Shown here in pieces: positions 1 to 64,000 of a DNA stretch of 64,000 bases. The notes below the pieces were generated by a model. The model did no database searches and was not told the DNA's origin. It saw nothing but the letters and a program-made list of their open reading frames with translations. The DNA comes from Bacteroidota bacterium (GTDB lineage Bacteria > Bacteroidota > Bacteroidia > Bacteroidales > VadinHA17), in assembly GCA_011049175.1 (NCBI GenBank), contig DSCJ01000025.1:1-64000 (forward strand), given 5' to 3'. Position numbers and translations under genes: made by a program. How positions within the stretch are numbered: position 1 is the first letter of the stretch; every line of letters starts with the position of its first letter.

Positions 1-40
1 AGTTTTTCCATAAAAGCATCAGCAGCCAAAGGGTTTTTTG

Positions 41-93
41 CATGCTTTTTTGCCCCCAAAAAAGCATGTCGCTCCGTTTCGGGAACGGAGCGA
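41..93. repeat. Two back-to-back hairpins: catgctttttt/aaaaaagcatg (41-51/58-68) and tcgctccgtt/aacggagcga (69-78/84-93)
   Basis: Perfect 11-bp and 10-bp inverted repeats with 6- and 5-nt loops, directly abutting. Confidence 0.7.
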
Positions 94-250
94 AACACCG
101 GCCGGCGGGATGAATATATCAAAAATAAAAGTTGCAAGAACGGATTTATGTTTCATCTGACAAGTGATGGCTATCTTTCTGTCATTGATTGAACCACTGT
201 ATTATGTGAAATCCTTTATTAAAGAATTGCGAAATTGTGGATGCAGATAG

Positions 251-286
251 CTACGTAGTTATCTACGTTGTTAACTACGTAGATAT
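251..286. repeat. Three tandem imperfect 12-mers CTACGTAGTTAT-CTACGTTGTTAA-CTACGTAGATAT
   Basis: Read directly; units 1 and 3 also form an 11-bp inverted repeat (251-261/272-282). Confidence 0.8.
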
Positions 287-299
287 ATTTATATGTTAA

Positions 300-2477
<2,178 letters not shown>

Positions 2478-2538
2478 AACAGGAAAAAGAAGAATATTCG
2501 ATCGCGGAGACCCCGCTGATTTTTCGTATAATTGCATT

Positions 2539-3099
2539 GTGAAAATGTTCGCCGGATTGAAAAACGAGATCGCTCACTGGACCCTTCGGAAAAACCTTCG
2601 CCACCTCAGAAGAACCAGAAAGGTCCATAATCTGGATACAGCCAGTTCGGCAGGTATTTTGTTCGACGCGAGCAATACAAAACATTTCGATTCGGTTCAG
2701 GCATTTTACAAGGACCTGGGAAAGCACCTGAGTGAGATCAGGGTATTGGGGTATTTCCACGGAAAAGAGCTGCCCGACCCGTATCTTTTCAAAAAGGATT
2801 ATACCTTTTTTCAGAAAAAAGACCTCAACTGGTACAGGAAACCCGTCAAGCCTGAGGTGGAGACCTTTATCAAGCGACCCTTTGATATTCTGATCGACCT
2901 CAGCATGTCGGACGATTACCTGTTCCAGTATATTGTGGCCATGTCGGCAGCCCGGATGAAAGTAGGCCATTACCCTAAGGGCAGGTATTACTACGATCTG
3001 ATGATTCAGGTGGAAAAGAACCCCAGCATTGATTACCTGATCGAGCAGGTGATGCATTACCTGGGCACAATCAACAAACCGCATTTTACCGTTTATTAA
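2539..3099 (+). CDS. DUF6913-like Bacteroidota conserved protein
   Basis: ORF with FDILIDLSMSDDYLFQYIVAMSAARMKVG; directly upstream of dapA. Confidence 0.75.
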   Translation: MKMFAGLKNEIAHWTLRKNLRHLRRTRKVHNLDTASSAGILFDASNTKHFDSVQAFYKDLGKHLSEIRVLGYFHGKELPDPYLFKKDYTFFQKKDLNWYRKPVKPEVETFIKRPFDILIDLSMSDDYLFQYIVAMSAARMKVGHYPKGRYYYDLMIQVEKNPSIDYLIEQVMHYLGTINKPHFTVY

Positions 3100-3115
3100 T
3101 TAAAAACAATTTCTT

Positions 3116-4003
3116 ATGGCAGTCAGTCAGTTTACCGGTACCGGAGTAGCTATTGTCACTCCTTTCAGAAATGACGAAAGCGTTGATTTTCCTTCACTGG
3201 AAAAACTGATCGGCCACCTTCTCGCGGGGGGGGTGGATTACCTGGTGGTGATGGGGACCACCGGCGAATCGGTGACCCTGAACCGGGATGAACGGCATGC
3301 AGTGCTGGAATTCGTGAAAGAGGCAGCGGGAGGAAAAATCCCCGTGGTGGTGGGAATTGGAGGCAACAACACACAGGCTGTGGTTAGCCAGATCAGGGAT
3401 ACCGACCTGAAAGGCGTGGCGGGCATTCTTTCCGTGGCGCCTTATTACAACAAACCCGGGCAAAAGGGTTTGTACCAGCATTTCAAAACCATTGCCTCCG
3501 CTTCACCGGTTCCCGTGATACTTTACAATGTACCGGGGCGTACCTGTTCGAACATTGCTGCCGACACCGTGGTGCAACTGGCTTCCGACATAAAGAATAT
3601 TGTCGCAGTGAAAGAGGCTTCAGGGAATTTTTCCCAGATCATGGAGATCATACGGAAAGCGCCCCCCGGTTTTCTGGTCATATCGGGTGATGACGGCATT
3701 ACCCTGCCCATGATCGCCCTGGGAGGCGCCGGGGTGATTTCCGTACTGGCAAATGTTTTACCGGCCGAATGGTCGGAGATGGTCAGGATGGCCCTTCAGG
3801 GGAACCTGAAAAAGGCCCGGGAGATCCATTACAGGTTGCTACCCCTGATCGACCTGCTGTTTGCCGAAGGAAATCCGGCAGGAATCAAGGCGGCTCTGGC
3901 AAGCCAGGGAATCATATCAAACCACCTGAGGCTACCGCTTACACCGGTCAGCCGGTCGTTATACCAGACTATTGCCAGGGAACTGGAAACGAAAAAATCA
4001 TAA
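3116..4003 (+). CDS. dapA: 4-hydroxy-tetrahydrodipicolinate synthase
   Basis: GTTGESVTLNRDE, YNVPGRTCSN, VAVKEASGN motifs. Confidence 0.96.
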   Translation: MAVSQFTGTGVAIVTPFRNDESVDFPSLEKLIGHLLAGGVDYLVVMGTTGESVTLNRDERHAVLEFVKEAAGGKIPVVVGIGGNNTQAVVSQIRDTDLKGVAGILSVAPYYNKPGQKGLYQHFKTIASASPVPVILYNVPGRTCSNIAADTVVQLASDIKNIVAVKEASGNFSQIMEIIRKAPPGFLVISGDDGITLPMIALGGAGVISVLANVLPAEWSEMVRMALQGNLKKAREIHYRLLPLIDLLFAEGNPAGIKAALASQGIISNHLRLPLTPVSRSLYQTIARELETKKS

Positions 4004-4049
4004 TACTTTTCACATACCTGATTGTTCTTTTATCTGATTTTAATCCGAT

Positions 4050-5693
4050 ATGAATCCGAAAAAATATCTGCTCGAGGCATTGCAAAATCACCGGCGGGTT
4101 CTTACGAATCTTTCCCGCAGAGATATGATAGAGATGGTCATTAAAAACCGCGAAGCCCTGGTATCGGCAGGCGGAGCCCTGGCCACATGGACCCCTCCGG
4201 AATCGACCGGAAGGAGTCCGAAAGACACCGTTATAGTAAAAAGACCGGAAAGCGAAGAGCATATCGACTGGACATCGCCCAACAATATACCCATCACGGA
4301 AGAAACCTTCGATATGATCTTCAACGAGGCTCTTGAAAAACTGGCCGGAGTGGAAGAAGTATATGAAACCGACAGGGTGATCGGAGCCGATGCCACCTAT
4401 GCACTTCCCGTCAAGCTGGTTACAAACCATGCCCTGACCAGCCTGTTTGCCGACAATATGTTCAGGCCGGTACCGGAAAACATCGGACGCAGTGTGTTTT
4501 CAGGAAAGGACTTCTTCCTTCTCTCCCTGCCCTATCATAAGCTGGACGCGGAGAAATACCGGGGTCGGCTCCGCGATCTGCCCGATGGCAGGGTATCCGA
4601 CCTGGTGGTGGCCATGGATATGGACCGGCGGGTGGGCGTGATTGTAGGTTCGGCTTACCTGGGTAGTGTGAAAAAAATGATGTTTACCGTGATGAATTAC
4701 TACCTGCCGCTGGAAGGGATTTTACCTCTTCACTGCAGTGCCAACGAAGGCATTGACGGAAAAACCGCCCTGCTGCTCGGTCTCTCGGGTACCGGCAAAA
4801 CCACCCTCTCGGCCGATCCTTCCCGGGCCCTGCTGGGCGACGATGAGCATGGTTGGTCGGAAACCGGCATTGCCAATTTCGAAAACGGATGTTACGCCAA
4901 AATGATCGACATCGATCCGGAGAAGGAACCCGATATTTACGATGCCGTGATGCATCCCGATGATGTATACCGGCATGGCGCCATTGTGGAAAATGCCATG
5001 ATCTATCCCAATGGCCGGTTCGATTTTCACGACGACCGGATCACTCCAAACTCCAGAGCTTCCTATCCTCTTACTTACCTGAAAAACATCAAGGAATCAT
5101 CGGTTGCCGGTCATCCATCCACCATACTGTTCCTCACCGCCGACGCTTACGGGGTGCTGCCCCCCGTTTCACGGCTGAACAAAGATCAGGCTATGCTGTG
5201 GTTCCTGATGGGATACACCAGCAAGCTGGCAGGTACCGAAACAGGGGTTACCGAACCACAGGCCACTTTTTCCCGTTTCTTCGGTCAACCTTTCATGCCG
5301 GCAAAACCTGCCGTATATGCGGCCATGCTGGGTGAAAAAATGGAGAAACACAAAACCCGGGTATATCTCATCAACACCGGATGGAGCGGAGGAGCATACG
5401 GAACAGGCAAAAGGATCGACATTACACTGACACGCAAAATGGTAAATGCCGCACTGAACGGGGAACTCGAAGGAGCGGAATACATCACCGACGAACGCTT
5501 CCACGTGGATATTCCACGAACCTGCAAGGGCGTGCCGGCAGAGATGCTGGTACCCGAAAATACCTGGTCGGACAAACAGGCATATACCGACACGGCCGAC
5601 AAACTGGCCCGGCAGTTCAGCGATCATTTCGACAGGGCATACGGAAACCAGGACATCAGCGAAAGCATTGTGTGCCAGTGTCCGGGTAAATAA
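4050..5693 (+). CDS. pckA: Phosphoenolpyruvate carboxykinase (ATP)
   Basis: GLSGTGKTTLSADP P-loop, LLGDDEHGW, NTGWSGGAYGTGKRI. Confidence 0.97.
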   Translation: MNPKKYLLEALQNHRRVLTNLSRRDMIEMVIKNREALVSAGGALATWTPPESTGRSPKDTVIVKRPESEEHIDWTSPNNIPITEETFDMIFNEALEKLAGVEEVYETDRVIGADATYALPVKLVTNHALTSLFADNMFRPVPENIGRSVFSGKDFFLLSLPYHKLDAEKYRGRLRDLPDGRVSDLVVAMDMDRRVGVIVGSAYLGSVKKMMFTVMNYYLPLEGILPLHCSANEGIDGKTALLLGLSGTGKTTLSADPSRALLGDDEHGWSETGIANFENGCYAKMIDIDPEKEPDIYDAVMHPDDVYRHGAIVENAMIYPNGRFDFHDDRITPNSRASYPLTYLKNIKESSVAGHPSTILFLTADAYGVLPPVSRLNKDQAMLWFLMGYTSKLAGTETGVTEPQATFSRFFGQPFMPAKPAVYAAMLGEKMEKHKTRVYLINTGWSGGAYGTGKRIDITLTRKMVNAALNGELEGAEYITDERFHVDIPRTCKGVPAEMLVPENTWSDKQAYTDTADKLARQFSDHFDRAYGNQDISESIVCQCPGK

Positions 5694-5823
5694 CCTGCCC
5701 CAGAATACCCGGTTCATGTTTTTTTTCTTTTCCGGCAAACAGTTCCCGGAAAGGCCCAACCATTTGCCTTGTAAAGGATTTTTGCAGTACTTTGTATTCT
5801 TTGAATTCTTTTGAGAAACAGTT

Positions 5824-6465
5824 ATGGACTGGATCTGGTATATACTGGTGCTGACGGGGGCATATCTTCTGGGCTCCATTCCCACCGCCGTGTGGGTAGG
5901 GCGGTTATTTTACGGGCTGGACATCAGGGATCACGGCAGTAAAAATGCAGGTGCCACCAATACTGTTCGCGTACTGGGCTTTAAGGCAGGAATACCTGTA
6001 TTGATAGTGGATGTTCTGAAGGGATTTCTGGCCGTGAAGATGATCACACTGCTTCCCGGGGCACCCGCCACACCGGAAGGTTATGTAAGGCTTCAGCTTC
6101 TTCTGGGAATCCTGGCGGTAGTGGGGCATATATTCCCGGTTTTTGCAGGTTTCCGGGGTGGCAAAGGGGTGGCGACCATGACAGGCATCCTGATTGCCCT
6201 TCACCCGCTCATCACGCTCATCTGTGCGGGGGTATTCTTTTTAACCCTCTTCATCAGCAAATACGTTTCACTCAGTTCCCTTCTGGCCGGTATCTCCTAC
6301 CCTGTTCTGGTCATATTCGTATTCCCTACCCCGTTTCTATCCATGGTCATCTTCTCCATCCTGATTGCCGGGGTCCTTATCATTACACACCAGAAAAACA
6401 TCGGAAGGCTGATCAGGAATGAAGAATCGAAGGCCGATTTTCTGATGCCACGAAATAAACGGTAG
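5824..6465 (+). CDS. plsY: Glycerol-3-phosphate acyltransferase PlsY
   Basis: GSIPTA, GSKNAGATNTVR, FRGGKGVATMTG membrane motifs. Confidence 0.95.
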   Translation: MDWIWYILVLTGAYLLGSIPTAVWVGRLFYGLDIRDHGSKNAGATNTVRVLGFKAGIPVLIVDVLKGFLAVKMITLLPGAPATPEGYVRLQLLLGILAVVGHIFPVFAGFRGGKGVATMTGILIALHPLITLICAGVFFLTLFISKYVSLSSLLAGISYPVLVIFVFPTPFLSMVIFSILIAGVLIITHQKNIGRLIRNEESKADFLMPRNKR

Positions 6466-6494
6466 CCGGCTTATGAAAGATCATCCGGAAGAGG

Positions 6495-7331
6495 TCATCC
6501 TTCCGGCCGGAACAGGTGGACATCATGCTGCGGAAAGGGTATCCGGATGTCATTCTCCCGGAAAGCCTCGTTAATGGCAAACCTCAGGTCGCTTTTAATG
6601 TTCTCCACTTCAAAAGACCGCCGTGTCCAGAAATACAGCTGAAAGTCGAGGCTGGAATCGCCGAAGTTATTGAAACGGACAAAAGGCGCGATCCGGTCGG
6701 TTATATCGGGATTTCCCCGGGCACATTCCAGCAATACCCGCTCCACTTTTCGCACATCAGAGCCATAAGCCACTCCCACATTCACATGGAACCGGGTAAG
6801 CTCGTCCATGCTGCTCCAGTTGATTACAAATCCCTCAATGAATTCCGAATTGGGAATGATCATGGTAATGTTGTCGCGCGTGAGCATGCGGGTGGTACGC
6901 AGCCCGATGGATTGCACCCGTCCAACCAGATTATTGAGCTCCACTACATTGCCTACTTCGATACTTCGGTCGAACAGCAGAAAAAATCCGGAAATAATGT
7001 CCTTAAAAATCTGTTGCAATCCAAGTCCCACTCCCACCAGCAGGGCTGCCGAGCCGGCAAGGAGTAGGGTAAGCTTCACACCGATACTTTCCAGGGCCAG
7101 ACCGATAGCCAGCACCCACACCAGGTACTTCACCAGATTGATCACGGCATGTGATGTGCCCATATCCACCCGCTGGCTCTTTACCTGGCGGTTCATCAGC
7201 TTCCGGAACAGATAAACGATGAGCCAGGCTGCAAAAAAAATGATGATCACTACCAGAATGGAATACGGTGTGATCCGGATGTTTTCCGAATTGACCAGCC
7301 TGATGTTGAAAAAATCCTGCAGGGTTTCCAT
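6495..7331 (-). CDS. MscS-family mechanosensitive ion channel
   Basis: GLGLQQIFKDIISGFFLLFDRSIEVGNVVELNNLVGRVQSIGLRTT; TM helices at N-terminus. Confidence 0.93.
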   Translation of the reverse strand: METLQDFFNIRLVNSENIRITPYSILVVIIIFFAAWLIVYLFRKLMNRQVKSQRVDMGTSHAVINLVKYLVWVLAIGLALESIGVKLTLLLAGSAALLVGVGLGLQQIFKDIISGFFLLFDRSIEVGNVVELNNLVGRVQSIGLRTTRMLTRDNITMIIPNSEFIEGFVINWSSMDELTRFHVNVGVAYGSDVRKVERVLLECARGNPDITDRIAPFVRFNNFGDSSLDFQLYFWTRRSFEVENIKSDLRFAINEAFRENDIRIPFPQHDVHLFRPEG

Positions 7332-7335
7332 GTGA

Positions 7336-8154
7336 TCAGGTAGAAGTGGGTGTATGGTTCTTATTCACTGCAAGGTCTGCTTCCAGGCGTCGTCGCAGTT
7401 CCGGAATTTCCAGGGCGGTAAAGATTTCCCCGTCAACAGCATATCCGATGTGCCCCGTTTCTTCCGATATCAAAATGACCAGGGAATCGTTTTTTTCCGA
7501 CATACCCAGAGCAGCCCGGTGTCGCATTCCGAAGTGGGCCGGCAGGTAAATGTTTTCGGTAGTAGGAAGAATACACCGCGCGGCCACGATTTCATCCTTC
7601 ACCACAATCGCAGCCCCGTCGTGCAGGGGATTGTTCTTAAAGAATACCGACTCGAGCAGGCGGGCCGACACGTCGGCATGGATTTTCACCCCGGTTTCAA
7701 TGATCTGGGTCAGTTCCGAATGGCGGGCAATCACAATCAATGCTCCGGTTTTCGTTTTCGACATGTTCTCCACGGCTTCCAGAATGGGATTCAGAGGAAC
7801 CGGTTGGTCTTCATCACCGCTGAATGAAAAGAACCATTCGGGGAAGAGGCCGTGGCGTGAACGGTAGCGTGTACCCAGGATCAGCAGGAAACGCCGGATC
7901 TCCTGCTGGAACACAATGATCAGGGCAATCACACCCACCGCCATGAACTGCCCCAGGATGGTGCTGACCAGTTCCATATTCAGTGCTTTCACCACAAGCC
8001 ATACCAGGTATACCAGAAATATCCCTGCCAGGATGTTCATGGCCACGGTTCCCTTGATCAGCCTGTACATCTGGTAAAGCAGAAACGACACCAGTAAAAT
8101 ATCGATGAGGTCGAGTATCCGGAACGTGATAAATACGGTCAGAGCCGGGATCAT
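7336..8154 (-). CDS. cdaA: Diadenylate cyclase (CdaA/DisA_N family)
   Basis: DGAAIV and RHRAALGMSEKNDSLVILISEETG motifs after N-terminal TM helices. Confidence 0.95.
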   Translation of the reverse strand: MIPALTVFITFRILDLIDILLVSFLLYQMYRLIKGTVAMNILAGIFLVYLVWLVVKALNMELVSTILGQFMAVGVIALIIVFQQEIRRFLLILGTRYRSRHGLFPEWFFSFSGDEDQPVPLNPILEAVENMSKTKTGALIVIARHSELTQIIETGVKIHADVSARLLESVFFKNNPLHDGAAIVVKDEIVAARCILPTTENIYLPAHFGMRHRAALGMSEKNDSLVILISEETGHIGYAVDGEIFTALEIPELRRRLEADLAVNKNHTPTST

Positions 8155-8229
8155 ACCATAGATTTTTCAATGAGCTATCCGGTTACAAAGCTAATTTTTT
8201 TTCCCAAACGGGATTCCCACAGAACCCTT

Positions 8230-9093
8230 TCACCCCTGTTTTACTCTTTCCACAATGGCCAGGGTTTCTCTTGCCTCCCTCACATCATGCACCCGCAGAA
8301 TATCTGCCCCTTTCCACAAGGCCAGGGTGTGTAGCACGGTACTTCCGTTCAGAGCTTCCTCAGGGGACGCATTCAACAGCTTATATACCATCGATTTACG
8401 CGACACACCCACCAGCAATGGCAGCTCGAAAACAGCCAGTTCATCCAGGCGGTTCATCAGGGTGTAATTATGATCAAGGGTTTTGGAAAATCCGAATCCC
8501 GGATCGAGGATAATATCGTTCACCCCCATTTCCCTTAGTTTCCTGATCCGGGAGGAAAACCAGGCAGTGATCTCTCCCATCAGGTCGTTGTACACCGCTT
8601 GCTGCTGCATGTTTTCAGGGCTTCCCTTCATATGCATCATCACATAAGGGAGATTTTCCTCGGCAACCACTTTCCACATACCGGGATCGAGATGGCCGCC
8701 CGAAATATCGTTAATCATCTGCACACCGAAATTTCTTACGGCATCCCTGGCCACACCCGAGCGAAAAGTATCGACCGACAGAACACAATCGGGATATTTT
8801 TTCCTGATGATCTCCAGCACGGGAAACAGGCGGCTGCATTCTTCCTTTTCGCTCACGGGAACGGCCCCGGGCCTGGACGAAAGAGCGCCTGCATCGATGA
8901 TATCGGCCCCTTCGGCCAGCATGGCTTCCGTTCTTGCCAGCGCTGCTTCCGGCGAAGGGGAACGGCTTCCGGCATAAAAAGAATCGGGTGTAAGGTTCAG
9001 TACGCCCATCACCAGCGGACGGTCAAGCCTGACGAGCCGCCCTCCCAGGTTCAGGGTCCTTTTTCTGGAAAAAAATGTATCTTTACCCTTCAT
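8230..9093 (-). CDS. folP: Dihydropteroate synthase
   Basis: MGVLNLTPDSFYAG, NDISGG, ILDPGFGFSK, GVSRKS. Confidence 0.96.
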   Translation of the reverse strand: MKGKDTFFSRKRTLNLGGRLVRLDRPLVMGVLNLTPDSFYAGSRSPSPEAALARTEAMLAEGADIIDAGALSSRPGAVPVSEKEECSRLFPVLEIIRKKYPDCVLSVDTFRSGVARDAVRNFGVQMINDISGGHLDPGMWKVVAEENLPYVMMHMKGSPENMQQQAVYNDLMGEITAWFSSRIRKLREMGVNDIILDPGFGFSKTLDHNYTLMNRLDELAVFELPLLVGVSRKSMVYKLLNASPEEALNGSTVLHTLALWKGADILRVHDVREARETLAIVERVKQG

Positions 9094-9133
9094 GTTTCCG
9101 GAACAATACCCGGTATAAAAGTAATGAAAATTC

Positions 9134-9152
9134 GGCAGGCAATCAGCCTGCC
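9134..9152. repeat. GC-rich hairpin ggcaggc-aatca-gcctgcc in the folP/tmk divergent spacer
   Basis: Perfect 7-bp stem with 5-nt loop, no adjacent T-tract. Confidence 0.6.
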
Positions 9153-9183
9153 TTCGGGATCAAAATAAAATGGATACAACCCG

Positions 9184-9873
9184 ATGAGCTTTGTTGTTAT
9201 GGAGGGTCTAGACGGTTCAGGCAAGAGCACTCAGATCCACAAGATGCTGGAATATTTTGAGCAACGGAAGATTGAACACCAGTACCTGCATTTTCCCAGA
9301 ACCAGTGCACCTGTATATGGGGAACTGATAGCCCGGTTTCTGCGGGGGGAATTCGGCCCCCTTAACAGCGTGCATCCTTACCTGGTAGCCCTTCTGTATG
9401 CAGGCGACCGCATGGATGCCGCAGCAATGATCAATCACTGGCTGAAAGAAAAAAAGCTGGTGCTGGTCGACCGGTATGTTTATTCCAACATTGCCTTTCA
9501 ATGTGCCAAACTGAGCGATCCAGAAGAAAGAAAGGTGCTGGCTGCCTGGATCCGGAATCTGGAATATTCTCACTATGGCATACCTGTTCCCGATCTCAGC
9601 ATTTTTCTGGATGTCCCCTTCGGGTTTACCCGCGCCCAGCTGGAAAAAGGAAGGAACGGTTCTGACCGGGGGTATCTGAACGGCGGAGAAGATATCCATG
9701 AAGCCGACCTGGAATTCCAGAAAAAGGTTCGTGAAGTATACCTGCAGGAAGTACATGCCGATCCGCTTTTTATTCGTATAGACTGCAGCAAAAGCGGAAA
9801 AGAAATACTGAAGCCGGAAGAAATTTTCCGGAAAATCCTTGCCCTTCTCAAAGAAAAAAACATTATCGGATGA
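9184..9873 (+). CDS. tmk: Thymidylate kinase
   Basis: VVMEGLDGSGKSTQIHKM P-loop, DRYVYSNIAFQ. Confidence 0.93.
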   Translation: MSFVVMEGLDGSGKSTQIHKMLEYFEQRKIEHQYLHFPRTSAPVYGELIARFLRGEFGPLNSVHPYLVALLYAGDRMDAAAMINHWLKEKKLVLVDRYVYSNIAFQCAKLSDPEERKVLAAWIRNLEYSHYGIPVPDLSIFLDVPFGFTRAQLEKGRNGSDRGYLNGGEDIHEADLEFQKKVREVYLQEVHADPLFIRIDCSKSGKEILKPEEIFRKILALLKEKNIIG

Positions 9874-9922
9874 ACCGTACAACCGGATTCAATGAACAAA
9901 CCAAAAAAATGAGTAAGGACTT

Positions 9923-11185
9923 ATGAGAGGACGAAAATTGCTGATGCTGAAGAACCTTATGATCACGCTGAGCCGCTGGATTACCGGATTCGTTTTTATC
10001 TTCTCCGGTTTTGTAAAAGGGGTTGACCCCATGGGCTCAGCCATTAAATTCACCGATTATTTTACTGCTTTCAGGCTTGATTTCATGATCCCACTGGCCG
10101 AGGAACTGGCCCTGCTGCTAATCCTGGCTGAATATATGGTGGGGGCTGCCCTGCTTCTGGGTTTTCGTATCAGGGAAGCCTCGTGGGGCGCCCTGATTTT
10201 TATGATCTTTTTTCTGCCGCTTACCCTGTATCTGGCCATATTCAACCCGGTAAGTGATTGCGGCTGTTTTGGTGACGCCCTGGTACTGACCAACTGGGAA
10301 ACTTTCTATAAAAACTGCATTATCAGTATTCCAGTGGTAATGGCTTTTCTAACCCGGAAGGAAAAACCCCTTTCTATCCCCCTCTGGAAAGAAGCCCTGT
10401 TGCTGGCAGCCTCCCTGGCACTGATACTTTATGTATCCCTTTACGGACTCACCCACATGCCCCTGATCGATTTCAGGCCTTACCACATCGGTTCGAATAT
10501 TCCTGAAAAGATGAAGATCCCGGAAGGAGCCCCCACGGATGAATACGAAACCATACTGGTTTATGAAAAGGACGGGAAGCAGCAGGAATTCACCCTGGAC
10601 AACTATCCGTGGCAGGATACCACCTGGACCTGGGTGGAAACCCGGTCTGTCCTGGTAAGCGAAGGATACAAACCACCCATTGACGATTTTATGGTAACCG
10701 ACCGGAACGGAAATGATGTGACCCGGGACATCCTGTCCGATCCGGGTTTCGTTTTTCTGCTGATCAGTTATGATCTGGAAAAGGCCCGGGAAAGCAGTTT
10801 GATACGGGCCGACTCGCTGTCATGGCACGCCTCGGCCGGAGGAATGCGGTTTTATGGACTGACCGCCTCTCCGGAAATGGTTATTGAATCGAAACAGGAA
10901 AAGCTGGGACTGTCGTACCCATTCCTGCTGGCCGATGAAACCCTGCTGAAAACCATTGTCCGCTCAAACCCCTGCCTGATCCTGCTGAAAGAAGGAACTG
11001 TGGTGAACAAATGGAGTGCACGTGACGTTCCTTCCAGAGCCCCGGGTTCCGTACTGCTTCTGGCAGAAAGCCTTAACACCCTCAGAAAATCGGGCGACCG
11101 CTGGTGGGCATTCAGTGTGTTCGCGGGCTTGCTTTTGTTCTCAATTTTTATTAAGATACTTCCTGATAAAATGACCGGGTCTTGA
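9923..11185 (+). CDS. DoxX/MauE-like membrane protein with C-terminal thioredoxin-like domain (BT_3928-type)
   Basis: TM helices, SDCGCFGDA motif, C-terminal Trx-like region; two genes upstream of tpiA. Confidence 0.8.
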   Translation: MRGRKLLMLKNLMITLSRWITGFVFIFSGFVKGVDPMGSAIKFTDYFTAFRLDFMIPLAEELALLLILAEYMVGAALLLGFRIREASWGALIFMIFFLPLTLYLAIFNPVSDCGCFGDALVLTNWETFYKNCIISIPVVMAFLTRKEKPLSIPLWKEALLLAASLALILYVSLYGLTHMPLIDFRPYHIGSNIPEKMKIPEGAPTDEYETILVYEKDGKQQEFTLDNYPWQDTTWTWVETRSVLVSEGYKPPIDDFMVTDRNGNDVTRDILSDPGFVFLLISYDLEKARESSLIRADSLSWHASAGGMRFYGLTASPEMVIESKQEKLGLSYPFLLADETLLKTIVRSNPCLILLKEGTVVNKWSARDVPSRAPGSVLLLAESLNTLRKSGDRWWAFSVFAGLLLFSIFIKILPDKMTGS

Positions 11186-12270
11186 TCACATTTCTTCTGA
11201 AACGGATTGTGTACAGCCTGCTCATCCTGTGGGGAGTAGCTACACTTATCTTCCTGTTGTTCAATGTACTTCCCGGTGACCCGGCCCGCATGCTGCTGGG
11301 TCAGCGCGCCGATGAAAAATCACTGGAAGCCATCCGCAGGGACCTGGGCCTGGATCGCCCGGTGGGCATGCAGTACCTTAAATACCTGAACGACCTGTCT
11401 CCCCTCTCCCTGCACAACATCAATGTCCCGGAACATTACTTCTATCTCGACACGGACCTGTATGCTCCGTTTGTATCGCTGGCCAGAACGGGGGAAAATA
11501 CCCGCCTGGTGCTGAAGCGTCCCTATCTGAGGCGTTCCTACCAGTCGGGAAGGAACGTTTCGGCCATTATCGGGGAAACCATCCCCAACACATTCATTCT
11601 GGCCACGGCAGCCATTGTTTTTGCGACCATCACCGGCCTGATCATGGGGCTCGCGGCAGCCCTCAGAAAAGGAACCTGGCTGGATCATGCAGCCCTGTTT
11701 TTCTCGGCCATCGGCATGTCGCTGCCCTCCTTTTTTGCAGCCATTCTGATCGGATGGATATTCGCCTACCTGCTGGGCGATATCACCGGACTCAACCTCA
11801 CCGGCAACCTTTACGAAATAGATGATTTCGGAGAAGGAAGGCACCTGATGCTGAAAAACCTGATCCTGCCGGCCTTTACCCTGGGGATCAGACCCCTGGC
11901 TGTGATTACCCAGCTTTCAAGGAATTCACTGCTGGAAGTGCTCTCACAGGATTATATCCGCACGGCGCGGGCCAAAGGCCTGCATAGTGCCAGGATTATC
12001 AGGAAGCATGCACTCAGAAATTCATTGAATCCCGTTGTTACGGCGGTTTCGGGATGGTTTGCCTCCATGCTGGCCGGAGTGATCTTCGTGGAATATATTT
12101 TCGGATGGAAAGGACTTGGATACATCATGGTGGAAGCCCTGAACCAGTATGATCTGCCTCTGGTACTGGGCTGTGTGCTGACCATATCCATTGTATTCAT
12201 TGTGATCAATCTGCTGGTGGATATGGTATATTCGTGGCTCGATCCAAGGATCAGGATCGGCGGAGACTAA
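11182..12270 (+). CDS. DppB/OppB-type ABC transporter permease, orphan
   Basis: FNVLPGDPARMLLGQRADEKSLEAIRRDLGLDRP and EAA-loop DYIRTARAKGL; TTG start overlaps the upstream TGA. Confidence 0.88.
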   Translation: MITFLLKRIVYSLLILWGVATLIFLLFNVLPGDPARMLLGQRADEKSLEAIRRDLGLDRPVGMQYLKYLNDLSPLSLHNINVPEHYFYLDTDLYAPFVSLARTGENTRLVLKRPYLRRSYQSGRNVSAIIGETIPNTFILATAAIVFATITGLIMGLAAALRKGTWLDHAALFFSAIGMSLPSFFAAILIGWIFAYLLGDITGLNLTGNLYEIDDFGEGRHLMLKNLILPAFTLGIRPLAVITQLSRNSLLEVLSQDYIRTARAKGLHSARIIRKHALRNSLNPVVTAVSGWFASMLAGVIFVEYIFGWKGLGYIMVEALNQYDLPLVLGCVLTISIVFIVINLLVDMVYSWLDPRIRIGGD

Positions 12271-12318
12271 CGGAAATTGTTATCATTCAATTGTTTAATC
12301 AAATAAAAACCAGAAAAG

Positions 12319-13077
12319 ATGAGACAAAGAATTGTAGCCGGAAACTGGAAAATGAACACCACACTGGAGGAAGGCCTCCAGCTGGCAGGTGATGTAGCAA
12401 AAGATTATATCAAGAACCGGCCTGGCGACATCGAATTGATTATGGCCCCGCCTTTTACCCATATATCGGAACTGGTCAAGGCCACAGCCGGTTCGGGAGT
12501 AAAATATGCTGCCCAGAACTGTGCTTCCGAAAAAGAAGGCGCCTATACGGGAGAGGTATCCGTGGCCATGATCCGGACAACCGGAGCCACCTATGTCATT
12601 ATCGGACATTCCGAACGAAGAACACTGTTCGGTGAAAAAGACGAGACCCTTTTCAAAAAGGTACGGCTGGCCCTGGAGGAAAGCCTGGTTCCCATTTTCT
12701 GCTGCGGTGAGTTGCTGGAAGAAAGGGAAGCCGGCAATCATTTTGAGGTGGTAAAGAAACAGCTCGACAATACCCTGTTCAGGCTGGACGAGGTCGATTT
12801 CCGGAAGGTGATCATTGCCTATGAACCGGTATGGGCCATTGGAACCGGAAAGACCGCCACACCTGAACAGGCCCAGGAAATGCAGGCTGCCATCAGGAAA
12901 ATGATAGCAGAAAGGTATGACGAAGAAACGGCAAACGACATCCCCATCCTTTACGGGGGAAGCTGCAAGGCATCAAATGCAGCCGAGATCTTTGCCCAGC
13001 CCGATGTGGACGGCGGACTGATCGGCGGGGCCTCTCTGATGGCCGATGAATTTATGAGCATTGCCCGTTCCTTCTGA
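12319..13077 (+). CDS. tpiA: Triosephosphate isomerase
   Basis: GNWKMN, IGHSERR, AYEPVWAIGTGKTAT, YGGSCKASNA. Confidence 0.98.
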   Translation: MRQRIVAGNWKMNTTLEEGLQLAGDVAKDYIKNRPGDIELIMAPPFTHISELVKATAGSGVKYAAQNCASEKEGAYTGEVSVAMIRTTGATYVIIGHSERRTLFGEKDETLFKKVRLALEESLVPIFCCGELLEEREAGNHFEVVKKQLDNTLFRLDEVDFRKVIIAYEPVWAIGTGKTATPEQAQEMQAAIRKMIAERYDEETANDIPILYGGSCKASNAAEIFAQPDVDGGLIGGASLMADEFMSIARSF

Positions 13078-13088
13078 AAAGGATCAGG

Positions 13089-13949
13089 TTGGAATACATT
13101 GAACTCCTATGCAGGCCCGGTCAGGATCGCCCGGAAATCAGGGAAATCCTCACCGCATACCTGGCCGGGGCCGGTTTTCAGGGTTTTGAAGAACTGGAAA
13201 CCGAGGTCAGGTGTTATATTCCAGAAAACGCCTTTCAGCCCGAAAAGATATCGCAGATCATGCACCACCTGGTCGGCCTGATAGGACCGGTACAATGGAA
13301 AATATCCACCCTGGCAGAGAAAAACTGGAACGAAGAATGGGAAAAGAATTTTCCCCCGGTGGTGATTGAAGAAACCTGCCTGATCAGGGCACCTTTCCAT
13401 AAAATACGGAAGAAATATCCTGTGGAGATCCTGCTCACCCCGAAAATGTCGTTCGGTACAGGCCATCATCCCAGTACAGCACTCATGGTCGCCGGAATGC
13501 TGAAGATGAACCTGTCGGGGAAAAAAGTAGTGGACATGGGATGCGGCACAGGAATCCTGTCTATCCTGGCTGAAAAACGCGGGGCCAAAGAAGTGCTTGC
13601 TGTGGATAACAACAAATGGGCCGTGGAGAACGCCCTCGAGAACATGGGCATCAACCGGTGCAGCCGCACGGAACTGGTTAGTGGAGATGCCTCTCTGCTT
13701 GAAGAAAGAGGTGCATTCGACCTGGTGCTGGCCAATATCAACCTGAATGTCATCCGGGAGGATATTCCCCGGTATTTCCGGGCCACCCGTCCGGGCGGAC
13801 AGCTGCTGACCAGCGGTTTTATTACCGGCAACAGCGAGGAAGTAAGGCAAGCAGCCCTACAGGCAGGATACCTGGAGGCCGGCGGGGATGAAAAGGCCGG
13901 ATGGGCGGCACTTTTGTTCACCCGGCCTGAAAGTGTTTTGCATACTTAA
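13089..13949 (+). CDS. prmA: Ribosomal protein L11 methyltransferase
   Basis: MSFGTGHHPST, VVDMGCGTGILSI, LANINLNV; probable TTG start. Confidence 0.93.
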   Translation: MEYIELLCRPGQDRPEIREILTAYLAGAGFQGFEELETEVRCYIPENAFQPEKISQIMHHLVGLIGPVQWKISTLAEKNWNEEWEKNFPPVVIEETCLIRAPFHKIRKKYPVEILLTPKMSFGTGHHPSTALMVAGMLKMNLSGKKVVDMGCGTGILSILAEKRGAKEVLAVDNNKWAVENALENMGINRCSRTELVSGDASLLEERGAFDLVLANINLNVIREDIPRYFRATRPGGQLLTSGFITGNSEEVRQAALQAGYLEAGGDEKAGWAALLFTRPESVLHT

Positions 13950-13986
13950 CAACAGTTGTTATTTTTATTGCAGCAAGTTTCCCTTT

Positions 13987-16900
13987 ATGAGATCCAGGTG
14001 TCTCTTCCTTTTGCTTTTTCTGTCCGGGTTGATGTCCCGTGAATTACCGGGTCAGGTACTCAGGGAATTTTCCCCCGATTCACTGGAATTCCCGGGGCAA
14101 TTCCACGAATACATGGAAAGGTACCTGAGTGAGGACGAAATGACTGATGTGGAGGATTTCATTACCTTTTACCGTTCATCCGACAGGGATGTGGCCTGGC
14201 GCCGGAATATTCACCAAATATTCAATGCCCTGCTGGAAAAACGAGGACGGCCGAAGCCTCATTTTCATACCCTCCTGCGGATTATGTCTGAATTCAGGCA
14301 GGGAACTACCGGTGAACACAACAGGCTGGCATGGGAGGCGGGATTTCAGTGGGCCCTGCAAAATCCTTCCCTCAGCCTCAGGGATGTGGAGCAATTTCTT
14401 GAAAATTCCCTTGCCCTGCTGACCGATGGAATGCTGAACAGGTCCAGATCTGTTGTATGGAAAGCCACCTCACCGGATTTCCGGATGGATTTCAGCGATA
14501 CCCTGGCCATTCTCTTCGACGAAACCGATCTGATATGTTATGCCCAGCGTGACAGTACGATGATTACGGGAACCCGCGGCCGGTATGATCCGTTTTCACT
14601 GATATGGACCGGATCGAAAGGAAAAGTCACCTGGGAAAGAGCAGGGTTTCATCCCGATTCGGTTTATGCCCTGCTCGACGCCTGCACAATTGATATGAGC
14701 CGTGCTGAGTATACTGCTGACAGCGTACTTTTTCACCACCTGGAATATTTCGACACCCCCCTGATGGGTGTGCTCCATGAGAAGACCAAGAATATCATTT
14801 CTCCCGAAAGGGCCACTCACCCCCAATTCGACTCCTATGTGCGGAGGATGTTTGTTAAGAACCTGTATGACAACATTGATTTTGACGGTGGTTTTTCCAT
14901 GCAGGGCGCACGCCTGAACGGAAGCGGAGGCGACAGGAGCCCGGCCACCATTTATATTTACCGGCAGGATACCCTGGTACTGAAAGCCCTTTCCGATTTT
15001 TTTGTTTTCAGAAAAGACCGGGTCAATAGCAGCAATACCGAAATCACCATTTACATGGGAAAAGACTCCATCTTTCATCCGGAGATCTATTTTACATTCG
15101 GGATCGGGAAAAGAGAACTTTCCCTGCTTCGTACCGACAACATCATGACCCGCAGTCCCTATTTCAATTCCCTGCACGAAGTGGACATGACCTTCGAGCA
15201 GCTCGCCTGGAAAATCGACGAGCCGGTAATCAAAATGACCATGGCGCCCGGCTCAGCCATGGGACAGGCCAGTTTCCGGTCGGTAAACTACTTCAAGGAA
15301 AACCATTACCGCCGTTTGCAGGGAATAGACCTTAACAACCCGCTGGCAGTGATCAACCGTTTTGCTGAATGGTACTATTCCGAACAGTTTCCCGTACAGG
15401 AACTGGCCAACTGGATGAAGATGCCGGTGGAACAGGTACAGCAAACGGTGATCCTGCTTGCAACCGAAGGATTTCTCTATTATGATCCGGAAACCAGCGA
15501 AGTCACCATAAAGGAAAAATTGCACAATTACCTCGATTCCCATTCGGGCAGGATTGATTATGATGTCATCCTGATCAACAGCGAAGTTCGAAGCCCCGAC
15601 ATCAATGCCAGCCTCGACCTGCGAACATCCGATCTGACCATCAACGGGGTGGGAGCCATCTTTCTCAGCGATTCCCAGAATGTGGCCCTGGTACCCTCAG
15701 GGACAAATATCATACTTCAGGAGAACAGGAACTTTCTTTTCGATGGCCGGGTAGAAGCCGGGTTATTCACTTTTTACGGGCACCAGTTCCATTTTGATTA
15801 CGATTCTTTTCGCATATCCATGCCGGCTATCGATTCCATTGCTCTGAGGCTTGAAGAACGCAACCCGCAAACAGGCCTGGTGCAAATTACCGAAGTAAAG
15901 AACAGGATCGAGGTGGCCAGCGGCGAACTGGATATCGACAGGCCCGATAACAAATCGGGGCGGATAAGTTCCCGGGAATATCCCATATTCAGCACCGACA
16001 AAAAAGCCTTTGTCTATTACCATGGCAAAATCCCCGGCGACACCACAGGGTTAAGGGAAGAAGGGATCCGCTTCGAGATCAATCCGTTCACCATCAGGGA
16101 ACTGGACCATTTCACACGGGAGGATGTAGTATTTGACGGGGATTTTGAATCAAAAGGCATCCTGCCTGCCTTCCCGCAAACCCTCCGGATGCAGGAGGAC
16201 TATTCACTGGGATTTACCCATGAAGTGCCGGAAGAAGGATTTCCACTTTACGGAGGGAAAGGAATATTCTATGATCATGTGAAAATGAGCAATGAAGGAC
16301 TTCGGGGTTCAGGAAAGATGATCCATCAGAATACCACCCTTCATTCCGATGAATTCATGTTCTATCCCGATTCGATGGTCACCGTGGCCAGCCGGTTTGA
16401 GATGAGCTCCCGCAACCAGGATGAGGGAATGCCAGAAATCCGTTCCGAATCGGTCAATATCCGGTGGTATCCTGGCGAAGACCGTTTCCTGGCCCTCAGC
16501 GGTACCAGCCCGTTTGATATGTACGCCGGAAAAGCCCGTTTAACAGGAACCCTCACCCTCACACCCGGAAATCTTGCCGGCAACGGGGTACTGGCTTTGG
16601 ATCGTATCAGGCTGTCATCCAAGAATTATCATTTCTATTCCAGACGGTTCCAGAGCGATAGCATGGGTTTTCACATGTTCTCGCCCGACGGGTCGAGGAA
16701 AATCCTGGAAACAGAAAATTTCAATGCTGCCGTCAGTCTCAGCCAAAACCAGGGAATCTTTCGTTCGAATGAGCTGATGCAGGAAGTCTCCTTTCCTGTA
16801 AACCGCTTTATTTCCTATACCAATTACATGGAATGGGACATCGAAAAAGAAGAATGGCTGCTGGACAACCGGCCGTCGGGAAGATCGGCTGCCGATCCTC

Positions 16901-18489
16901 TGCTGACGGCTGAGCGTGACAAGAAGATCAACTGGCTGATTTCGACACACCCGCAGCAAGACTCTCTGGCATTCCGGGCCGCCACTACCCGGTTCGACGC
17001 CCGCAACAACATCCTGCATGCCGAAGGTGTGGATCAGATTGAAGTGGCCGATGCCCTGCTGATACCCGAAAACCGGGAAGTTACCGTGGAAGCCAACGCG
17101 CACATCAAAACACTGAGAAATACCGAGATACATGTTCTTTCAGGTGAGCTGAAACACCGGATCTATGAGGCATCTGTCGATATTCTCGGACGAAAGGAAT
17201 ACTTCGGGAGCGGGAAATACGATTATGTAGACCGGGACGGGAACAGCCAGATCATCGTAATGGATGATATCAAGGTGGATACGGCCTATCATACCGTAGC
17301 CGAAGGAAGCGTGACAGAAGATTCCCCACTGATGCTCGACCCGTATTTTGAATTCGCGGGAAAAGTAACCCTGGAAGCGGGAAGTGAATACCTTACATTT
17401 TCAGGCGGAGCCAGGCCACAGTATGATTGCCCGGATATAGCCAGAAATTTCATCGGGTTCACATCAAAAATCGATCCGGCCGATGTACTGATCCCCGTTC
17501 CTCCGGAACCCCGGGCCATGAATAATGTGAAAATATATACCGGCCACTTCATCACCAATGATTCGATCCATATTTACCCGGCTTTTTTCAGCGGCCGGAA
17601 AAACTATTCTGACATACCCATCAGCTCGGCTTCAGGTTATCTGTGGTTTGACGAAGAAAGCGGGGAATACCGTGTGGGTTCGCTTGAAAAAAGAGCCAAC
17701 CCCGAACTTGCAGAAAGCCTGATTCGCTTCGACAGGAATTACTGCAGGCTGCACGGTGAAGGCAAACTGGATCTGGGCATTGATCTGGGTCAGCTCAAAC
17801 TGAGCGCTTACGGAGAAATCACCACCGATCTGGAAACGGGAGAAACCGAACTCGATGTGATGCTGGGACTGAATTTTTTCTTTGCAGAAGACGCGCTCAA
17901 CACCATGTATTCAGATATCCGTTCCATTCCCACCCTTCCGCCCCTGGACATGAACTCGCAAACGGTCATGAAACAATTCACCCATTTGCTGGGAAAAACA
18001 GAATCTGGTAAAGTAATGGAGCAACTTAGCCTGTACGGAGTGCTGAACAATGTGCCCGAGCAGATGAACTTTTCACTCATGCTTCCTCATGTAAAGCTCC
18101 GTTGGGATCAAGCTGCCAATTCCTACCGGTCGGAAGGAAAAATCGGGATCGGCAATATTCTGCAGACCCCTCTCAATGTGATGGTGGACGGTCACATCGA
18201 AATACAAAAACGGCGCAGCGGTGATATGATGGATATTTACCTCGATGTTGAGTCGGGAACCTATTACTATTTCGGGTACACCCGGGGTGTAATGCAGAGT
18301 ATTTCTTCAAACAATGCATACCGAGATATCCTTACGGGACTGAACGTAAAGCAGAGAACACTGAATACCCGTGGAAACGAAACGCCTTACATTTATATGA
18401 TCGCCGTTGACAGGAAAATGGATATGTTCCTTCGAAGGATCCGCCGAAGTGAGGCAGCAGAAGAAGAAACCATTCCCGATACCTTCTGA
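13987..18489 (+). CDS. Very large secreted/envelope protein of unknown function (about 1501 aa)
   Basis: Single uninterrupted ORF with signal-peptide-like N-terminus MRSRCLFLLLFLSGLMSRELPGQ from 13987; beta-rich repetitive texture. Confidence 0.85.
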   Translation: MRSRCLFLLLFLSGLMSRELPGQVLREFSPDSLEFPGQFHEYMERYLSEDEMTDVEDFITFYRSSDRDVAWRRNIHQIFNALLEKRGRPKPHFHTLLRIMSEFRQGTTGEHNRLAWEAGFQWALQNPSLSLRDVEQFLENSLALLTDGMLNRSRSVVWKATSPDFRMDFSDTLAILFDETDLICYAQRDSTMITGTRGRYDPFSLIWTGSKGKVTWERAGFHPDSVYALLDACTIDMSRAEYTADSVLFHHLEYFDTPLMGVLHEKTKNIISPERATHPQFDSYVRRMFVKNLYDNIDFDGGFSMQGARLNGSGGDRSPATIYIYRQDTLVLKALSDFFVFRKDRVNSSNTEITIYMGKDSIFHPEIYFTFGIGKRELSLLRTDNIMTRSPYFNSLHEVDMTFEQLAWKIDEPVIKMTMAPGSAMGQASFRSVNYFKENHYRRLQGIDLNNPLAVINRFAEWYYSEQFPVQELANWMKMPVEQVQQTVILLATEGFLYYDPETSEVTIKEKLHNYLDSHSGRIDYDVILINSEVRSPDINASLDLRTSDLTINGVGAIFLSDSQNVALVPSGTNIILQENRNFLFDGRVEAGLFTFYGHQFHFDYDSFRISMPAIDSIALRLEERNPQTGLVQITEVKNRIEVASGELDIDRPDNKSGRISSREYPIFSTDKKAFVYYHGKIPGDTTGLREEGIRFEINPFTIRELDHFTREDVVFDGDFESKGILPAFPQTLRMQEDYSLGFTHEVPEEGFPLYGGKGIFYDHVKMSNEGLRGSGKMIHQNTTLHSDEFMFYPDSMVTVASRFEMSSRNQDEGMPEIRSESVNIRWYPGEDRFLALSGTSPFDMYAGKARLTGTLTLTPGNLAGNGVLALDRIRLSSKNYHFYSRRFQSDSMGFHMFSPDGSRKILETENFNAAVSLSQNQGIFRSNELMQEVSFPVNRFISYTNYMEWDIEKEEWLLDNRPSGRSAADPLLTAERDKKINWLISTHPQQDSLAFRAATTRFDARNNILHAEGVDQIEVADALLIPENREVTVEANAHIKTLRNTEIHVLSGELKHRIYEASVDILGRKEYFGSGKYDYVDRDGNSQIIVMDDIKVDTAYHTVAEGSVTEDSPLMLDPYFEFAGKVTLEAGSEYLTFSGGARPQYDCPDIARNFIGFTSKIDPADVLIPVPPEPRAMNNVKIYTGHFITNDSIHIYPAFFSGRKNYSDIPISSASGYLWFDEESGEYRVGSLEKRANPELAESLIRFDRNYCRLHGEGKLDLGIDLGQLKLSAYGEITTDLETGETELDVMLGLNFFFAEDALNTMYSDIRSIPTLPPLDMNSQTVMKQFTHLLGKTESGKVMEQLSLYGVLNNVPEQMNFSLMLPHVKLRWDQAANSYRSEGKIGIGNILQTPLNVMVDGHIEIQKRRSGDMMDIYLDVESGTYYYFGYTRGVMQSISSNNAYRDILTGLNVKQRTLNTRGNETPYIYMIAVDRKMDMFLRRIRRSEAAEEETIPDTF

Positions 18490-18501
18490 TTTCCCGATCT
18501 G

Positions 18502-19002
18502 TCAACCCTCAGACCGGTCGGTTTCCAGCACTTCCATATTGTGCAGGCCCTCGCGGTTAAGGCCGAATCTTACTGCCGTTCTCTTTCGGTGGAACCCCGA
18601 CCTTCCCGCCGCCCCAGGATTGATATACATCAGCCTGTGCTTCCGGTCATACTGAACTTTCAGAATATGGGAATGACCGGTTACCAGGATACCCGGCTTT
18701 TCTGTATTCAGCAAAGGCAGAATCTGCCCGTTATACCGGGGAGGATATCCCCCGATATGCACGATCATCACCTTCGTCTCCTCACACATAAAAAGCTGTA
18801 TGGCAGGAAATCTGGAACGGATCTGCTGATCGTCAATATTCCCGTACACAGCCCTCAACCGTCCGGCCTTTTCCAACACGTCGGCTACCTGTCCTGACCC
18901 TATATCTCCTGCATGCCATATCTCATCACATGGCTCCAGGAACCGGATGAAAGGTTCGTCAAGGGTGCCATGGGTATCGGAAATAACGCCAATGGTTTTC
19001 AT
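18502..19002 (-). CDS. YfcE/MJ0936-family metallophosphoesterase
   Basis: GVISDTHGTLD, HAGDIGS, YGNIDD, VTGHSHI motifs. Confidence 0.93.
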   Translation of the reverse strand: MKTIGVISDTHGTLDEPFIRFLEPCDEIWHAGDIGSGQVADVLEKAGRLRAVYGNIDDQQIRSRFPAIQLFMCEETKVMIVHIGGYPPRYNGQILPLLNTEKPGILVTGHSHILKVQYDRKHRLMYINPGAAGRSGFHRKRTAVRFGLNREGLHNMEVLETDRSEG

Positions 19003-19053
19003 GCATATATGAACTTATGCAGAATGGTTATCTTTGTTGCAGGAGGCAAAGAT

Positions 19054-19767
19054 ATGCATTGGTTTTATCAGGAAGAAATCGGTCAGGGAGAAATCCTGCT
19101 GAGCAATACCGAGTCACATCATGCTACACGTGTACTCAGGCTGAGAAAGGGTGAACGGATCATGATCACCGACGGAAAGGGACTTTTATGTGAAGCACAG
19201 ATAGCAAAAGCCGATCCGCGGGCCACACGATGCGAGGTATTTCAGCGGCATCTTGAGGCTCCTTCATCGGCAACGGTACATCTGGCCGTGGCTCCCACCA
19301 AGTCGATCGACCGGATGGAATGGCTGGTGGAAAAAGCCACCGAGTGTGGGGTTAGCAGTATCACTCCCATGTTGTGCATCCGCTCGGAAAGAAAAACCAT
19401 CAAAACCGAACGCCTGAAAAAAATCTCCGTGGCAGCCATGAAGCAGTGCCGCCGCCCTTTTCTTCCACAGATTGACGAAATAACTCCATTCAACCGTTTG
19501 GCACAGAACTCCGGAAACATACAGAAATTCATAGCCTGGTGTGAGGGGGAACAGCCAGGCCCCTACCTCGGCAGAATGATCAGGCCGGGAGCTGACGTAC
19601 TTGTATTGATAGGGCCAGAAGGCGATTTCACGCCCGATGAAGCGGCCCTGGCCGTTGCATCGGGTTTTGTGCCGGTAAGCCTGGGGCCTGCCGTATACCG
19701 TACCGAAACGGCCGGCATCCTGGCCTGCCACCTGGTTCAGGTGATCAATAAGCTGACAGCCGGCTAA
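19054..19767 (+). CDS. rsmE: 16S rRNA (uracil1498-N3)-methyltransferase RsmE; start refined to 19054
   Basis: HHATRVLRLRKGE, LIGPEGDFTPDE, SLGPAVYRTETA; aggagg 8 nt upstream of ATG 19054. Confidence 0.94.
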   Translation: MHWFYQEEIGQGEILLSNTESHHATRVLRLRKGERIMITDGKGLLCEAQIAKADPRATRCEVFQRHLEAPSSATVHLAVAPTKSIDRMEWLVEKATECGVSSITPMLCIRSERKTIKTERLKKISVAAMKQCRRPFLPQIDEITPFNRLAQNSGNIQKFIAWCEGEQPGPYLGRMIRPGADVLVLIGPEGDFTPDEAALAVASGFVPVSLGPAVYRTETAGILACHLVQVINKLTAG

Positions 19768-19982
19768 TTGAAAAAGAAATCCACGACATTCCCGAACTTT
19801 TTCTGGGAAGTTTTGTAAATTTCCGTATACCGGCAGCGGCTGCAGGTAACGGTTGTGAAACGCCGGTTCTGAATATCGAACAGCTTGCTGAACACACCGC
19901 CAACAGCCCGGAATTCATCTATTTCATAATGCTTTGCCCCGCATTTGGGACACTGGTATTTCATTCGCGTTAAATGATCCAT
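19764..19982 (-). CDS. Small zinc-ribbon protein
   Basis: CPKCGAKH...CSRCRYTEIYKT. Confidence 0.8.
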   Translation of the reverse strand: MDHLTRMKYQCPKCGAKHYEIDEFRAVGGVFSKLFDIQNRRFTTVTCSRCRYTEIYKTSQKKFGNVVDFFFN

Positions 19983-19988
19983 AAAATT

Positions 19989-20186
19989 TCATTCTGATTG
20001 TTTCTGTTCCTCACCACTGCCTCCGGAAGTTTTTTTCCTGGGATTTCTCCCCGACTCCCTCAGGGCCCGGTCGATAATCCATTCAATCTGGCCGTTTGTA
20101 CTCCGGAACTCATCGGCAGCCCATTTCTCGATGGCTTTCAGTTTTTCCGGATCGATCCGGAGTACAAATGCCTTTTTGTTAGACAT
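19989..20186 (-). CDS. Arc/ribbon-helix-helix-like small protein
   Basis: MSNKKAFVLRIDPEKLKAIEKWAADEFRSTNGQIEWIIDRALRES; start refined from 20246 to 20186. Confidence 0.8.
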   Translation of the reverse strand: MSNKKAFVLRIDPEKLKAIEKWAADEFRSTNGQIEWIIDRALRESGRNPRKKTSGGSGEEQKQSE

Positions 20187-20191
20187 ACGGT

Positions 20192-21040
20192 TTACTGATG
20201 CAGGGTTCCTGTATTCACTACCGGAGTGGCATCTTTGTCGCCGCAAAGTACCACCATCAGGTTGCTGACCATAGCGGCTTTTTTCTCTTCATCCATGTCG
20301 ATGATTCCCTTGTGGGAAAGCTGATCCAGAGCCATCTGGACCATACTCACCGCTCCTTCCACAATCTTGAACCGGGCGGCAACAATGGCTGTAGCCTGCT
20401 GCCTGCGCAGCATGGCGCTGGCAATTTCAGAAGCATAGGCAATGTAATTGATCCGTGCCTCGATGACATGAATACCGGCAATTTCCAGCCTTTCCCGGAT
20501 TTCGTTTTCCAGTTCGTTGTTCACTTCCTCTCCACCGGCCCGGAGGGTAATCTCTGCTTCCTCGTCTTCAAAATTATCGTATGAATAACTTCCGGCCAGC
20601 TTCCGAAGGGCGGCCTCGCTCTGCACCAGCACAAAATGTTCATACTGATCCACTTCAAAAGCTGCCTTGTAGGTATCTTCCACTTTCCATACCAGCACCA
20701 GGCCGATCATGATCGGGTTCCCGATCTTGTCGTTCACCTTGATGGGATCGCTGTCGAAATTCCGGGCACGCAGGGAAATCTTTTTCCTGACAAAGAAAGG
20801 ATTCACCCAGAAAAAACCGTTCTTCTTAACAGAACCCTTGTAGGCCCCGAACAGAACCAGTACCGCCGACTCGTTCGGATTAACCACCAGCAGCCCAATG
20901 GCGGTAAAAACGAACAGCACGACGGGTATCACAATAAGATACACGTTACCCCGAAAACCCCCAAATACGATCAGGAGGAGCATCACCAGCATACCCAGCA
21001 CGGCCAGGTACCCTGATACAGGATGGTAGTTTCTTTCCAT
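20192..21040 (-). CDS. SPFH/Band-7 domain membrane protein
   Basis: VNPNESAVLVLFGAYKGSV, IREISARIHVIEARINYIAYA-like stomatin-type region, N-terminal TM pair. Confidence 0.9.
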   Translation of the reverse strand: MERNYHPVSGYLAVLGMLVMLLLIVFGGFRGNVYLIVIPVVLFVFTAIGLLVVNPNESAVLVLFGAYKGSVKKNGFFWVNPFFVRKKISLRARNFDSDPIKVNDKIGNPIMIGLVLVWKVEDTYKAAFEVDQYEHFVLVQSEAALRKLAGSYSYDNFEDEEAEITLRAGGEEVNNELENEIRERLEIAGIHVIEARINYIAYASEIASAMLRRQQATAIVAARFKIVEGAVSMVQMALDQLSHKGIIDMDEEKKAAMVSNLMVVLCGDKDATPVVNTGTLHQ

Positions 21041-21104
21041 GTTTTGATTTTTAGGATGATATTAATATGATATCACAATAATATTACACTTTTCGCATAT
21101 TTCA

Positions 21105-21143
21105 AAAATAAACCGCAAAAAATTCATTTTTGCGGTTTATTTT
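21105..21143 (-). terminator. Intrinsic terminator (bidirectional in form), 17-bp perfect stem
   Basis: aaaataaaccgcaaaaa (21105-21121), loop attca, tttttgcggtttatttt (21127-21143). Confidence 0.9.
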
Positions 21144-21164
21144 CCTGATACTTCCGGAGAATTA

Positions 21165-21386
21165 TCAGGTTTGCTGCATGTTGGAAATGGTCAGGAACAA
21201 CCGGTCAAGTACTTCATCCCTTACCCGGAAACGGATCCGGCCCAGGAGACTGATCCATCCGGCCCAATCCTCTTCTTCCTGCTCCCACCCGGGCCATTCA
21301 TCCTCTTCTTCGTGATTCTCCATACAATACAACATGTGATCAAGGGTAGAATATTGCTTCATAGGCGGAATGGTGGTTCGTTTCAC
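21165..21386 (-). CDS. Small acidic Trp-rich hypothetical protein (73 aa)
   Basis: ORF immediately followed by the 17-bp terminator; EEEDEWPGWEQEEEDWAGW. Confidence 0.55.
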   Translation of the reverse strand: MKRTTIPPMKQYSTLDHMLYCMENHEEEDEWPGWEQEEEDWAGWISLLGRIRFRVRDEVLDRLFLTISNMQQT

Positions 21387-21486
21387 ATCTATCTGAATGG
21401 AATAACGCGAATAATACGGTCCTTATTATTTCTTTTGGAGAAAAAAACAATAGAAAATCAGCCCGTTTGCATCAGGTTTTTTCTTC

Positions 21487-23346
21487 TCAGGCAGTGACAG
21501 TTTCTCCAGCAAGGTACCGGCTGATGCCCTGGGCAGCAATTTTGGCATCGGCAATGGCTGTTACAGCATCCATATTCGTATTCACGATATCCCCGCCGGC
21601 AAAAACTTTCGCGATCGATGTCATACCGTTTTCGTCAACGCTCAGCTTCTTTCTTTGAGTAAATTTCAACTTGTTGAACAACTCTTCAGGAATGAATGAA
21701 AAATCTGGATATTGTCCGATGGCTTCAATGATCATATCACCTTCCATAAACATCTCTTTATTTTCATGGAAAGCAGGCGCAAACCGACCCTGCTCATTGA
21801 ATACCGATTTCACTTTCCTGCAAAGAAGACCTTTGATTTTGCCAGATTCATCAACCACCACTTCTTTCGGGCCCCATGCCGGATGAAACTGAATATTTTC
21901 TTCCCGGGCTTCTCTGATTTCTTCTTCTGTAGCCGGCATTTCGCCCCAGTCTTCAAGTGACACCGTTTTGACCGCCGTTTTCTCACCGGGATACTGTATA
22001 TGCTGCAGTCTCAGTGCCTCGCGGGCTACATCAAGGGCTACATTACCACCACCTATGACAATAATTTGCCTGCCCACTTTCCATGGCTTTCCAATCTTGT
22101 TATCTGTCAGAAATGCCAGAGCCAGCACACATTTTTCATAATTTTTCACCTGCGTGGAACGGCTTCTGGTATATCCGGTGCCCAGGAATACCGCATCGTA
22201 TTCTTTCAGCATGTCTTCAAACAAAACGTCCTTCCCAACGCGGGTATTGAAGAAAAACTCAACCCCGAGTGAACGGATATAATCCACATCCCTGTCGATG
22301 CTTTCCAGCGGCAAACGATACGCCGGAGGGCCTGTTCTCATGGTTCCCCCACCCCCGGCCAAAGCATCATAAACCCCTACTTTGTGTCCGCTCAGCCTTA
22401 GAAAGTATGCCACCGATAAACCAGCCGGACCGGCACCAATCACAGCAACCTTCCGCCCGGTAGCTGGTCCGGGGTTCAATTCCAGGGTAGTTTTAAAATC
22501 TTTCACAGTATCGGCTGCATATCTTTTCAACCAGCGGATAGATAAAGCCTCACCCCGGATGCTCAATGAACAGGCCTTTTCACAATGGGCCATACATACC
22601 CTGCCGCAAATGGATGGTATGGGATTATCTTCATATATTTTCTTGAGGGATTCCTCAGGTTTATCTTCAAAAATGGCATGGATATAATCGGATATTTTCA
22701 GATGGGCCGGGCAGGCTTCCTCGCAAAGCCGGCATTCCAAACACCGGGCTGCTTCCTTTCGCGCCTCTTCCCGGTCATACCCTATGATATGTTCAATAAA
22801 CGAAAGCATTCTTTCTTCCGGCGGCACTACAGGCATGGGAACCCTTTCAGGTTCGAACAGTGAATATTTCAGATCGGAAACAAAACCGTCATAATCTTTC
22901 CGGCGGTGAGACAGACTGGCTTTCAGAACAGAATATTCGTTCGTCGGGAAATATTTTTCCGGTTCCGTATGCTCATTTTTCGGTACAAAAACAAAGGTGT
23001 CGGGGTCAAAATGAATATGGAAATAATCGCGGGTTAGTTTCAGCGAACCAGGCGGACAGATATCTATGCATAAACCACAGAAGCAGCATCTTCCATAATC
23101 GATCCGGGGGCGTTTGTTCGTTTTTCCCGGTTCAGATACGAGCTCCGGGATTTCGATCATTTCTATGGCCTGGTTCGGACATATGTCGGCACAGTTACCG
23201 CATCCTGTACAGGTTTCCCAGTCGTTTACATGAAACCCCCTGTATCTCATGGCCGGCTCTTTCAATTCGAAAGGATACCTCAGGGTTTTCGGTTTGGCAA
23301 ACAGGTACTTAATGGCCTTGAATGGTTTCAGTACGCTCTGGCTCAT
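21487..23346 (-). CDS. NuoI-like ferredoxin domain fused to GltD/NfnB-type FAD/NAD(P)H oxidoreductase
   Basis: CTGCGNCADICP, CCFCGLCIDICP, then CLECRLCEEACP, CGRVCMAHCEKAC, GAGPAG (FAD) and GGGNVALD (NAD(P)H). Confidence 0.93.
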   Translation of the reverse strand: MSQSVLKPFKAIKYLFAKPKTLRYPFELKEPAMRYRGFHVNDWETCTGCGNCADICPNQAIEMIEIPELVSEPGKTNKRPRIDYGRCCFCGLCIDICPPGSLKLTRDYFHIHFDPDTFVFVPKNEHTEPEKYFPTNEYSVLKASLSHRRKDYDGFVSDLKYSLFEPERVPMPVVPPEERMLSFIEHIIGYDREEARKEAARCLECRLCEEACPAHLKISDYIHAIFEDKPEESLKKIYEDNPIPSICGRVCMAHCEKACSLSIRGEALSIRWLKRYAADTVKDFKTTLELNPGPATGRKVAVIGAGPAGLSVAYFLRLSGHKVGVYDALAGGGGTMRTGPPAYRLPLESIDRDVDYIRSLGVEFFFNTRVGKDVLFEDMLKEYDAVFLGTGYTRSRSTQVKNYEKCVLALAFLTDNKIGKPWKVGRQIIVIGGGNVALDVAREALRLQHIQYPGEKTAVKTVSLEDWGEMPATEEEIREAREENIQFHPAWGPKEVVVDESGKIKGLLCRKVKSVFNEQGRFAPAFHENKEMFMEGDMIIEAIGQYPDFSFIPEELFNKLKFTQRKKLSVDENGMTSIAKVFAGGDIVNTNMDAVTAIADAKIAAQGISRYLAGETVTA

Positions 23347-23366
23347 ATTCTGATCCTCCTTATTAT

Positions 23367-24464
23367 TTACCGGTCAATTTCCGGTGCTGTGATATACAAA
23401 CTGATCATGATATTCCCAACATCCGCAATGCTTTCATTCTCCAGGGCTTTTTCCAGAATGGTCAGACCATGGCTGTATGAGGGTGTTCGGAAGTGTGCCC
23501 GGCAGGGTTTGTCTCCCCCGTCACTTACCAGATACAGGCCCAGTTCGCCCCTGGATGACTCGCAGCGAACATACACTTCGCTTTCGGGTATCTTCCATTT
23601 GAACGGATTGGGAATACGCTGATATGCTTCTCCTTTTGGTAATTTATCGAGCAACTTGAAGATCATATGGACACTTTCGATCATTTCATCGCGTACCACC
23701 CATATTCTGGAATAGGCATCTCCATCGGTCCGTACAGGGATTTCCCAATCCACCTGATCATAGGCGGCATAGGGTTCTGTTTTCCGGATATCCTTTTTCA
23801 TACCGGTGGCCCTAAGAACCTGTCCCACGGCTCCCATCCGGCAGGCGTCTTCTCTGCTCAGCTTCCCCACTCCATGAGCTCTTTCATAAAAAAGGCGGTT
23901 GTGAAAAAAGGTGTCGTCATAATCCGGCACACAGCTCCCGATGGTATGGAGGGTGGAACGGATCCTTTCCTCAAAGCCTTCGGGAAAATCACGCCTAACT
24001 CCGCCGGGCCACAGATAAATATGGTATACCCGTCCCCCGGTCAGTTCTTCGAAAAGGTCAAGGATCAGATCGCGGTGGTACATAGCCCAGTTGGCTACCG
24101 TATCAAAACCAAGCATATTGGCATAAGCCCACAATCCAAACAGATGTGAGCCCACCCGGGCCAGCTCGAGGTAAATGCTCCGGATAAACTGTGCCCGTTC
24201 AGGAACCTCTATTCCGGCCAGTTTTTCCACGGCCATGGCATACATCAGTTCCATATGATCGGGTTCCACCACATTGATACGGCATACCAGCGGAAAATTC
24301 TGGATCCAGGTACGTTGTTCCATGAGCTTTTCAAATCCGCGATGCAAAAAGCCCGGATTGGCTGTGGCTTTAACGATCCGGTCTCCTTCTACCTGAAGGG
24401 TAATGCTGAAGTTGCCCACCATGCCCAGGTGCTGGGGACCAAAATACAGTTCAAGTTCCCTCAT
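23367..24464 (-). CDS. NuoD / hydrogenase-large-subunit-like (Mbx/Mbs-type), NiFe ligands absent
   Basis: YFGPQHLGMVGNFSITLQVEGDRI, HRGFEKLMEQRTWIQ; RINVVEPDH where hydrogenases have RICGLCSH; no C-terminal DPCxxC. Confidence 0.92.
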   Translation of the reverse strand: MRELELYFGPQHLGMVGNFSITLQVEGDRIVKATANPGFLHRGFEKLMEQRTWIQNFPLVCRINVVEPDHMELMYAMAVEKLAGIEVPERAQFIRSIYLELARVGSHLFGLWAYANMLGFDTVANWAMYHRDLILDLFEELTGGRVYHIYLWPGGVRRDFPEGFEERIRSTLHTIGSCVPDYDDTFFHNRLFYERAHGVGKLSREDACRMGAVGQVLRATGMKKDIRKTEPYAAYDQVDWEIPVRTDGDAYSRIWVVRDEMIESVHMIFKLLDKLPKGEAYQRIPNPFKWKIPESEVYVRCESSRGELGLYLVSDGGDKPCRAHFRTPSYSHGLTILEKALENESIADVGNIMISLYITAPEIDR

Positions 24465-24979
24465 GTTCTTCCTTTTTTGTCATCCACAAAAGGAATCTGG
24501 TCAAAAACATCCTTCACATATTTTCTTGTGTCGAAATCTTTTCTGAAGGGGGGGATGTCGTATTCCCTTTCCAGGAATAAAGGGGTCAGTCGGGGATGCC
24601 CCCTGAACAATATCCCGTAAAGCTCGTGCAACTCGCGTTCATACGGGGAAGCATTCCCAAAAATTTCGGTGGCTGTATAGAATTGCGGATTCTCCCGGGG
24701 TATCGTTGTCTTGAGCAGAATATTCAGCTTCTGCATGGCGACATCTCCACCATATGATGATAAAATATAAACCAGTTCCAGTACATTGTCGTTTAACCGG
24801 TCGACGCATGATATCAGGGCCAGGTGATCAAATCCCGTTTTCTTCAGAAAACTCAGCATAGTAATGACCGCTTCTTTTCGGCACTTTACGGTCATGCGGT
24901 TTTCACCGTCCCCCTCCGTCGATATACTCTCGAACATACTCCGGAGTTCATCCTGCAACTTTTTCCCTGGATTTTTCAT
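24461..24979 (-). CDS. NuoC-like (30 kDa) subunit
   Basis: ASPYERELHELYGILFRGHPRLTPLFLE; start refined to MKNPGKK at 24979. Confidence 0.9.
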   Translation of the reverse strand: MKNPGKKLQDELRSMFESISTEGDGENRMTVKCRKEAVITMLSFLKKTGFDHLALISCVDRLNDNVLELVYILSSYGGDVAMQKLNILLKTTIPRENPQFYTATEIFGNASPYERELHELYGILFRGHPRLTPLFLEREYDIPPFRKDFDTRKYVKDVFDQIPFVDDKKGRT

Positions 24980-25553
24980 TTTCTTCCTCTTTTGAAAACA
25001 GGGGAGGCCATTCCAGCTCCCCAAGAATTTTTTCCTGATTACGCCGGTACTTCGCATAATGCTCACGGTATTTCAGGTAACCCGTTGCCATTCCCTTATC
25101 GATCAGGGTCCATAAATGGGTAACTGCAACGAATACTGCTTCGGGTCGGGGCATACATCCAGCAATCCACCCGTCTACCGGAATGTATTTATCCAGGTGC
25201 TTGATGGTATTGTACGAATCCCAGTACATGCCCCCGTTGATGGGGCATGAACCGAAACCTACCGTATATTTGGGCTCCGGCATTTGTTCATAGGAGCGAA
25301 TAATGTACCGCAATGTCTTTACCGACACATAACCGGTAATAAGAAACAGGTTTGCCTGGCGCGGGGTTGCCACGGGAATAACGCCAAAACGCTCCGCATC
25401 CCAGCGGGTAGTAATGGTAGGTGGTATTTCAATAATGCCGCAACCCGTGCAGAAATACAGGGCATGAAGAGAATATTTCTGCCCCATGTTCCCGGGCGAT
25501 TTGAACCATTTTCCAATGTTATTTCTATCCATCTTTCCGCTTTTTTTCGTCAT
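24948..25553 (-). CDS. NuoB / small hydrogenase-type subunit
   Basis: LYFCTGCGIIEIPPT, GSCPINGGMYWDSYNT, GCMPRPEAVF; ATGA overlap with nuoH-like stop. Confidence 0.92.
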   Translation of the reverse strand: MTKKSGKMDRNNIGKWFKSPGNMGQKYSLHALYFCTGCGIIEIPPTITTRWDAERFGVIPVATPRQANLFLITGYVSVKTLRYIIRSYEQMPEPKYTVGFGSCPINGGMYWDSYNTIKHLDKYIPVDGWIAGCMPRPEAVFVAVTHLWTLIDKGMATGYLKYREHYAKYRRNQEKILGELEWPPLFSKEEENEKSREKVAG

Positions 25554-26449
25554 GAAGTGGTTACCCAAACAATGATCAAACCAATAAATGCAAGCAAAGC
25601 CGGCCATCTCCAGAGGTATCTCACAGCCTGCTCTATCCTGAAACGAGGCCATACTGCATGAACTACCTGAAATACCATAAAGGCCAGCAACAGTTTGATC
25701 AGAAAATAACCCGCATTGCTTCCGCCTCCCATAAACAGGTTCACAAACAGTGAAAGACCGATATAAATATTGAATGCATGCTGAAGGGTGGCAAATGCCA
25801 GGAATTTACCCCCGTATTCGGCCATAGGCCCCGATGAGATCTCCTGAGGGGCCTGAATCATCTCAAACGGCCGAATGCCCATAATAGCCGGCATGATCAA
25901 CAGGTAGGCCAGCCCCGATACTACCAGGGGAAGCTGTACCAGTGACCATCCCGCTTGTATCTGGGTTTCCACAATATCAACTATGGAAACCGTACGGTAA
26001 TAGGTCATCAACGAAAGCAGAATCATTAACAAAGACAATTCGTATCCGAAAGCCAGCTGCATTTTTCGGGAAACCCCGATACTGGCATGCGGATTGGCCG
26101 ATTCCCCTGCGCTAAGGGCAATTCCCAGAGGAGCAATCAGCATCAGGTACAAAATTACCAGCAAACCACCCGAACCACTCAGAGGACATATCCCTCCGAA
26201 CGGAAGAAATAACACCACTACCACCGATCCGGTGAGTGAAAAAATCATGCCTGCATCGAACAGTTTCCCGTGGCTTACGGCTGTCTGACTGAACCATTTG
26301 ACTATATCGATAAAAGGCTGGCTGAGGGGAGGTCCGTAGCGCCAGTGTATTCTTGCCGTTACCTTCCGGGACAAACCGATCAGGAACAGACCCACCAGAC
26401 AGGCCAGTATACTGACAAATAAAATCTGCAATACGAGTACCATTACCAT
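25550..26449 (-). CDS. NuoH-like membrane subunit
   Basis: ARIHWRYGPPLSQPFIDIVKWFSQ, GIRPFEMIQAPQEISSGPMAEYGGK. Confidence 0.93.
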   Translation of the reverse strand: MVMVLVLQILFVSILACLVGLFLIGLSRKVTARIHWRYGPPLSQPFIDIVKWFSQTAVSHGKLFDAGMIFSLTGSVVVVLFLPFGGICPLSGSGGLLVILYLMLIAPLGIALSAGESANPHASIGVSRKMQLAFGYELSLLMILLSLMTYYRTVSIVDIVETQIQAGWSLVQLPLVVSGLAYLLIMPAIMGIRPFEMIQAPQEISSGPMAEYGGKFLAFATLQHAFNIYIGLSLFVNLFMGGGSNAGYFLIKLLLAFMVFQVVHAVWPRFRIEQAVRYLWRWPALLAFIGLIIVWVTTS

Positions 26450-28299
26450 ACCTTCCAGTATAATTGTATAAAAATCAAAATTGCCAGAAACAGAATGATA
26501 TACAGGGCATAATTCCCCACATCTCCCGTATATATTCGCCGGATGCCGTTCCCCGCGTTCCTGATTCCACGCGCCAGCGCTGAATAAAAATTGTCGGCTA
26601 TGTCTTTCAGATATGGAGCTATCATACGGGTAAGAGGATCATAAAATTTCACCGAATACTGGTATCTGTCAGCCGGAACGGGTGCACCGGCAGCATAATT
26701 ATCCATCTGATCTGCCCGGGTGTTTTTCGGTCCCATCCGGAAGAAAAGCCAGAGCACAATACCTCCCAAAATCAAGGCTGTAGCAATATTCAGCATCTGA
26801 ATGGACCCTGAACCTGTAACCACTCCCCACATATTGATCGCCAGCGGTTCCATTCCGAAACCAAGCTCCGACAAATTGATCACATGCAGGGGCAGCCCCG
26901 GAAGAACGCCGAACACGAACACGGTCAGGGAGAGAAATATCATGGGGACCTTCATGGAAACAGGTGCTGCCTGAAGCTTCTCATATTTCCGGGGAAGCTG
27001 ACCCAGGAAAATATGATGGATCAGTTTGTAACTGTACAGGATAGTCCCCCAGGTTCCCAGGAGCGCCACAAAAGCCAGAAAAGGGGAATGGTTAACAATC
27101 AATGTATGATATATGAGCCATTTCGACACAAACCCGTTGGTCAGTGGCACCCCGATCAATCCGCAAACGCCGATCAAACCGGCAACAAATGTCACCGGCA
27201 TTTTCTTGATCAGCCCGCCCAGTGAATTCAGGTCACGTACTCCGTTCGTGCGAAATTCCACCGCACCCACTACCATGAACAAAAGCGATTTAAAAAGAGC
27301 ATGGTTGAAAAAATGGAGCGTCCCTCCCGAAAGACTTTCACTGGTACCGTATGCAATCCCCAGAATGATATATCCCGCCTGTGCTACTGTTGACCATGCC
27401 AGTAATCTCTTGGCATCGTCCTGGAACAGGGCAATGAAAGTGGGAATAAGGATGGTAACGGCTCCCAGTAACAGAAGCAGATTTCTGACATTGAACAGAG
27501 CGTGTCCCAGATTCACAAAAACCTGGACCTGGATGATACCATATATCAACAGGATAAAACCGAAGGTGCCAATCTTGATCAATACTCCGGAAAGTACAGC
27601 ACTGAACGGAGATGGTGCTTCGGAATGTGCCGGAGGAAGCCAGACATGCAGGGGCCATATGGCATTTTTTATTCCGAAGGCGACAAAAAACAGGATGAGA
27701 ATAAACTGTAAGTAGCCGGAGGAAGCCGAATTCAGGCTCCCGGAAATACCTTCAAATACCAGAGTGCCGGTCTGCGTATACAGGGAAATCATACCCACAA
27801 GCATGGCAAGGGAACCGGCCACCGACATCACAATGTATTTCATGCCTGCAGCAATGGCTTTCCCCCTGTTGTAGCTGATCAGCAGAAATGTGCTCCAAGA
27901 CATCATTTCCCAGAAAATATAAAAGGAGAGAAAATCACCCGACAGCACGATCCCGATCATGCTGAAGATCACCAGCAGCATCATGAAATAGAAAAAATCC
28001 GTTCTGCCTTTTTTTCTGATATAGAGCCATGAAAAGATCACAGCACACAAACCCACCACCGCAATGGTCAGGGCGAAGATCCAGGCAAAGGGATGGATGC
28101 TCAATACCATCGGAAAATCCAGGAACCCCGTATACAGAGTGGCCGTGGAAGACTTTCCATACAGGGATGTAATACCGGCTGTTGCAAACAGCAAAACCAG
28201 AACAGCCAGAATATCCCTTGCTCTTTTCGATATTTTCCCCAACAGGTAAGTGAGCAGAGACCCTCCGAAAAAAACGGCTAGAAGAATTTCCAGTTTCAT
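26443..28299 (-). CDS. NuoL/MrpD-like antiporter subunit (second copy)
   Basis: Multi-TM; WPLHVWLPPAHSEAPSPFSAVLSGVLIKIGTFG. Confidence 0.93.
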   Translation of the reverse strand: MKLEILLAVFFGGSLLTYLLGKISKRARDILAVLVLLFATAGITSLYGKSSTATLYTGFLDFPMVLSIHPFAWIFALTIAVVGLCAVIFSWLYIRKKGRTDFFYFMMLLVIFSMIGIVLSGDFLSFYIFWEMMSWSTFLLISYNRGKAIAAGMKYIVMSVAGSLAMLVGMISLYTQTGTLVFEGISGSLNSASSGYLQFILILFFVAFGIKNAIWPLHVWLPPAHSEAPSPFSAVLSGVLIKIGTFGFILLIYGIIQVQVFVNLGHALFNVRNLLLLLGAVTILIPTFIALFQDDAKRLLAWSTVAQAGYIILGIAYGTSESLSGGTLHFFNHALFKSLLFMVVGAVEFRTNGVRDLNSLGGLIKKMPVTFVAGLIGVCGLIGVPLTNGFVSKWLIYHTLIVNHSPFLAFVALLGTWGTILYSYKLIHHIFLGQLPRKYEKLQAAPVSMKVPMIFLSLTVFVFGVLPGLPLHVINLSELGFGMEPLAINMWGVVTGSGSIQMLNIATALILGGIVLWLFFRMGPKNTRADQMDNYAAGAPVPADRYQYSVKFYDPLTRMIAPYLKDIADNFYSALARGIRNAGNGIRRIYTGDVGNYALYIILFLAILIFIQLYWKVW

Positions 28300-29768
28300 G
28301 GGATAATGCTTTTAATGAAACCCGGGCGGTCGAGCAATTCCAGGGCAGATGCATCCAGCAGGTCTGTGATCAGTGAAGGGTAAATACCCAGAACAATGAT
28401 CAGGCCTGTAAAAAGAAAAATGGGGACAAGACGGGAAAAGGCAGCCGGGGCCCTTTCCCTGTCTGGCAAATCATCCCCGGCAAAATAAAGCACCTGTACC
28501 ACCCTGAAGAAATAAGCCCCTTCAATCACGGTGGCTATCAGAATAAAACCCAGCAGAATAAGCGTTAGCATCTGACCGTCATGCAAAGCAGCTTTCAATA
28601 TCATAAACTTGCCCGGGAAACCCATAAAAGGGGGCAAACCCACCATAGAAAAAGCCCCGATAGTAAAAGCCAGTGAAGTAAAAGGCATGGTCTTCCCCAT
28701 TCCCTTAAAAGAAGCTATTTCCATCGATCCCGTCCGGGTAATCATGTAACCGGCAGCCAGAAACAACAATGCTTTTCCCAGGGTATGGCTGGCCAACTGA
28801 AAAAATCCTCCTGTTATTCCCTGAGTTGAAGCCAGGGAAAAAGCAAAAACCAGCAGACCGATCTGTCCGATGCTTGAAAAAGCAAGCATTCTTTTAATGT
28901 TGTCCTGACTGAAAGCACAGAGCTCGCCGATCAACAGGGTCAGGACTCCCAGCACCAGGAAAAAACCCATCATGTTCGAAATCCCGAAGAGGGTAAATAC
29001 TACACGGAGTACAGCATATAACCCTACTTCAATGGCTATCCCCGACAGCACAGCGCTGATGGTGGTGGGAGCCGAAGAATGGGCATCTGGAAGCCAGGCA
29101 TTTAAAGGGAATAGTGCAGCTTCCACACCAAAACCTGTAATAAACAGCACCAGGGGTACATAAACGGAAACGGGCTGCACAGAATGAATACGACCGGCTA
29201 TATCGGCCATATTCAATGTGCCAAACTGCCCGTAAAGAAGCCCTATCCCAATCAGGATCAATCCCGATCCCAGACTTCCCTGGATAAGGTATTTAACAGC
29301 CGATTCTATGCCGGCCCGGTTGCCCAGGTATGCCACCAGCGAATAGGAAGCAAGACACAGGATCTCAAAAAACACAAAAAGGTTGAAAATGTCGCCTGTC
29401 AGCACCACCCCTGTCGCTCCGGTGAGTTGCAGCATATACAGAATATGATACCTGTCCTCGTATTTCTCCTTTACAGGATGAAATGCATAAACTGAAACCA
29501 GAAATCCTACCAGGGCAATAAGAACAACGAACAACATTCCTACGGGACCGGCAACCAGATTTATTCCCATAGGGGGAATAAATCCCCCGATGTGAACGTG
29601 AACCGGATGATCCATTACCACAGGAATCAGCCTCAGGGCAAAAACCAGATTGAACAGAAAAGCCAGGGCAGGGACAAACCGGATAATCTTTTTGGAAATA
29701 TATTTCAGCAGCGGAATGGCAAAAGCCAGACCCAGCGGAACCACAATAAAAAGTACCGGATTTACCAT
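28296..29768 (-). CDS. mrpD: Na+/H+ antiporter subunit D
   Basis: FPLNAWLPDAHSSAPTTISAVLSGIAIEVGLYA. Confidence 0.93.
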   Translation of the reverse strand: MVNPVLFIVVPLGLAFAIPLLKYISKKIIRFVPALAFLFNLVFALRLIPVVMDHPVHVHIGGFIPPMGINLVAGPVGMLFVVLIALVGFLVSVYAFHPVKEKYEDRYHILYMLQLTGATGVVLTGDIFNLFVFFEILCLASYSLVAYLGNRAGIESAVKYLIQGSLGSGLILIGIGLLYGQFGTLNMADIAGRIHSVQPVSVYVPLVLFITGFGVEAALFPLNAWLPDAHSSAPTTISAVLSGIAIEVGLYAVLRVVFTLFGISNMMGFFLVLGVLTLLIGELCAFSQDNIKRMLAFSSIGQIGLLVFAFSLASTQGITGGFFQLASHTLGKALLFLAAGYMITRTGSMEIASFKGMGKTMPFTSLAFTIGAFSMVGLPPFMGFPGKFMILKAALHDGQMLTLILLGFILIATVIEGAYFFRVVQVLYFAGDDLPDRERAPAAFSRLVPIFLFTGLIIVLGIYPSLITDLLDASALELLDRPGFIKSIIP

Positions 29769-30121
29769 CTCTGTTCTTTTATTTTTCTCAAATTAATGGT
29801 GCCATAGTGTGCATAGATTTTGATAGCCAGAATCACAGCCAGGGCCAGTACGGCCACACCGATTACAATGGCCGTCAGAACCAGCGCCTGCGGAACCGGA
29901 TCGACCATTTTTCCGGCATCCAGACCGGATTTTGAAAACACGGGGGCGGTCCCTTCACGCAGATAACCCACGGTAATCAGGAAAAGGTATATTCCCGTAT
30001 CAAATATGCTGAACCCGATAATGACTTTCATCAGGTTCTTTTTAACCAGGATAATATACAATCCGATGATGATCAGACTAAATGCACCTATATAATATGT
30101 ATATTCACTCAGAAAGTTCAT
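29762..30121 (-). CDS. mrpC: Na+/H+ antiporter subunit C (NuoK-like)
   Basis: FSIFDTGIYLFLITVGY and DPVPQALVLTAIVIGVAVLALAVILAIKIY. Confidence 0.92.
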   Translation of the reverse strand: MNFLSEYTYYIGAFSLIIIGLYIILVKKNLMKVIIGFSIFDTGIYLFLITVGYLREGTAPVFSKSGLDAGKMVDPVPQALVLTAIVIGVAVLALAVILAIKIYAHYGTINLRKIKEQRW

Positions 30122-30803
30122 CAGTATTCTCTATTAAATGATCAATAATGCCGGCCAGTTCAGAACCCACCTTCAGTCCGACCGCCAGGTAGATCAAGGG
30201 AATGATCCCGGCACTTATCAGGGTTCCGGCTTCTCCTAAGGGAAGGAAATTGAAGAGAAAATCCCCGCCAATCAGCAGGCCGGTAACTCCCAGAAGGATA
30301 AACAGCAAGCCACCCAGAGATTCCAGTCCACGGCTCAGGTTTTCCCTGATCCTTTTTCCCCTGCATCCCAGGTACATCAGCAGAAAGGCGGAAGCCACAA
30401 CGGCACCCCCCTGAAATCCTCCGCCGGGGGTCAAATGACCATGGATAACAATGTACGTCCCTACCAGCAGGATCACTGGGAACAAAAACCGGCAACCCGT
30501 GTACACAATCAGGCTGGCCGGCTCGATAACAGGATGGGTTTTCTTCCTCCGGACCAGTCCAATTACTGCGCCCAGGCCCATGGCAGCGGTAAAGAGAACG
30601 GTCACTTCTCCCAGAGTATCAAACCCTCTGTAGCTCACCACCACCGCCGTCACAATATTTGTGGCCCCGGTTTCCTTTACCCCCTCACGAATGAAATGAT
30701 CACCCATTCTTTCTCCCGGCTCGCCAAAAGGGATCTGGCTGATACTCATAAACAGGCCGGTGGCCACAATACCCAGGAGAATGATACTGATCAGCTTTCT
30801 CAT
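30105..30803 (-). CDS. mrpB: MnhB/MrpB-domain subunit
   Basis: YIVIHGHLTPGGGFQGGAVVASAFLLMYL. Confidence 0.92.
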   Translation of the reverse strand: MRKLISIILLGIVATGLFMSISQIPFGEPGERMGDHFIREGVKETGATNIVTAVVVSYRGFDTLGEVTVLFTAAMGLGAVIGLVRRKKTHPVIEPASLIVYTGCRFLFPVILLVGTYIVIHGHLTPGGGFQGGAVVASAFLLMYLGCRGKRIRENLSRGLESLGGLLFILLGVTGLLIGGDFLFNFLPLGEAGTLISAGIIPLIYLAVGLKVGSELAGIIDHLIENTDELSE

Positions 30804-31039
30804 TCTTCAAATCGTTTGGTTCGTTTAACAGCAATCACAAAAATTCCGGTTACCAGCGCCGCCCCGATGGCTGCCTCGGCCATAGCCACATCGGGAGCCT
30901 GCAGCAAATAGAACAAAACAGCTGCTATGAGGCTGACAATACAGGAAGCGATAACCGCATTCATCAGATCCTTGAATAAAGCAGCCGCAATGGCCGATGC
31001 GATCATTAACAATACAAGTATGCCTGCGATGATTTCCAT
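30800..31039 (-). CDS. Small MrpA-C-terminal/MbhD-like (DUF4040-type) subunit
   Basis: LMNAVIASCIVSLIAAVLFYLLQAPDVAMAEAAIGAALVTGIFVIAVKR. Confidence 0.88.
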   Translation of the reverse strand: MEIIAGILVLLMIASAIAAALFKDLMNAVIASCIVSLIAAVLFYLLQAPDVAMAEAAIGAALVTGIFVIAVKRTKRFEE

Positions 31040-31041
31040 GA

Positions 31042-31368
31042 TTATTTCTGTTGTCCGGTAAATTCGTCTGTTTTATCCACCACACTTTTTTCGTACAATG
31101 AGATCCGTTTCTTCCGGGACGCCCTGCCCAGAGCATGACTCGATACCGGATTGGAAACCAGTACAAAAATCGCAATGATCAGCGTTTTCCAGAACCACTC
31201 CGGCTGAACTACCCCCACTCCGATGATGGTCAGAAAACTTCCCAGGGTAGTACATTTTGTTCCTGCCTGGATCCGGTTATACACATCAGGCATCCTGTAA
31301 ATACCTATGCTGCCGATCAGCAAAAAGGCAGCTCCTATACCTATCAGGATCATTCCGAATATTTCCAT
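31042..31368 (-). CDS. mrpG: Na+/H+ antiporter subunit G
   Basis: GAAFLLIGSIGIYRMPDVYNRIQAGTKCTTLGSFL. Confidence 0.92.
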   Translation of the reverse strand: MEIFGMILIGIGAAFLLIGSIGIYRMPDVYNRIQAGTKCTTLGSFLTIIGVGVVQPEWFWKTLIIAIFVLVSNPVSSHALGRASRKKRISLYEKSVVDKTDEFTGQQK

Positions 31369-31370
31369 GT

Positions 31371-31622
31371 CTAAATTCCTTTTTCCAGATACCGGGCAAT
31401 GGCAATCAGCCCCACAAAAGAGATGATGGAATACACCAGCGACACATCCAGGTAAACGTACCTGTCGAAGAATAAACCCAATAATACCAGCAAAGCTACC
31501 GATACCGTGGTGGCCGTATCCATGGCTATGGCCCGGTCAGCCATGGTGGGTCCCAGCACCATCCGGAGGATACAGATCAACAAACCGGCACAGATGATAA
31601 ATATAAAAATCGTTATTGCCAT
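31371..31622 (-). CDS. mrpF: Na+/H+ antiporter subunit F
   Basis: LRMVLGPTMADRAIAMDTATTVSVALL. Confidence 0.92.
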   Translation of the reverse strand: MAITIFIFIICAGLLICILRMVLGPTMADRAIAMDTATTVSVALLVLLGLFFDRYVYLDVSLVYSIISFVGLIAIARYLEKGI

Positions 31623-31648
31623 GATTACCCTGGTATTATATGTAACAG

Positions 31649-31682
31649 TATTGTATATTTCATATATTCAAATTATACAATA
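31649..31682. promoter_or_regulatory. Candidate operator: inverted repeat TATTGTATA-N16-TATACAATA
   Basis: Perfect 9-bp arms (31649-31657/31674-31682) between arsR-like stop and mrpF start. Confidence 0.55.
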
Positions 31683-31697
31683 TACTTGTGAAAAAAA

Positions 31698-31988
31698 TTA
31701 TTTCTTCTTCACGTGGGTAACCAGGTCCTTCACCCAACTGTCCAGCACTTTGTAACATACCATATTCCCTTCCCTCCTGCTTTCGATAATCCCGGCATTT
31801 TTCAGGATCTTCAGATGCTGGGAAATGGTAGACTGGGGAATGTCCAGGTTCTGCTGGATCTGGGTCACATTGCATTCGTTTTTTATTAGCCCGTCCACAA
31901 TCTGCAGGCGGGTTGGATGCCCCAGTGCCCTTAAACATTCTGCCAGCTGATCAATGCTTCTTTCCACCATGTTCTTGATTCTGATCAA
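31698..31988 (-). CDS. ArsR/SmtB-family winged-helix regulator
   Basis: LRALGHPTRLQIVDGLIKNECNVTQIQQNLDIPQSTISQHLKILKNAGIIESRREGNMVCYKV. Confidence 0.92.
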   Translation of the reverse strand: MIRIKNMVERSIDQLAECLRALGHPTRLQIVDGLIKNECNVTQIQQNLDIPQSTISQHLKILKNAGIIESRREGNMVCYKVLDSWVKDLVTHVKKK

Positions 31989-32513
31989 TTATTGAAAAAT
32001 GATTCGCAAATATCTTTCAAACCTTTCACCGATCATTCTGGTAGCTTCTTCCACGTTATCAGTCTTTACATTGATCCAGTGGATAAGCAAACGATCGTCT
32101 TCTATGTCGAGTGTAAATGTGCCCGGTGTAAGGGTAATGGAATTGGCCAGGATCAGTTTGGCCAGATCCTGTTTCAGCCCGGTTTTTATGATCACAATCC
32201 CAGGCTTTATTGGCATTTTGGGATGCAATACCCGGTATGCCACATCCAGGTTGGCCAGAATAATCTCTTTTAACAGAACCACCGCATACAGAAGGGAATA
32301 ACCAATTTTTTTCAGACCCGGAATTGGCGGGAAACCTGCTTTCTCAAAATTCCTGTATAACAAAAGAGAAAGAACAAGGCTCACAGCAAATCCGGCAATC
32401 AGTTCGGGAGGACTCAGGCTCCTGGTAAGAGCCATCCATATCGTCATCAGGATCACAAACAAATAAATGAAGTTCACGGCAGGGTGCACGTGTATTTTTT
32501 CTTTCTCTTTCAT
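31989..32513 (-). CDS. mrpE: Na+/H+ antiporter subunit E
   Basis: LANSITLTPGTFTLDIEDDRLLIHWINV. Confidence 0.92.
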   Translation of the reverse strand: MKEKEKIHVHPAVNFIYLFVILMTIWMALTRSLSPPELIAGFAVSLVLSLLLYRNFEKAGFPPIPGLKKIGYSLLYAVVLLKEIILANLDVAYRVLHPKMPIKPGIVIIKTGLKQDLAKLILANSITLTPGTFTLDIEDDRLLIHWINVKTDNVEEATRMIGERFERYLRIIFQ

Positions 32514-32675
32514 TTATTTGAATTTTGAAAGATCAATGTTATTTGATTCACAAAGTTTATAGAATATTCAGTGAATTTCAAAAATAATCGGAATAGTTTT
32601 TAAACATATGTTCATTTCAGAAGTGTTTTAGTCATTGATTTTCTACTATTTAAAAATCGATTTTTTTTTGAAATT

Positions 32676-32830
32676 TCTGTATCAGGGAACAGAAACAGTC
32701 TTTCAGAAGCCGTCTGAAAAGAATTCCTGCCCAAAACGGCTCCCTGCACGGTTCGGGTATGCAGGCAAGCCTGTGGTTCTGGAAACAGGATGGTACTTGT
32801 TTTTCTGCGAATTCAACCAGAAAAACAAGT
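32676..32830. other. Hairpin-dense intergenic block (candidate structured RNA or multi-part terminator)
   Basis: Inverted repeats tttctgt/acagaaa, ctttcaga/tctgaaa, cctgca/tgcagg, and acttgtttttctg/cagaaaaacaagt (32795-32807/32818-32830). Confidence 0.5.
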
Positions 32831-32859
32831 TTTCAGGCAAAATTTTGTGGTGCGGAGCG

Positions 32860-33450
32860 TCAGTAAGAAGTCAGATTCAGGTTTCTTTCCCTGATCATTT
32901 TTCGGAGGTTGATCAGCGCATACCGCATACGGCCCAGGGCTGTGTTGATGCTCACGTTGGTCTGTTCGGCAATTTCTTTAAAGCTCAAACCGGCATAATG
33001 CCGCATGATCACCACTTCCTTTTGTTCGTCAGGAAGATAATCGATCAGCATGCGCACTTCCCGGGTGATCTGGTCACCCACCAGCATATCTTCCACCGTT
33101 CCGTCGGCCAGCTTGCGTGAATTGAACAGATCGGTTTCATAATTGTCGTTTGAAACCACTTTCATCTGCTTTTCTTTGCGGAAATGGTCGATCACCAGAT
33201 TGTGGGCAATGCGCATCACCCAGGAAAGAAAACGGCCGTTCTCCTGATATTTTCCCTGATTCAGTGACCGGATCACCTTGATAAAAGTATCCTGGAAAAT
33301 ATCCTCGGCCAGCTCTTGGTTTTTCACCAGTAATAATATATAGGTATAGACCTTGTTTCTGTAACGGCGGATAAGAAGTTCGATACCCGAATGATCTCCG
33401 TCGAGGAACGCTTCTACCAGCCTGTGGTCATCGGCATGATATTCTTCCAA
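32860..33450 (-). CDS. ECF-type RNA polymerase sigma factor
   Basis: QELAEDIFQDTFIKVIRSL, HNLVIDHFRK, LSFKEIAEQTNVSINTALGRMRYALINLRK. Confidence 0.94.
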   Translation of the reverse strand: MEEYHADDHRLVEAFLDGDHSGIELLIRRYRNKVYTYILLLVKNQELAEDIFQDTFIKVIRSLNQGKYQENGRFLSWVMRIAHNLVIDHFRKEKQMKVVSNDNYETDLFNSRKLADGTVEDMLVGDQITREVRMLIDYLPDEQKEVVIMRHYAGLSFKEIAEQTNVSINTALGRMRYALINLRKMIRERNLNLTSY

Positions 33451-33572
33451 AACAACCTCCCTTACATGATTTGGTTCAGGGTAAAGATGTTTCGATAGGC
33501 GTTCTTTTTTCGGGTTGGCAATGGTTTGACAGTATGCAATTAAGCGAAAATATTTCGTATTACAAAAAATAT

Positions 33573-33580
33573 TACTTTTG
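33573..33580 (+). promoter_or_regulatory. Candidate Bacteroidota -7 box TACTTTTG upstream of uvrA
   Basis: Matches TAnnTTTG, 48 bp upstream of ATG 33628; -33 box not convincing. Confidence 0.4.
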
Positions 33581-33627
33581 AATTTCGTTAAAATTTGTTA
33601 AGCACACTCAGAAACAGGAACAATCAA

Positions 33628-36447
33628 ATGCCCAGCAGCACGGCATTATCGAACCATCAGATCGAGATCAGAGGAGCCCGGGTACATAACCTGAAGAATA
33701 TCAGCCTGGACCTGCCCCGCGACAGGCTTATTGTGATCACCGGCCTGTCGGGCTCGGGCAAATCCTCCCTGGCCTTTGATACCCTGTACGCAGAAGGACA
33801 GCGCCGGTATGTTGAGAGCCTATCGGCCTATGCACGGCAATTCCTTGGAAGAATGCAGAAACCGGAGGTGGATCATATCCGCGGACTCCCTCCCGCCATT
33901 GCCATCGAACAGCGGGTAAACACGAGGAATCCGCGTTCCACTGTGGGCACCTCCACGGAAATATATGATTATCTCAAGCTGCTCTTTGCCCGCATCGGCA
34001 AAACCATTTCCCCGGTTTCCAACCGCGAAGTAATACGGCATACCGTAACCGATGTGGTGGATTTCATCTTTACCTGGCCGGAAGGAACGCGCATGATGAT
34101 CCTTTCCCCATGCGTGGCCGCTAAAGAATGCTCCCTGGAACAAAACCTGGAAATATTCCTGCAGCAGGGCATTACCCGTTTCGAACTCGACGGAGAAGTC
34201 TGTTATATCGAAGATCTGCTGAAAAACCCCGGGGAACTGAAAAACGCACAATCCATCAATATCGTGATCGACCGGATGGTGGTTGCCCCGGATGCAGATA
34301 CCCGGAGCCGTATGGGCGATTCGGTTCAAACCGCCTTCAACATAGGAAAGGGGCGTTGCCTGGTCAAGGTGTATGCCCCGGATGGGATCCGAACCGAGGA
34401 ATTTTCAAACCGTTTCGAAGCCGACGGAATGGAATTTGAAGAACCCTCGGTCCACATGTTCAGCTTCAATAATCCCATCGGAGCCTGCCCGCGCTGTGAA
34501 GGATACGGTAAGATCATGGGCATTGACGAAGACCTGGTCATCCCCAATAAAAGCCTCAGTGTGTATGAAGATGCCATTGCCTGCTGGAAAGGGGAAAAAA
34601 TGCAGAAATGGAAGCAACGGCTTATCATGAATGCCTCCCGGTTCGGTTTTCCCATCCACACTCCCTATTACCGGCTTTCCGAAAGCCAGAAACGTCTGCT
34701 GTGGACCGGTAACAGGTATTTTAAAGGACTGGACGCCTTTTTTCAGCACCTGGAGGAAAAGAAATACAAGATCCAGTACCGGGTCATGCTGTCGAGGTAC
34801 CGGGGAAAAACCACCTGCCCTGTGTGCGAAGGCACCCGTTTGAAAAAAGAAGCAGGGTATGTTAAAATCCAGGGACATTCCATGCAGGAACTGGTATGGT
34901 TACCGGTCGACCGGTTATTCCAATTCTTTAACGAACTGCAGCTTGAACCGCATGAGGAAAAAATTGCCGGGCGCATTCTCACAGAAATCCGCAACAGGCT
35001 GGATTACCTGGTAAGAGTAGGACTGTCATACCTCACCCTGAACCGCCTGTCATCCACCCTTTCCGGAGGAGAATCGCAGCGCATCAACCTGGCAAATGCC
35101 CTGGGCAGCAGCCTGGTGGGTTCGCTGTATATTCTGGACGAACCCAGCATAGGGCTCCATCCCAGAGACACCCACCGTCTGATCGAAGTATTGAAACGGC
35201 TTCAGCAACTGGGAAATACCGTAATGGTGGTAGAACACGACGAGGAGATCATCCGGTCGGCCGATCATCTGGTAGATATCGGGCCCCTGGCCGGCAGGCT
35301 GGGCGGGGAAGTGATCTTCGAAGGAAGCTATCGGGAACTGCTCAGGGCCGAAAAAAGCCTCACAGGCGATTACCTGTCGGGCAGAAAAAGCATCCCCCTC
35401 CCCCGTTCGTACAGAAAGTGGAATTCATACATCGGGATAAGGGGAGCCCGTGAGCACAATCTCAAGAACCTGAATGTAAAGTTCCCCCTGCACGTTATGA
35501 CCGTGATCACCGGAGTGAGCGGTTCGGGAAAATCCACCCTGGTTGGCGATATCCTGCTTCCTGCTCTGAAAAAAAGGCTGCAGCAAACCGGTGAACGGGC
35601 AGGAGAATTTGATTCCCTAGAAGGGGATATTCATGCCATCGGCGCAGTGGAATTTGTTGACCAGAACCCCATCGGCAGGTCATCCCGTTCCAACCCGGTA
35701 ACCTACATCAAGGCGTGGGATGATATCCGCAAGCTGTTTGCCGATCAGCCCGCCTCACGCTACAACGGCTTCAAACCCTCCCACTTTTCCTTCAATGTGG
35801 AAGGAGGACGTTGCGAGGAATGCCAGGGAGAAGGGATTATCCGGGTGGAAATGCAGTTTATGGCCGATGTGGAACTGGTTTGCGAAAGCTGCGGAGGAAA
35901 ACGCTTCAAGGATGATGTGCTTGAAGTTCAATACAGGGGAAAAAATATCTATGACGTGCTGCAGCTCACCATCGACGAAGCCATCGAATTCTTCTCGGGC
36001 GACGAAGGTCCCGGACGAAAAATTTCAGCCCGGCTCCAACCCCTGGCCGATGTGGGACTGGGATACATCAAGCTGGGCCAGTCGTCCAGCACTCTCAGCG
36101 GGGGTGAGAGTCAGCGGGTTAAGCTGGCCTCCTTCCTGGGGAAAGACCCCAAAGCTGAAAAAATACTCTTCCTGTTCGACGAACCCACAACCGGTTTGCA
36201 TTTTCACGACATCAACAAGCTGCTGCAATCTTTCCATGCATTGATCGAACAGGGTCATACCGTGATCATTATCGAACACAATTTGGAAGTAATCAAATCG
36301 GCTGACTGGGTCATCGATCTGGGTCCGGAAGGAGGAGAGGAAGGAGGCCGCGTACTCTTTGAAGGCACCCCGGCTGGCCTTGCCGGTGCAGGACATTCCT
36401 ATACGGGCCGGTTTCTGAAACAGAAAATAGGGGCCGGAGAAGGATAG
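33628..36447 (+). CDS. uvrA: Excinuclease ABC subunit A; start refined from TTG 33595 to ATG 33628
   Basis: [51 protein letters not shown] zinc module; two ABC signatures. Confidence 0.97.
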
Positions 36448-36480
36448 CCCGGGTATCCGATTCAGTCAGGCACATAAAAA

Positions 36481-36505
36481 GAGGCCGCCCATTCAGGACG
36501 GCCTC
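36481..36505 (-). terminator. Intrinsic terminator for the 36983-36540 transcript
   Basis: gaggccg/cggcctc stem followed on the minus strand by a T-tract. Confidence 0.75.
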
Positions 36506-36539
36506 CGGCAAAAAGGTTAGGTTAGGTTAAGGGTGGTTA

Positions 36540-36983
36540 TTATTTTTCCCGGAAGCCAAACATTATGGCCACACAACCGCTTTCGGCTTCCACAGGATTG
36601 TCATGCACCGCCAGAACCTTGATGGCAATTTTCAGCTGCTGGCTTGAATCGAGCCTGAAATCCCATATTCTGGCGTAATTATTGTCTTTATTGCTGTACA
36701 GCACGTTCTTGTTGGCATCAATTACCTCAAAATGTATTTCGGGAAGAGCATCGGATCCGCAAATAGCAATTCTGTATTCCTGATCCGAATAAAATGTTTT
36801 ATACAATTCGGCTTCTTCTCCTTCGGTCAGTATAGCTGCATGATAGTTCCCATCATGAAGATAGGGACTCAATTCCATCTTACATATCTTTTTGGCAAAT
36901 CCTTTACACTGCGCGCTGGCAGACGAAGGAAGAAGAAAAGCCAAAATGGAAAGCAGAAATATTCCCTGGATCAGTTTTTTCAT
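36540..36983 (-). CDS. Secreted hypothetical protein with signal peptide
   Basis: MKKLIQGIFLLSILAFLLPSSASAQC N-terminus. Confidence 0.8.
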   Translation of the reverse strand: MKKLIQGIFLLSILAFLLPSSASAQCKGFAKKICKMELSPYLHDGNYHAAILTEGEEAELYKTFYSDQEYRIAICGSDALPEIHFEVIDANKNVLYSNKDNNYARIWDFRLDSSQQLKIAIKVLAVHDNPVEAESGCVAIMFGFREK

Positions 36984-36997
36984 AACGAAGAATATTT

Positions 36998-37921
36998 TTA
37001 TAATACGAATTCGGTTCTGATGGCTTTCACTTTGTCACTCAGCTCGGCAAAAATTTCGGGGGAGAGACTGGACTGGGTTACCGATTTCAGGGTAGTGACA
37101 TTGGACTCTTCATCGTATTCGGGTTGTATTTCTGAAGTAGTTACCTTGATCTTGTCGAAAATTTCTTTCAGTTCGTAAATATCTTCCAGTATGGAGGCAA
37201 CGTCAGCATCCTGTTTGTTTTCCTCCAGCAGTTTGATCACAATATCTAGGGAGAGTTTCTGATCGACGATCCTGTCCACCAGTTTATTGCCTTCAAATTC
37301 GCTGCGGTTCACCAGTTCGGTGGCAATATACAATCCTTCTATCCAGCCTCCTACCAGCACCATGGCTGCAATGGCAGGACGATCGTTTTCAGCAAGGAAA
37401 GAACTGGAATTCATGAAAGTTTCCGAGATAATATCCATGATCTCATCCCGGTTGTTCACATTTTCTTCCAGCCGTTCGATGGTGGTATTGTCGATCGCGT
37501 CCAGTATACCCAGCCCGTCAGCCATCCGCTTGGCCGCATTCATATAATTGATGGAAGCCTGGGTTTGATCATAAAGGCTGGCGAAGCTGAGGTTACAGGT
37601 GTAAATTCCCAGATTCACGGCCTGGCTTTTCTTGGTATTGTAGTTGGGGGCATTTTCCACCGGATTCAGCAGGGCCGCATCATAGGTTGCACCGGCCGAT
37701 TTGATCAGCAGGGCGGTCTCCAGAGGAGAAGGCAGGGAATAGAAAATTTTCTTGGCCTCACTGATATCCTCGAAAATATCCTGGTTCACCTCGGTCATAT
37801 CCACAGTCACTTCCGTTTCGGGGGTTTTGTTCCCGCCCGATTTGCAGCCAACCAGATACCCGGCAAACAAAATGGCCGGCAGGTATTTGAAAATGGCGGG
37901 TTTCAAAGAAAGAAGCTTCAT
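36998..37921 (-). CDS. Predicted lipoprotein, function unknown
   Basis: Lipobox-like LFAGYLVGC; helical body; 14 bp upstream of the next gene. Confidence 0.8.
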   Translation of the reverse strand: MKLLSLKPAIFKYLPAILFAGYLVGCKSGGNKTPETEVTVDMTEVNQDIFEDISEAKKIFYSLPSPLETALLIKSAGATYDAALLNPVENAPNYNTKKSQAVNLGIYTCNLSFASLYDQTQASINYMNAAKRMADGLGILDAIDNTTIERLEENVNNRDEIMDIISETFMNSSSFLAENDRPAIAAMVLVGGWIEGLYIATELVNRSEFEGNKLVDRIVDQKLSLDIVIKLLEENKQDADVASILEDIYELKEIFDKIKVTTSEIQPEYDEESNVTTLKSVTQSSLSPEIFAELSDKVKAIRTEFVL

Positions 37922-38008
37922 AATACGCTGTTTTTTAGTGCAATTGCTTACTGTTTGGACGTATCGTAAAAGTAAAATTAATATTTTTTTTTTAATTACA
38001 AAACAGCC

Positions 38009-38016
38009 TAACTTTG
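38009..38016 (+). promoter_or_regulatory. Candidate Bacteroidota -7 box TAACTTTG
   Basis: Matches TAnnTTTG in the divergent spacer upstream of 38140. Confidence 0.35.
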
Positions 38017-38139
38017 TCCGGCTGTGGTATCCGGGCTTCCGACGAACGGAATATTTTTCACAAGGTATTACAATTTTCCTTTCTTTGTAAATGATAAGAG
38101 GTTTTTTTTCGAAAATAGAATGAACGTAATGGTATAGGA

Positions 38140-38652
38140 ATGCCCCGGAAAGACATCCGCAAAATAAGGGAACAGATACGGTCGGGTAATCCGGCCTATG
38201 TGATGGAAGGCATCAGAATATGCCGTGACCATGAAGAAGCCGACATCCTTAGCGACCTGGTCAGGGTGCTGGGTATGGATACGGCCCCTTCGCTCAGGCA
38301 GGCTATTCTGGGACTGATCTCCGACCTGAACAGCCAGCATGCTGTTCCGGTACTGGTGAGGGCAATCAGGGAAAATCCCCGGCATCCCTGTCTGCAGGAG
38401 ATCCTGGCGGCCTGCTGGCAATCGAGAATGATCTTCCATGAACACATCCCGTTCCTGATCGATCTGATCATTTCGGGAGATTACATGATCAGCCTCGAAT
38501 CATTGACCATTCTGGAAAATGCCTCCGAGCTGGCCGGCAGGGATATCCTGGAAAAAGAACTCAACCGCCTGGAAACACACATACCCCGGATGAATTCCGA
38601 TAAGCAGAATCTGGTAAGGGAAATGATCAGAGGGCTTCGTCATCCGGTCTGA
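38140..38652 (+). CDS. HEAT-repeat-like cytoplasmic protein
   Basis: Repeated helical LVRVLGMDTAPSLRQAILGLISDLNSQHAVPVLVRAIREN. Confidence 0.7.
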   Translation: MPRKDIRKIREQIRSGNPAYVMEGIRICRDHEEADILSDLVRVLGMDTAPSLRQAILGLISDLNSQHAVPVLVRAIRENPRHPCLQEILAACWQSRMIFHEHIPFLIDLIISGDYMISLESLTILENASELAGRDILEKELNRLETHIPRMNSDKQNLVREMIRGLRHPV

Positions 38653-38664
38653 GGAAAACGGATA

Positions 38665-39642
38665 TCAGTGGTGCCCTGAAAAATATTTCATGAACTGAGA
38701 ACGTTCATATACCGCCGGATCGGGCAGGTTCTTATAGTTCATTTTCCCCCTGAACTCGTCCAGTGACCGGTATGAATGGTCTTTCATCCACTGTTCCACC
38801 TGTCGTTTCATAACCCCCAGGTGCCGGGGACCCTTTTGGTACAGGACAGAACAAACCTGGGCCACCTGCGCGCCCGCCAGAAGCTGTTTCACAACAGCCA
38901 TCCCGTCGTGTATCCCGGTGGAAGCAGCCACATCCATTTTCTCCACCATACTGGTAACAATACCCACCCAGCGCAGGGAATGACTGATATCGGACGGTGT
39001 ACTGAACACACTGGCCGCCGTAAAGTGCATCTTTTCCGGGTCTATATCGGGTTCGTAGAAACGGTTGAAAAGAACCACGCCGTTTACCTTTCTTTTGTAA
39101 AGCTGATCCAACAGGTACACCAGGTTTGTAAATCCCTGGCCCAGCTTGAAAGCCACCGGAACAGAGATATGCTCCCTGATCTTTTCGGCCAGGGAAAAAT
39201 AGGTCTCTTCCCACGTATGACAGCGAACATCCGGATCAAGAGGTAGAAAATACATGTTCACCTCAATGGCATCGGCACCCGCTTCCTCCATCCTTCTGGC
39301 AAAAGCGGTCCATTCGCCTGCAGACACACAGTTCACACTGGCAATAACCGGTATTTTCACCTCTTTCTTTACTTTTTCTATCAGGCCGAGATACTGGTCG
39401 ATGCTGTTATTCTTTGTGTAATACCTGATATAATCGCCAGCTTCGGGATAATCATGGGATGCAGCCAGTTTCCCGGCTTCGTACATGATCTGTTCCTCAA
39501 AAAGGGATTTCAGTACCACGGCGCCCGCCCCCTGCTCTTCCATGATCCGGATCTTGTCGGGCTGGCCGGTCAGACCGCTGCTGGCCGCCACAATGGGGGT
39601 GGGAAGCTTTAATCCCAGATAGGTAGTTTCCAGTGGATTCAT
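38665..39642 (-). CDS. Dihydroorotate dehydrogenase-like FMN protein
   Basis: TIM-barrel motifs IPVIASVNCVSAGEW, GADAIEVNMYFLP, VNGVVLFNRFYEPDID. Confidence 0.88.
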   Translation of the reverse strand: MNPLETTYLGLKLPTPIVAASSGLTGQPDKIRIMEEQGAGAVVLKSLFEEQIMYEAGKLAASHDYPEAGDYIRYYTKNNSIDQYLGLIEKVKKEVKIPVIASVNCVSAGEWTAFARRMEEAGADAIEVNMYFLPLDPDVRCHTWEETYFSLAEKIREHISVPVAFKLGQGFTNLVYLLDQLYKRKVNGVVLFNRFYEPDIDPEKMHFTAASVFSTPSDISHSLRWVGIVTSMVEKMDVAASTGIHDGMAVVKQLLAGAQVAQVCSVLYQKGPRHLGVMKRQVEQWMKDHSYRSLDEFRGKMNYKNLPDPAVYERSQFMKYFSGHH

Positions 39643-39674
39643 TTTTATGGATATTACAGTTTCGATCTAACGAA

Positions 39675-40364
39675 TTAAATGGCACAGCTCCGTTCACCGA
39701 AAATCAGGCTTCCTATCCTGACCATGGTGGCTCCTTCTTCCAGGGCTACGGGATAGTCGCCCGACATTCCCATGGATATCTCACAAAAATGGTCGTCGTT
39801 ACGAAAATAATCGTTTTTCAGGGTACGGAAAATCCCTGCCAGTTGCCTGAACTCTTTTCTTACCTGATCCATACAATCGGTAAAGGTAGCCATGCCCATT
39901 ACTCCGAGTATCTTCACATGGTTCAATTCCCGGAATTGAGAAGAATCCAGCATTTCCCGGGCTTCCTGCATATCGAGGCCGAATTTGGTCTCCTCCCCGG
40001 CAATATGAAACTGAAGAAGGCAGGGAATAACCCGTCCGTTCTTCCTGCCTTCCTTATTGATCACCCTGAGCAGCTTCATGCTGTCGACCGACTGGATGAG
40101 GCTGACAAAGGGAGCCAGGTATTTCACCTTGTTCGATTGCAGATGTCCCACCATATGCCATTCGATATCCAGGGGCAGGGCCTCCCTTTTCGATACCAGC
40201 TCCTGTACCTTGTTTTCACCGAATACCCGGTGGCCGGTCTCGTACGCCTGCATAATCTCTTCGGGCGACTTGGTTTTGGAAATAGCCACCAGGGTCACAC
40301 CCGCAGGCAGTTCCTCTTTCAGATGCCTGATATTTTCTGCAATGTTCACCGGTATTTCCTGCAT
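39675..40364 (-). CDS. YggS/YBL036C-family PLP-binding protein
   Basis: LVAISKTKSPEEIMQAYETGHRVFGENKVQEL, WHMVGHLQSNKVK, SMGMSGDYPVALEEGATMVRIGSLIFG. Confidence 0.94.
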   Translation of the reverse strand: MQEIPVNIAENIRHLKEELPAGVTLVAISKTKSPEEIMQAYETGHRVFGENKVQELVSKREALPLDIEWHMVGHLQSNKVKYLAPFVSLIQSVDSMKLLRVINKEGRKNGRVIPCLLQFHIAGEETKFGLDMQEAREMLDSSQFRELNHVKILGVMGMATFTDCMDQVRKEFRQLAGIFRTLKNDYFRNDDHFCEISMGMSGDYPVALEEGATMVRIGSLIFGERSCAI

Positions 40365-40380
40365 CTGTATTCCGCTCCTT

Positions 40381-41625
40381 TCATTCGAGGCTGTGAACAA
40401 TCAGTCCGCTTCGCAGTTTGGGTTCGAACCAGGTGGTTTTGGGAGGCATGATATTCCCCGAATCGGCAATCCTGATCAGCTGGTCTATGGAAACAGGATA
40501 CAGGGCAAAGGCCGCCGCCATTTCGCCGCTGTCAACCCTTCGCTTCAGCTCATCAAGCCCGCGTATGCCTCCCACAAAATCGATCCGCTTGGAAGTACGC
40601 AGGTCTTCAATACCCAGCAGGGGTTTCAGTACATGATTGGTAAGCACCGTCACATCAAGTACCCCGATGGGATCGTTGGGATCATATGTGCCTTCTTTTG
40701 CCGTGAGCGAGTACCATGTTCCATCGAGGTACATAGAGAAATGATGCAGGGCGGCCGGACGGATTGGCTCACTGCCGCCGGGTTCTACCACAAAGGCTTT
40801 CTCCAGCTTTTTCAGGAACTCCTCCGTACTGTGCCCGTTCAGGTCTTTCACCACCCGGTTGTAATCAATGATCGATAGCTGGTTGGAAGGGAAATGCACT
40901 GCCAGAAAGTAGTTGTATTCTTCTTTTCCCGTATGACGGGGATTTTTGTCCCTCATTTCCTTGCCCACCAGTGCCGCAGCGGCAGTACGGTGATGCCCGT
41001 CGGCTACGTATACATAATCCACCGCAGCAAACAGGTTGACCAGTCTCGATATCACCGCTTTGTCACGGATCAACCAGAAATGGTGTCCGAAACCGTCATC
41101 TGCCGTAAAATCGTATTCGGGCTCATGCCGCACGGTTTCAGCAATGATCTCATCAATTTCCTTCACCGGATGGTAAGTAAAAAATACCGGTTCGTAGTTC
41201 ATCCGGCTGACACGGACATGGTTTTTGCGGTCTTCTTCCTTGTCGGGGCGGGTCAGCTCATGCTTGCGGATCACATTGTTCACATAATCTTCCACCCCGG
41301 CACACCCAACCAGTCCGTACTGCGTACGGCCGTTCATGGTTTGGGCATAGACGTACAGGTATTCGTCAGGGTCCTGAAACAGGATACCCTCTTTAACCAG
41401 CCGGTCGAAATTCTCCTTGCCTTTTTTATAGACCTCCGGGCTGTGTTCATCCACTTCGTCGGGCAGGTCAATTTCAGGTTTCACCACATGCAGGAACGAA
41501 TAAGGATTTCCTGCCGCTTCATTTTTTGCCTCATCACGATTCAACACATCATACGGTCTGGAGGCGATCAGGGATACTTTTTCCTTCACCGGCCTGATCC
41601 CTCTGAACGGTTTTAATATCGCCAT
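40381..41625 (-). CDS. DUF1015 family protein
   Basis: KPFRGIRPVKEKVSLIASRPYDVLNRDEA, YVADGHHRTAAA. Confidence 0.92.
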   Translation of the reverse strand: MAILKPFRGIRPVKEKVSLIASRPYDVLNRDEAKNEAAGNPYSFLHVVKPEIDLPDEVDEHSPEVYKKGKENFDRLVKEGILFQDPDEYLYVYAQTMNGRTQYGLVGCAGVEDYVNNVIRKHELTRPDKEEDRKNHVRVSRMNYEPVFFTYHPVKEIDEIIAETVRHEPEYDFTADDGFGHHFWLIRDKAVISRLVNLFAAVDYVYVADGHHRTAAAALVGKEMRDKNPRHTGKEEYNYFLAVHFPSNQLSIIDYNRVVKDLNGHSTEEFLKKLEKAFVVEPGGSEPIRPAALHHFSMYLDGTWYSLTAKEGTYDPNDPIGVLDVTVLTNHVLKPLLGIEDLRTSKRIDFVGGIRGLDELKRRVDSGEMAAAFALYPVSIDQLIRIADSGNIMPPKTTWFEPKLRSGLIVHSLE

Positions 41626-41644
41626 AGATTCTTACGGTTTTTTT

Positions 41645-42568
41645 CTACTTGTTTACCTGGAAACGTGTGTCTCCTTTTTTAAAATAATCAACTATCTGCC
41701 GTGCAGCAGCCACACCGGCATTGATATTGGCCTCGGCCGTCTGGGCGCCCATCTTTTTCGGGGTAAAATAGAACCTGCCGGGAAACTCCTTCTCGAGAAG
41801 CTCCTTGTTATCGGGGGCAATATCCGATACATAGCCAAAATCGGGACGTTCCCGGAACATCCGCACCAGGGAATCTTCGTCCACTATTTCCTTTCTGGCC
41901 GTATTAACCAGAACAGCTCCCTGAGGCATAAGCGAAAGCAGGGAATAATTCACAGATCCCCGGGTTTCATCGTTTAGCGGCATGTGCAGCGAAACATACT
42001 GGCAGGTACGGTACAATTCTTCCACGCTGGAAAGAAAGATCAATTCTTTCCGGGCCACCTGCTTTTTCTCAACATAAGGATCGACAATATACACGGTCAT
42101 GTCAAATCCCTGAGCTATACGGGCTACCTGTTTCCCCACATTTCCGAATGCACAGATCCCCAGCTTTTTTCCCTTAAGCTCTGTACCCGGTTTTCCGTTG
42201 AAGTGGTTCCGGGCAAAATACACCATCATTCCCAGGGCCAGTTCGGCTACCGCATTGGCATTCTGTCCGGGAGTGTTCATGGCCACCACCCCCTTGCCGG
42301 TACATGTTGCGAGGTCAATATTGTCATAGCCGGAACCCGCCCTCACTACCACTTTCAGGGATTTTGCAGCATCAAGCACTTCGGCATCGACCACGTCACT
42401 GCGTACGATCAGGGCATCGACTCCTTCCACAGCCTTGAGCAGCTCAGACTTTTCGGTATATTTTTCAAGCAACTGGAGCTTGTAACCGGCCTCGTCGGCG
42501 ATCTTCCTGATCAGATCGACGGCCTCCGGAGCAAAAGGTTTTTCGGTTGCTACCAGAATGGTTTTCAT
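41645..42568 (-). CDS. serA: D-3-phosphoglycerate dehydrogenase-type NAD-dependent dehydrogenase
   Basis: VVRAGSGYDNIDLATCTGKGVVAMNTPG, KKLGICAFGNVGKQVA; adjacent to serC. Confidence 0.9.
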   Translation of the reverse strand: MKTILVATEKPFAPEAVDLIRKIADEAGYKLQLLEKYTEKSELLKAVEGVDALIVRSDVVDAEVLDAAKSLKVVVRAGSGYDNIDLATCTGKGVVAMNTPGQNANAVAELALGMMVYFARNHFNGKPGTELKGKKLGICAFGNVGKQVARIAQGFDMTVYIVDPYVEKKQVARKELIFLSSVEELYRTCQYVSLHMPLNDETRGSVNYSLLSLMPQGAVLVNTARKEIVDEDSLVRMFRERPDFGYVSDIAPDNKELLEKEFPGRFYFTPKKMGAQTAEANINAGVAAARQIVDYFKKGDTRFQVNK

Positions 42569-42671
42569 AATAATATTAAATTAAATTTACATATTATTTA
42601 ACTAATACTATATATCATTAATATTAATATTAACAATATTTAATTCATAATTAATATTACTTAACTTTATT
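42562..42671. promoter_or_regulatory. G-less, highly AT-rich spacer between serC and serA with 16-bp palindrome TTAATATTAATATTAA (42618-42633)
   Basis: No G on the + strand over 110 bp; few C. Confidence 0.5.
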
Positions 42672-43733
42672 TGCTTCATATTCTTTCATAGTATCGGCCA
42701 GCAGCTTCACGCTTTGAAGTTCAAGGGCATTATAGCACGAAGCCCGGAAACCACCCACCGAACGGTGGCCTTTAATCCCTACAATGCCTTTTGCAGCGGC
42801 ATAGCTGATAAAGTCGGGTTCCAGTTCCTTGTATTCCGGTTTCATTACAAAGCAAATATTCATGCGCGAACGATCTTCCTGAACGGCCGTCCCCACGAAC
42901 ATGCGGCTTTCGTCAATGGTTTTATAAAGCAGATCGGCCCGGGCTTTGGCAAGCTTCTCCATTTCTTTCACACCGCCCATATTTTTCACCCACAGAAGGG
43001 TTTCTCTCACGGCATATACGTTGACCACGGGAGGAGTATTGAACATGGAACCCTTTGACAGATGGGTTTCATATTTCAGGATCCTGGGGATGGGCCTGTC
43101 GGCCACTTTTTCCAGCAGTTCATCCCAGATAATGATAAAAGTTACACCTGCGGGGCCCATATTTTTCTGGGCACCTCCATAGATCATGGCATATTTTGAT
43201 ACATCCACCGGGCGGCTGAGAATATCGGACGACATATCGGCAATAAGGGGAACCGGCGAATCGGGATCGGTAAGCATTTCTGTACCGAAAATGGTGTTAT
43301 TGGTTGTAATATGGAAATAATCGGCATCTTCAGGAATGCGATATCCTTTGGGTACATAGGTGAAGTTTTTGTCTTCGCTGGAAGCCAGCACATCCACCTG
43401 TCCGAACACTTTGGCTTCCCTGATGGCATTGCCGGCCCAGGTTCCGGTATGCAGATAGGCAGCCTTGGTTTTCAGGAAGTTCATGGGAATCATGGCAAAT
43501 TGCAGGCTGGCCCCTCCCCCCAGGAACAGGACCGAATATCCCCGGGGAACATCGAGCAGCTCTTTCAACAGGCTCATGGCATCTTCCATCACGGCCTCAA
43601 AATCTTTTCCCCGGTGGGAAACTTCCATAACAGACATTCCCGATTGATTCAGTTCACGTACGGCATTTGCGGTATTTTCAAGTACCGGTTCCGGAAGTTT
43701 GCAGGGACCCGGATTAAAAATGTGTTTTTTCAT
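42657..43733 (-). CDS. serC: 3-phosphoserine aminotransferase
   Basis: [44 protein letters not shown]. Confidence 0.97.
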
Positions 43734-43767
43734 GGCAAAAGAATATTTGGGTTAGTTGAATAATAAT

Positions 43768-44859
43768 TTATTCGGATTTGTAAAAGGGCATTTTCACCAC
43801 TTCGGCTTCCAGGCTTTTGTTCCTTACCTGAATAAAAAGCCTGGTGCCCGGCGATGCCAGGGAAACCTCAACATATCCCATTCCGATGCCTCTGTTCAGC
43901 ATGGGCGACATGGTACCGGAGGTCACTTCGCCCACCTGTTTCCCGGAGGCATCCATAATAGGATAATGCTGCCTCGGGATTCCTCTTTCCAGCAATTCAA
44001 AACCCACCAGTTTTCTTTTCACCCCTTCTTTCTTCTGTTTTTCCAGAAATTCCCTGTCAATAAAATCATTCCCTTCCACAAACCGGGTGATCCATCCCAG
44101 GCCTGCCTCCAGAGGCGAGGTGGTATCGTCAATATCATTTCCGTACAGGCAAAAACCCATTTCCAGCCTCAGGGTATCCCTGGCAGCCAGGCCGGCCGGT
44201 TTGATTCCTTCCTCTTTTCCGGCTTCGAAAACGGCATCCCATATTTTCCCGGCGTATTCATTGGGGAAATACAGTTCGAACCCACCGGCTCCGGTATATC
44301 CGGTGGCCGATATAATCACATCTTTTACGCCGGCCAGTTCACCAGCCACGAAAGTATAATATTTTATGCCGTCCAGATCAACCGGGGTCAGTTTCTGCAA
44401 CACGTTTGCGGCCAGCGGTCCCTGAACTGCCAGCTGGGATATTTCCGCAGATGCATTGATCAGCTCGGCCCCCCCGTTGTTCTGTTCGTTCACCCATTTC
44501 CAGTCCTTTTCAATATTGGCCGCATTTACTACCAGCAGGTACTCTTCATGCCCGAACCGGTAAACCAGCAGGTCATCCACAATTCCTCCCCGGCCGTTGG
44601 GGAAACAGGTATACTGCACCCTGCCGTCCTGCAACCGGGCCAGGTCGTTGGAAGTAAGCCTTTGCACCAGATTGTATGCTTTCGGACCTTTACACCAGAA
44701 TTCTCCCATGTGCGATACATCGAACACTCCCACCCCTTTTCGTACGGTGCGGTGTTCATCCATCACGCCGGTATATTCCACGGGCATCAGAAAGCCGGCA
44801 AAAGGCACCATTCTGGCGCCCAGGGCGGTATGCTTGTTTGAAAGAGCTGTTTTTTTCAT
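43768..44859 (-). CDS. gcvT: Glycine cleavage system T protein; start refined to [10 protein letters not shown] at 44859
   Basis: [44 protein letters not shown]. Confidence 0.96.
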
Positions 44860-44985
44860 AAACAGGAAAGAAATGACAGGTTTGTGAACAAATGTACCAA
44901 TTTTTCGCTGGAAAAAAGACAGATGAAAATCAGTTTTTCCCCGGAAGCGGGTTGTTTCAAAACACACAGAAAGGAGAACAAGGCA

Positions 44986-45015
44986 AAAGGCCCGCCACAT
45001 AATCGGCAGGCCTTT
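44986..45015 (-). terminator. Intrinsic terminator downstream of the OmpA-family gene
   Basis: aaaggcccgcc/ggcaggccttt stem with one mismatch, 8-nt loop. Confidence 0.75.
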
Positions 45016-45050
45016 CATAACCGGTAAGTAAGAACGGGTCGCGGATTCAG

Positions 45051-47144
45051 CTACTTGCTGAGAATTTCAAATTCCACCCGTCTGTTCTGTGCCCTTCCCT
45101 CTTCCGTGTCGTTGCTGGCAATCGGACGGGTATAGGCATAACCCTTATATTCCAGTCGCGACGGATCAATTCCGCTGGTTATCAGATAATCCACCACGGC
45201 TTTGGCCCGGGCTTCCGAAAGACGGGTATTGCTTTCAAGCGAACCGATATTATCGGTATGTCCCGAAACCTCAATGCGCATGGTGGGATTGGTGGTCAGC
45301 AGCTTGAACACCCGGTTCAGCTCAGGGTATGATTCGGGGGTAAGCTTTGCCGAATTAAACTCGAAGAAGATGTTTTTCAGGATCACCGTCTCACCCACCT
45401 GTAATTTTTTTAGGAAGAAATTCCTGATCATTTCCTTATCATCGGTGTCTTTCGGCAGGTCGATCACATCCAGATAGAGCATATATCCTTCCGAAGTAAT
45501 TTCCACCCCGTAACTTTTTCTTTCGGTAAGGGTAAAGCGGAAATTACCTGTCTGAGGATTGGAAATGGTGGTGGCGATCACCCGGTTCCTGTCCAGATCG
45601 ATCAGATCGATCTTGGCTGCCACCGGGTTGGTGGTGCCTTCTTCCAGCACGGTACCCAGCAGCCGGAAGGTGGTATCCACGGGAGGAGCTACCTGTTCCA
45701 CAATTCTTACGGTATCTTTAACCACCATTACCACGGTATCCACCTTCGGCAGCGGTTCGGGTTCTTCAACCACTTCCGGTTCGGGTTCGGGAGGAGGCAG
45801 ATACCTGATGCGGTAAATATCCTTCCAGCCCAGACTGGATTCCAGAGTGGCGGAATAGTAAGCAATAGCGGTATCGGGGGTGGTTTTGTAGAACACCTCA
45901 TCTCCCGGGGTATTGATGGGATAACCCAGGTTGACGGGAGTCGCCCATTCCCCGTTTTCATCCCGTACGGTCATAAACACATCGTACCCCCCCATGGTAT
46001 TGTGCCCTTTCGAGCTGAAATACAGGGTATCGCCCGAAGGCGCAGCGTGCACACCCTCCTCATCCCGGGGAGTATTGACCACCTGGCCCAGGTTCACCGG
46101 ATCGGTCCATTTGCCTTTTTCGTCCAGCCGGCTGTAGAAAATATCTTTTCCCCCGTAGCTTTCTTTCGGAAAAGCAGAAACAAAAAACAATTCCGTCATT
46201 TCGCGGTTGAAAGTCAGGGAAGTTTCCTTGTAGCGGGTATTGAATATACCCGAAAGCCTCCGCGGAGACTGCCATTTATTCTTCACATTCAGCGTGGAAT
46301 ACAGGTTTCCCCCTTTCTTCTTGCCAATATACAGGTACAGTTCCTGGTTATCGGGCGCCAGGTAGAGAGCCGATTCGTTTCCTTTGCTGTTGACCGGCTT
46401 GCCCAGGTCCTCGGCCTTTTCCCATGATGTGCCGTTATAATAGCTGTAATAAATATCTTCGTAGTATTTGTTGTCGAGTGGATGTCGCCGGTCATGACCC
46501 TCGAAAGGCCTTCGTGAGGTAAAATACATACGGGCTCCCGTTGACGATAACACAGGATTGTAATCGTCATACGACGAATTAATGTTTCCACCCAGATTGG
46601 TAATTTCCACCCTGAGGGTATCCTTTACCAGTTCTTTACCGTGCCTGCATTCCTGTATCCATTTTTCCACATCCACATCGAGCCGTTTTTTCTCTTTCTC
46701 GCTCAGACTGTCGAGATAAGTCCGGTACCCGATAATGGCTTCATCGAACATCATATTGTAATGGCAGGCACGGGCCATCATCAGGGGGAGTTCAGGAGTC
46801 AGGTTTTCATCGAATTCGGAAGCAATCTGAAAATACCTGAGTGATTCCCGGGGCTTATCGGAATACAGATAAGCCACTCCGAGTTTGAAGTTCAGGGCCG
46901 GATCGAATTCATTGTATGATTTGGCCTGCAGGTAATGTTGAATGGCCAGGTCGAAGGTGCCTATCCCTTCCCTGAACCATTTATCCCCGGCACGGATATG
47001 ATTCCAGGCCTGATCGAACCCCTGGGGCTCCTTCATGAAATCCGATCGTTTTATCCTCAGAAAAGGCTGGGCCGGCATTGATTCAGCCATGATGAACAGC
47101 CCAATACAGAGCAACGAATGCAGTATTAACGATTTTCTCATCAT
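45051..47144 (-). CDS. PorE-like OmpA-family protein (TPR, PD40/WD40-like, regulatory-like and OmpA domains)
   Basis: TPR-like N-terminus; PD40-type repeats [20 protein letters not shown]-terminal [32 protein letters not shown]. Confidence 0.9.
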
Positions 47145-47371
47145 AACATGCGTTTGTTGTGATTCAGATATACGTAAAAGTTTTAAAAGTACTAATTTTT
47201 TCTTCCCCTGTTTGCAGCATACCGAAAAATAAAAGAGAACAATTTTATAATGTGTATTATTATCAGTATATCTTTACGAAAAAAAGCGAGGAAGGTTATT
47301 ATCAGGTTGTTTTTGAGGATATGAAAATATTTATTATTTTTAAATAATGTCAATTTTTGTTACCTTCAATC

Positions 47372-47395
47372 GTTCATGACGCTAACATCATGAAC
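47372..47395. repeat. Inverted repeat gttcatga-N8-tcatgaac upstream of Hpt gene
   Basis: Perfect 8-bp arms 47372-47379/47388-47395. Confidence 0.6.
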
Positions 47396-47419
47396 CTGTT
47401 TATCTTATAATCTAATTTT

Positions 47420-47776
47420 ATGACCGGAAAGGAATCATTGGTAAATTTGAAGTATCTTGAGGAAATGACGGGGGGAAGCAAGGAACTGGTAAAGGAAATG
47501 ATCGATATTTTCATCAGCCAGGTACCTGAATTCATTGAAGAAATGAGGGAACTGCATAAGAAAAATGACTGGCATTCGCTCGGATTGCTTGCTCACAAGG
47601 CCAAATCATCGGTGGCTATTATGGGCATGGAGGAACAGGCCGCCAGGCTGAAAATGCTGGAGCAACTAACAAAGGAAGGAAAGGAAACCGGGCAATACGA
47701 AAACTATATCAACCAGTTTGAGAAAAACTGCCTCAGGGCAATTGAGGAACTGCAACTGGTGAAAAACAACCTGTAA
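47420..47776 (+). CDS. Hpt (histidine phosphotransfer) domain protein
   Basis: LGLLAHKAKSSVAIMGM phosphohistidine motif in a short helical protein. Confidence 0.88.
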   Translation: MTGKESLVNLKYLEEMTGGSKELVKEMIDIFISQVPEFIEEMRELHKKNDWHSLGLLAHKAKSSVAIMGMEEQAARLKMLEQLTKEGKETGQYENYINQFEKNCLRAIEELQLVKNNL

Positions 47777-47786
47777 ACCCATTAAC

Positions 47787-48137
47787 ATGAGCGGTAATCT
47801 GCTGAAAACCGAAAAAATTGACAACATTGACGTAGTTTCCTTCGAAAATGTAAAAAAGTTCAATGCCCTGATTTCAGAACCGGTGAAGGAAGAGCTGACG
47901 AGTTTTTTTAACAAGCCCAATACCAGGCTGATTCTCAACCTGGAGGGCATCAATTACATTGACAGTTCGGGTTTCGGGGTATTCCTTTCCGTAATGAAAA
48001 CCGCCAACAACAATTACGGCCATTTCAAGTTGTGCAATATCTCCCCTGAAGTAATGGAGTTATTCAAGCTTCTTCAGCTGCACAATATTTTCGAAATTTA
48101 CGACGATCTGGAAGACTGCCTGAAAAGTTACAGTTAG
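47787..48137 (+). CDS. STAS-domain anti-sigma factor antagonist-like protein
   Basis: LILNLEGINYIDSSGFGVFLSVMKTA. Confidence 0.93.
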   Translation: MSGNLLKTEKIDNIDVVSFENVKKFNALISEPVKEELTSFFNKPNTRLILNLEGINYIDSSGFGVFLSVMKTANNNYGHFKLCNISPEVMELFKLLQLHNIFEIYDDLEDCLKSYS

Positions 48138-48160
48138 AACGGGGGCAGGTGCTCCTACAA

Positions 48161-48187
48161 AAAAATCCGGCTGGCGGCCGGATTTTT
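48161..48187. terminator. Bidirectional terminator shared by convergent STAS gene and clpB
   Basis: aaaaatccggc/gccggattttt 11-bp perfect stem; stem overlaps clpB stop codon. Confidence 0.88.
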
Positions 48188-50807
48188 ATTTTTCCTCTTT
48201 TTCTTTTTCCTGAACAGGGGCATTGCGGAAAACAATCCCGTCTTTTTCGCCATCGATCACAATGTTTCTGTCTTTGCTGATCTTTCCGTTCAGGATGGTA
48301 CGGGCCATTTCATTCAACACCTGCCTCTGGATGATCCGTTTGATCGGCCGGGCACCGAACTGGGGGTCATATCCCTGGGCAGCAATCAGCGCCACGGCTT
48401 CATCCGTGTAGCGGGCATGCACCTGGTTTTTCTCCAGCATGGCCACCACCTGATCCATTTGCAGGCGCACAATTTGACGGATCTCTTCCTCAGTAAGCGG
48501 ATTGAATACAATGATTTCGTCAATCCTGTTCAGGAATTCAGGACGTATGCTCCGTTTCAGCAATTCGAGCACTTCAACACGGGTTTTTTCTATCAGTTCA
48601 CCCCGGTTCTCACGGGTCATTTTTCCGAGGTATTCCTGGATAATATGCGAGCCCACGTTGGACGTCATGATAATGATGGTATTCCTGAAGTTAGCCGTAC
48701 GTCCCTTGTTATCGGTCAGCCGGCCGTCGTCGAGCACCTGGAGCAGGATATTGAACACATCGGGATGGGCCTTTTCAATCTCATCGAGCAGGACCACCGA
48801 ATACGGCTTACGCCGCACCGCTTCGGTAAGCTGTCCCCCTTCGTCGTATCCCACATACCCGGGAGGTGCCCCGATCAATCTCGACACCGAATGGCGCTCC
48901 TGGTACTCTGACATATCGATACGGGTCATGAGATTTTCATCATTGAAAAGAAACTCCGCCAGGGCACGGGCCAGTTCGGTTTTTCCCACACCGGTGGTAC
49001 CCAAGAAGATAAACGACCCGATGGGCCGGCGGTTATCCTGCAATCCTGCCCGGCTTCTCCTGACAGCATCGGCCACAGCAGCAATGGCTTCGTCCTGACC
49101 CACCACGCGGCGGTGCAGTTCATTTTCCAGGTGCAGCAGTTTTTCCCTTTCACTCCGGAGCATGCGGCTCACGGGAATACCGGTCCATTTCGAAACCACC
49201 TCGGCAATATCTTCGGCACTCACCTCTTCTTTGATGAGTGGTGAGTCGCCCTGTTTCTCCTGCAATTTTTTATTCAGCTCCACGATCCGTTGCTCGGCTT
49301 CCTTGATCTTGCCGTACCTCAATTCAGCCACCCGGCCATAGTTACCCTCACGTTCGGCTTTTTCCGCCTCGAAACGCATGCTCTCCACCTGCTCCCTGAT
49401 TTTCTGGATTTCCTCCACCAGTTTGCGCTCTTCTTCCCACTTGGCCCGCAGATGATTCCTTTCATCATTCAGGTTTGCCAGTTCGCTCCCGAGGGCCGAA
49501 AGTTTTTCCCTGTCGCCTTCGCGTTTGATGGCAGCCCTTTCGATCTCCAGCTGTTTTACGCGGCGTTCTATTTCATCAATCTCCTCGGGCAGGCTGTTCA
49601 TCTCCAGCCGGAGCCTCGATGCCGCCTCATCGATCAGGTCAATGGCTTTGTCGGGAAGGAATCTTTCGGTGATATACCGCTGTGAAAGTTCCACGGCGGC
49701 AATAATGGCTTCATCCCTGATCCTCACCTTATGATGGTTCTCATACCTTTCTTTCAGGCCCCTGAGGATGGAAACCGCACTGGCAGCGTCGGGCTCATCC
49801 ACCATCACGACCTGGAACCTGCGTTCCAGCGCCTTGTCTTTTTCGAAATATTTCTGGTATTCGCCCAGGGTGGTGGCCCCGATGGCCCTGAGTTCACCGC
49901 GGGCCAGAGCGGGTTTCAGAATATTGGCCGCATCCATGGCTCCTTCACTTTTCCCGGCGCCTACCAGGGTATGTATCTCGTCAATAAACAACACGATATC
50001 CCCATCCGATGCCACCACTTCTTTCACTACAGCTTTGAGCCTTTCCTCGAACTCGCCCTTGTATTTGGCACCGGCCACCAGGGCTCCCATATCCAGGGAA
50101 TACACCTGTTTGGTTTTCAGGTTTTCGGGCACATCGCCTTTCACAATGCGGTGCGCCAGCCCTTCGGCAATGGCTGTTTTCCCCACACCGGGTTCGCCGA
50201 TCAGGATCGGATTGTTTTTGGTACGGCGGGAAAGGATCTGCAGGATCCGTCTGATCTCGTCATCCCTTCCGATCACAGGATCCAGCTTGCCGGTCCGGGC
50301 CATTTCATTCAGGTTGATGGCAAACCGGTTCAGGCTGTCGAAAGTATCTTCAGCCGTCTGGCTGTTCACTCTGGCTCCTTTTCTGAGCGACCCGATGGCC
50401 TGCATGAGGGCTTTTTCGGTGATCCCCTGATCCTTCATCATTCTGGACACCTGGTCGTTGCCGGCCAGTATCCCCAGAAGAATGTGCTCCACCGAAACAA
50501 ACTGGTCGCCCATCGACTTCGATTTGCTGATGGCTTGCTGCAGGGCTTTGTTCCCGGCCTGCGACAGATAAGGCTCGCCTCCCGAAACCCTGGGGTATGA
50601 TTGCAGAATGCTGTCAAGCACCTGCTCCAAACCCGATTCGGAAATCTGCAGCTTGCCCAGCAGGTATGATGAAATATTTTCACCATGGTGCAACACTCCC
50701 TTCAGCAAATGTCCGGGCTCTATGGCCTGATGCCCGAATCCTTCGGCAATCTGAAACGCATGTTGTACAGCTTCCTGTGCTTTTATTGTGAACTGATTCA
50801 GGTTCAT
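48186..50807 (-). CDS. clpB: ATP-dependent chaperone ClpB
   Basis: [73 protein letters not shown]. Confidence 0.98.
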
Positions 50808-50989
50808 ATTTGTTAGTTTTATATATTATTGAATAGCTTTCCCACGTTCTTTACAGAATGATATCAAATGCATTGCCATGGTGAAGAAGTGGGATATTTC
50901 TGTAATATTGGCGTATATGATCCGGTTCGACCGGTCATTTTGACACCCGGATGAAAGACGACAACAAAACGTCTCATACGGATTTTTCG

Positions 50990-50997
50990 TACTTTTG
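50990..50997 (+). promoter_or_regulatory. Candidate Bacteroidota -7 box TACTTTTG
   Basis: Matches TAnnTTTG 17 bp upstream of ATG 51014. Confidence 0.4.
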
Positions 50998-51013
50998 TCA
51001 GAAGTATTAGACA

Positions 51014-52270
51014 ATGAAAAACAAAGGGTTACATATTATTCTCATGATCAAGGTCGTGTTGCTGCTGTGCGGGCCTGGAGCCAGAGGACAGCAGGGATCG
51101 GACAACCTGTATTTTGCCGATCCCGATCAGAAGAAAGTGACCCTTCCATTCCGGTTCATCAATAACCTCTCAATCATTCCCCTGTTCATCAACAATTCCG
51201 ACACCCTCTTCTTTGTACTGGATACCGGCCTCACCACTGCCATTCTCACGGAATTGTCTCTGAGTGACAGTCTTTCTCTTGAATACAGCCGGAGGGTAAG
51301 GCTGGGCGGCCTGGGGGAAGGCGAACCCATCCAGGCTCTTCACTCCACCGGCAACCGGTTCAGAATACACGGTATTGTGGGGTACGATCAGGACATGTAT
51401 GTTCTGCTGCAGAATATATTCAATCTGTCCTCCCTGCTGGGAACCCGGGTACATGGGATTGTGGGCTACGATCTGTTCAATAATTTCATTATCGAAATGG
51501 ATTACTCCCGCCGGCTGCTCACCCTGCATAATCCGATCTTTTATGAACCGAAAGATACAAGAAACAGCATCACCCTCCCCCTGGAAATGCAGGGTACAAA
51601 ACCTTTTATTTCGGCAGAGATTGAACAGGAGGACGGATCCCGCATCAACGTCAAACTGCTGGTTGATCTCGGAGCAAGTCATGCTCTGTGGCTTGATCCC
51701 CACACCGACGAAAGGATCCGTTTGCCCGAAAAAACCGTTGAAACCTATCTGGGTACCGGCCTGAGCGGTCAGATCCACGGAGTACTCGGCAAGATCAATA
51801 AGCTGATCCTGGGGCCTTATGTTTTAAACGAACCCATTGTTGCGTATCCCGATTCACTCTCCACGGCACTTGCCACAAGACTGGGAGACCGGAACGGAAG
51901 CATCGGTTCCGAAGTGCTGAGGCGGTTCAATGTGGTCATTGACTACCCGAACAAAAAACTGACGCTCTCTCCGAATAGCTCGTTCCGTGACCGGTTCCGG
52001 CAGAATATGAGTGGTATTGAAATAGAGTCGACTATACCGGGTTTGCCTTACTATCAAATCACCTATATCAGAAAAAATTCGCCCGCCGACCGGGCCGGGC
52101 TGAGACGGGGCGACGAGATTATTTCCATCAACGACCAGTCGGCACTGAGTATGACCATAAACAAAATTTATGATATTTTTGAAAGCAAACCGGGGCGTAA
52201 GATCAGGATGACGGTTCGCCGCAGGGGTGAAAAGTTTAGAACAATTTTTTTTCTCGAAGACTGGCTGTAA
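51014..52270 (+). CDS. Secreted retropepsin-like aspartyl protease with C-terminal PDZ domain
   Basis: FFVLDTGLTTAI and LLVDLGASHAL; PDZ region NSPADRAGLRRGDEIISIND. Confidence 0.88.
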   Translation: MKNKGLHIILMIKVVLLLCGPGARGQQGSDNLYFADPDQKKVTLPFRFINNLSIIPLFINNSDTLFFVLDTGLTTAILTELSLSDSLSLEYSRRVRLGGLGEGEPIQALHSTGNRFRIHGIVGYDQDMYVLLQNIFNLSSLLGTRVHGIVGYDLFNNFIIEMDYSRRLLTLHNPIFYEPKDTRNSITLPLEMQGTKPFISAEIEQEDGSRINVKLLVDLGASHALWLDPHTDERIRLPEKTVETYLGTGLSGQIHGVLGKINKLILGPYVLNEPIVAYPDSLSTALATRLGDRNGSIGSEVLRRFNVVIDYPNKKLTLSPNSSFRDRFRQNMSGIEIESTIPGLPYYQITYIRKNSPADRAGLRRGDEIISINDQSALSMTINKIYDIFESKPGRKIRMTVRRRGEKFRTIFFLEDWL

Positions 52271-52312
52271 TCAGGATATTAACCCGGTCACCGGAATGCC
52301 TGTCGCCGCCCG

Positions 52313-54457
52313 CTATTTTAAAAAATCATCAAAATAGGCAGAAACCTTGTTCATTAGATGTACCCGGTCGCTCCCCCTGACATTATGCGGATGGGTGGGA
52401 TACACAAAATAATCGGGCTGGGTTCCTGCCTGGATGCAGGCACGCAGAAAGGTAAGAGAATGCTGCCACACCACAACATCATCAAGAGCCCCGTGGATCA
52501 CCAGCAACCTGCCCCTGAGATCACCCGCCCGTGACTTCAGATCCGACCGGGCATACCCTTCCGGATTTTCGTCGGGAGTGTCCATGTACCTTTCCCCGTA
52601 CATCACTTCGTAAAATTTCCAGTCGGTTACCGGACCGCCGGCCACTCCCACTTTGAAAATCTCAGGATGCTGCAGCATAAGCGACAGGGTCATGAAGCCA
52701 CCATAGCTCCATCCGTGCACCCCGATGCGGGCCGTATCTACCCAGGAGTGGGTTTTGAGCCATTCTATCCCCCGCATCTGGTCTTCTACCTCTATTTCCC
52801 CCAGCCTGCGGTGAATGATACTTTCAAAATCCATTCCCCGGTTGGCCGAGCCCCGGTTATCGAGGGTAAAAACCGCATACCCCCTCTGGGCCATGTAATG
52901 CGGCCATAGACCCGATTGTGCCAGCCATCCGTTTGTCACCAGCTGGGCATGAGGTCCGCCGTAAACATATACCACCACCGGATATTCCTTTTCAGGATCA
53001 AAGGGCACCGGTTTGATCAGCCGGTAATACAGGGGGGTAACCCCGTCACCGGCCGTAATGCTTCCCACTTCAATATCTCCCAGGGCATACTCCTCCAAAG
53101 GATTTTCCGATTTTTTCAGAATCCTGCCTTTTCTTTTCCCGGTTCCTGTAAGGGCGGTAACCAGTGGTGTGTCAATGTTCGACCAGTTATCCAGGAACCA
53201 GGTACCGTCGTCATTCAGAAGGGCCTGATGGGTTCCGGGTTCGGCAGTGAGACGTTTCAGGCGCCCCCCGGCCAGGGAAACCGTATATACCTGTCTTTCC
53301 AGCGGACCGGCTTCGGTTGCCTCGAAATATACATTACCACCTTTTCTGTCGAACCCCAGCAAGCGCGTTACTTCCCACTCTCCCCGGGTAATCTGGCGGA
53401 TAAAGCCTTTCTGAAGATCGTACAGGTATAGATGATTGTAACCGTCCCTTCTCGACTGCCATACGAAGCGGGTGGAGCTTCCGGGAAGAAATAATGCCGG
53501 ATGCTGAGGCTCCACATACCGTTCATCGCTTTCCTCGAACAGGGTCTTCACGAAACTCCCGTCAGATGCATCATAAAGCTTCATTTGCATGTGATTCTGT
53601 TCCCTGTTGAGATGGGCAACAAGAATATACTTTTCGTCTGGAGTCCAGGCCAGGTTGGTTAGATATTGCACGGCAGGCTCCCCTGTATCAAGATACAGAA
53701 CTTCATCTGTTTCCGCATGGTACACCCCTACTTTCACCACCTCGCTCTCCATTCCTGCCATGGGATACCTTACAGGTTCGGGGGTAGCTACCCGGGTCAT
53801 AAAGTTCACAATGGGGTATTTCGTTACGTTTCGTTCATCCTTCCGGTAAAAGGCCAGGCATTTCCCCGAAGGGCTGAAAAATATCCCCCCCGAGATACCG
53901 AACTCGTTGCGGTGGACCGACTGGCCGTATACCACTCCGTCGATCGAATCGGCGCTGATTTTTACTCTTTTTCCGCCGGCATGATCAATATAGAGCTGGT
54001 TCCCGCGGGTCCATGCCACAACCTGCCCGCCGGGCGCCATTTCAACAGTGCCGGCATCTCCCGGTATATTTATTACGGAAAGAATCTTTTTCCCGGTCAT
54101 ATCGGCACGGCAGAAAGCCGAAGAAGTGCGGAAAGCAATGGTGTTCGGGCCCTCCCACTCAAAACGGGGCATCCCGGAAGCCTTCTCAAGCATTCGTTTG
54201 CCGAGCATTCCGTTGAGGTCTTCCAGGGTAAAGGCAACCGTTTTGCCTGAACCATTTACCGACGACATATAAACCGTATCGTTTTCCACCCAGGTAAACG
54301 TATCCGGGCTGCGCCATTGCAACTGTCTGAACCGCGCGGGAGAAAAGGTGCCGTACCCGCCAAGCACGGCTTCTTCCATGGTAAACAGCTTACCCTGCCC
54401 GGCGGCAGGTCCTGTCAAAATAAAAACCAGGAAAGGAAACAGAATATGTTTCTTCAT
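52313..54457 (-). CDS. Prolyl oligopeptidase/dipeptidyl peptidase IV (S9) family; start refined to 54457
   Basis: GVHGWSYGGFMTLSLML catalytic Ser motif; ALDDVVVWQHS; HPHNVRGSDRVHL. Confidence 0.95.
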   Translation of the reverse strand: MKKHILFPFLVFILTGPAAGQGKLFTMEEAVLGGYGTFSPARFRQLQWRSPDTFTWVENDTVYMSSVNGSGKTVAFTLEDLNGMLGKRMLEKASGMPRFEWEGPNTIAFRTSSAFCRADMTGKKILSVINIPGDAGTVEMAPGGQVVAWTRGNQLYIDHAGGKRVKISADSIDGVVYGQSVHRNEFGISGGIFFSPSGKCLAFYRKDERNVTKYPIVNFMTRVATPEPVRYPMAGMESEVVKVGVYHAETDEVLYLDTGEPAVQYLTNLAWTPDEKYILVAHLNREQNHMQMKLYDASDGSFVKTLFEESDERYVEPQHPALFLPGSSTRFVWQSRRDGYNHLYLYDLQKGFIRQITRGEWEVTRLLGFDRKGGNVYFEATEAGPLERQVYTVSLAGGRLKRLTAEPGTHQALLNDDGTWFLDNWSNIDTPLVTALTGTGKRKGRILKKSENPLEEYALGDIEVGSITAGDGVTPLYYRLIKPVPFDPEKEYPVVVYVYGGPHAQLVTNGWLAQSGLWPHYMAQRGYAVFTLDNRGSANRGMDFESIIHRRLGEIEVEDQMRGIEWLKTHSWVDTARIGVHGWSYGGFMTLSLMLQHPEIFKVGVAGGPVTDWKFYEVMYGERYMDTPDENPEGYARSDLKSRAGDLRGRLLVIHGALDDVVVWQHSLTFLRACIQAGTQPDYFVYPTHPHNVRGSDRVHLMNKVSAYFDDFLK

Positions 54458-54594
54458 GAGTTGAGTAAATTTAAGGAGCAATAATAATGACCGTTTCTGA
54501 TTTTTCAAAGAATAAAAAATGCAGATAGGAAAAGAAAGTAAAAGGGTTTTACTAAATTTAGCCACAAAACCCGGAAAAAGAATCATTCTGACCG

Positions 54595-57500
54595 ATGAGT
54601 GAAAAGATATTAAAAGCCCTGATGCAACTTTTCGCGATCATCGCACGTCCGGAAAGCAATACACTGGACAGGAGATCGGTCGTCGAATCGCTACTGAAAC
54701 GACAGCTCAACCAGGAACTGGTAAAAGAATACCTGATGGTATTTGACGGCTATTACAGCATCCATCAGGACCGTCAGAAAGAAAAAGACAAGAGAAAACA
54801 CCGGATCAGTTCCAGTTCGGTGCGTGTACTGAAGATCTGCACTGAGATTAATGACGAACTCACCACCCGGCAGAAGATCATCGTTCTGTTTCAGTTACTC
54901 GAGTTTTCCAAATCAGACGGCGATACCGTAACCGATCAGGAACTGGAGTTCATCAAAACCGTAGCCGAAACCTTCAACATACCCGAAGATGAATACATCA
55001 GGCTAAAAGGATTTGTGCTGTACCCTTTCGAACAGGTACCCAATTCATCACGGGTAATGCTGATCGACAACAACAAGAAATTCACGCATCCCAAGGTGAA
55101 GCATATTTATGCTGAATCGATCCAGGGGCAGATCAGGATCCTGAATGTGGAGATCGCCAACATGTATCTGGTAAGGTATATAGGGCAGAGCGAACTGTAT
55201 ATGAACGGGCAGTTGATTCAGCAGGACAAGGTATATGTATTCAATACCGGGTCGTCGATCCGCGATCCAAAAAGCAAACCCATTTACTACGGGGATGTGA
55301 TCAGCCAGTTTGTTGCCGAACTGCAGGAATCGAGGATTGTATACGAAGCCAGGGAGATAGAATATCATTTCAATGAAGGCAAGGTGGGTTTACACCGCAT
55401 GAGTTTTGAGGCCGAATCGGGACGTCTGATCGGGATTATGGGAGCCAGCGGAGCAGGTAAATCGACCCTGCTGAATGTACTGAACGGCAGCAACCACCCT
55501 TCAAATGGCCAGGTGATTATCAACGGCATGGACATTCACAGGGAAAAAGAAAAGGTGGAAGGCCTCATCGGGTTCGTGTCGCAGGATGATCTGCTGATCG
55601 AGGAACTTACCGTTTACCAGAACCTGTATTACAATGCCCGATTGTGCTTCGACAATTATACGGAAGAAGAACTGGTGGAAGCGGTTGTCAGGGTGCTGCA
55701 AAACCTAGGCCTTTATGAAATCAAAGACATACAGGTTGGCACTCCTCTTAATAAAAAGATCAGCGGTGGACAGCGAAAAAGGCTGAATATTGCCCTGGAA
55801 CTGATCAGGGAGCCGGCGGTTCTGTTCCTCGACGAGCCCACCTCGGGATTGTCAAGCCGGGATTCGGAGAATATCATGGACCTGCTGAAGGAACTGACGC
55901 TGAAAGGGAAACTGGTATTCGTCGTGATCCACCAGCCTTCGTCGGATATATTCAAAATGTTCGACAAGCTGCTGATTCTTGACACCGGCGGTTACCTGAT
56001 TTACGACGGCGATCCCATCGAATCGATCATTTATTTCAAGTCGAGAATCCATCACGCCAACTGGAATGAGAGCGAATGCCACGTGTGCGGGAATGTCAAT
56101 CCGGAACAGATATTCAACATTGTAGAAGCCAATGTGCTGGATGAATACGGCAAAGTGACCCCCACCCGTAAAATCAGCCCGGAGGAATGGAATGAGTATT
56201 ACCAGGAGTTTGTGAAAAACACCCGGAAAAAACTGAAACCGTCTACCGATGTTCCGAAAATATCTTTCAAAATACCCAACAAATTAAAGCAGTTCAGGGT
56301 ATTTGTCCAGCGCGATATTCTTTCGAAACTGGCCAATGTGCAATACCTGTCCATTACTTTTCTGGAAGCCCCGGTGCTGGCACTGCTGCTCTCGTTTCTT
56401 ATCAAGTATTACGATGTGGGGGCAGGGAACGAATACGGATATACCCTGTTCAATAACAGCAATATCCCGGTATACCTTTTTATGGGGGTGATCATTGCCA
56501 TTTTCATGGGTCTGAGCGTGAGTGCGGAAGAAATCATCAAAGACCGGAAAATCCTGAAACGGGAAGCGTTTCTGAATTTGAGCTGGGGAAGTTATGTCAT
56601 GTCGAAGGTAACCGTCCAGTTTGCCATTTCGGCCATTCAGGCACTGACCTTTGTATTGATAGGGAACAGCATCATCGAGATCAGGGGCATGTACTGGCAA
56701 TACTGGCTCATCTTATTCAGTTGCTGGGCTTCGGCCAATATGATGGGCATGGTCATATCCGACAGTTTCAAGACGGTGGTGACCATTTACATCCTGATCC
56801 CCTTTCTGGTCATTCCCCAGATTATCCTGAGCGGGATTATTGTTAAGTATGAGAAGCTGAACCCGCTGATTTCCAATCCTAAGACTATTCCCTGGTACGG
56901 AGAGCTGATCACCGCCCGCTGGGGTTATGAAGCCCTGGCCGTGTATCAGTTCAAGGAAAACGCTTTCGAAAGGAATTTCTATGACATTGACAAGATCAGA
57001 AGCAATGCCGATTTCAAAAAGCTTTACTGGAGTACCAGCATGGATAACAAGCTTGATAAGATTGGAATGAACATGGCCGGCAAGGAAAAGGAGGAAGTGT
57101 TGAAGAAAGACCTGAAGCTGGTAAGGAATGAAATTGGCAAGGAACTGGCCCGCAATCCCCATATCCCTTTCGGTTATATGGAACAGTTGTATCCTGACCG
57201 GATCACACCCGAAGTTCTGGATGCTGCCAGAACCTATATTGAAACCGTCAGGGTTTACAACCGGAAACGTTCCAATGCCGCCCTGCAACGGCGGGATGAA
57301 ATTATTCAGGATTTGATGGATCGCCTGGGCCGGGAAGGGTTCAATCAGTTGCAACGCAACCATAAAAATGACCAGCTAACCGAATTTGTTACCAATGCCA
57401 ACGAAACCAGCCGGATTATCGAATACAAGGACGACCTGATCCAGAAAATGGATCCCATCTATATGGATCCGGAACATCCCTTTATCAAAGCCCATTTTTA

Positions 57501-57684
57501 TGCCCCGCAGAAAAGGTTTTTAGGATATACCGTCGACACCTTCTGGATGAACCTGGTCGTGATCTGGGTAATGACCGCGATTTTCCTCATCGCATTGTAT
57601 TACCGGTGGCTGAAAAAGTTCCTCGATTTCGCGGAACGGTTAAGCAGCCGGTTCTCCAGCCGGGAAGAAGCTGAGGAAAACTAA
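54595..57684 (+). CDS. ABC transporter fusion: TerB-like N-terminus, FHA-like region, ABCG-type ATPase and permease
   Basis: GASGAGKSTLLNVLNG, SGGQRKRLNIALELIREPAVLFLDEPTSGLSS, multi-TM C-terminus, ECHVCGNVNPEQIF motif. Confidence 0.9.
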   Translation: MSEKILKALMQLFAIIARPESNTLDRRSVVESLLKRQLNQELVKEYLMVFDGYYSIHQDRQKEKDKRKHRISSSSVRVLKICTEINDELTTRQKIIVLFQLLEFSKSDGDTVTDQELEFIKTVAETFNIPEDEYIRLKGFVLYPFEQVPNSSRVMLIDNNKKFTHPKVKHIYAESIQGQIRILNVEIANMYLVRYIGQSELYMNGQLIQQDKVYVFNTGSSIRDPKSKPIYYGDVISQFVAELQESRIVYEAREIEYHFNEGKVGLHRMSFEAESGRLIGIMGASGAGKSTLLNVLNGSNHPSNGQVIINGMDIHREKEKVEGLIGFVSQDDLLIEELTVYQNLYYNARLCFDNYTEEELVEAVVRVLQNLGLYEIKDIQVGTPLNKKISGGQRKRLNIALELIREPAVLFLDEPTSGLSSRDSENIMDLLKELTLKGKLVFVVIHQPSSDIFKMFDKLLILDTGGYLIYDGDPIESIIYFKSRIHHANWNESECHVCGNVNPEQIFNIVEANVLDEYGKVTPTRKISPEEWNEYYQEFVKNTRKKLKPSTDVPKISFKIPNKLKQFRVFVQRDILSKLANVQYLSITFLEAPVLALLLSFLIKYYDVGAGNEYGYTLFNNSNIPVYLFMGVIIAIFMGLSVSAEEIIKDRKILKREAFLNLSWGSYVMSKVTVQFAISAIQALTFVLIGNSIIEIRGMYWQYWLILFSCWASANMMGMVISDSFKTVVTIYILIPFLVIPQIILSGIIVKYEKLNPLISNPKTIPWYGELITARWGYEALAVYQFKENAFERNFYDIDKIRSNADFKKLYWSTSMDNKLDKIGMNMAGKEKEEVLKKDLKLVRNEIGKELARNPHIPFGYMEQLYPDRITPEVLDAARTYIETVRVYNRKRSNAALQRRDEIIQDLMDRLGREGFNQLQRNHKNDQLTEFVTNANETSRIIEYKDDLIQKMDPIYMDPEHPFIKAHFYAPQKRFLGYTVDTFWMNLVVIWVMTAIFLIALYYRWLKKFLDFAERLSSRFSSREEAEEN

Positions 57685-57731
57685 AAATGCATCATGGGAC
57701 AGGGGAACCTGAATCAGGATTAAAAAGAAAA

Positions 57732-57762
57732 AGGCTGCCCTTTTGAGACAGCCTCCTTTTTT
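57732..57762. terminator. Terminator between ABC fusion gene and siaC-like gene
   Basis: aggctg/cagcct stem flanked by A-rich and T-rich tracts. Confidence 0.7.
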
Positions 57763-57786
57763 CCCGGCATCACCGGGGGGATATCA

Positions 57787-58173
57787 TTATTCCACAATCT
57801 CTATCATTTTAAAAGGTATACGAATGATCGACTCATAATCCTCTCCGGCTTCGAGCATATCCTCATCGTCTTCCTCATAGTACCAGTTGATCTCCACTTC
57901 GTTTTTGGCCTTGTGAATGGCCTCCAGTTTTTTGAAAACATCCAGGATGCATTTGGAGGAGCTCGTATTGAAGTATTCAAGTTGGATGTTCACCACCGTT
58001 TTATCCAGCGGATTTTTCTTGTATTCTTCCAGCCAGTCCACCAAAGGTTTGTAAAACTCAATGGAATTTTCAGGAATGGATCTCCCTTTGATCTCGATAA
58101 TTCCCTCTTCCGCATTGAACTTTACCGACGGAGTCTTAGGTGTTCCCTCAATGTTAATTGGTTCCAGTTCCAT
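57787..58173 (-). CDS. SiaC-family (DUF1987) regulatory phosphoprotein
   Basis: VVNIQLEYFNTSSSKCILDVFKKLE. Confidence 0.93.
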   Translation of the reverse strand: MELEPINIEGTPKTPSVKFNAEEGIIEIKGRSIPENSIEFYKPLVDWLEEYKKNPLDKTVVNIQLEYFNTSSSKCILDVFKKLEAIHKAKNEVEINWYYEEDDEDMLEAGEDYESIIRIPFKMIEIVE

Positions 58174-58198
58174 ATGTGATGCAATTTATTATTTTATT

Positions 58199-58786
58199 TT
58201 ATGATGATTTTTCAGAGACAAAAACATCCAGGTTGAAAAAATAGTAATCATTATTGAAATTATGAAAAACATAATTCAGTTTATTGCCTGTTTTGCGGGC
58301 AATATCCACCAGGCCGAGCCCTCCTCCTCCCTTGTCTGATATTTTCTGATGATTCAGTATAAATTTGTACATGTCTTTCAGCTCTTCCCTGGAAAGTGAA
58401 TTGATCTTGTCAATCTTGTCTTTCAGGTATTTGATTTTTTCCGACCTGATAAAATTCCCGGTGGCAATCTTATAGGAATCGTCTACCCTGGAAACCACCA
58501 GCACACCGAACCTGCTTTCGTATTCATCCCTGTAATCCTCGGGCAGATCATCTATGTGATGATACAGGTTTTGAAGGCTTTCTACCAGCACATTGTAAAC
58601 CTTCTTCCTGAGCTTGACATCTTCATTGTACTCCTGAAGTTTGCCCTCCACAACATCCAGGGCATGGTTGATGATTTCCGTGGTAATACTGCCCTTATAT
58701 GAAAGAAGCACATGCCCCCCGTCCAATTCCTTGAAGAAATCGTCAACATTGAAGCCCATCTCAGGATGTTGTTGTTCCTTGCTCAA
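58199..58786 (-). CDS. SiaB-family protein kinase
   Basis: LVESLQNLYHHID and SDKGGGGLGLVDIARKTGNKLNY (HATPase-like). Confidence 0.92.
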   Translation of the reverse strand: MSKEQQHPEMGFNVDDFFKELDGGHVLLSYKGSITTEIINHALDVVEGKLQEYNEDVKLRKKVYNVLVESLQNLYHHIDDLPEDYRDEYESRFGVLVVSRVDDSYKIATGNFIRSEKIKYLKDKIDKINSLSREELKDMYKFILNHQKISDKGGGGLGLVDIARKTGNKLNYVFHNFNNDYYFFNLDVFVSEKSS

Positions 58787-58968
58787 TGTAAAAGTATAGA
58801 AAATAAATCATTAACTGAACAAATATAAAAAGAATTCCAACTTATCAGAGTGCACCTTTTCACCCGTTGCCATTTGCTGTCATTTTTTTTCTATCTGTTC
58901 TTCCCGGTATCCGCTTTTATTCTGTGACCGGCAACGTTCCGCAAAGGTTGCTTCAGATATTTGGTTTT

Positions 58969-60213
58969 TTACGAAAGTTTGGAACTTTTTGACGAACCGG
59001 TATCATTCCCGGAGCCGTTATTTCCCGATTTCCGTGTCCCCGGATACAGATCATAACCGTAAAAATAACTTTCCAGCGGTCCGTTATACAGGGTAAAGCG
59101 CCTGGTGGTTTTCAGTCCCAGTGCGTTGAGTGCTTCCCGGTTCGATGAAAAGATCCAGGCTCTGTAACCTGTAAATTTATGCTTGAGAACATTTCCCACC
59201 TCCGAGTAAAAACTGAGCTGGTCGTTCATCTTCAGCCTTTCACCGTAAGGAGGATTCATAATGATTGTGCCTTCGGGAGCGGGTTTAACCAGTCCGTCAA
59301 AAGGTTTATGAGCAAGCCTGATGTGTCTTCGCAGGCCGGCCCGTTCTGCATTCCGTGCGGTAATATCAATGGCGGCTGCGGAAATATCCCCTCCCAGCAG
59401 GAGGGGTGCTTCGTGTATTTCATTCTCATGGGCCCTGTTCACCACTTCGCGCCAGAGATCCGGGTTATGATTCTTCCATTTCTCGAAGGCAAATGCCCTG
59501 CGCCTGTAACCGGGGGGAATATTCATGGCCAGACGGGCAGCTTCCAGCAGGATGGTTCCCGATCCGCACATCGGATCAATGAACGGCGTACGCCGGTCCC
59601 AGCCCGAAAACATTACCAGAGCAGAGGCAAGCACCTCATTCAGGGGAGCATCCACCTGTTCGGCACGATACCCACGCTGGTGCAGCGACTCCCCCGAGCT
59701 GTCGAGCGACACCACGGCTCTGTCTTCCAGCATCAGGATATGTATCCGGATATCCGGATTTTCCAGGTCCACATCGGGCCGCTGACCCGTCAGTTCCCTG
59801 AAACGGTCGGCCACGGCATCCTTGGCCAGCAAGGCCGCGTACCGGGTATTGCGAAATATCTGCGACGAACCCACCACATCCACGCGCAGGGACTGGTGGT
59901 AACTCATTATTCTTTCCCAGGGATACTGCCTGATCAAACCGTAAAATGTTTCGCGTGAACCGGCCGGACCCGAACAGAGGGTTCTGAGTACCCGCACCGC
60001 CGTATTCAACTGATAATTGGCCCTGTACAATCCGGCCATATCTCCCCTGAAAGAGACGGCCCGGTGCAGGATACGCACAGGTTTCCCGGTCAGCACACGT
60101 ATTTCTTTCGCCAGGAGTTCTTCCAGACCGTGAAAGGTCTTCACCACTACTTCGAACGACTCCCCGGTCGTCCCGGCTTTATTTCTGCCCACAGACAAAT
60201 GTTTTTTCGTCAT
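58969..60213 (-). CDS. THUMP-domain class I SAM-dependent RNA methyltransferase (RlmL/K N-terminal half-like)
   Basis: FIDPMCGSGTILLEAARLAMNIPPGYRR and TIIMNPPYGERL. Confidence 0.92.
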   Translation of the reverse strand: MTKKHLSVGRNKAGTTGESFEVVVKTFHGLEELLAKEIRVLTGKPVRILHRAVSFRGDMAGLYRANYQLNTAVRVLRTLCSGPAGSRETFYGLIRQYPWERIMSYHQSLRVDVVGSSQIFRNTRYAALLAKDAVADRFRELTGQRPDVDLENPDIRIHILMLEDRAVVSLDSSGESLHQRGYRAEQVDAPLNEVLASALVMFSGWDRRTPFIDPMCGSGTILLEAARLAMNIPPGYRRRAFAFEKWKNHNPDLWREVVNRAHENEIHEAPLLLGGDISAAAIDITARNAERAGLRRHIRLAHKPFDGLVKPAPEGTIIMNPPYGERLKMNDQLSFYSEVGNVLKHKFTGYRAWIFSSNREALNALGLKTTRRFTLYNGPLESYFYGYDLYPGTRKSGNNGSGNDTGSSKSSKLS

Positions 60214-60757
60214 TGAAAAACTGTTGAAGTATCGTACAGGCATTTTTCAGCCTTTCCTCTCCGTACCCGGTTACCGGTTGCCAGGGTAACTTCAGGGCAT
60301 CCAGTTCCTTCTTGTATAGCCCCGACAGGTATTCGCGTCTGGCTCCCGGATTTTCCCTGAGGGGGTCGGGTATCCAGGGAATATCGGTCTCGCAGAGCAA
60401 ATACAGGTCGATCTCCCGTTTCCTGAGTGCTTCTTCGAGCCAGTGAGGTTCTCGTTTGAACACTTCCCGGAACCACACCCTGGTAATGATCAGATAGGTA
60501 TCCAGAAAAAGATATCCCCTGGCTGCTTCCAAATATTCTGCAGGCTGTTCCCGTTGTTTCCGGGCAATCCGTTCCACATCTTCGTACCGGTAGGGTTGTT
60601 TCAGGTTCCCGACATATTCCCGGGCGAATTCGGGGATCCAGACTGTTCCGGCCATCCTGGCCAGATCTTTTGCCAGGGTGGTTTTTCCGGTTGATTCGGC
60701 GCCGGTGATCACCACTTTCTTTACACCTTGTTCTGTTGCAGAAGATCCTTTTTCCAT
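60179..60757 (-). CDS. NadR-like nicotinamide-nucleotide/riboside kinase (AAA family)
   Basis: VVITGAESTGKTTLAKDLA P-loop, WIPEFAREYV; adjacent to pnuC. Confidence 0.85.
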   Translation of the reverse strand: MEKGSSATEQGVKKVVITGAESTGKTTLAKDLARMAGTVWIPEFAREYVGNLKQPYRYEDVERIARKQREQPAEYLEAARGYLFLDTYLIITRVWFREVFKREPHWLEEALRKREIDLYLLCETDIPWIPDPLRENPGARREYLSGLYKKELDALKLPWQPVTGYGEERLKNACTILQQFFNDEKTFVCGQK

Positions 60758-61320
60758 TCAACATATCCTTTTACAGCCATCAGGGTATAAACGGCAAACA
60801 AACCCACTGTGGGATAAAGACCCTTATAAACATACAGACCCATCGACACAGCATCGACTACAACCCATATCAGCCAGTGCTCCAACAATTTTCTGGCCAG
60901 CATCCAGGTGGCAGTAATGCTGGCTGCCGTGGTAAAAGCATCCCACCGGGGAACATCCGAATCGGTAAAACGCTCGAGTACCCATGCCATCAGAACAAAA
61001 AGAACCAGGGTAATGATGAGCAGCACCACCCATTGCCGGCGGGAAGTGCGACTTACAGGCAGTTCGTCGGACCGGTTACCAGAGGCTCCGTGCAACCAGT
61101 GGTACCACCCGTAAATACTGACCACCAGGTAGTACCCCTGCAATCCCATATCGGCATAAAACTTCGATACAAAGAACACATAGATGTATACCGACGAGGT
61201 AAAGATGCCCAGTGGCCAGAGCCAGATGTTCTGCCTGATGGAAAAATACAGGTAGATCAATCCGGTAACCGCACCGAATATCTCAATAACCAGGTTCAGA
61301 TGATGGATAATCCAGTCCAT
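60721..61320 (-). CDS. pnuC: PnuC-family nicotinamide (riboside) transporter
   Basis: Multi-TM; FSIRQNIWLWPLGIFTSSVYIYVF, YGWYHWLHG. Confidence 0.9.
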   Translation of the reverse strand: MDWIIHHLNLVIEIFGAVTGLIYLYFSIRQNIWLWPLGIFTSSVYIYVFFVSKFYADMGLQGYYLVVSIYGWYHWLHGASGNRSDELPVSRTSRRQWVVLLIITLVLFVLMAWVLERFTDSDVPRWDAFTTAASITATWMLARKLLEHWLIWVVVDAVSMGLYVYKGLYPTVGLFAVYTLMAVKGYVEWKKDLLQQNKV

Positions 61321-61343
61321 GATCCCTGTCAGCCCCAGCCGGC

Positions 61344-62948
61344 TTAATTTCCGAGGAGAATCCGGGAAAACAGTTCATTATCCTGGAACAGGTCCACTGC
61401 CTTGGCAAGGGTAGGATCCACCTGGTTCACCACACGGAAATATTCGGTGGTATCCCACAGGTCGCGGGCAATCAGCGCTTTCATTAAAAGACCTATCAGT
61501 TCCCGCGACTGATCAATCTGTTCCCGGTCACGGGGCAATCCGTCCTTTTCCGCATAACTCACCAGATTTTCCATCATCTCCTCACCCACCCGGAAATTGC
61601 GATCGAATTTCTCAAAATCAGGATATTGTTTCCTCAGGCTTTTGCGGTGGGTATCAATATAATCAAGGATGAAGCGATTGAGTATTCCCCGCTGGATCAG
61701 GTCGCGGTAATAATCGGAAAATCCAACGGTATCGGCAGGAACAAAAATATCGGGCATAATCCCCCCTCCCCCGTACACTTTTCTGCCCGACTTCAGGGTT
61801 TGAAACATTAACGAATCGGGCAATGAAATGCTGTCGGCATGAAGATATTCACCCCGGGTGTAACGTGAGTAGAGCTCCGAGAGGTATGCATCGAATCCGT
61901 TGTCATAGGGTTTTTGAATAGAACGCCCGGTAGGAGTATAATACCGTGCTACCGTCAGCCGCATCATCGAACCGTCGGGCAGGGCGAACAATCTTTGCAC
62001 CAGTCCTTTGCCAAACGATCTACGGCCCAGAATGATTCCCCTGTCCCAGTCCTGGAACGCTCCGGCCATAATTTCGCTGGCAGAGGCTGAACCCTCATCG
62101 AGCATTACCACCACCCGGGTATCTGTCAGGCTACCCCCCCTGGTGGTAAAATAGTCCTTCCTGGGTGTATTCAGCCCTTCCATGTACAGAACCAGCCGTC
62201 TCTCAGGGAAAAACCGGTCGAGCAGATCCACTGCCACTTCCATCACACCGCCTCCGTTGCCCCGCAGATCGATCACAAGATCCTGCATACCTTTTTCAAT
62301 CATTTCATCAACCGCATCATCAAATTCATCTGCCGTGGTAATGGAGAAACGGTTCAATTTGACATATCCCACCCGTTTATTCACCATATAGGCGGCATCC
62401 AGGCTGTATATCGGAATCTTGTCGCGAGTAATGGTAAAATGGATGGGTTCATCCACTCCCCTTCGTAAAACGGTCACTACCACCTGGGTTCCTTTTTCTC
62501 CCATCAGCCGGTCCTGTACATCGGTGGTGCTGATGCCCACACCGGCAACCTGTTCGTAATCAATCTCGATGATCCGGTCGCCTGCCCGCATACCCACCTT
62601 TTCCGAGGGCCCTCCCGGAATGGGGGATATGACGAGTATGGTATCGTACAGTACATTGAACTGTATCCCGATGCCCTCGAAATTCCCCGACAGTTCATCA
62701 TTCATCCGGCGTACTTCATCGGAAGGAATGTACACCGAATGTGGATCGAGGTCTTTCAGCATTTCCATGATGGCCGTCTCAACCAGCTTCTCCTCGTTGA
62801 CCGAATCCACATAATAGCTGCTTACCAGATTCAGCACCCGGTTGAGCTTGAACGCCTGCTCACTGAACATCTGAGCCTGGACAAGACCCGGCAGCCACAG
62901 CAACAGCACCCATCCCCCCCATCGTGATAATTCCCTGTTAATCTTCAT
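61344..62948 (-). CDS. S41-family C-terminal processing peptidase with PDZ domain
   Basis: LVIDLRGNGGGVMEVAVDLLD, DEGSASASEIMAGAFQDWDRGIILGRRSFGKG. Confidence 0.95.
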   Translation of the reverse strand: MKINRELSRWGGWVLLLWLPGLVQAQMFSEQAFKLNRVLNLVSSYYVDSVNEEKLVETAIMEMLKDLDPHSVYIPSDEVRRMNDELSGNFEGIGIQFNVLYDTILVISPIPGGPSEKVGMRAGDRIIEIDYEQVAGVGISTTDVQDRLMGEKGTQVVVTVLRRGVDEPIHFTITRDKIPIYSLDAAYMVNKRVGYVKLNRFSITTADEFDDAVDEMIEKGMQDLVIDLRGNGGGVMEVAVDLLDRFFPERRLVLYMEGLNTPRKDYFTTRGGSLTDTRVVVMLDEGSASASEIMAGAFQDWDRGIILGRRSFGKGLVQRLFALPDGSMMRLTVARYYTPTGRSIQKPYDNGFDAYLSELYSRYTRGEYLHADSISLPDSLMFQTLKSGRKVYGGGGIMPDIFVPADTVGFSDYYRDLIQRGILNRFILDYIDTHRKSLRKQYPDFEKFDRNFRVGEEMMENLVSYAEKDGLPRDREQIDQSRELIGLLMKALIARDLWDTTEYFRVVNQVDPTLAKAVDLFQDNELFSRILLGN

Positions 62949-63001
62949 TTTTTTATTGCATTTACCTTATGAATATATACCCTGTGTATCCTCTTTCCTG
63001 T

Positions 63002-64000
63002 TTATTCCCATTCTATGGTAGCCGGAGGTTTTGAACTGATATCGTATACCACCCGGTTGATCCCTTTCACCCGGTTGATGATCTCATTCGATACTTTTCC
63101 CAGAAACTCAAAGGGCAGATGAGCCCAGTCGGCTGTCATGCCATCAGTAGAGGTCACGGCCCGGAGTACCACCACATATTCATAGGTACGTTCGTCCCCC
63201 ATCACCCCCACGCTTTGCACCGGCAAGAGAATCGCACCTGCCTGCCACACATCATCGTAAAGGCCGCTTTCTTTCAGTCTCCGGATGTAAATGTCATCTG
63301 CTTCCTGGGTCATCATTACTTTTTCAGGGGTTACTTCCCCCAGGATGCGTATTCCCAGTCCGGGCCCGGGAAACGGATGCCGTTTGAGCAATTGTTCCTG
63401 CATACCCAGCGCCACCCCAACTTTCCGCACCTCGTCCTTGAACAGCAGTCTCAATGGCTCCACCACTTTCAGGTGCATCCTTTCCGGAAGGCCACCCACA
63501 TTATGGTGCGATTTTATGGTGGAAGAGGGGCCGTTCACCGACACCGATTCGATCACATCGGGATAGATGGTGCCCTGGGCCAGCCATTTCACCCCACTGA
63601 TACGGTGAGCTTCCCTGTTGAACACATCAATGAAGCACCGGCCGATGACCTTGCGTTTTTTTTCCGGATCGGTCACCCCCTTTAAACCTTCATAGAACTC
63701 ATTCCTGGCATCCACGCCAATAACATTCAATCCGAGGTGCTGATAAGAATCAAGTACATCCCGGAATTCATTCTTTCTGAGCAGGCCGTTATCGACAAAG
63801 ATACAATACAGGTTTTCCCCGATGGCCCGGTGCAGCAGCATGGCGGTAACCGAGGAATCGATCCCTCCCGAAAGGCCCAGCACCACCCGGTCGGACCGGA
63901 GTTTTTCCCTAAGCTCTGAAACGGTCGTTTCGATAAAGGAGGCGGGAGTCCAGTTCTGACGGCAACCGCAGATATCCACCACAAAGTTCCTCAGAATGGT
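63002..64000 (-). CDS. guaA: GMP synthase (glutamine-hydrolysing), 5' end truncated by the window edge
   Basis: [23 protein letters not shown] reads through to the edge; [20 protein letters not shown]; ends with KPPATIEWE. Confidence 0.95.

Follow-up and report, generated by a model that had tools for sequence, protein, structure and literature searches.

Gene content of the locus

The stretch of DNA analysed here, referred to as the window, comprises 64,000 nucleotides of a Bacteroidales genome (G000). Its minus strand carries an uninterrupted reading frame of 619 codons, which had been reported in a first-pass annotation without mention of the strand. The annotation had described the product as a natural fusion of a NuoI-type ferredoxin subunit with a GltD-type flavoprotein, and the six motifs on which this description was based were all found in the translation: the NuoI-type 4Fe-4S pair (CTGCGNCADICP and CCFCGLCIDICP), the GltD-type iron-sulfur region (CLECRLCEEACP and CGRVCMAHCEKAC), and the FAD (GAGPAG) and pyridine nucleotide (GGGNVALD) sites. 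Pfam agreed with this assignment, with two Fer4 domains at approximately residues 42-100, Fer4_20 (the DPD/GltD iron-sulfur domain) at 183-282 (9.9e-27) and Pyr_redox_2 (pyridine nucleotide domain) at 299-600 (8.6e-26). When the fusion protein alone was submitted to AlphaFold, one confident model was obtained (pLDDT 88.2, pTM 0.85).

The same fusion is present with 93% identity in the sister genome G001, and a search of relatives revealed full-length copies in further Bacteroidales genomes. In total, the protein was found at full length at 50 distinct loci besides the window. Because the fusion is kept in G001, in other Bacteroidales and in many phyla, an artefact of frameshift or assembly join is excluded and the fusion is indeed a natural one.

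The fusion gene closes an operon that begins with mrpE (Table 1). No nuoE, nuoF or nuoG gene was found in this operon, in line with the earlier proposal that the fusion replaces NuoEFG.

Table 1. Features of the operon and of the fusion protein, in operon order (window positions)
Feature	Position	Strand	Remarks
MrpE-like	31989..32513	minus	First gene of the operon
ArsR-family regulator	31698..31988	minus	Between mrpE and mrpF
MrpF-like	31371..31622	minus	
MrpG-like	31042..31368	minus	
MbhD-like small membrane protein	30800..31039	minus	79 aa
MrpB-like	30105..30803	minus	MbhE and MnhB domains
MrpC-like	29762..30121	minus	
MrpD/MbsH-like, antiporter-like pump subunit	28296..29768	minus	490 aa; E138, E219, K393 kept; K250 replaced by Glu
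MbsH'-like, antiporter-like pump subunit	26443..28299	minus	618 aa; E128, K217, K248, H336, K399 all kept
NuoH/MbsM-like membrane subunit	25550..26449	minus	Assigned by Pfam/NCBIfam profiles
NuoB/MbsJ-like subunit	24948..25553	minus	CTGCG...GSC...GCMPRP (MBS-type proximal cluster); start at 25553 is our choice
NuoC-like subunit	24461..24979	minus	Start at 24979 is our choice; longest ORF runs from 25066
NuoD/MbsL-like large subunit	23367..24464	minus	365 aa; no [NiFe] cysteines; no quinone Tyr87/His38; MbsL C85, C385 replaced by N, T
MbsN/NuoI-GltD fusion	21487..23346	minus	619 aa; motif, Pfam, NCBIfam, PDB and AlphaFold comparisons
NuoI/MbsN-like part of the fusion	residues ~1-120		Two 4Fe-4S motifs, C46-C56 and C87-C97; linker after
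GltD/NfnB/StnC-like part of the fusion	residues ~167-615		Two 4Fe-4S clusters, FAD, NAD(P)H
K274 (in IRWLKRY)	22525..22527	minus	Ligand position of the 4Fe-4S cluster next to FAD; codon counted from start 23346
S463-L464-E465	21952..21960	minus	In place of the NADP-phosphate-binding Y-R-R of NfnB; codon counted from start 23346

The second gene of the operon encodes an ArsR-family protein, for which the nearest specific model was the sulfur-sensing repressor BigR (65 bits, below the cut-off of 155). Besides the window, a regulator of this family adjoins the operon at two loci only (L017 and L062), and it was seen only in the window's own clade; in both of these relatives the ECNV and (V/T)CY cysteines are kept. 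The ArsR protein is possibly a sulfur-responsive switch of the operon.

Family membership and operon linkage

The architecture is not a new fusion type, since it is modelled at full length by the NCBI family PRK13984 (NF010590; 611 positions, named 'putative oxidoreductase') and has a member above the curated cut-off in Thermotoga maritima. Residues 3-615 of the window protein matched positions 9-609 of the 611 of this model, i.e. end to end, with 708 bits, which is below the curated cut-off of 946 bits. PRK13984 is thus the closest family and has the same architecture, and the window protein falls outside the NCBI equivalog definition.

Among the 14 named control genomes, only that of T. maritima yielded a full-length PRK13984 match. 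Research on T. maritima goes back decades, and its PRK13984 gene is presumably TM1217, located within the mbx operon. This 13-subunit MBX operon is induced by S0 (4.36-fold for mbxA), and the complex was drawn by the authors as ferredoxin-driven (PMC9431562). In the literature searched, we found no biochemistry of any family member; as far as we found, the fusion is known as a modelled family and is uncharacterised.

When a species-level genome collection was scanned, fusions were found in Spirochaetes, Cloacimonadota, Fermentibacteria, Halanaerobiales, Izimaplasma/Tenericutes, Neomarinimicrobiota, Melioribacter, Delongbacteria, Aminicenantes, Stahlbacteria and alpha-, beta- and gammaproteobacteria. 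In all, more than ten bacterial phyla hold the fusion together with the same operon. Within Bacteroidota the fusion is rare (2/297 sampled genomes).

The first-pass annotation had proposed a survey of the NuoI-GltD architecture for association with Mrp/Mbx genes, and had held that homologues always standing away from Mrp or Nuo genes would speak against its proposal. The reverse was observed. A nuoD-like gene directly precedes the fusion at all 46 loci having at least 1.2 kb of upstream sequence, and all ten scored Mrp/Nuo operon genes are present at 26 of the 27 loci with at least 9.3 kb upstream, the sole exception being L035, where nuoB was undetected. Furthermore, 15 genomes of the 60 relatives contain an MBS-type nuoD gene, and all of them carry the fusion except G020 and G034, in which nuoD lies at a contig end.

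Since the homologues always occur inside an operon of Mrp and Nuo-like genes, it is very probable that the subunit at the NuoI position receives its electrons directly from the attached NAD(P)H module, as had been claimed. The fusion protein almost certainly belongs to the membrane complex. Two other identities were rejected: a stand-alone oxidoreductase, because every full-length homologue with upstream sequence adjoins nuoD, and a glutamate synthase subunit, because the operon has no GltB-like gene. A search of plasmids with the fusion returned distant AegA-type matches only.

The fusions of two Spirochaetes (L032, 748 aa, and L068 from Rectinema, 759 aa) have an extra C-terminal extension of about 150 residues, for which no Pfam match was found.

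Type of the host complex

The subunits of the window operon were compared with all PDB chains. The NuoB-like subunit scored 216 bits with 6u8y_J and 123 bits with the best complex I chain; for the NuoD-like subunit, the corresponding values were 344 bits (MBS) and 234 bits (complex I). The best PDB matches of the two pumps were 6u8y_H and 6u8y_X, and the N-terminus of the fusion matched 6u8y_N (MbsN) ahead of any NuoI. Judged from these similarities, the host complex resembles MBS/MBX and not complex I, so that this part of the first-pass annotation, which had implied a membrane complex of the complex I type, has to be revised.

The Pyrococcus furiosus MBS (6u8y) is the closest solved relative for the NuoB-, NuoD-, pump and NuoI-like parts, and has in common with the window the three-cysteine motif and the Mrp module. 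As in MBS/MBX, two pump subunits accompany an Mrp-like module in the window operon. The charged residues of the pumps are largely kept across the family. K250 (MbsH numbering), which belongs to the central charged axis of one pump, is replaced by Glu in 5/39 sequences, among them those of the window clade.

In P. furiosus, the proximal cluster of MBS is held by C28, C93 and C123 of MbsJ, C25, freed by a shortened loop, being no ligand; C25 is dispensable for activity, and so are MbsL C85 and C385, the mutants of which are active (PMC7684303). Among the operons with the fusion, C28 and C93 occur without exception (46/46) and C123 is found in all 45 readable rows, including the window, while the C25 position is occupied by Gly in 30 of 46. 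The tandem cysteine of complex I, found in 10/10 complex I-type controls, is absent from the family except in row L060 (CC after C25), and the window has none. The proximal cluster of the window complex would therefore have three Cys ligands, if its geometry follows that of MbsJ. MbsL C85 and C385 vary in the family, and the clade formed by the window, G001, L062 and L079 has lost both (N, and T or V), unlike the P. furiosus enzyme.

Complex I (NuoA-N) has a common ancestry with the window operon for the B, C, D, H, I and pump subunits, and both this relationship and the operon layout would fit an NADH:quinone oxidoreductase, i.e. a variant of complex I that has the GltD module in place of NuoEFG and quinone as the acceptor. 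However, the position of the quinone-site Tyr87 is occupied by Val in 49/49 NuoD-like proteins of the family and His38 is kept in only 2 of 49, whereas each residue is present in 13/13 complex I-type controls; the window has V at both positions. Together with the missing tandem cysteine of cluster N2 and the far closer relation of NuoB and NuoD to MBS, this makes quinone a very improbable acceptor. The window operon thus differs from complex I by the lack of NuoEFG, of the quinone-site residues and of the tandem cysteine, and by the presence of the MbsN-GltD fusion.

A [NiFe] hydrogenase was also rejected, because the NuoD-like subunit is devoid of the [NiFe] cysteines: neither the L1 nor the L2 CxxC of the four-cysteine pattern was found. 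By contrast, the same genome contains elsewhere (L109, contig C27, 8753-18768) a genuine group 4 [NiFe] hydrogenase operon, in which RICGIC and DPCYCC are kept and which includes Mrp-like genes, a stand-alone NuoI and a maturation protease.

A further feature sets the window complex apart from MBS. The P. furiosus MbsN is a stand-alone protein of 208 residues and the complex uses ferredoxin, whereas the MbsN part of the window carries a 450-residue NAD(P)H module. As MbsN is fused and not stand-alone, the window complex was filed as an MBS-like variant and not as MBS. MbsN lies on the ferredoxin side of the P. furiosus complex (PMC7684303), and P. furiosus Mbx was once described as a ferredoxin:NADP oxidoreductase (PMC6349859). 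On such a model, the complex would act as an Rnf-like ferredoxin:NAD(P)+ oxidoreductase, with ferredoxin docking on the NuoI part and electrons flowing to FAD and NAD(P)+. We regard this as very unlikely, since electrons would skip the proximal cluster and its chamber, i.e. the coupling site of the membrane arm, whose residues are conserved.

An archaeal operon (L090) encodes a stand-alone NuoI of 190 residues with no GltD part within the available sequence. This arrangement is consistent with a later addition of the NAD(P)H module to a complex that was originally fed by ferredoxin.

Coenzyme motif, proposed electron path and direction

The closest solved folds to the AlphaFold model were NfnI-L, NfnABC, StnC and GltD. 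StnC (from the Stn transhydrogenase of Sporomusa) and NfnB/NfnI-L share with the fusion the GltD-type domain, the two 4Fe-4S clusters, the FAD and the nucleotide site; StnC and NfnB differ from it in being soluble, NADP(H)-linked (YRR) proteins, and the window operon is without a bifurcating partner. K274 of the fusion aligns with the Lys ligand K170 of StnC (numbering checked on the close relative 9bov), at a position where NfnB has Glu (Pf E126). Lys was observed at this position in 52/52 sequences, and the Glu ligand of NfnB in none. The FAD of StnC was reported to be non-bifurcating (PMC10482914), so the shared Lys ligand suggests plain electron input at the flavin and not bifurcation.

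The proximity of the fold to NfnI-L could also be read as a sign of an NfnB-type bifurcating enzyme, in which NAD(P)H would feed high- and low-potential acceptors at the FAD, and the Arg at the position of NfnB R201, which tunes the NfnB FAD, is kept in the fusion. Nevertheless, StnC also has this Arg, which is thus uninformative on bifurcation, and besides the Lys ligand the operon contains no NfnA-like high-potential partner; we give bifurcation hardly any weight. Plain entry of electrons from NAD(P)H into the complex through the fusion is, in our opinion, highly probable.

The coenzyme motif divides the family into two types: YRR is found in 21 and [S/C/A]LE in 30 of 51 fusions, the window having SLE. 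The two types are parted by a single branch (100% SH-aLRT) in a fusion tree built by a quick method with the motif columns kept in, so that tree and split partly depend on each other. A precedent is provided by DsrL, which is, like the fusion, an iron-sulfur GltD-type flavoprotein, and which serves a sulfur enzyme: the YRR enzyme is strictly NADP(H)-dependent, while non-YRR forms (S/T-L..-E being allowed) prefer or require NAD(H) (PMC7596348). DsrL differs from the fusion in being soluble and in having the sulfite reductase DsrAB as partner and no ion pump. By analogy with DsrL, the SLE motif predicts that the window copy probably uses NAD(H) and not NADP(H), a choice that the first-pass annotation had left undecided.

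In the StnC-like protein encoded by the same genome, YRR is retained. Locus L027 (contig C11, 5355-11420), to which it belongs, has genes for a NuoE-like protein, a HydB-like protein and a 1232-residue GltD/NuoG/FdhF-like protein, which correspond to an StnABC-type transhydrogenase. Beside them lies a Psr/DMSO-reductase-like molybdopterin operon (L027, 14080-17916).

The reading that we prefer, with moderate confidence, is that the products of the window operon form a single NADH-linked, ion-translocating S-S (polysulfide) oxidoreductase of the MBS/MBX type, which might run in either direction. In the reductive sense, NADH would deliver a hydride to the FAD of the fusion, from which electrons would leave singly, first by way of the GltD-like part with its two 4Fe-4S clusters and then by the two clusters of the NuoI part, to reach the proximal cluster in the NuoB-like subunit. 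The iron left open by the three Cys ligands would lie in a chamber to which the NuoD-like subunit contributes, and could there bind and cleave polysulfide or a different S-S acceptor. The energy of turnover would power both antiporter-like pumps as well as the Mrp module (H+ export, Na+/H+ exchange). The complex is likely to be ion-translocating; S-S chemistry at the proximal cluster, to which the conserved cysteines point, is a somewhat better than even proposition. Several observations stand against the preferred reading, namely the loss of MbsL C85 and C385 in the window clade (both dispensable in P. furiosus), the Glu at pump position K250 and the published drawing of T. maritima MBX as ferredoxin-driven (PMC9431562); moreover, the energetics would be marginal for pumping with NADH.

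The textbook potentials of NADH (about -320 mV, standard) and polysulfide (about -260 to -275 mV) are similar, which would place the reaction close to equilibrium, and for this reason an NAD(H)-type complex could run either way. NADP(H)-type relatives would have more driving force for sulfur reduction than the NAD(H) type. The same hardware may thus operate in the opposite direction, as a sulfide-dependent NAD+ reductase in which the ion gradient lifts electrons from sulfide or polysulfide to NAD+. All proteobacterial members are of the NAD(H) type and several are symbionts that oxidise sulfur or belong to Sedimenticola. In addition, NAD(H)-type DsrL goes with sulfur oxidation (PMC7596348), and a putative Mrp-Mbx complex of the tubeworm symbiont Endoriftia is expressed together with the reductive TCA cycle (PMC11636981). 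However, members from Spirochaetes and Tenericutes are also NAD-type, and the window host is an anaerobe-like Bacteroidales whose Psr/DMSO-type reductase and group 4 hydrogenase suggest a reductive life. A complex dedicated to reverse operation is therefore possible but rather unlikely here.

A broader formulation, which we advance only tentatively, is that bacteria possess a class of MBS complexes linked to NAD(P)H, which comes in two coenzyme types: the NAD(H) type (window, proteobacterial sulfur oxidisers) would run in reverse, from sulfide or polysulfide to NAD+ at the three-cysteine cluster, and the NADP(H) type would conserve energy from sulfur reduction.

No description of the fusion as such or of an NAD(P)H-driven MBS was found in the open literature, although subscription papers may hold an earlier one. 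Nor did we find, within the open literature searched, the proposal of an MBS-type complex that exists in two coenzyme types and has the fusion as its conserved subunit for electron input. In the same sense, the division by coenzyme, the evidence for an MBS-type site and the one-to-one linkage to the operon are new. If the preferred reading is true, MBS-type sulfur respiration would be neither solely archaeal nor solely ferredoxin-driven, and more than ten bacterial phyla would have a version working on the NAD(P)H pool. Among the descendants of the ancestor of hydrogenases and complex I, the fusion would represent a second route to NAD(P)H input besides NuoEFG. The YRR or xLE motif would offer a simple rule for the coenzyme, and perhaps for the direction, in uncultured bacteria of sediments and symbioses. 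As T. maritima can be cultured and its family member lies above the cut-off, the question is testable in that organism.

In the tree, the window fusion forms a group with 'bacterium GMC4.maxbin2.282' and a Stahlbacteria MAG and is separate from two further groups from Bacteroidales, so that Bacteroidales contain at least three distinct lineages of the fusion operon. One Bacteroidales genome (G009) holds both an NAD(H)-type and an NADP(H)-type operon (contigs C33 and C41; L019 and L024). The presence of these lineages, two of them in a single genome, suggests that the whole operon moved by horizontal transfer.

Finally, GltD-type modules were also observed within operons of the complex I-like type at L072 and L073 (NuoB-D-H-GltD...), where the same module was apparently recruited separately.
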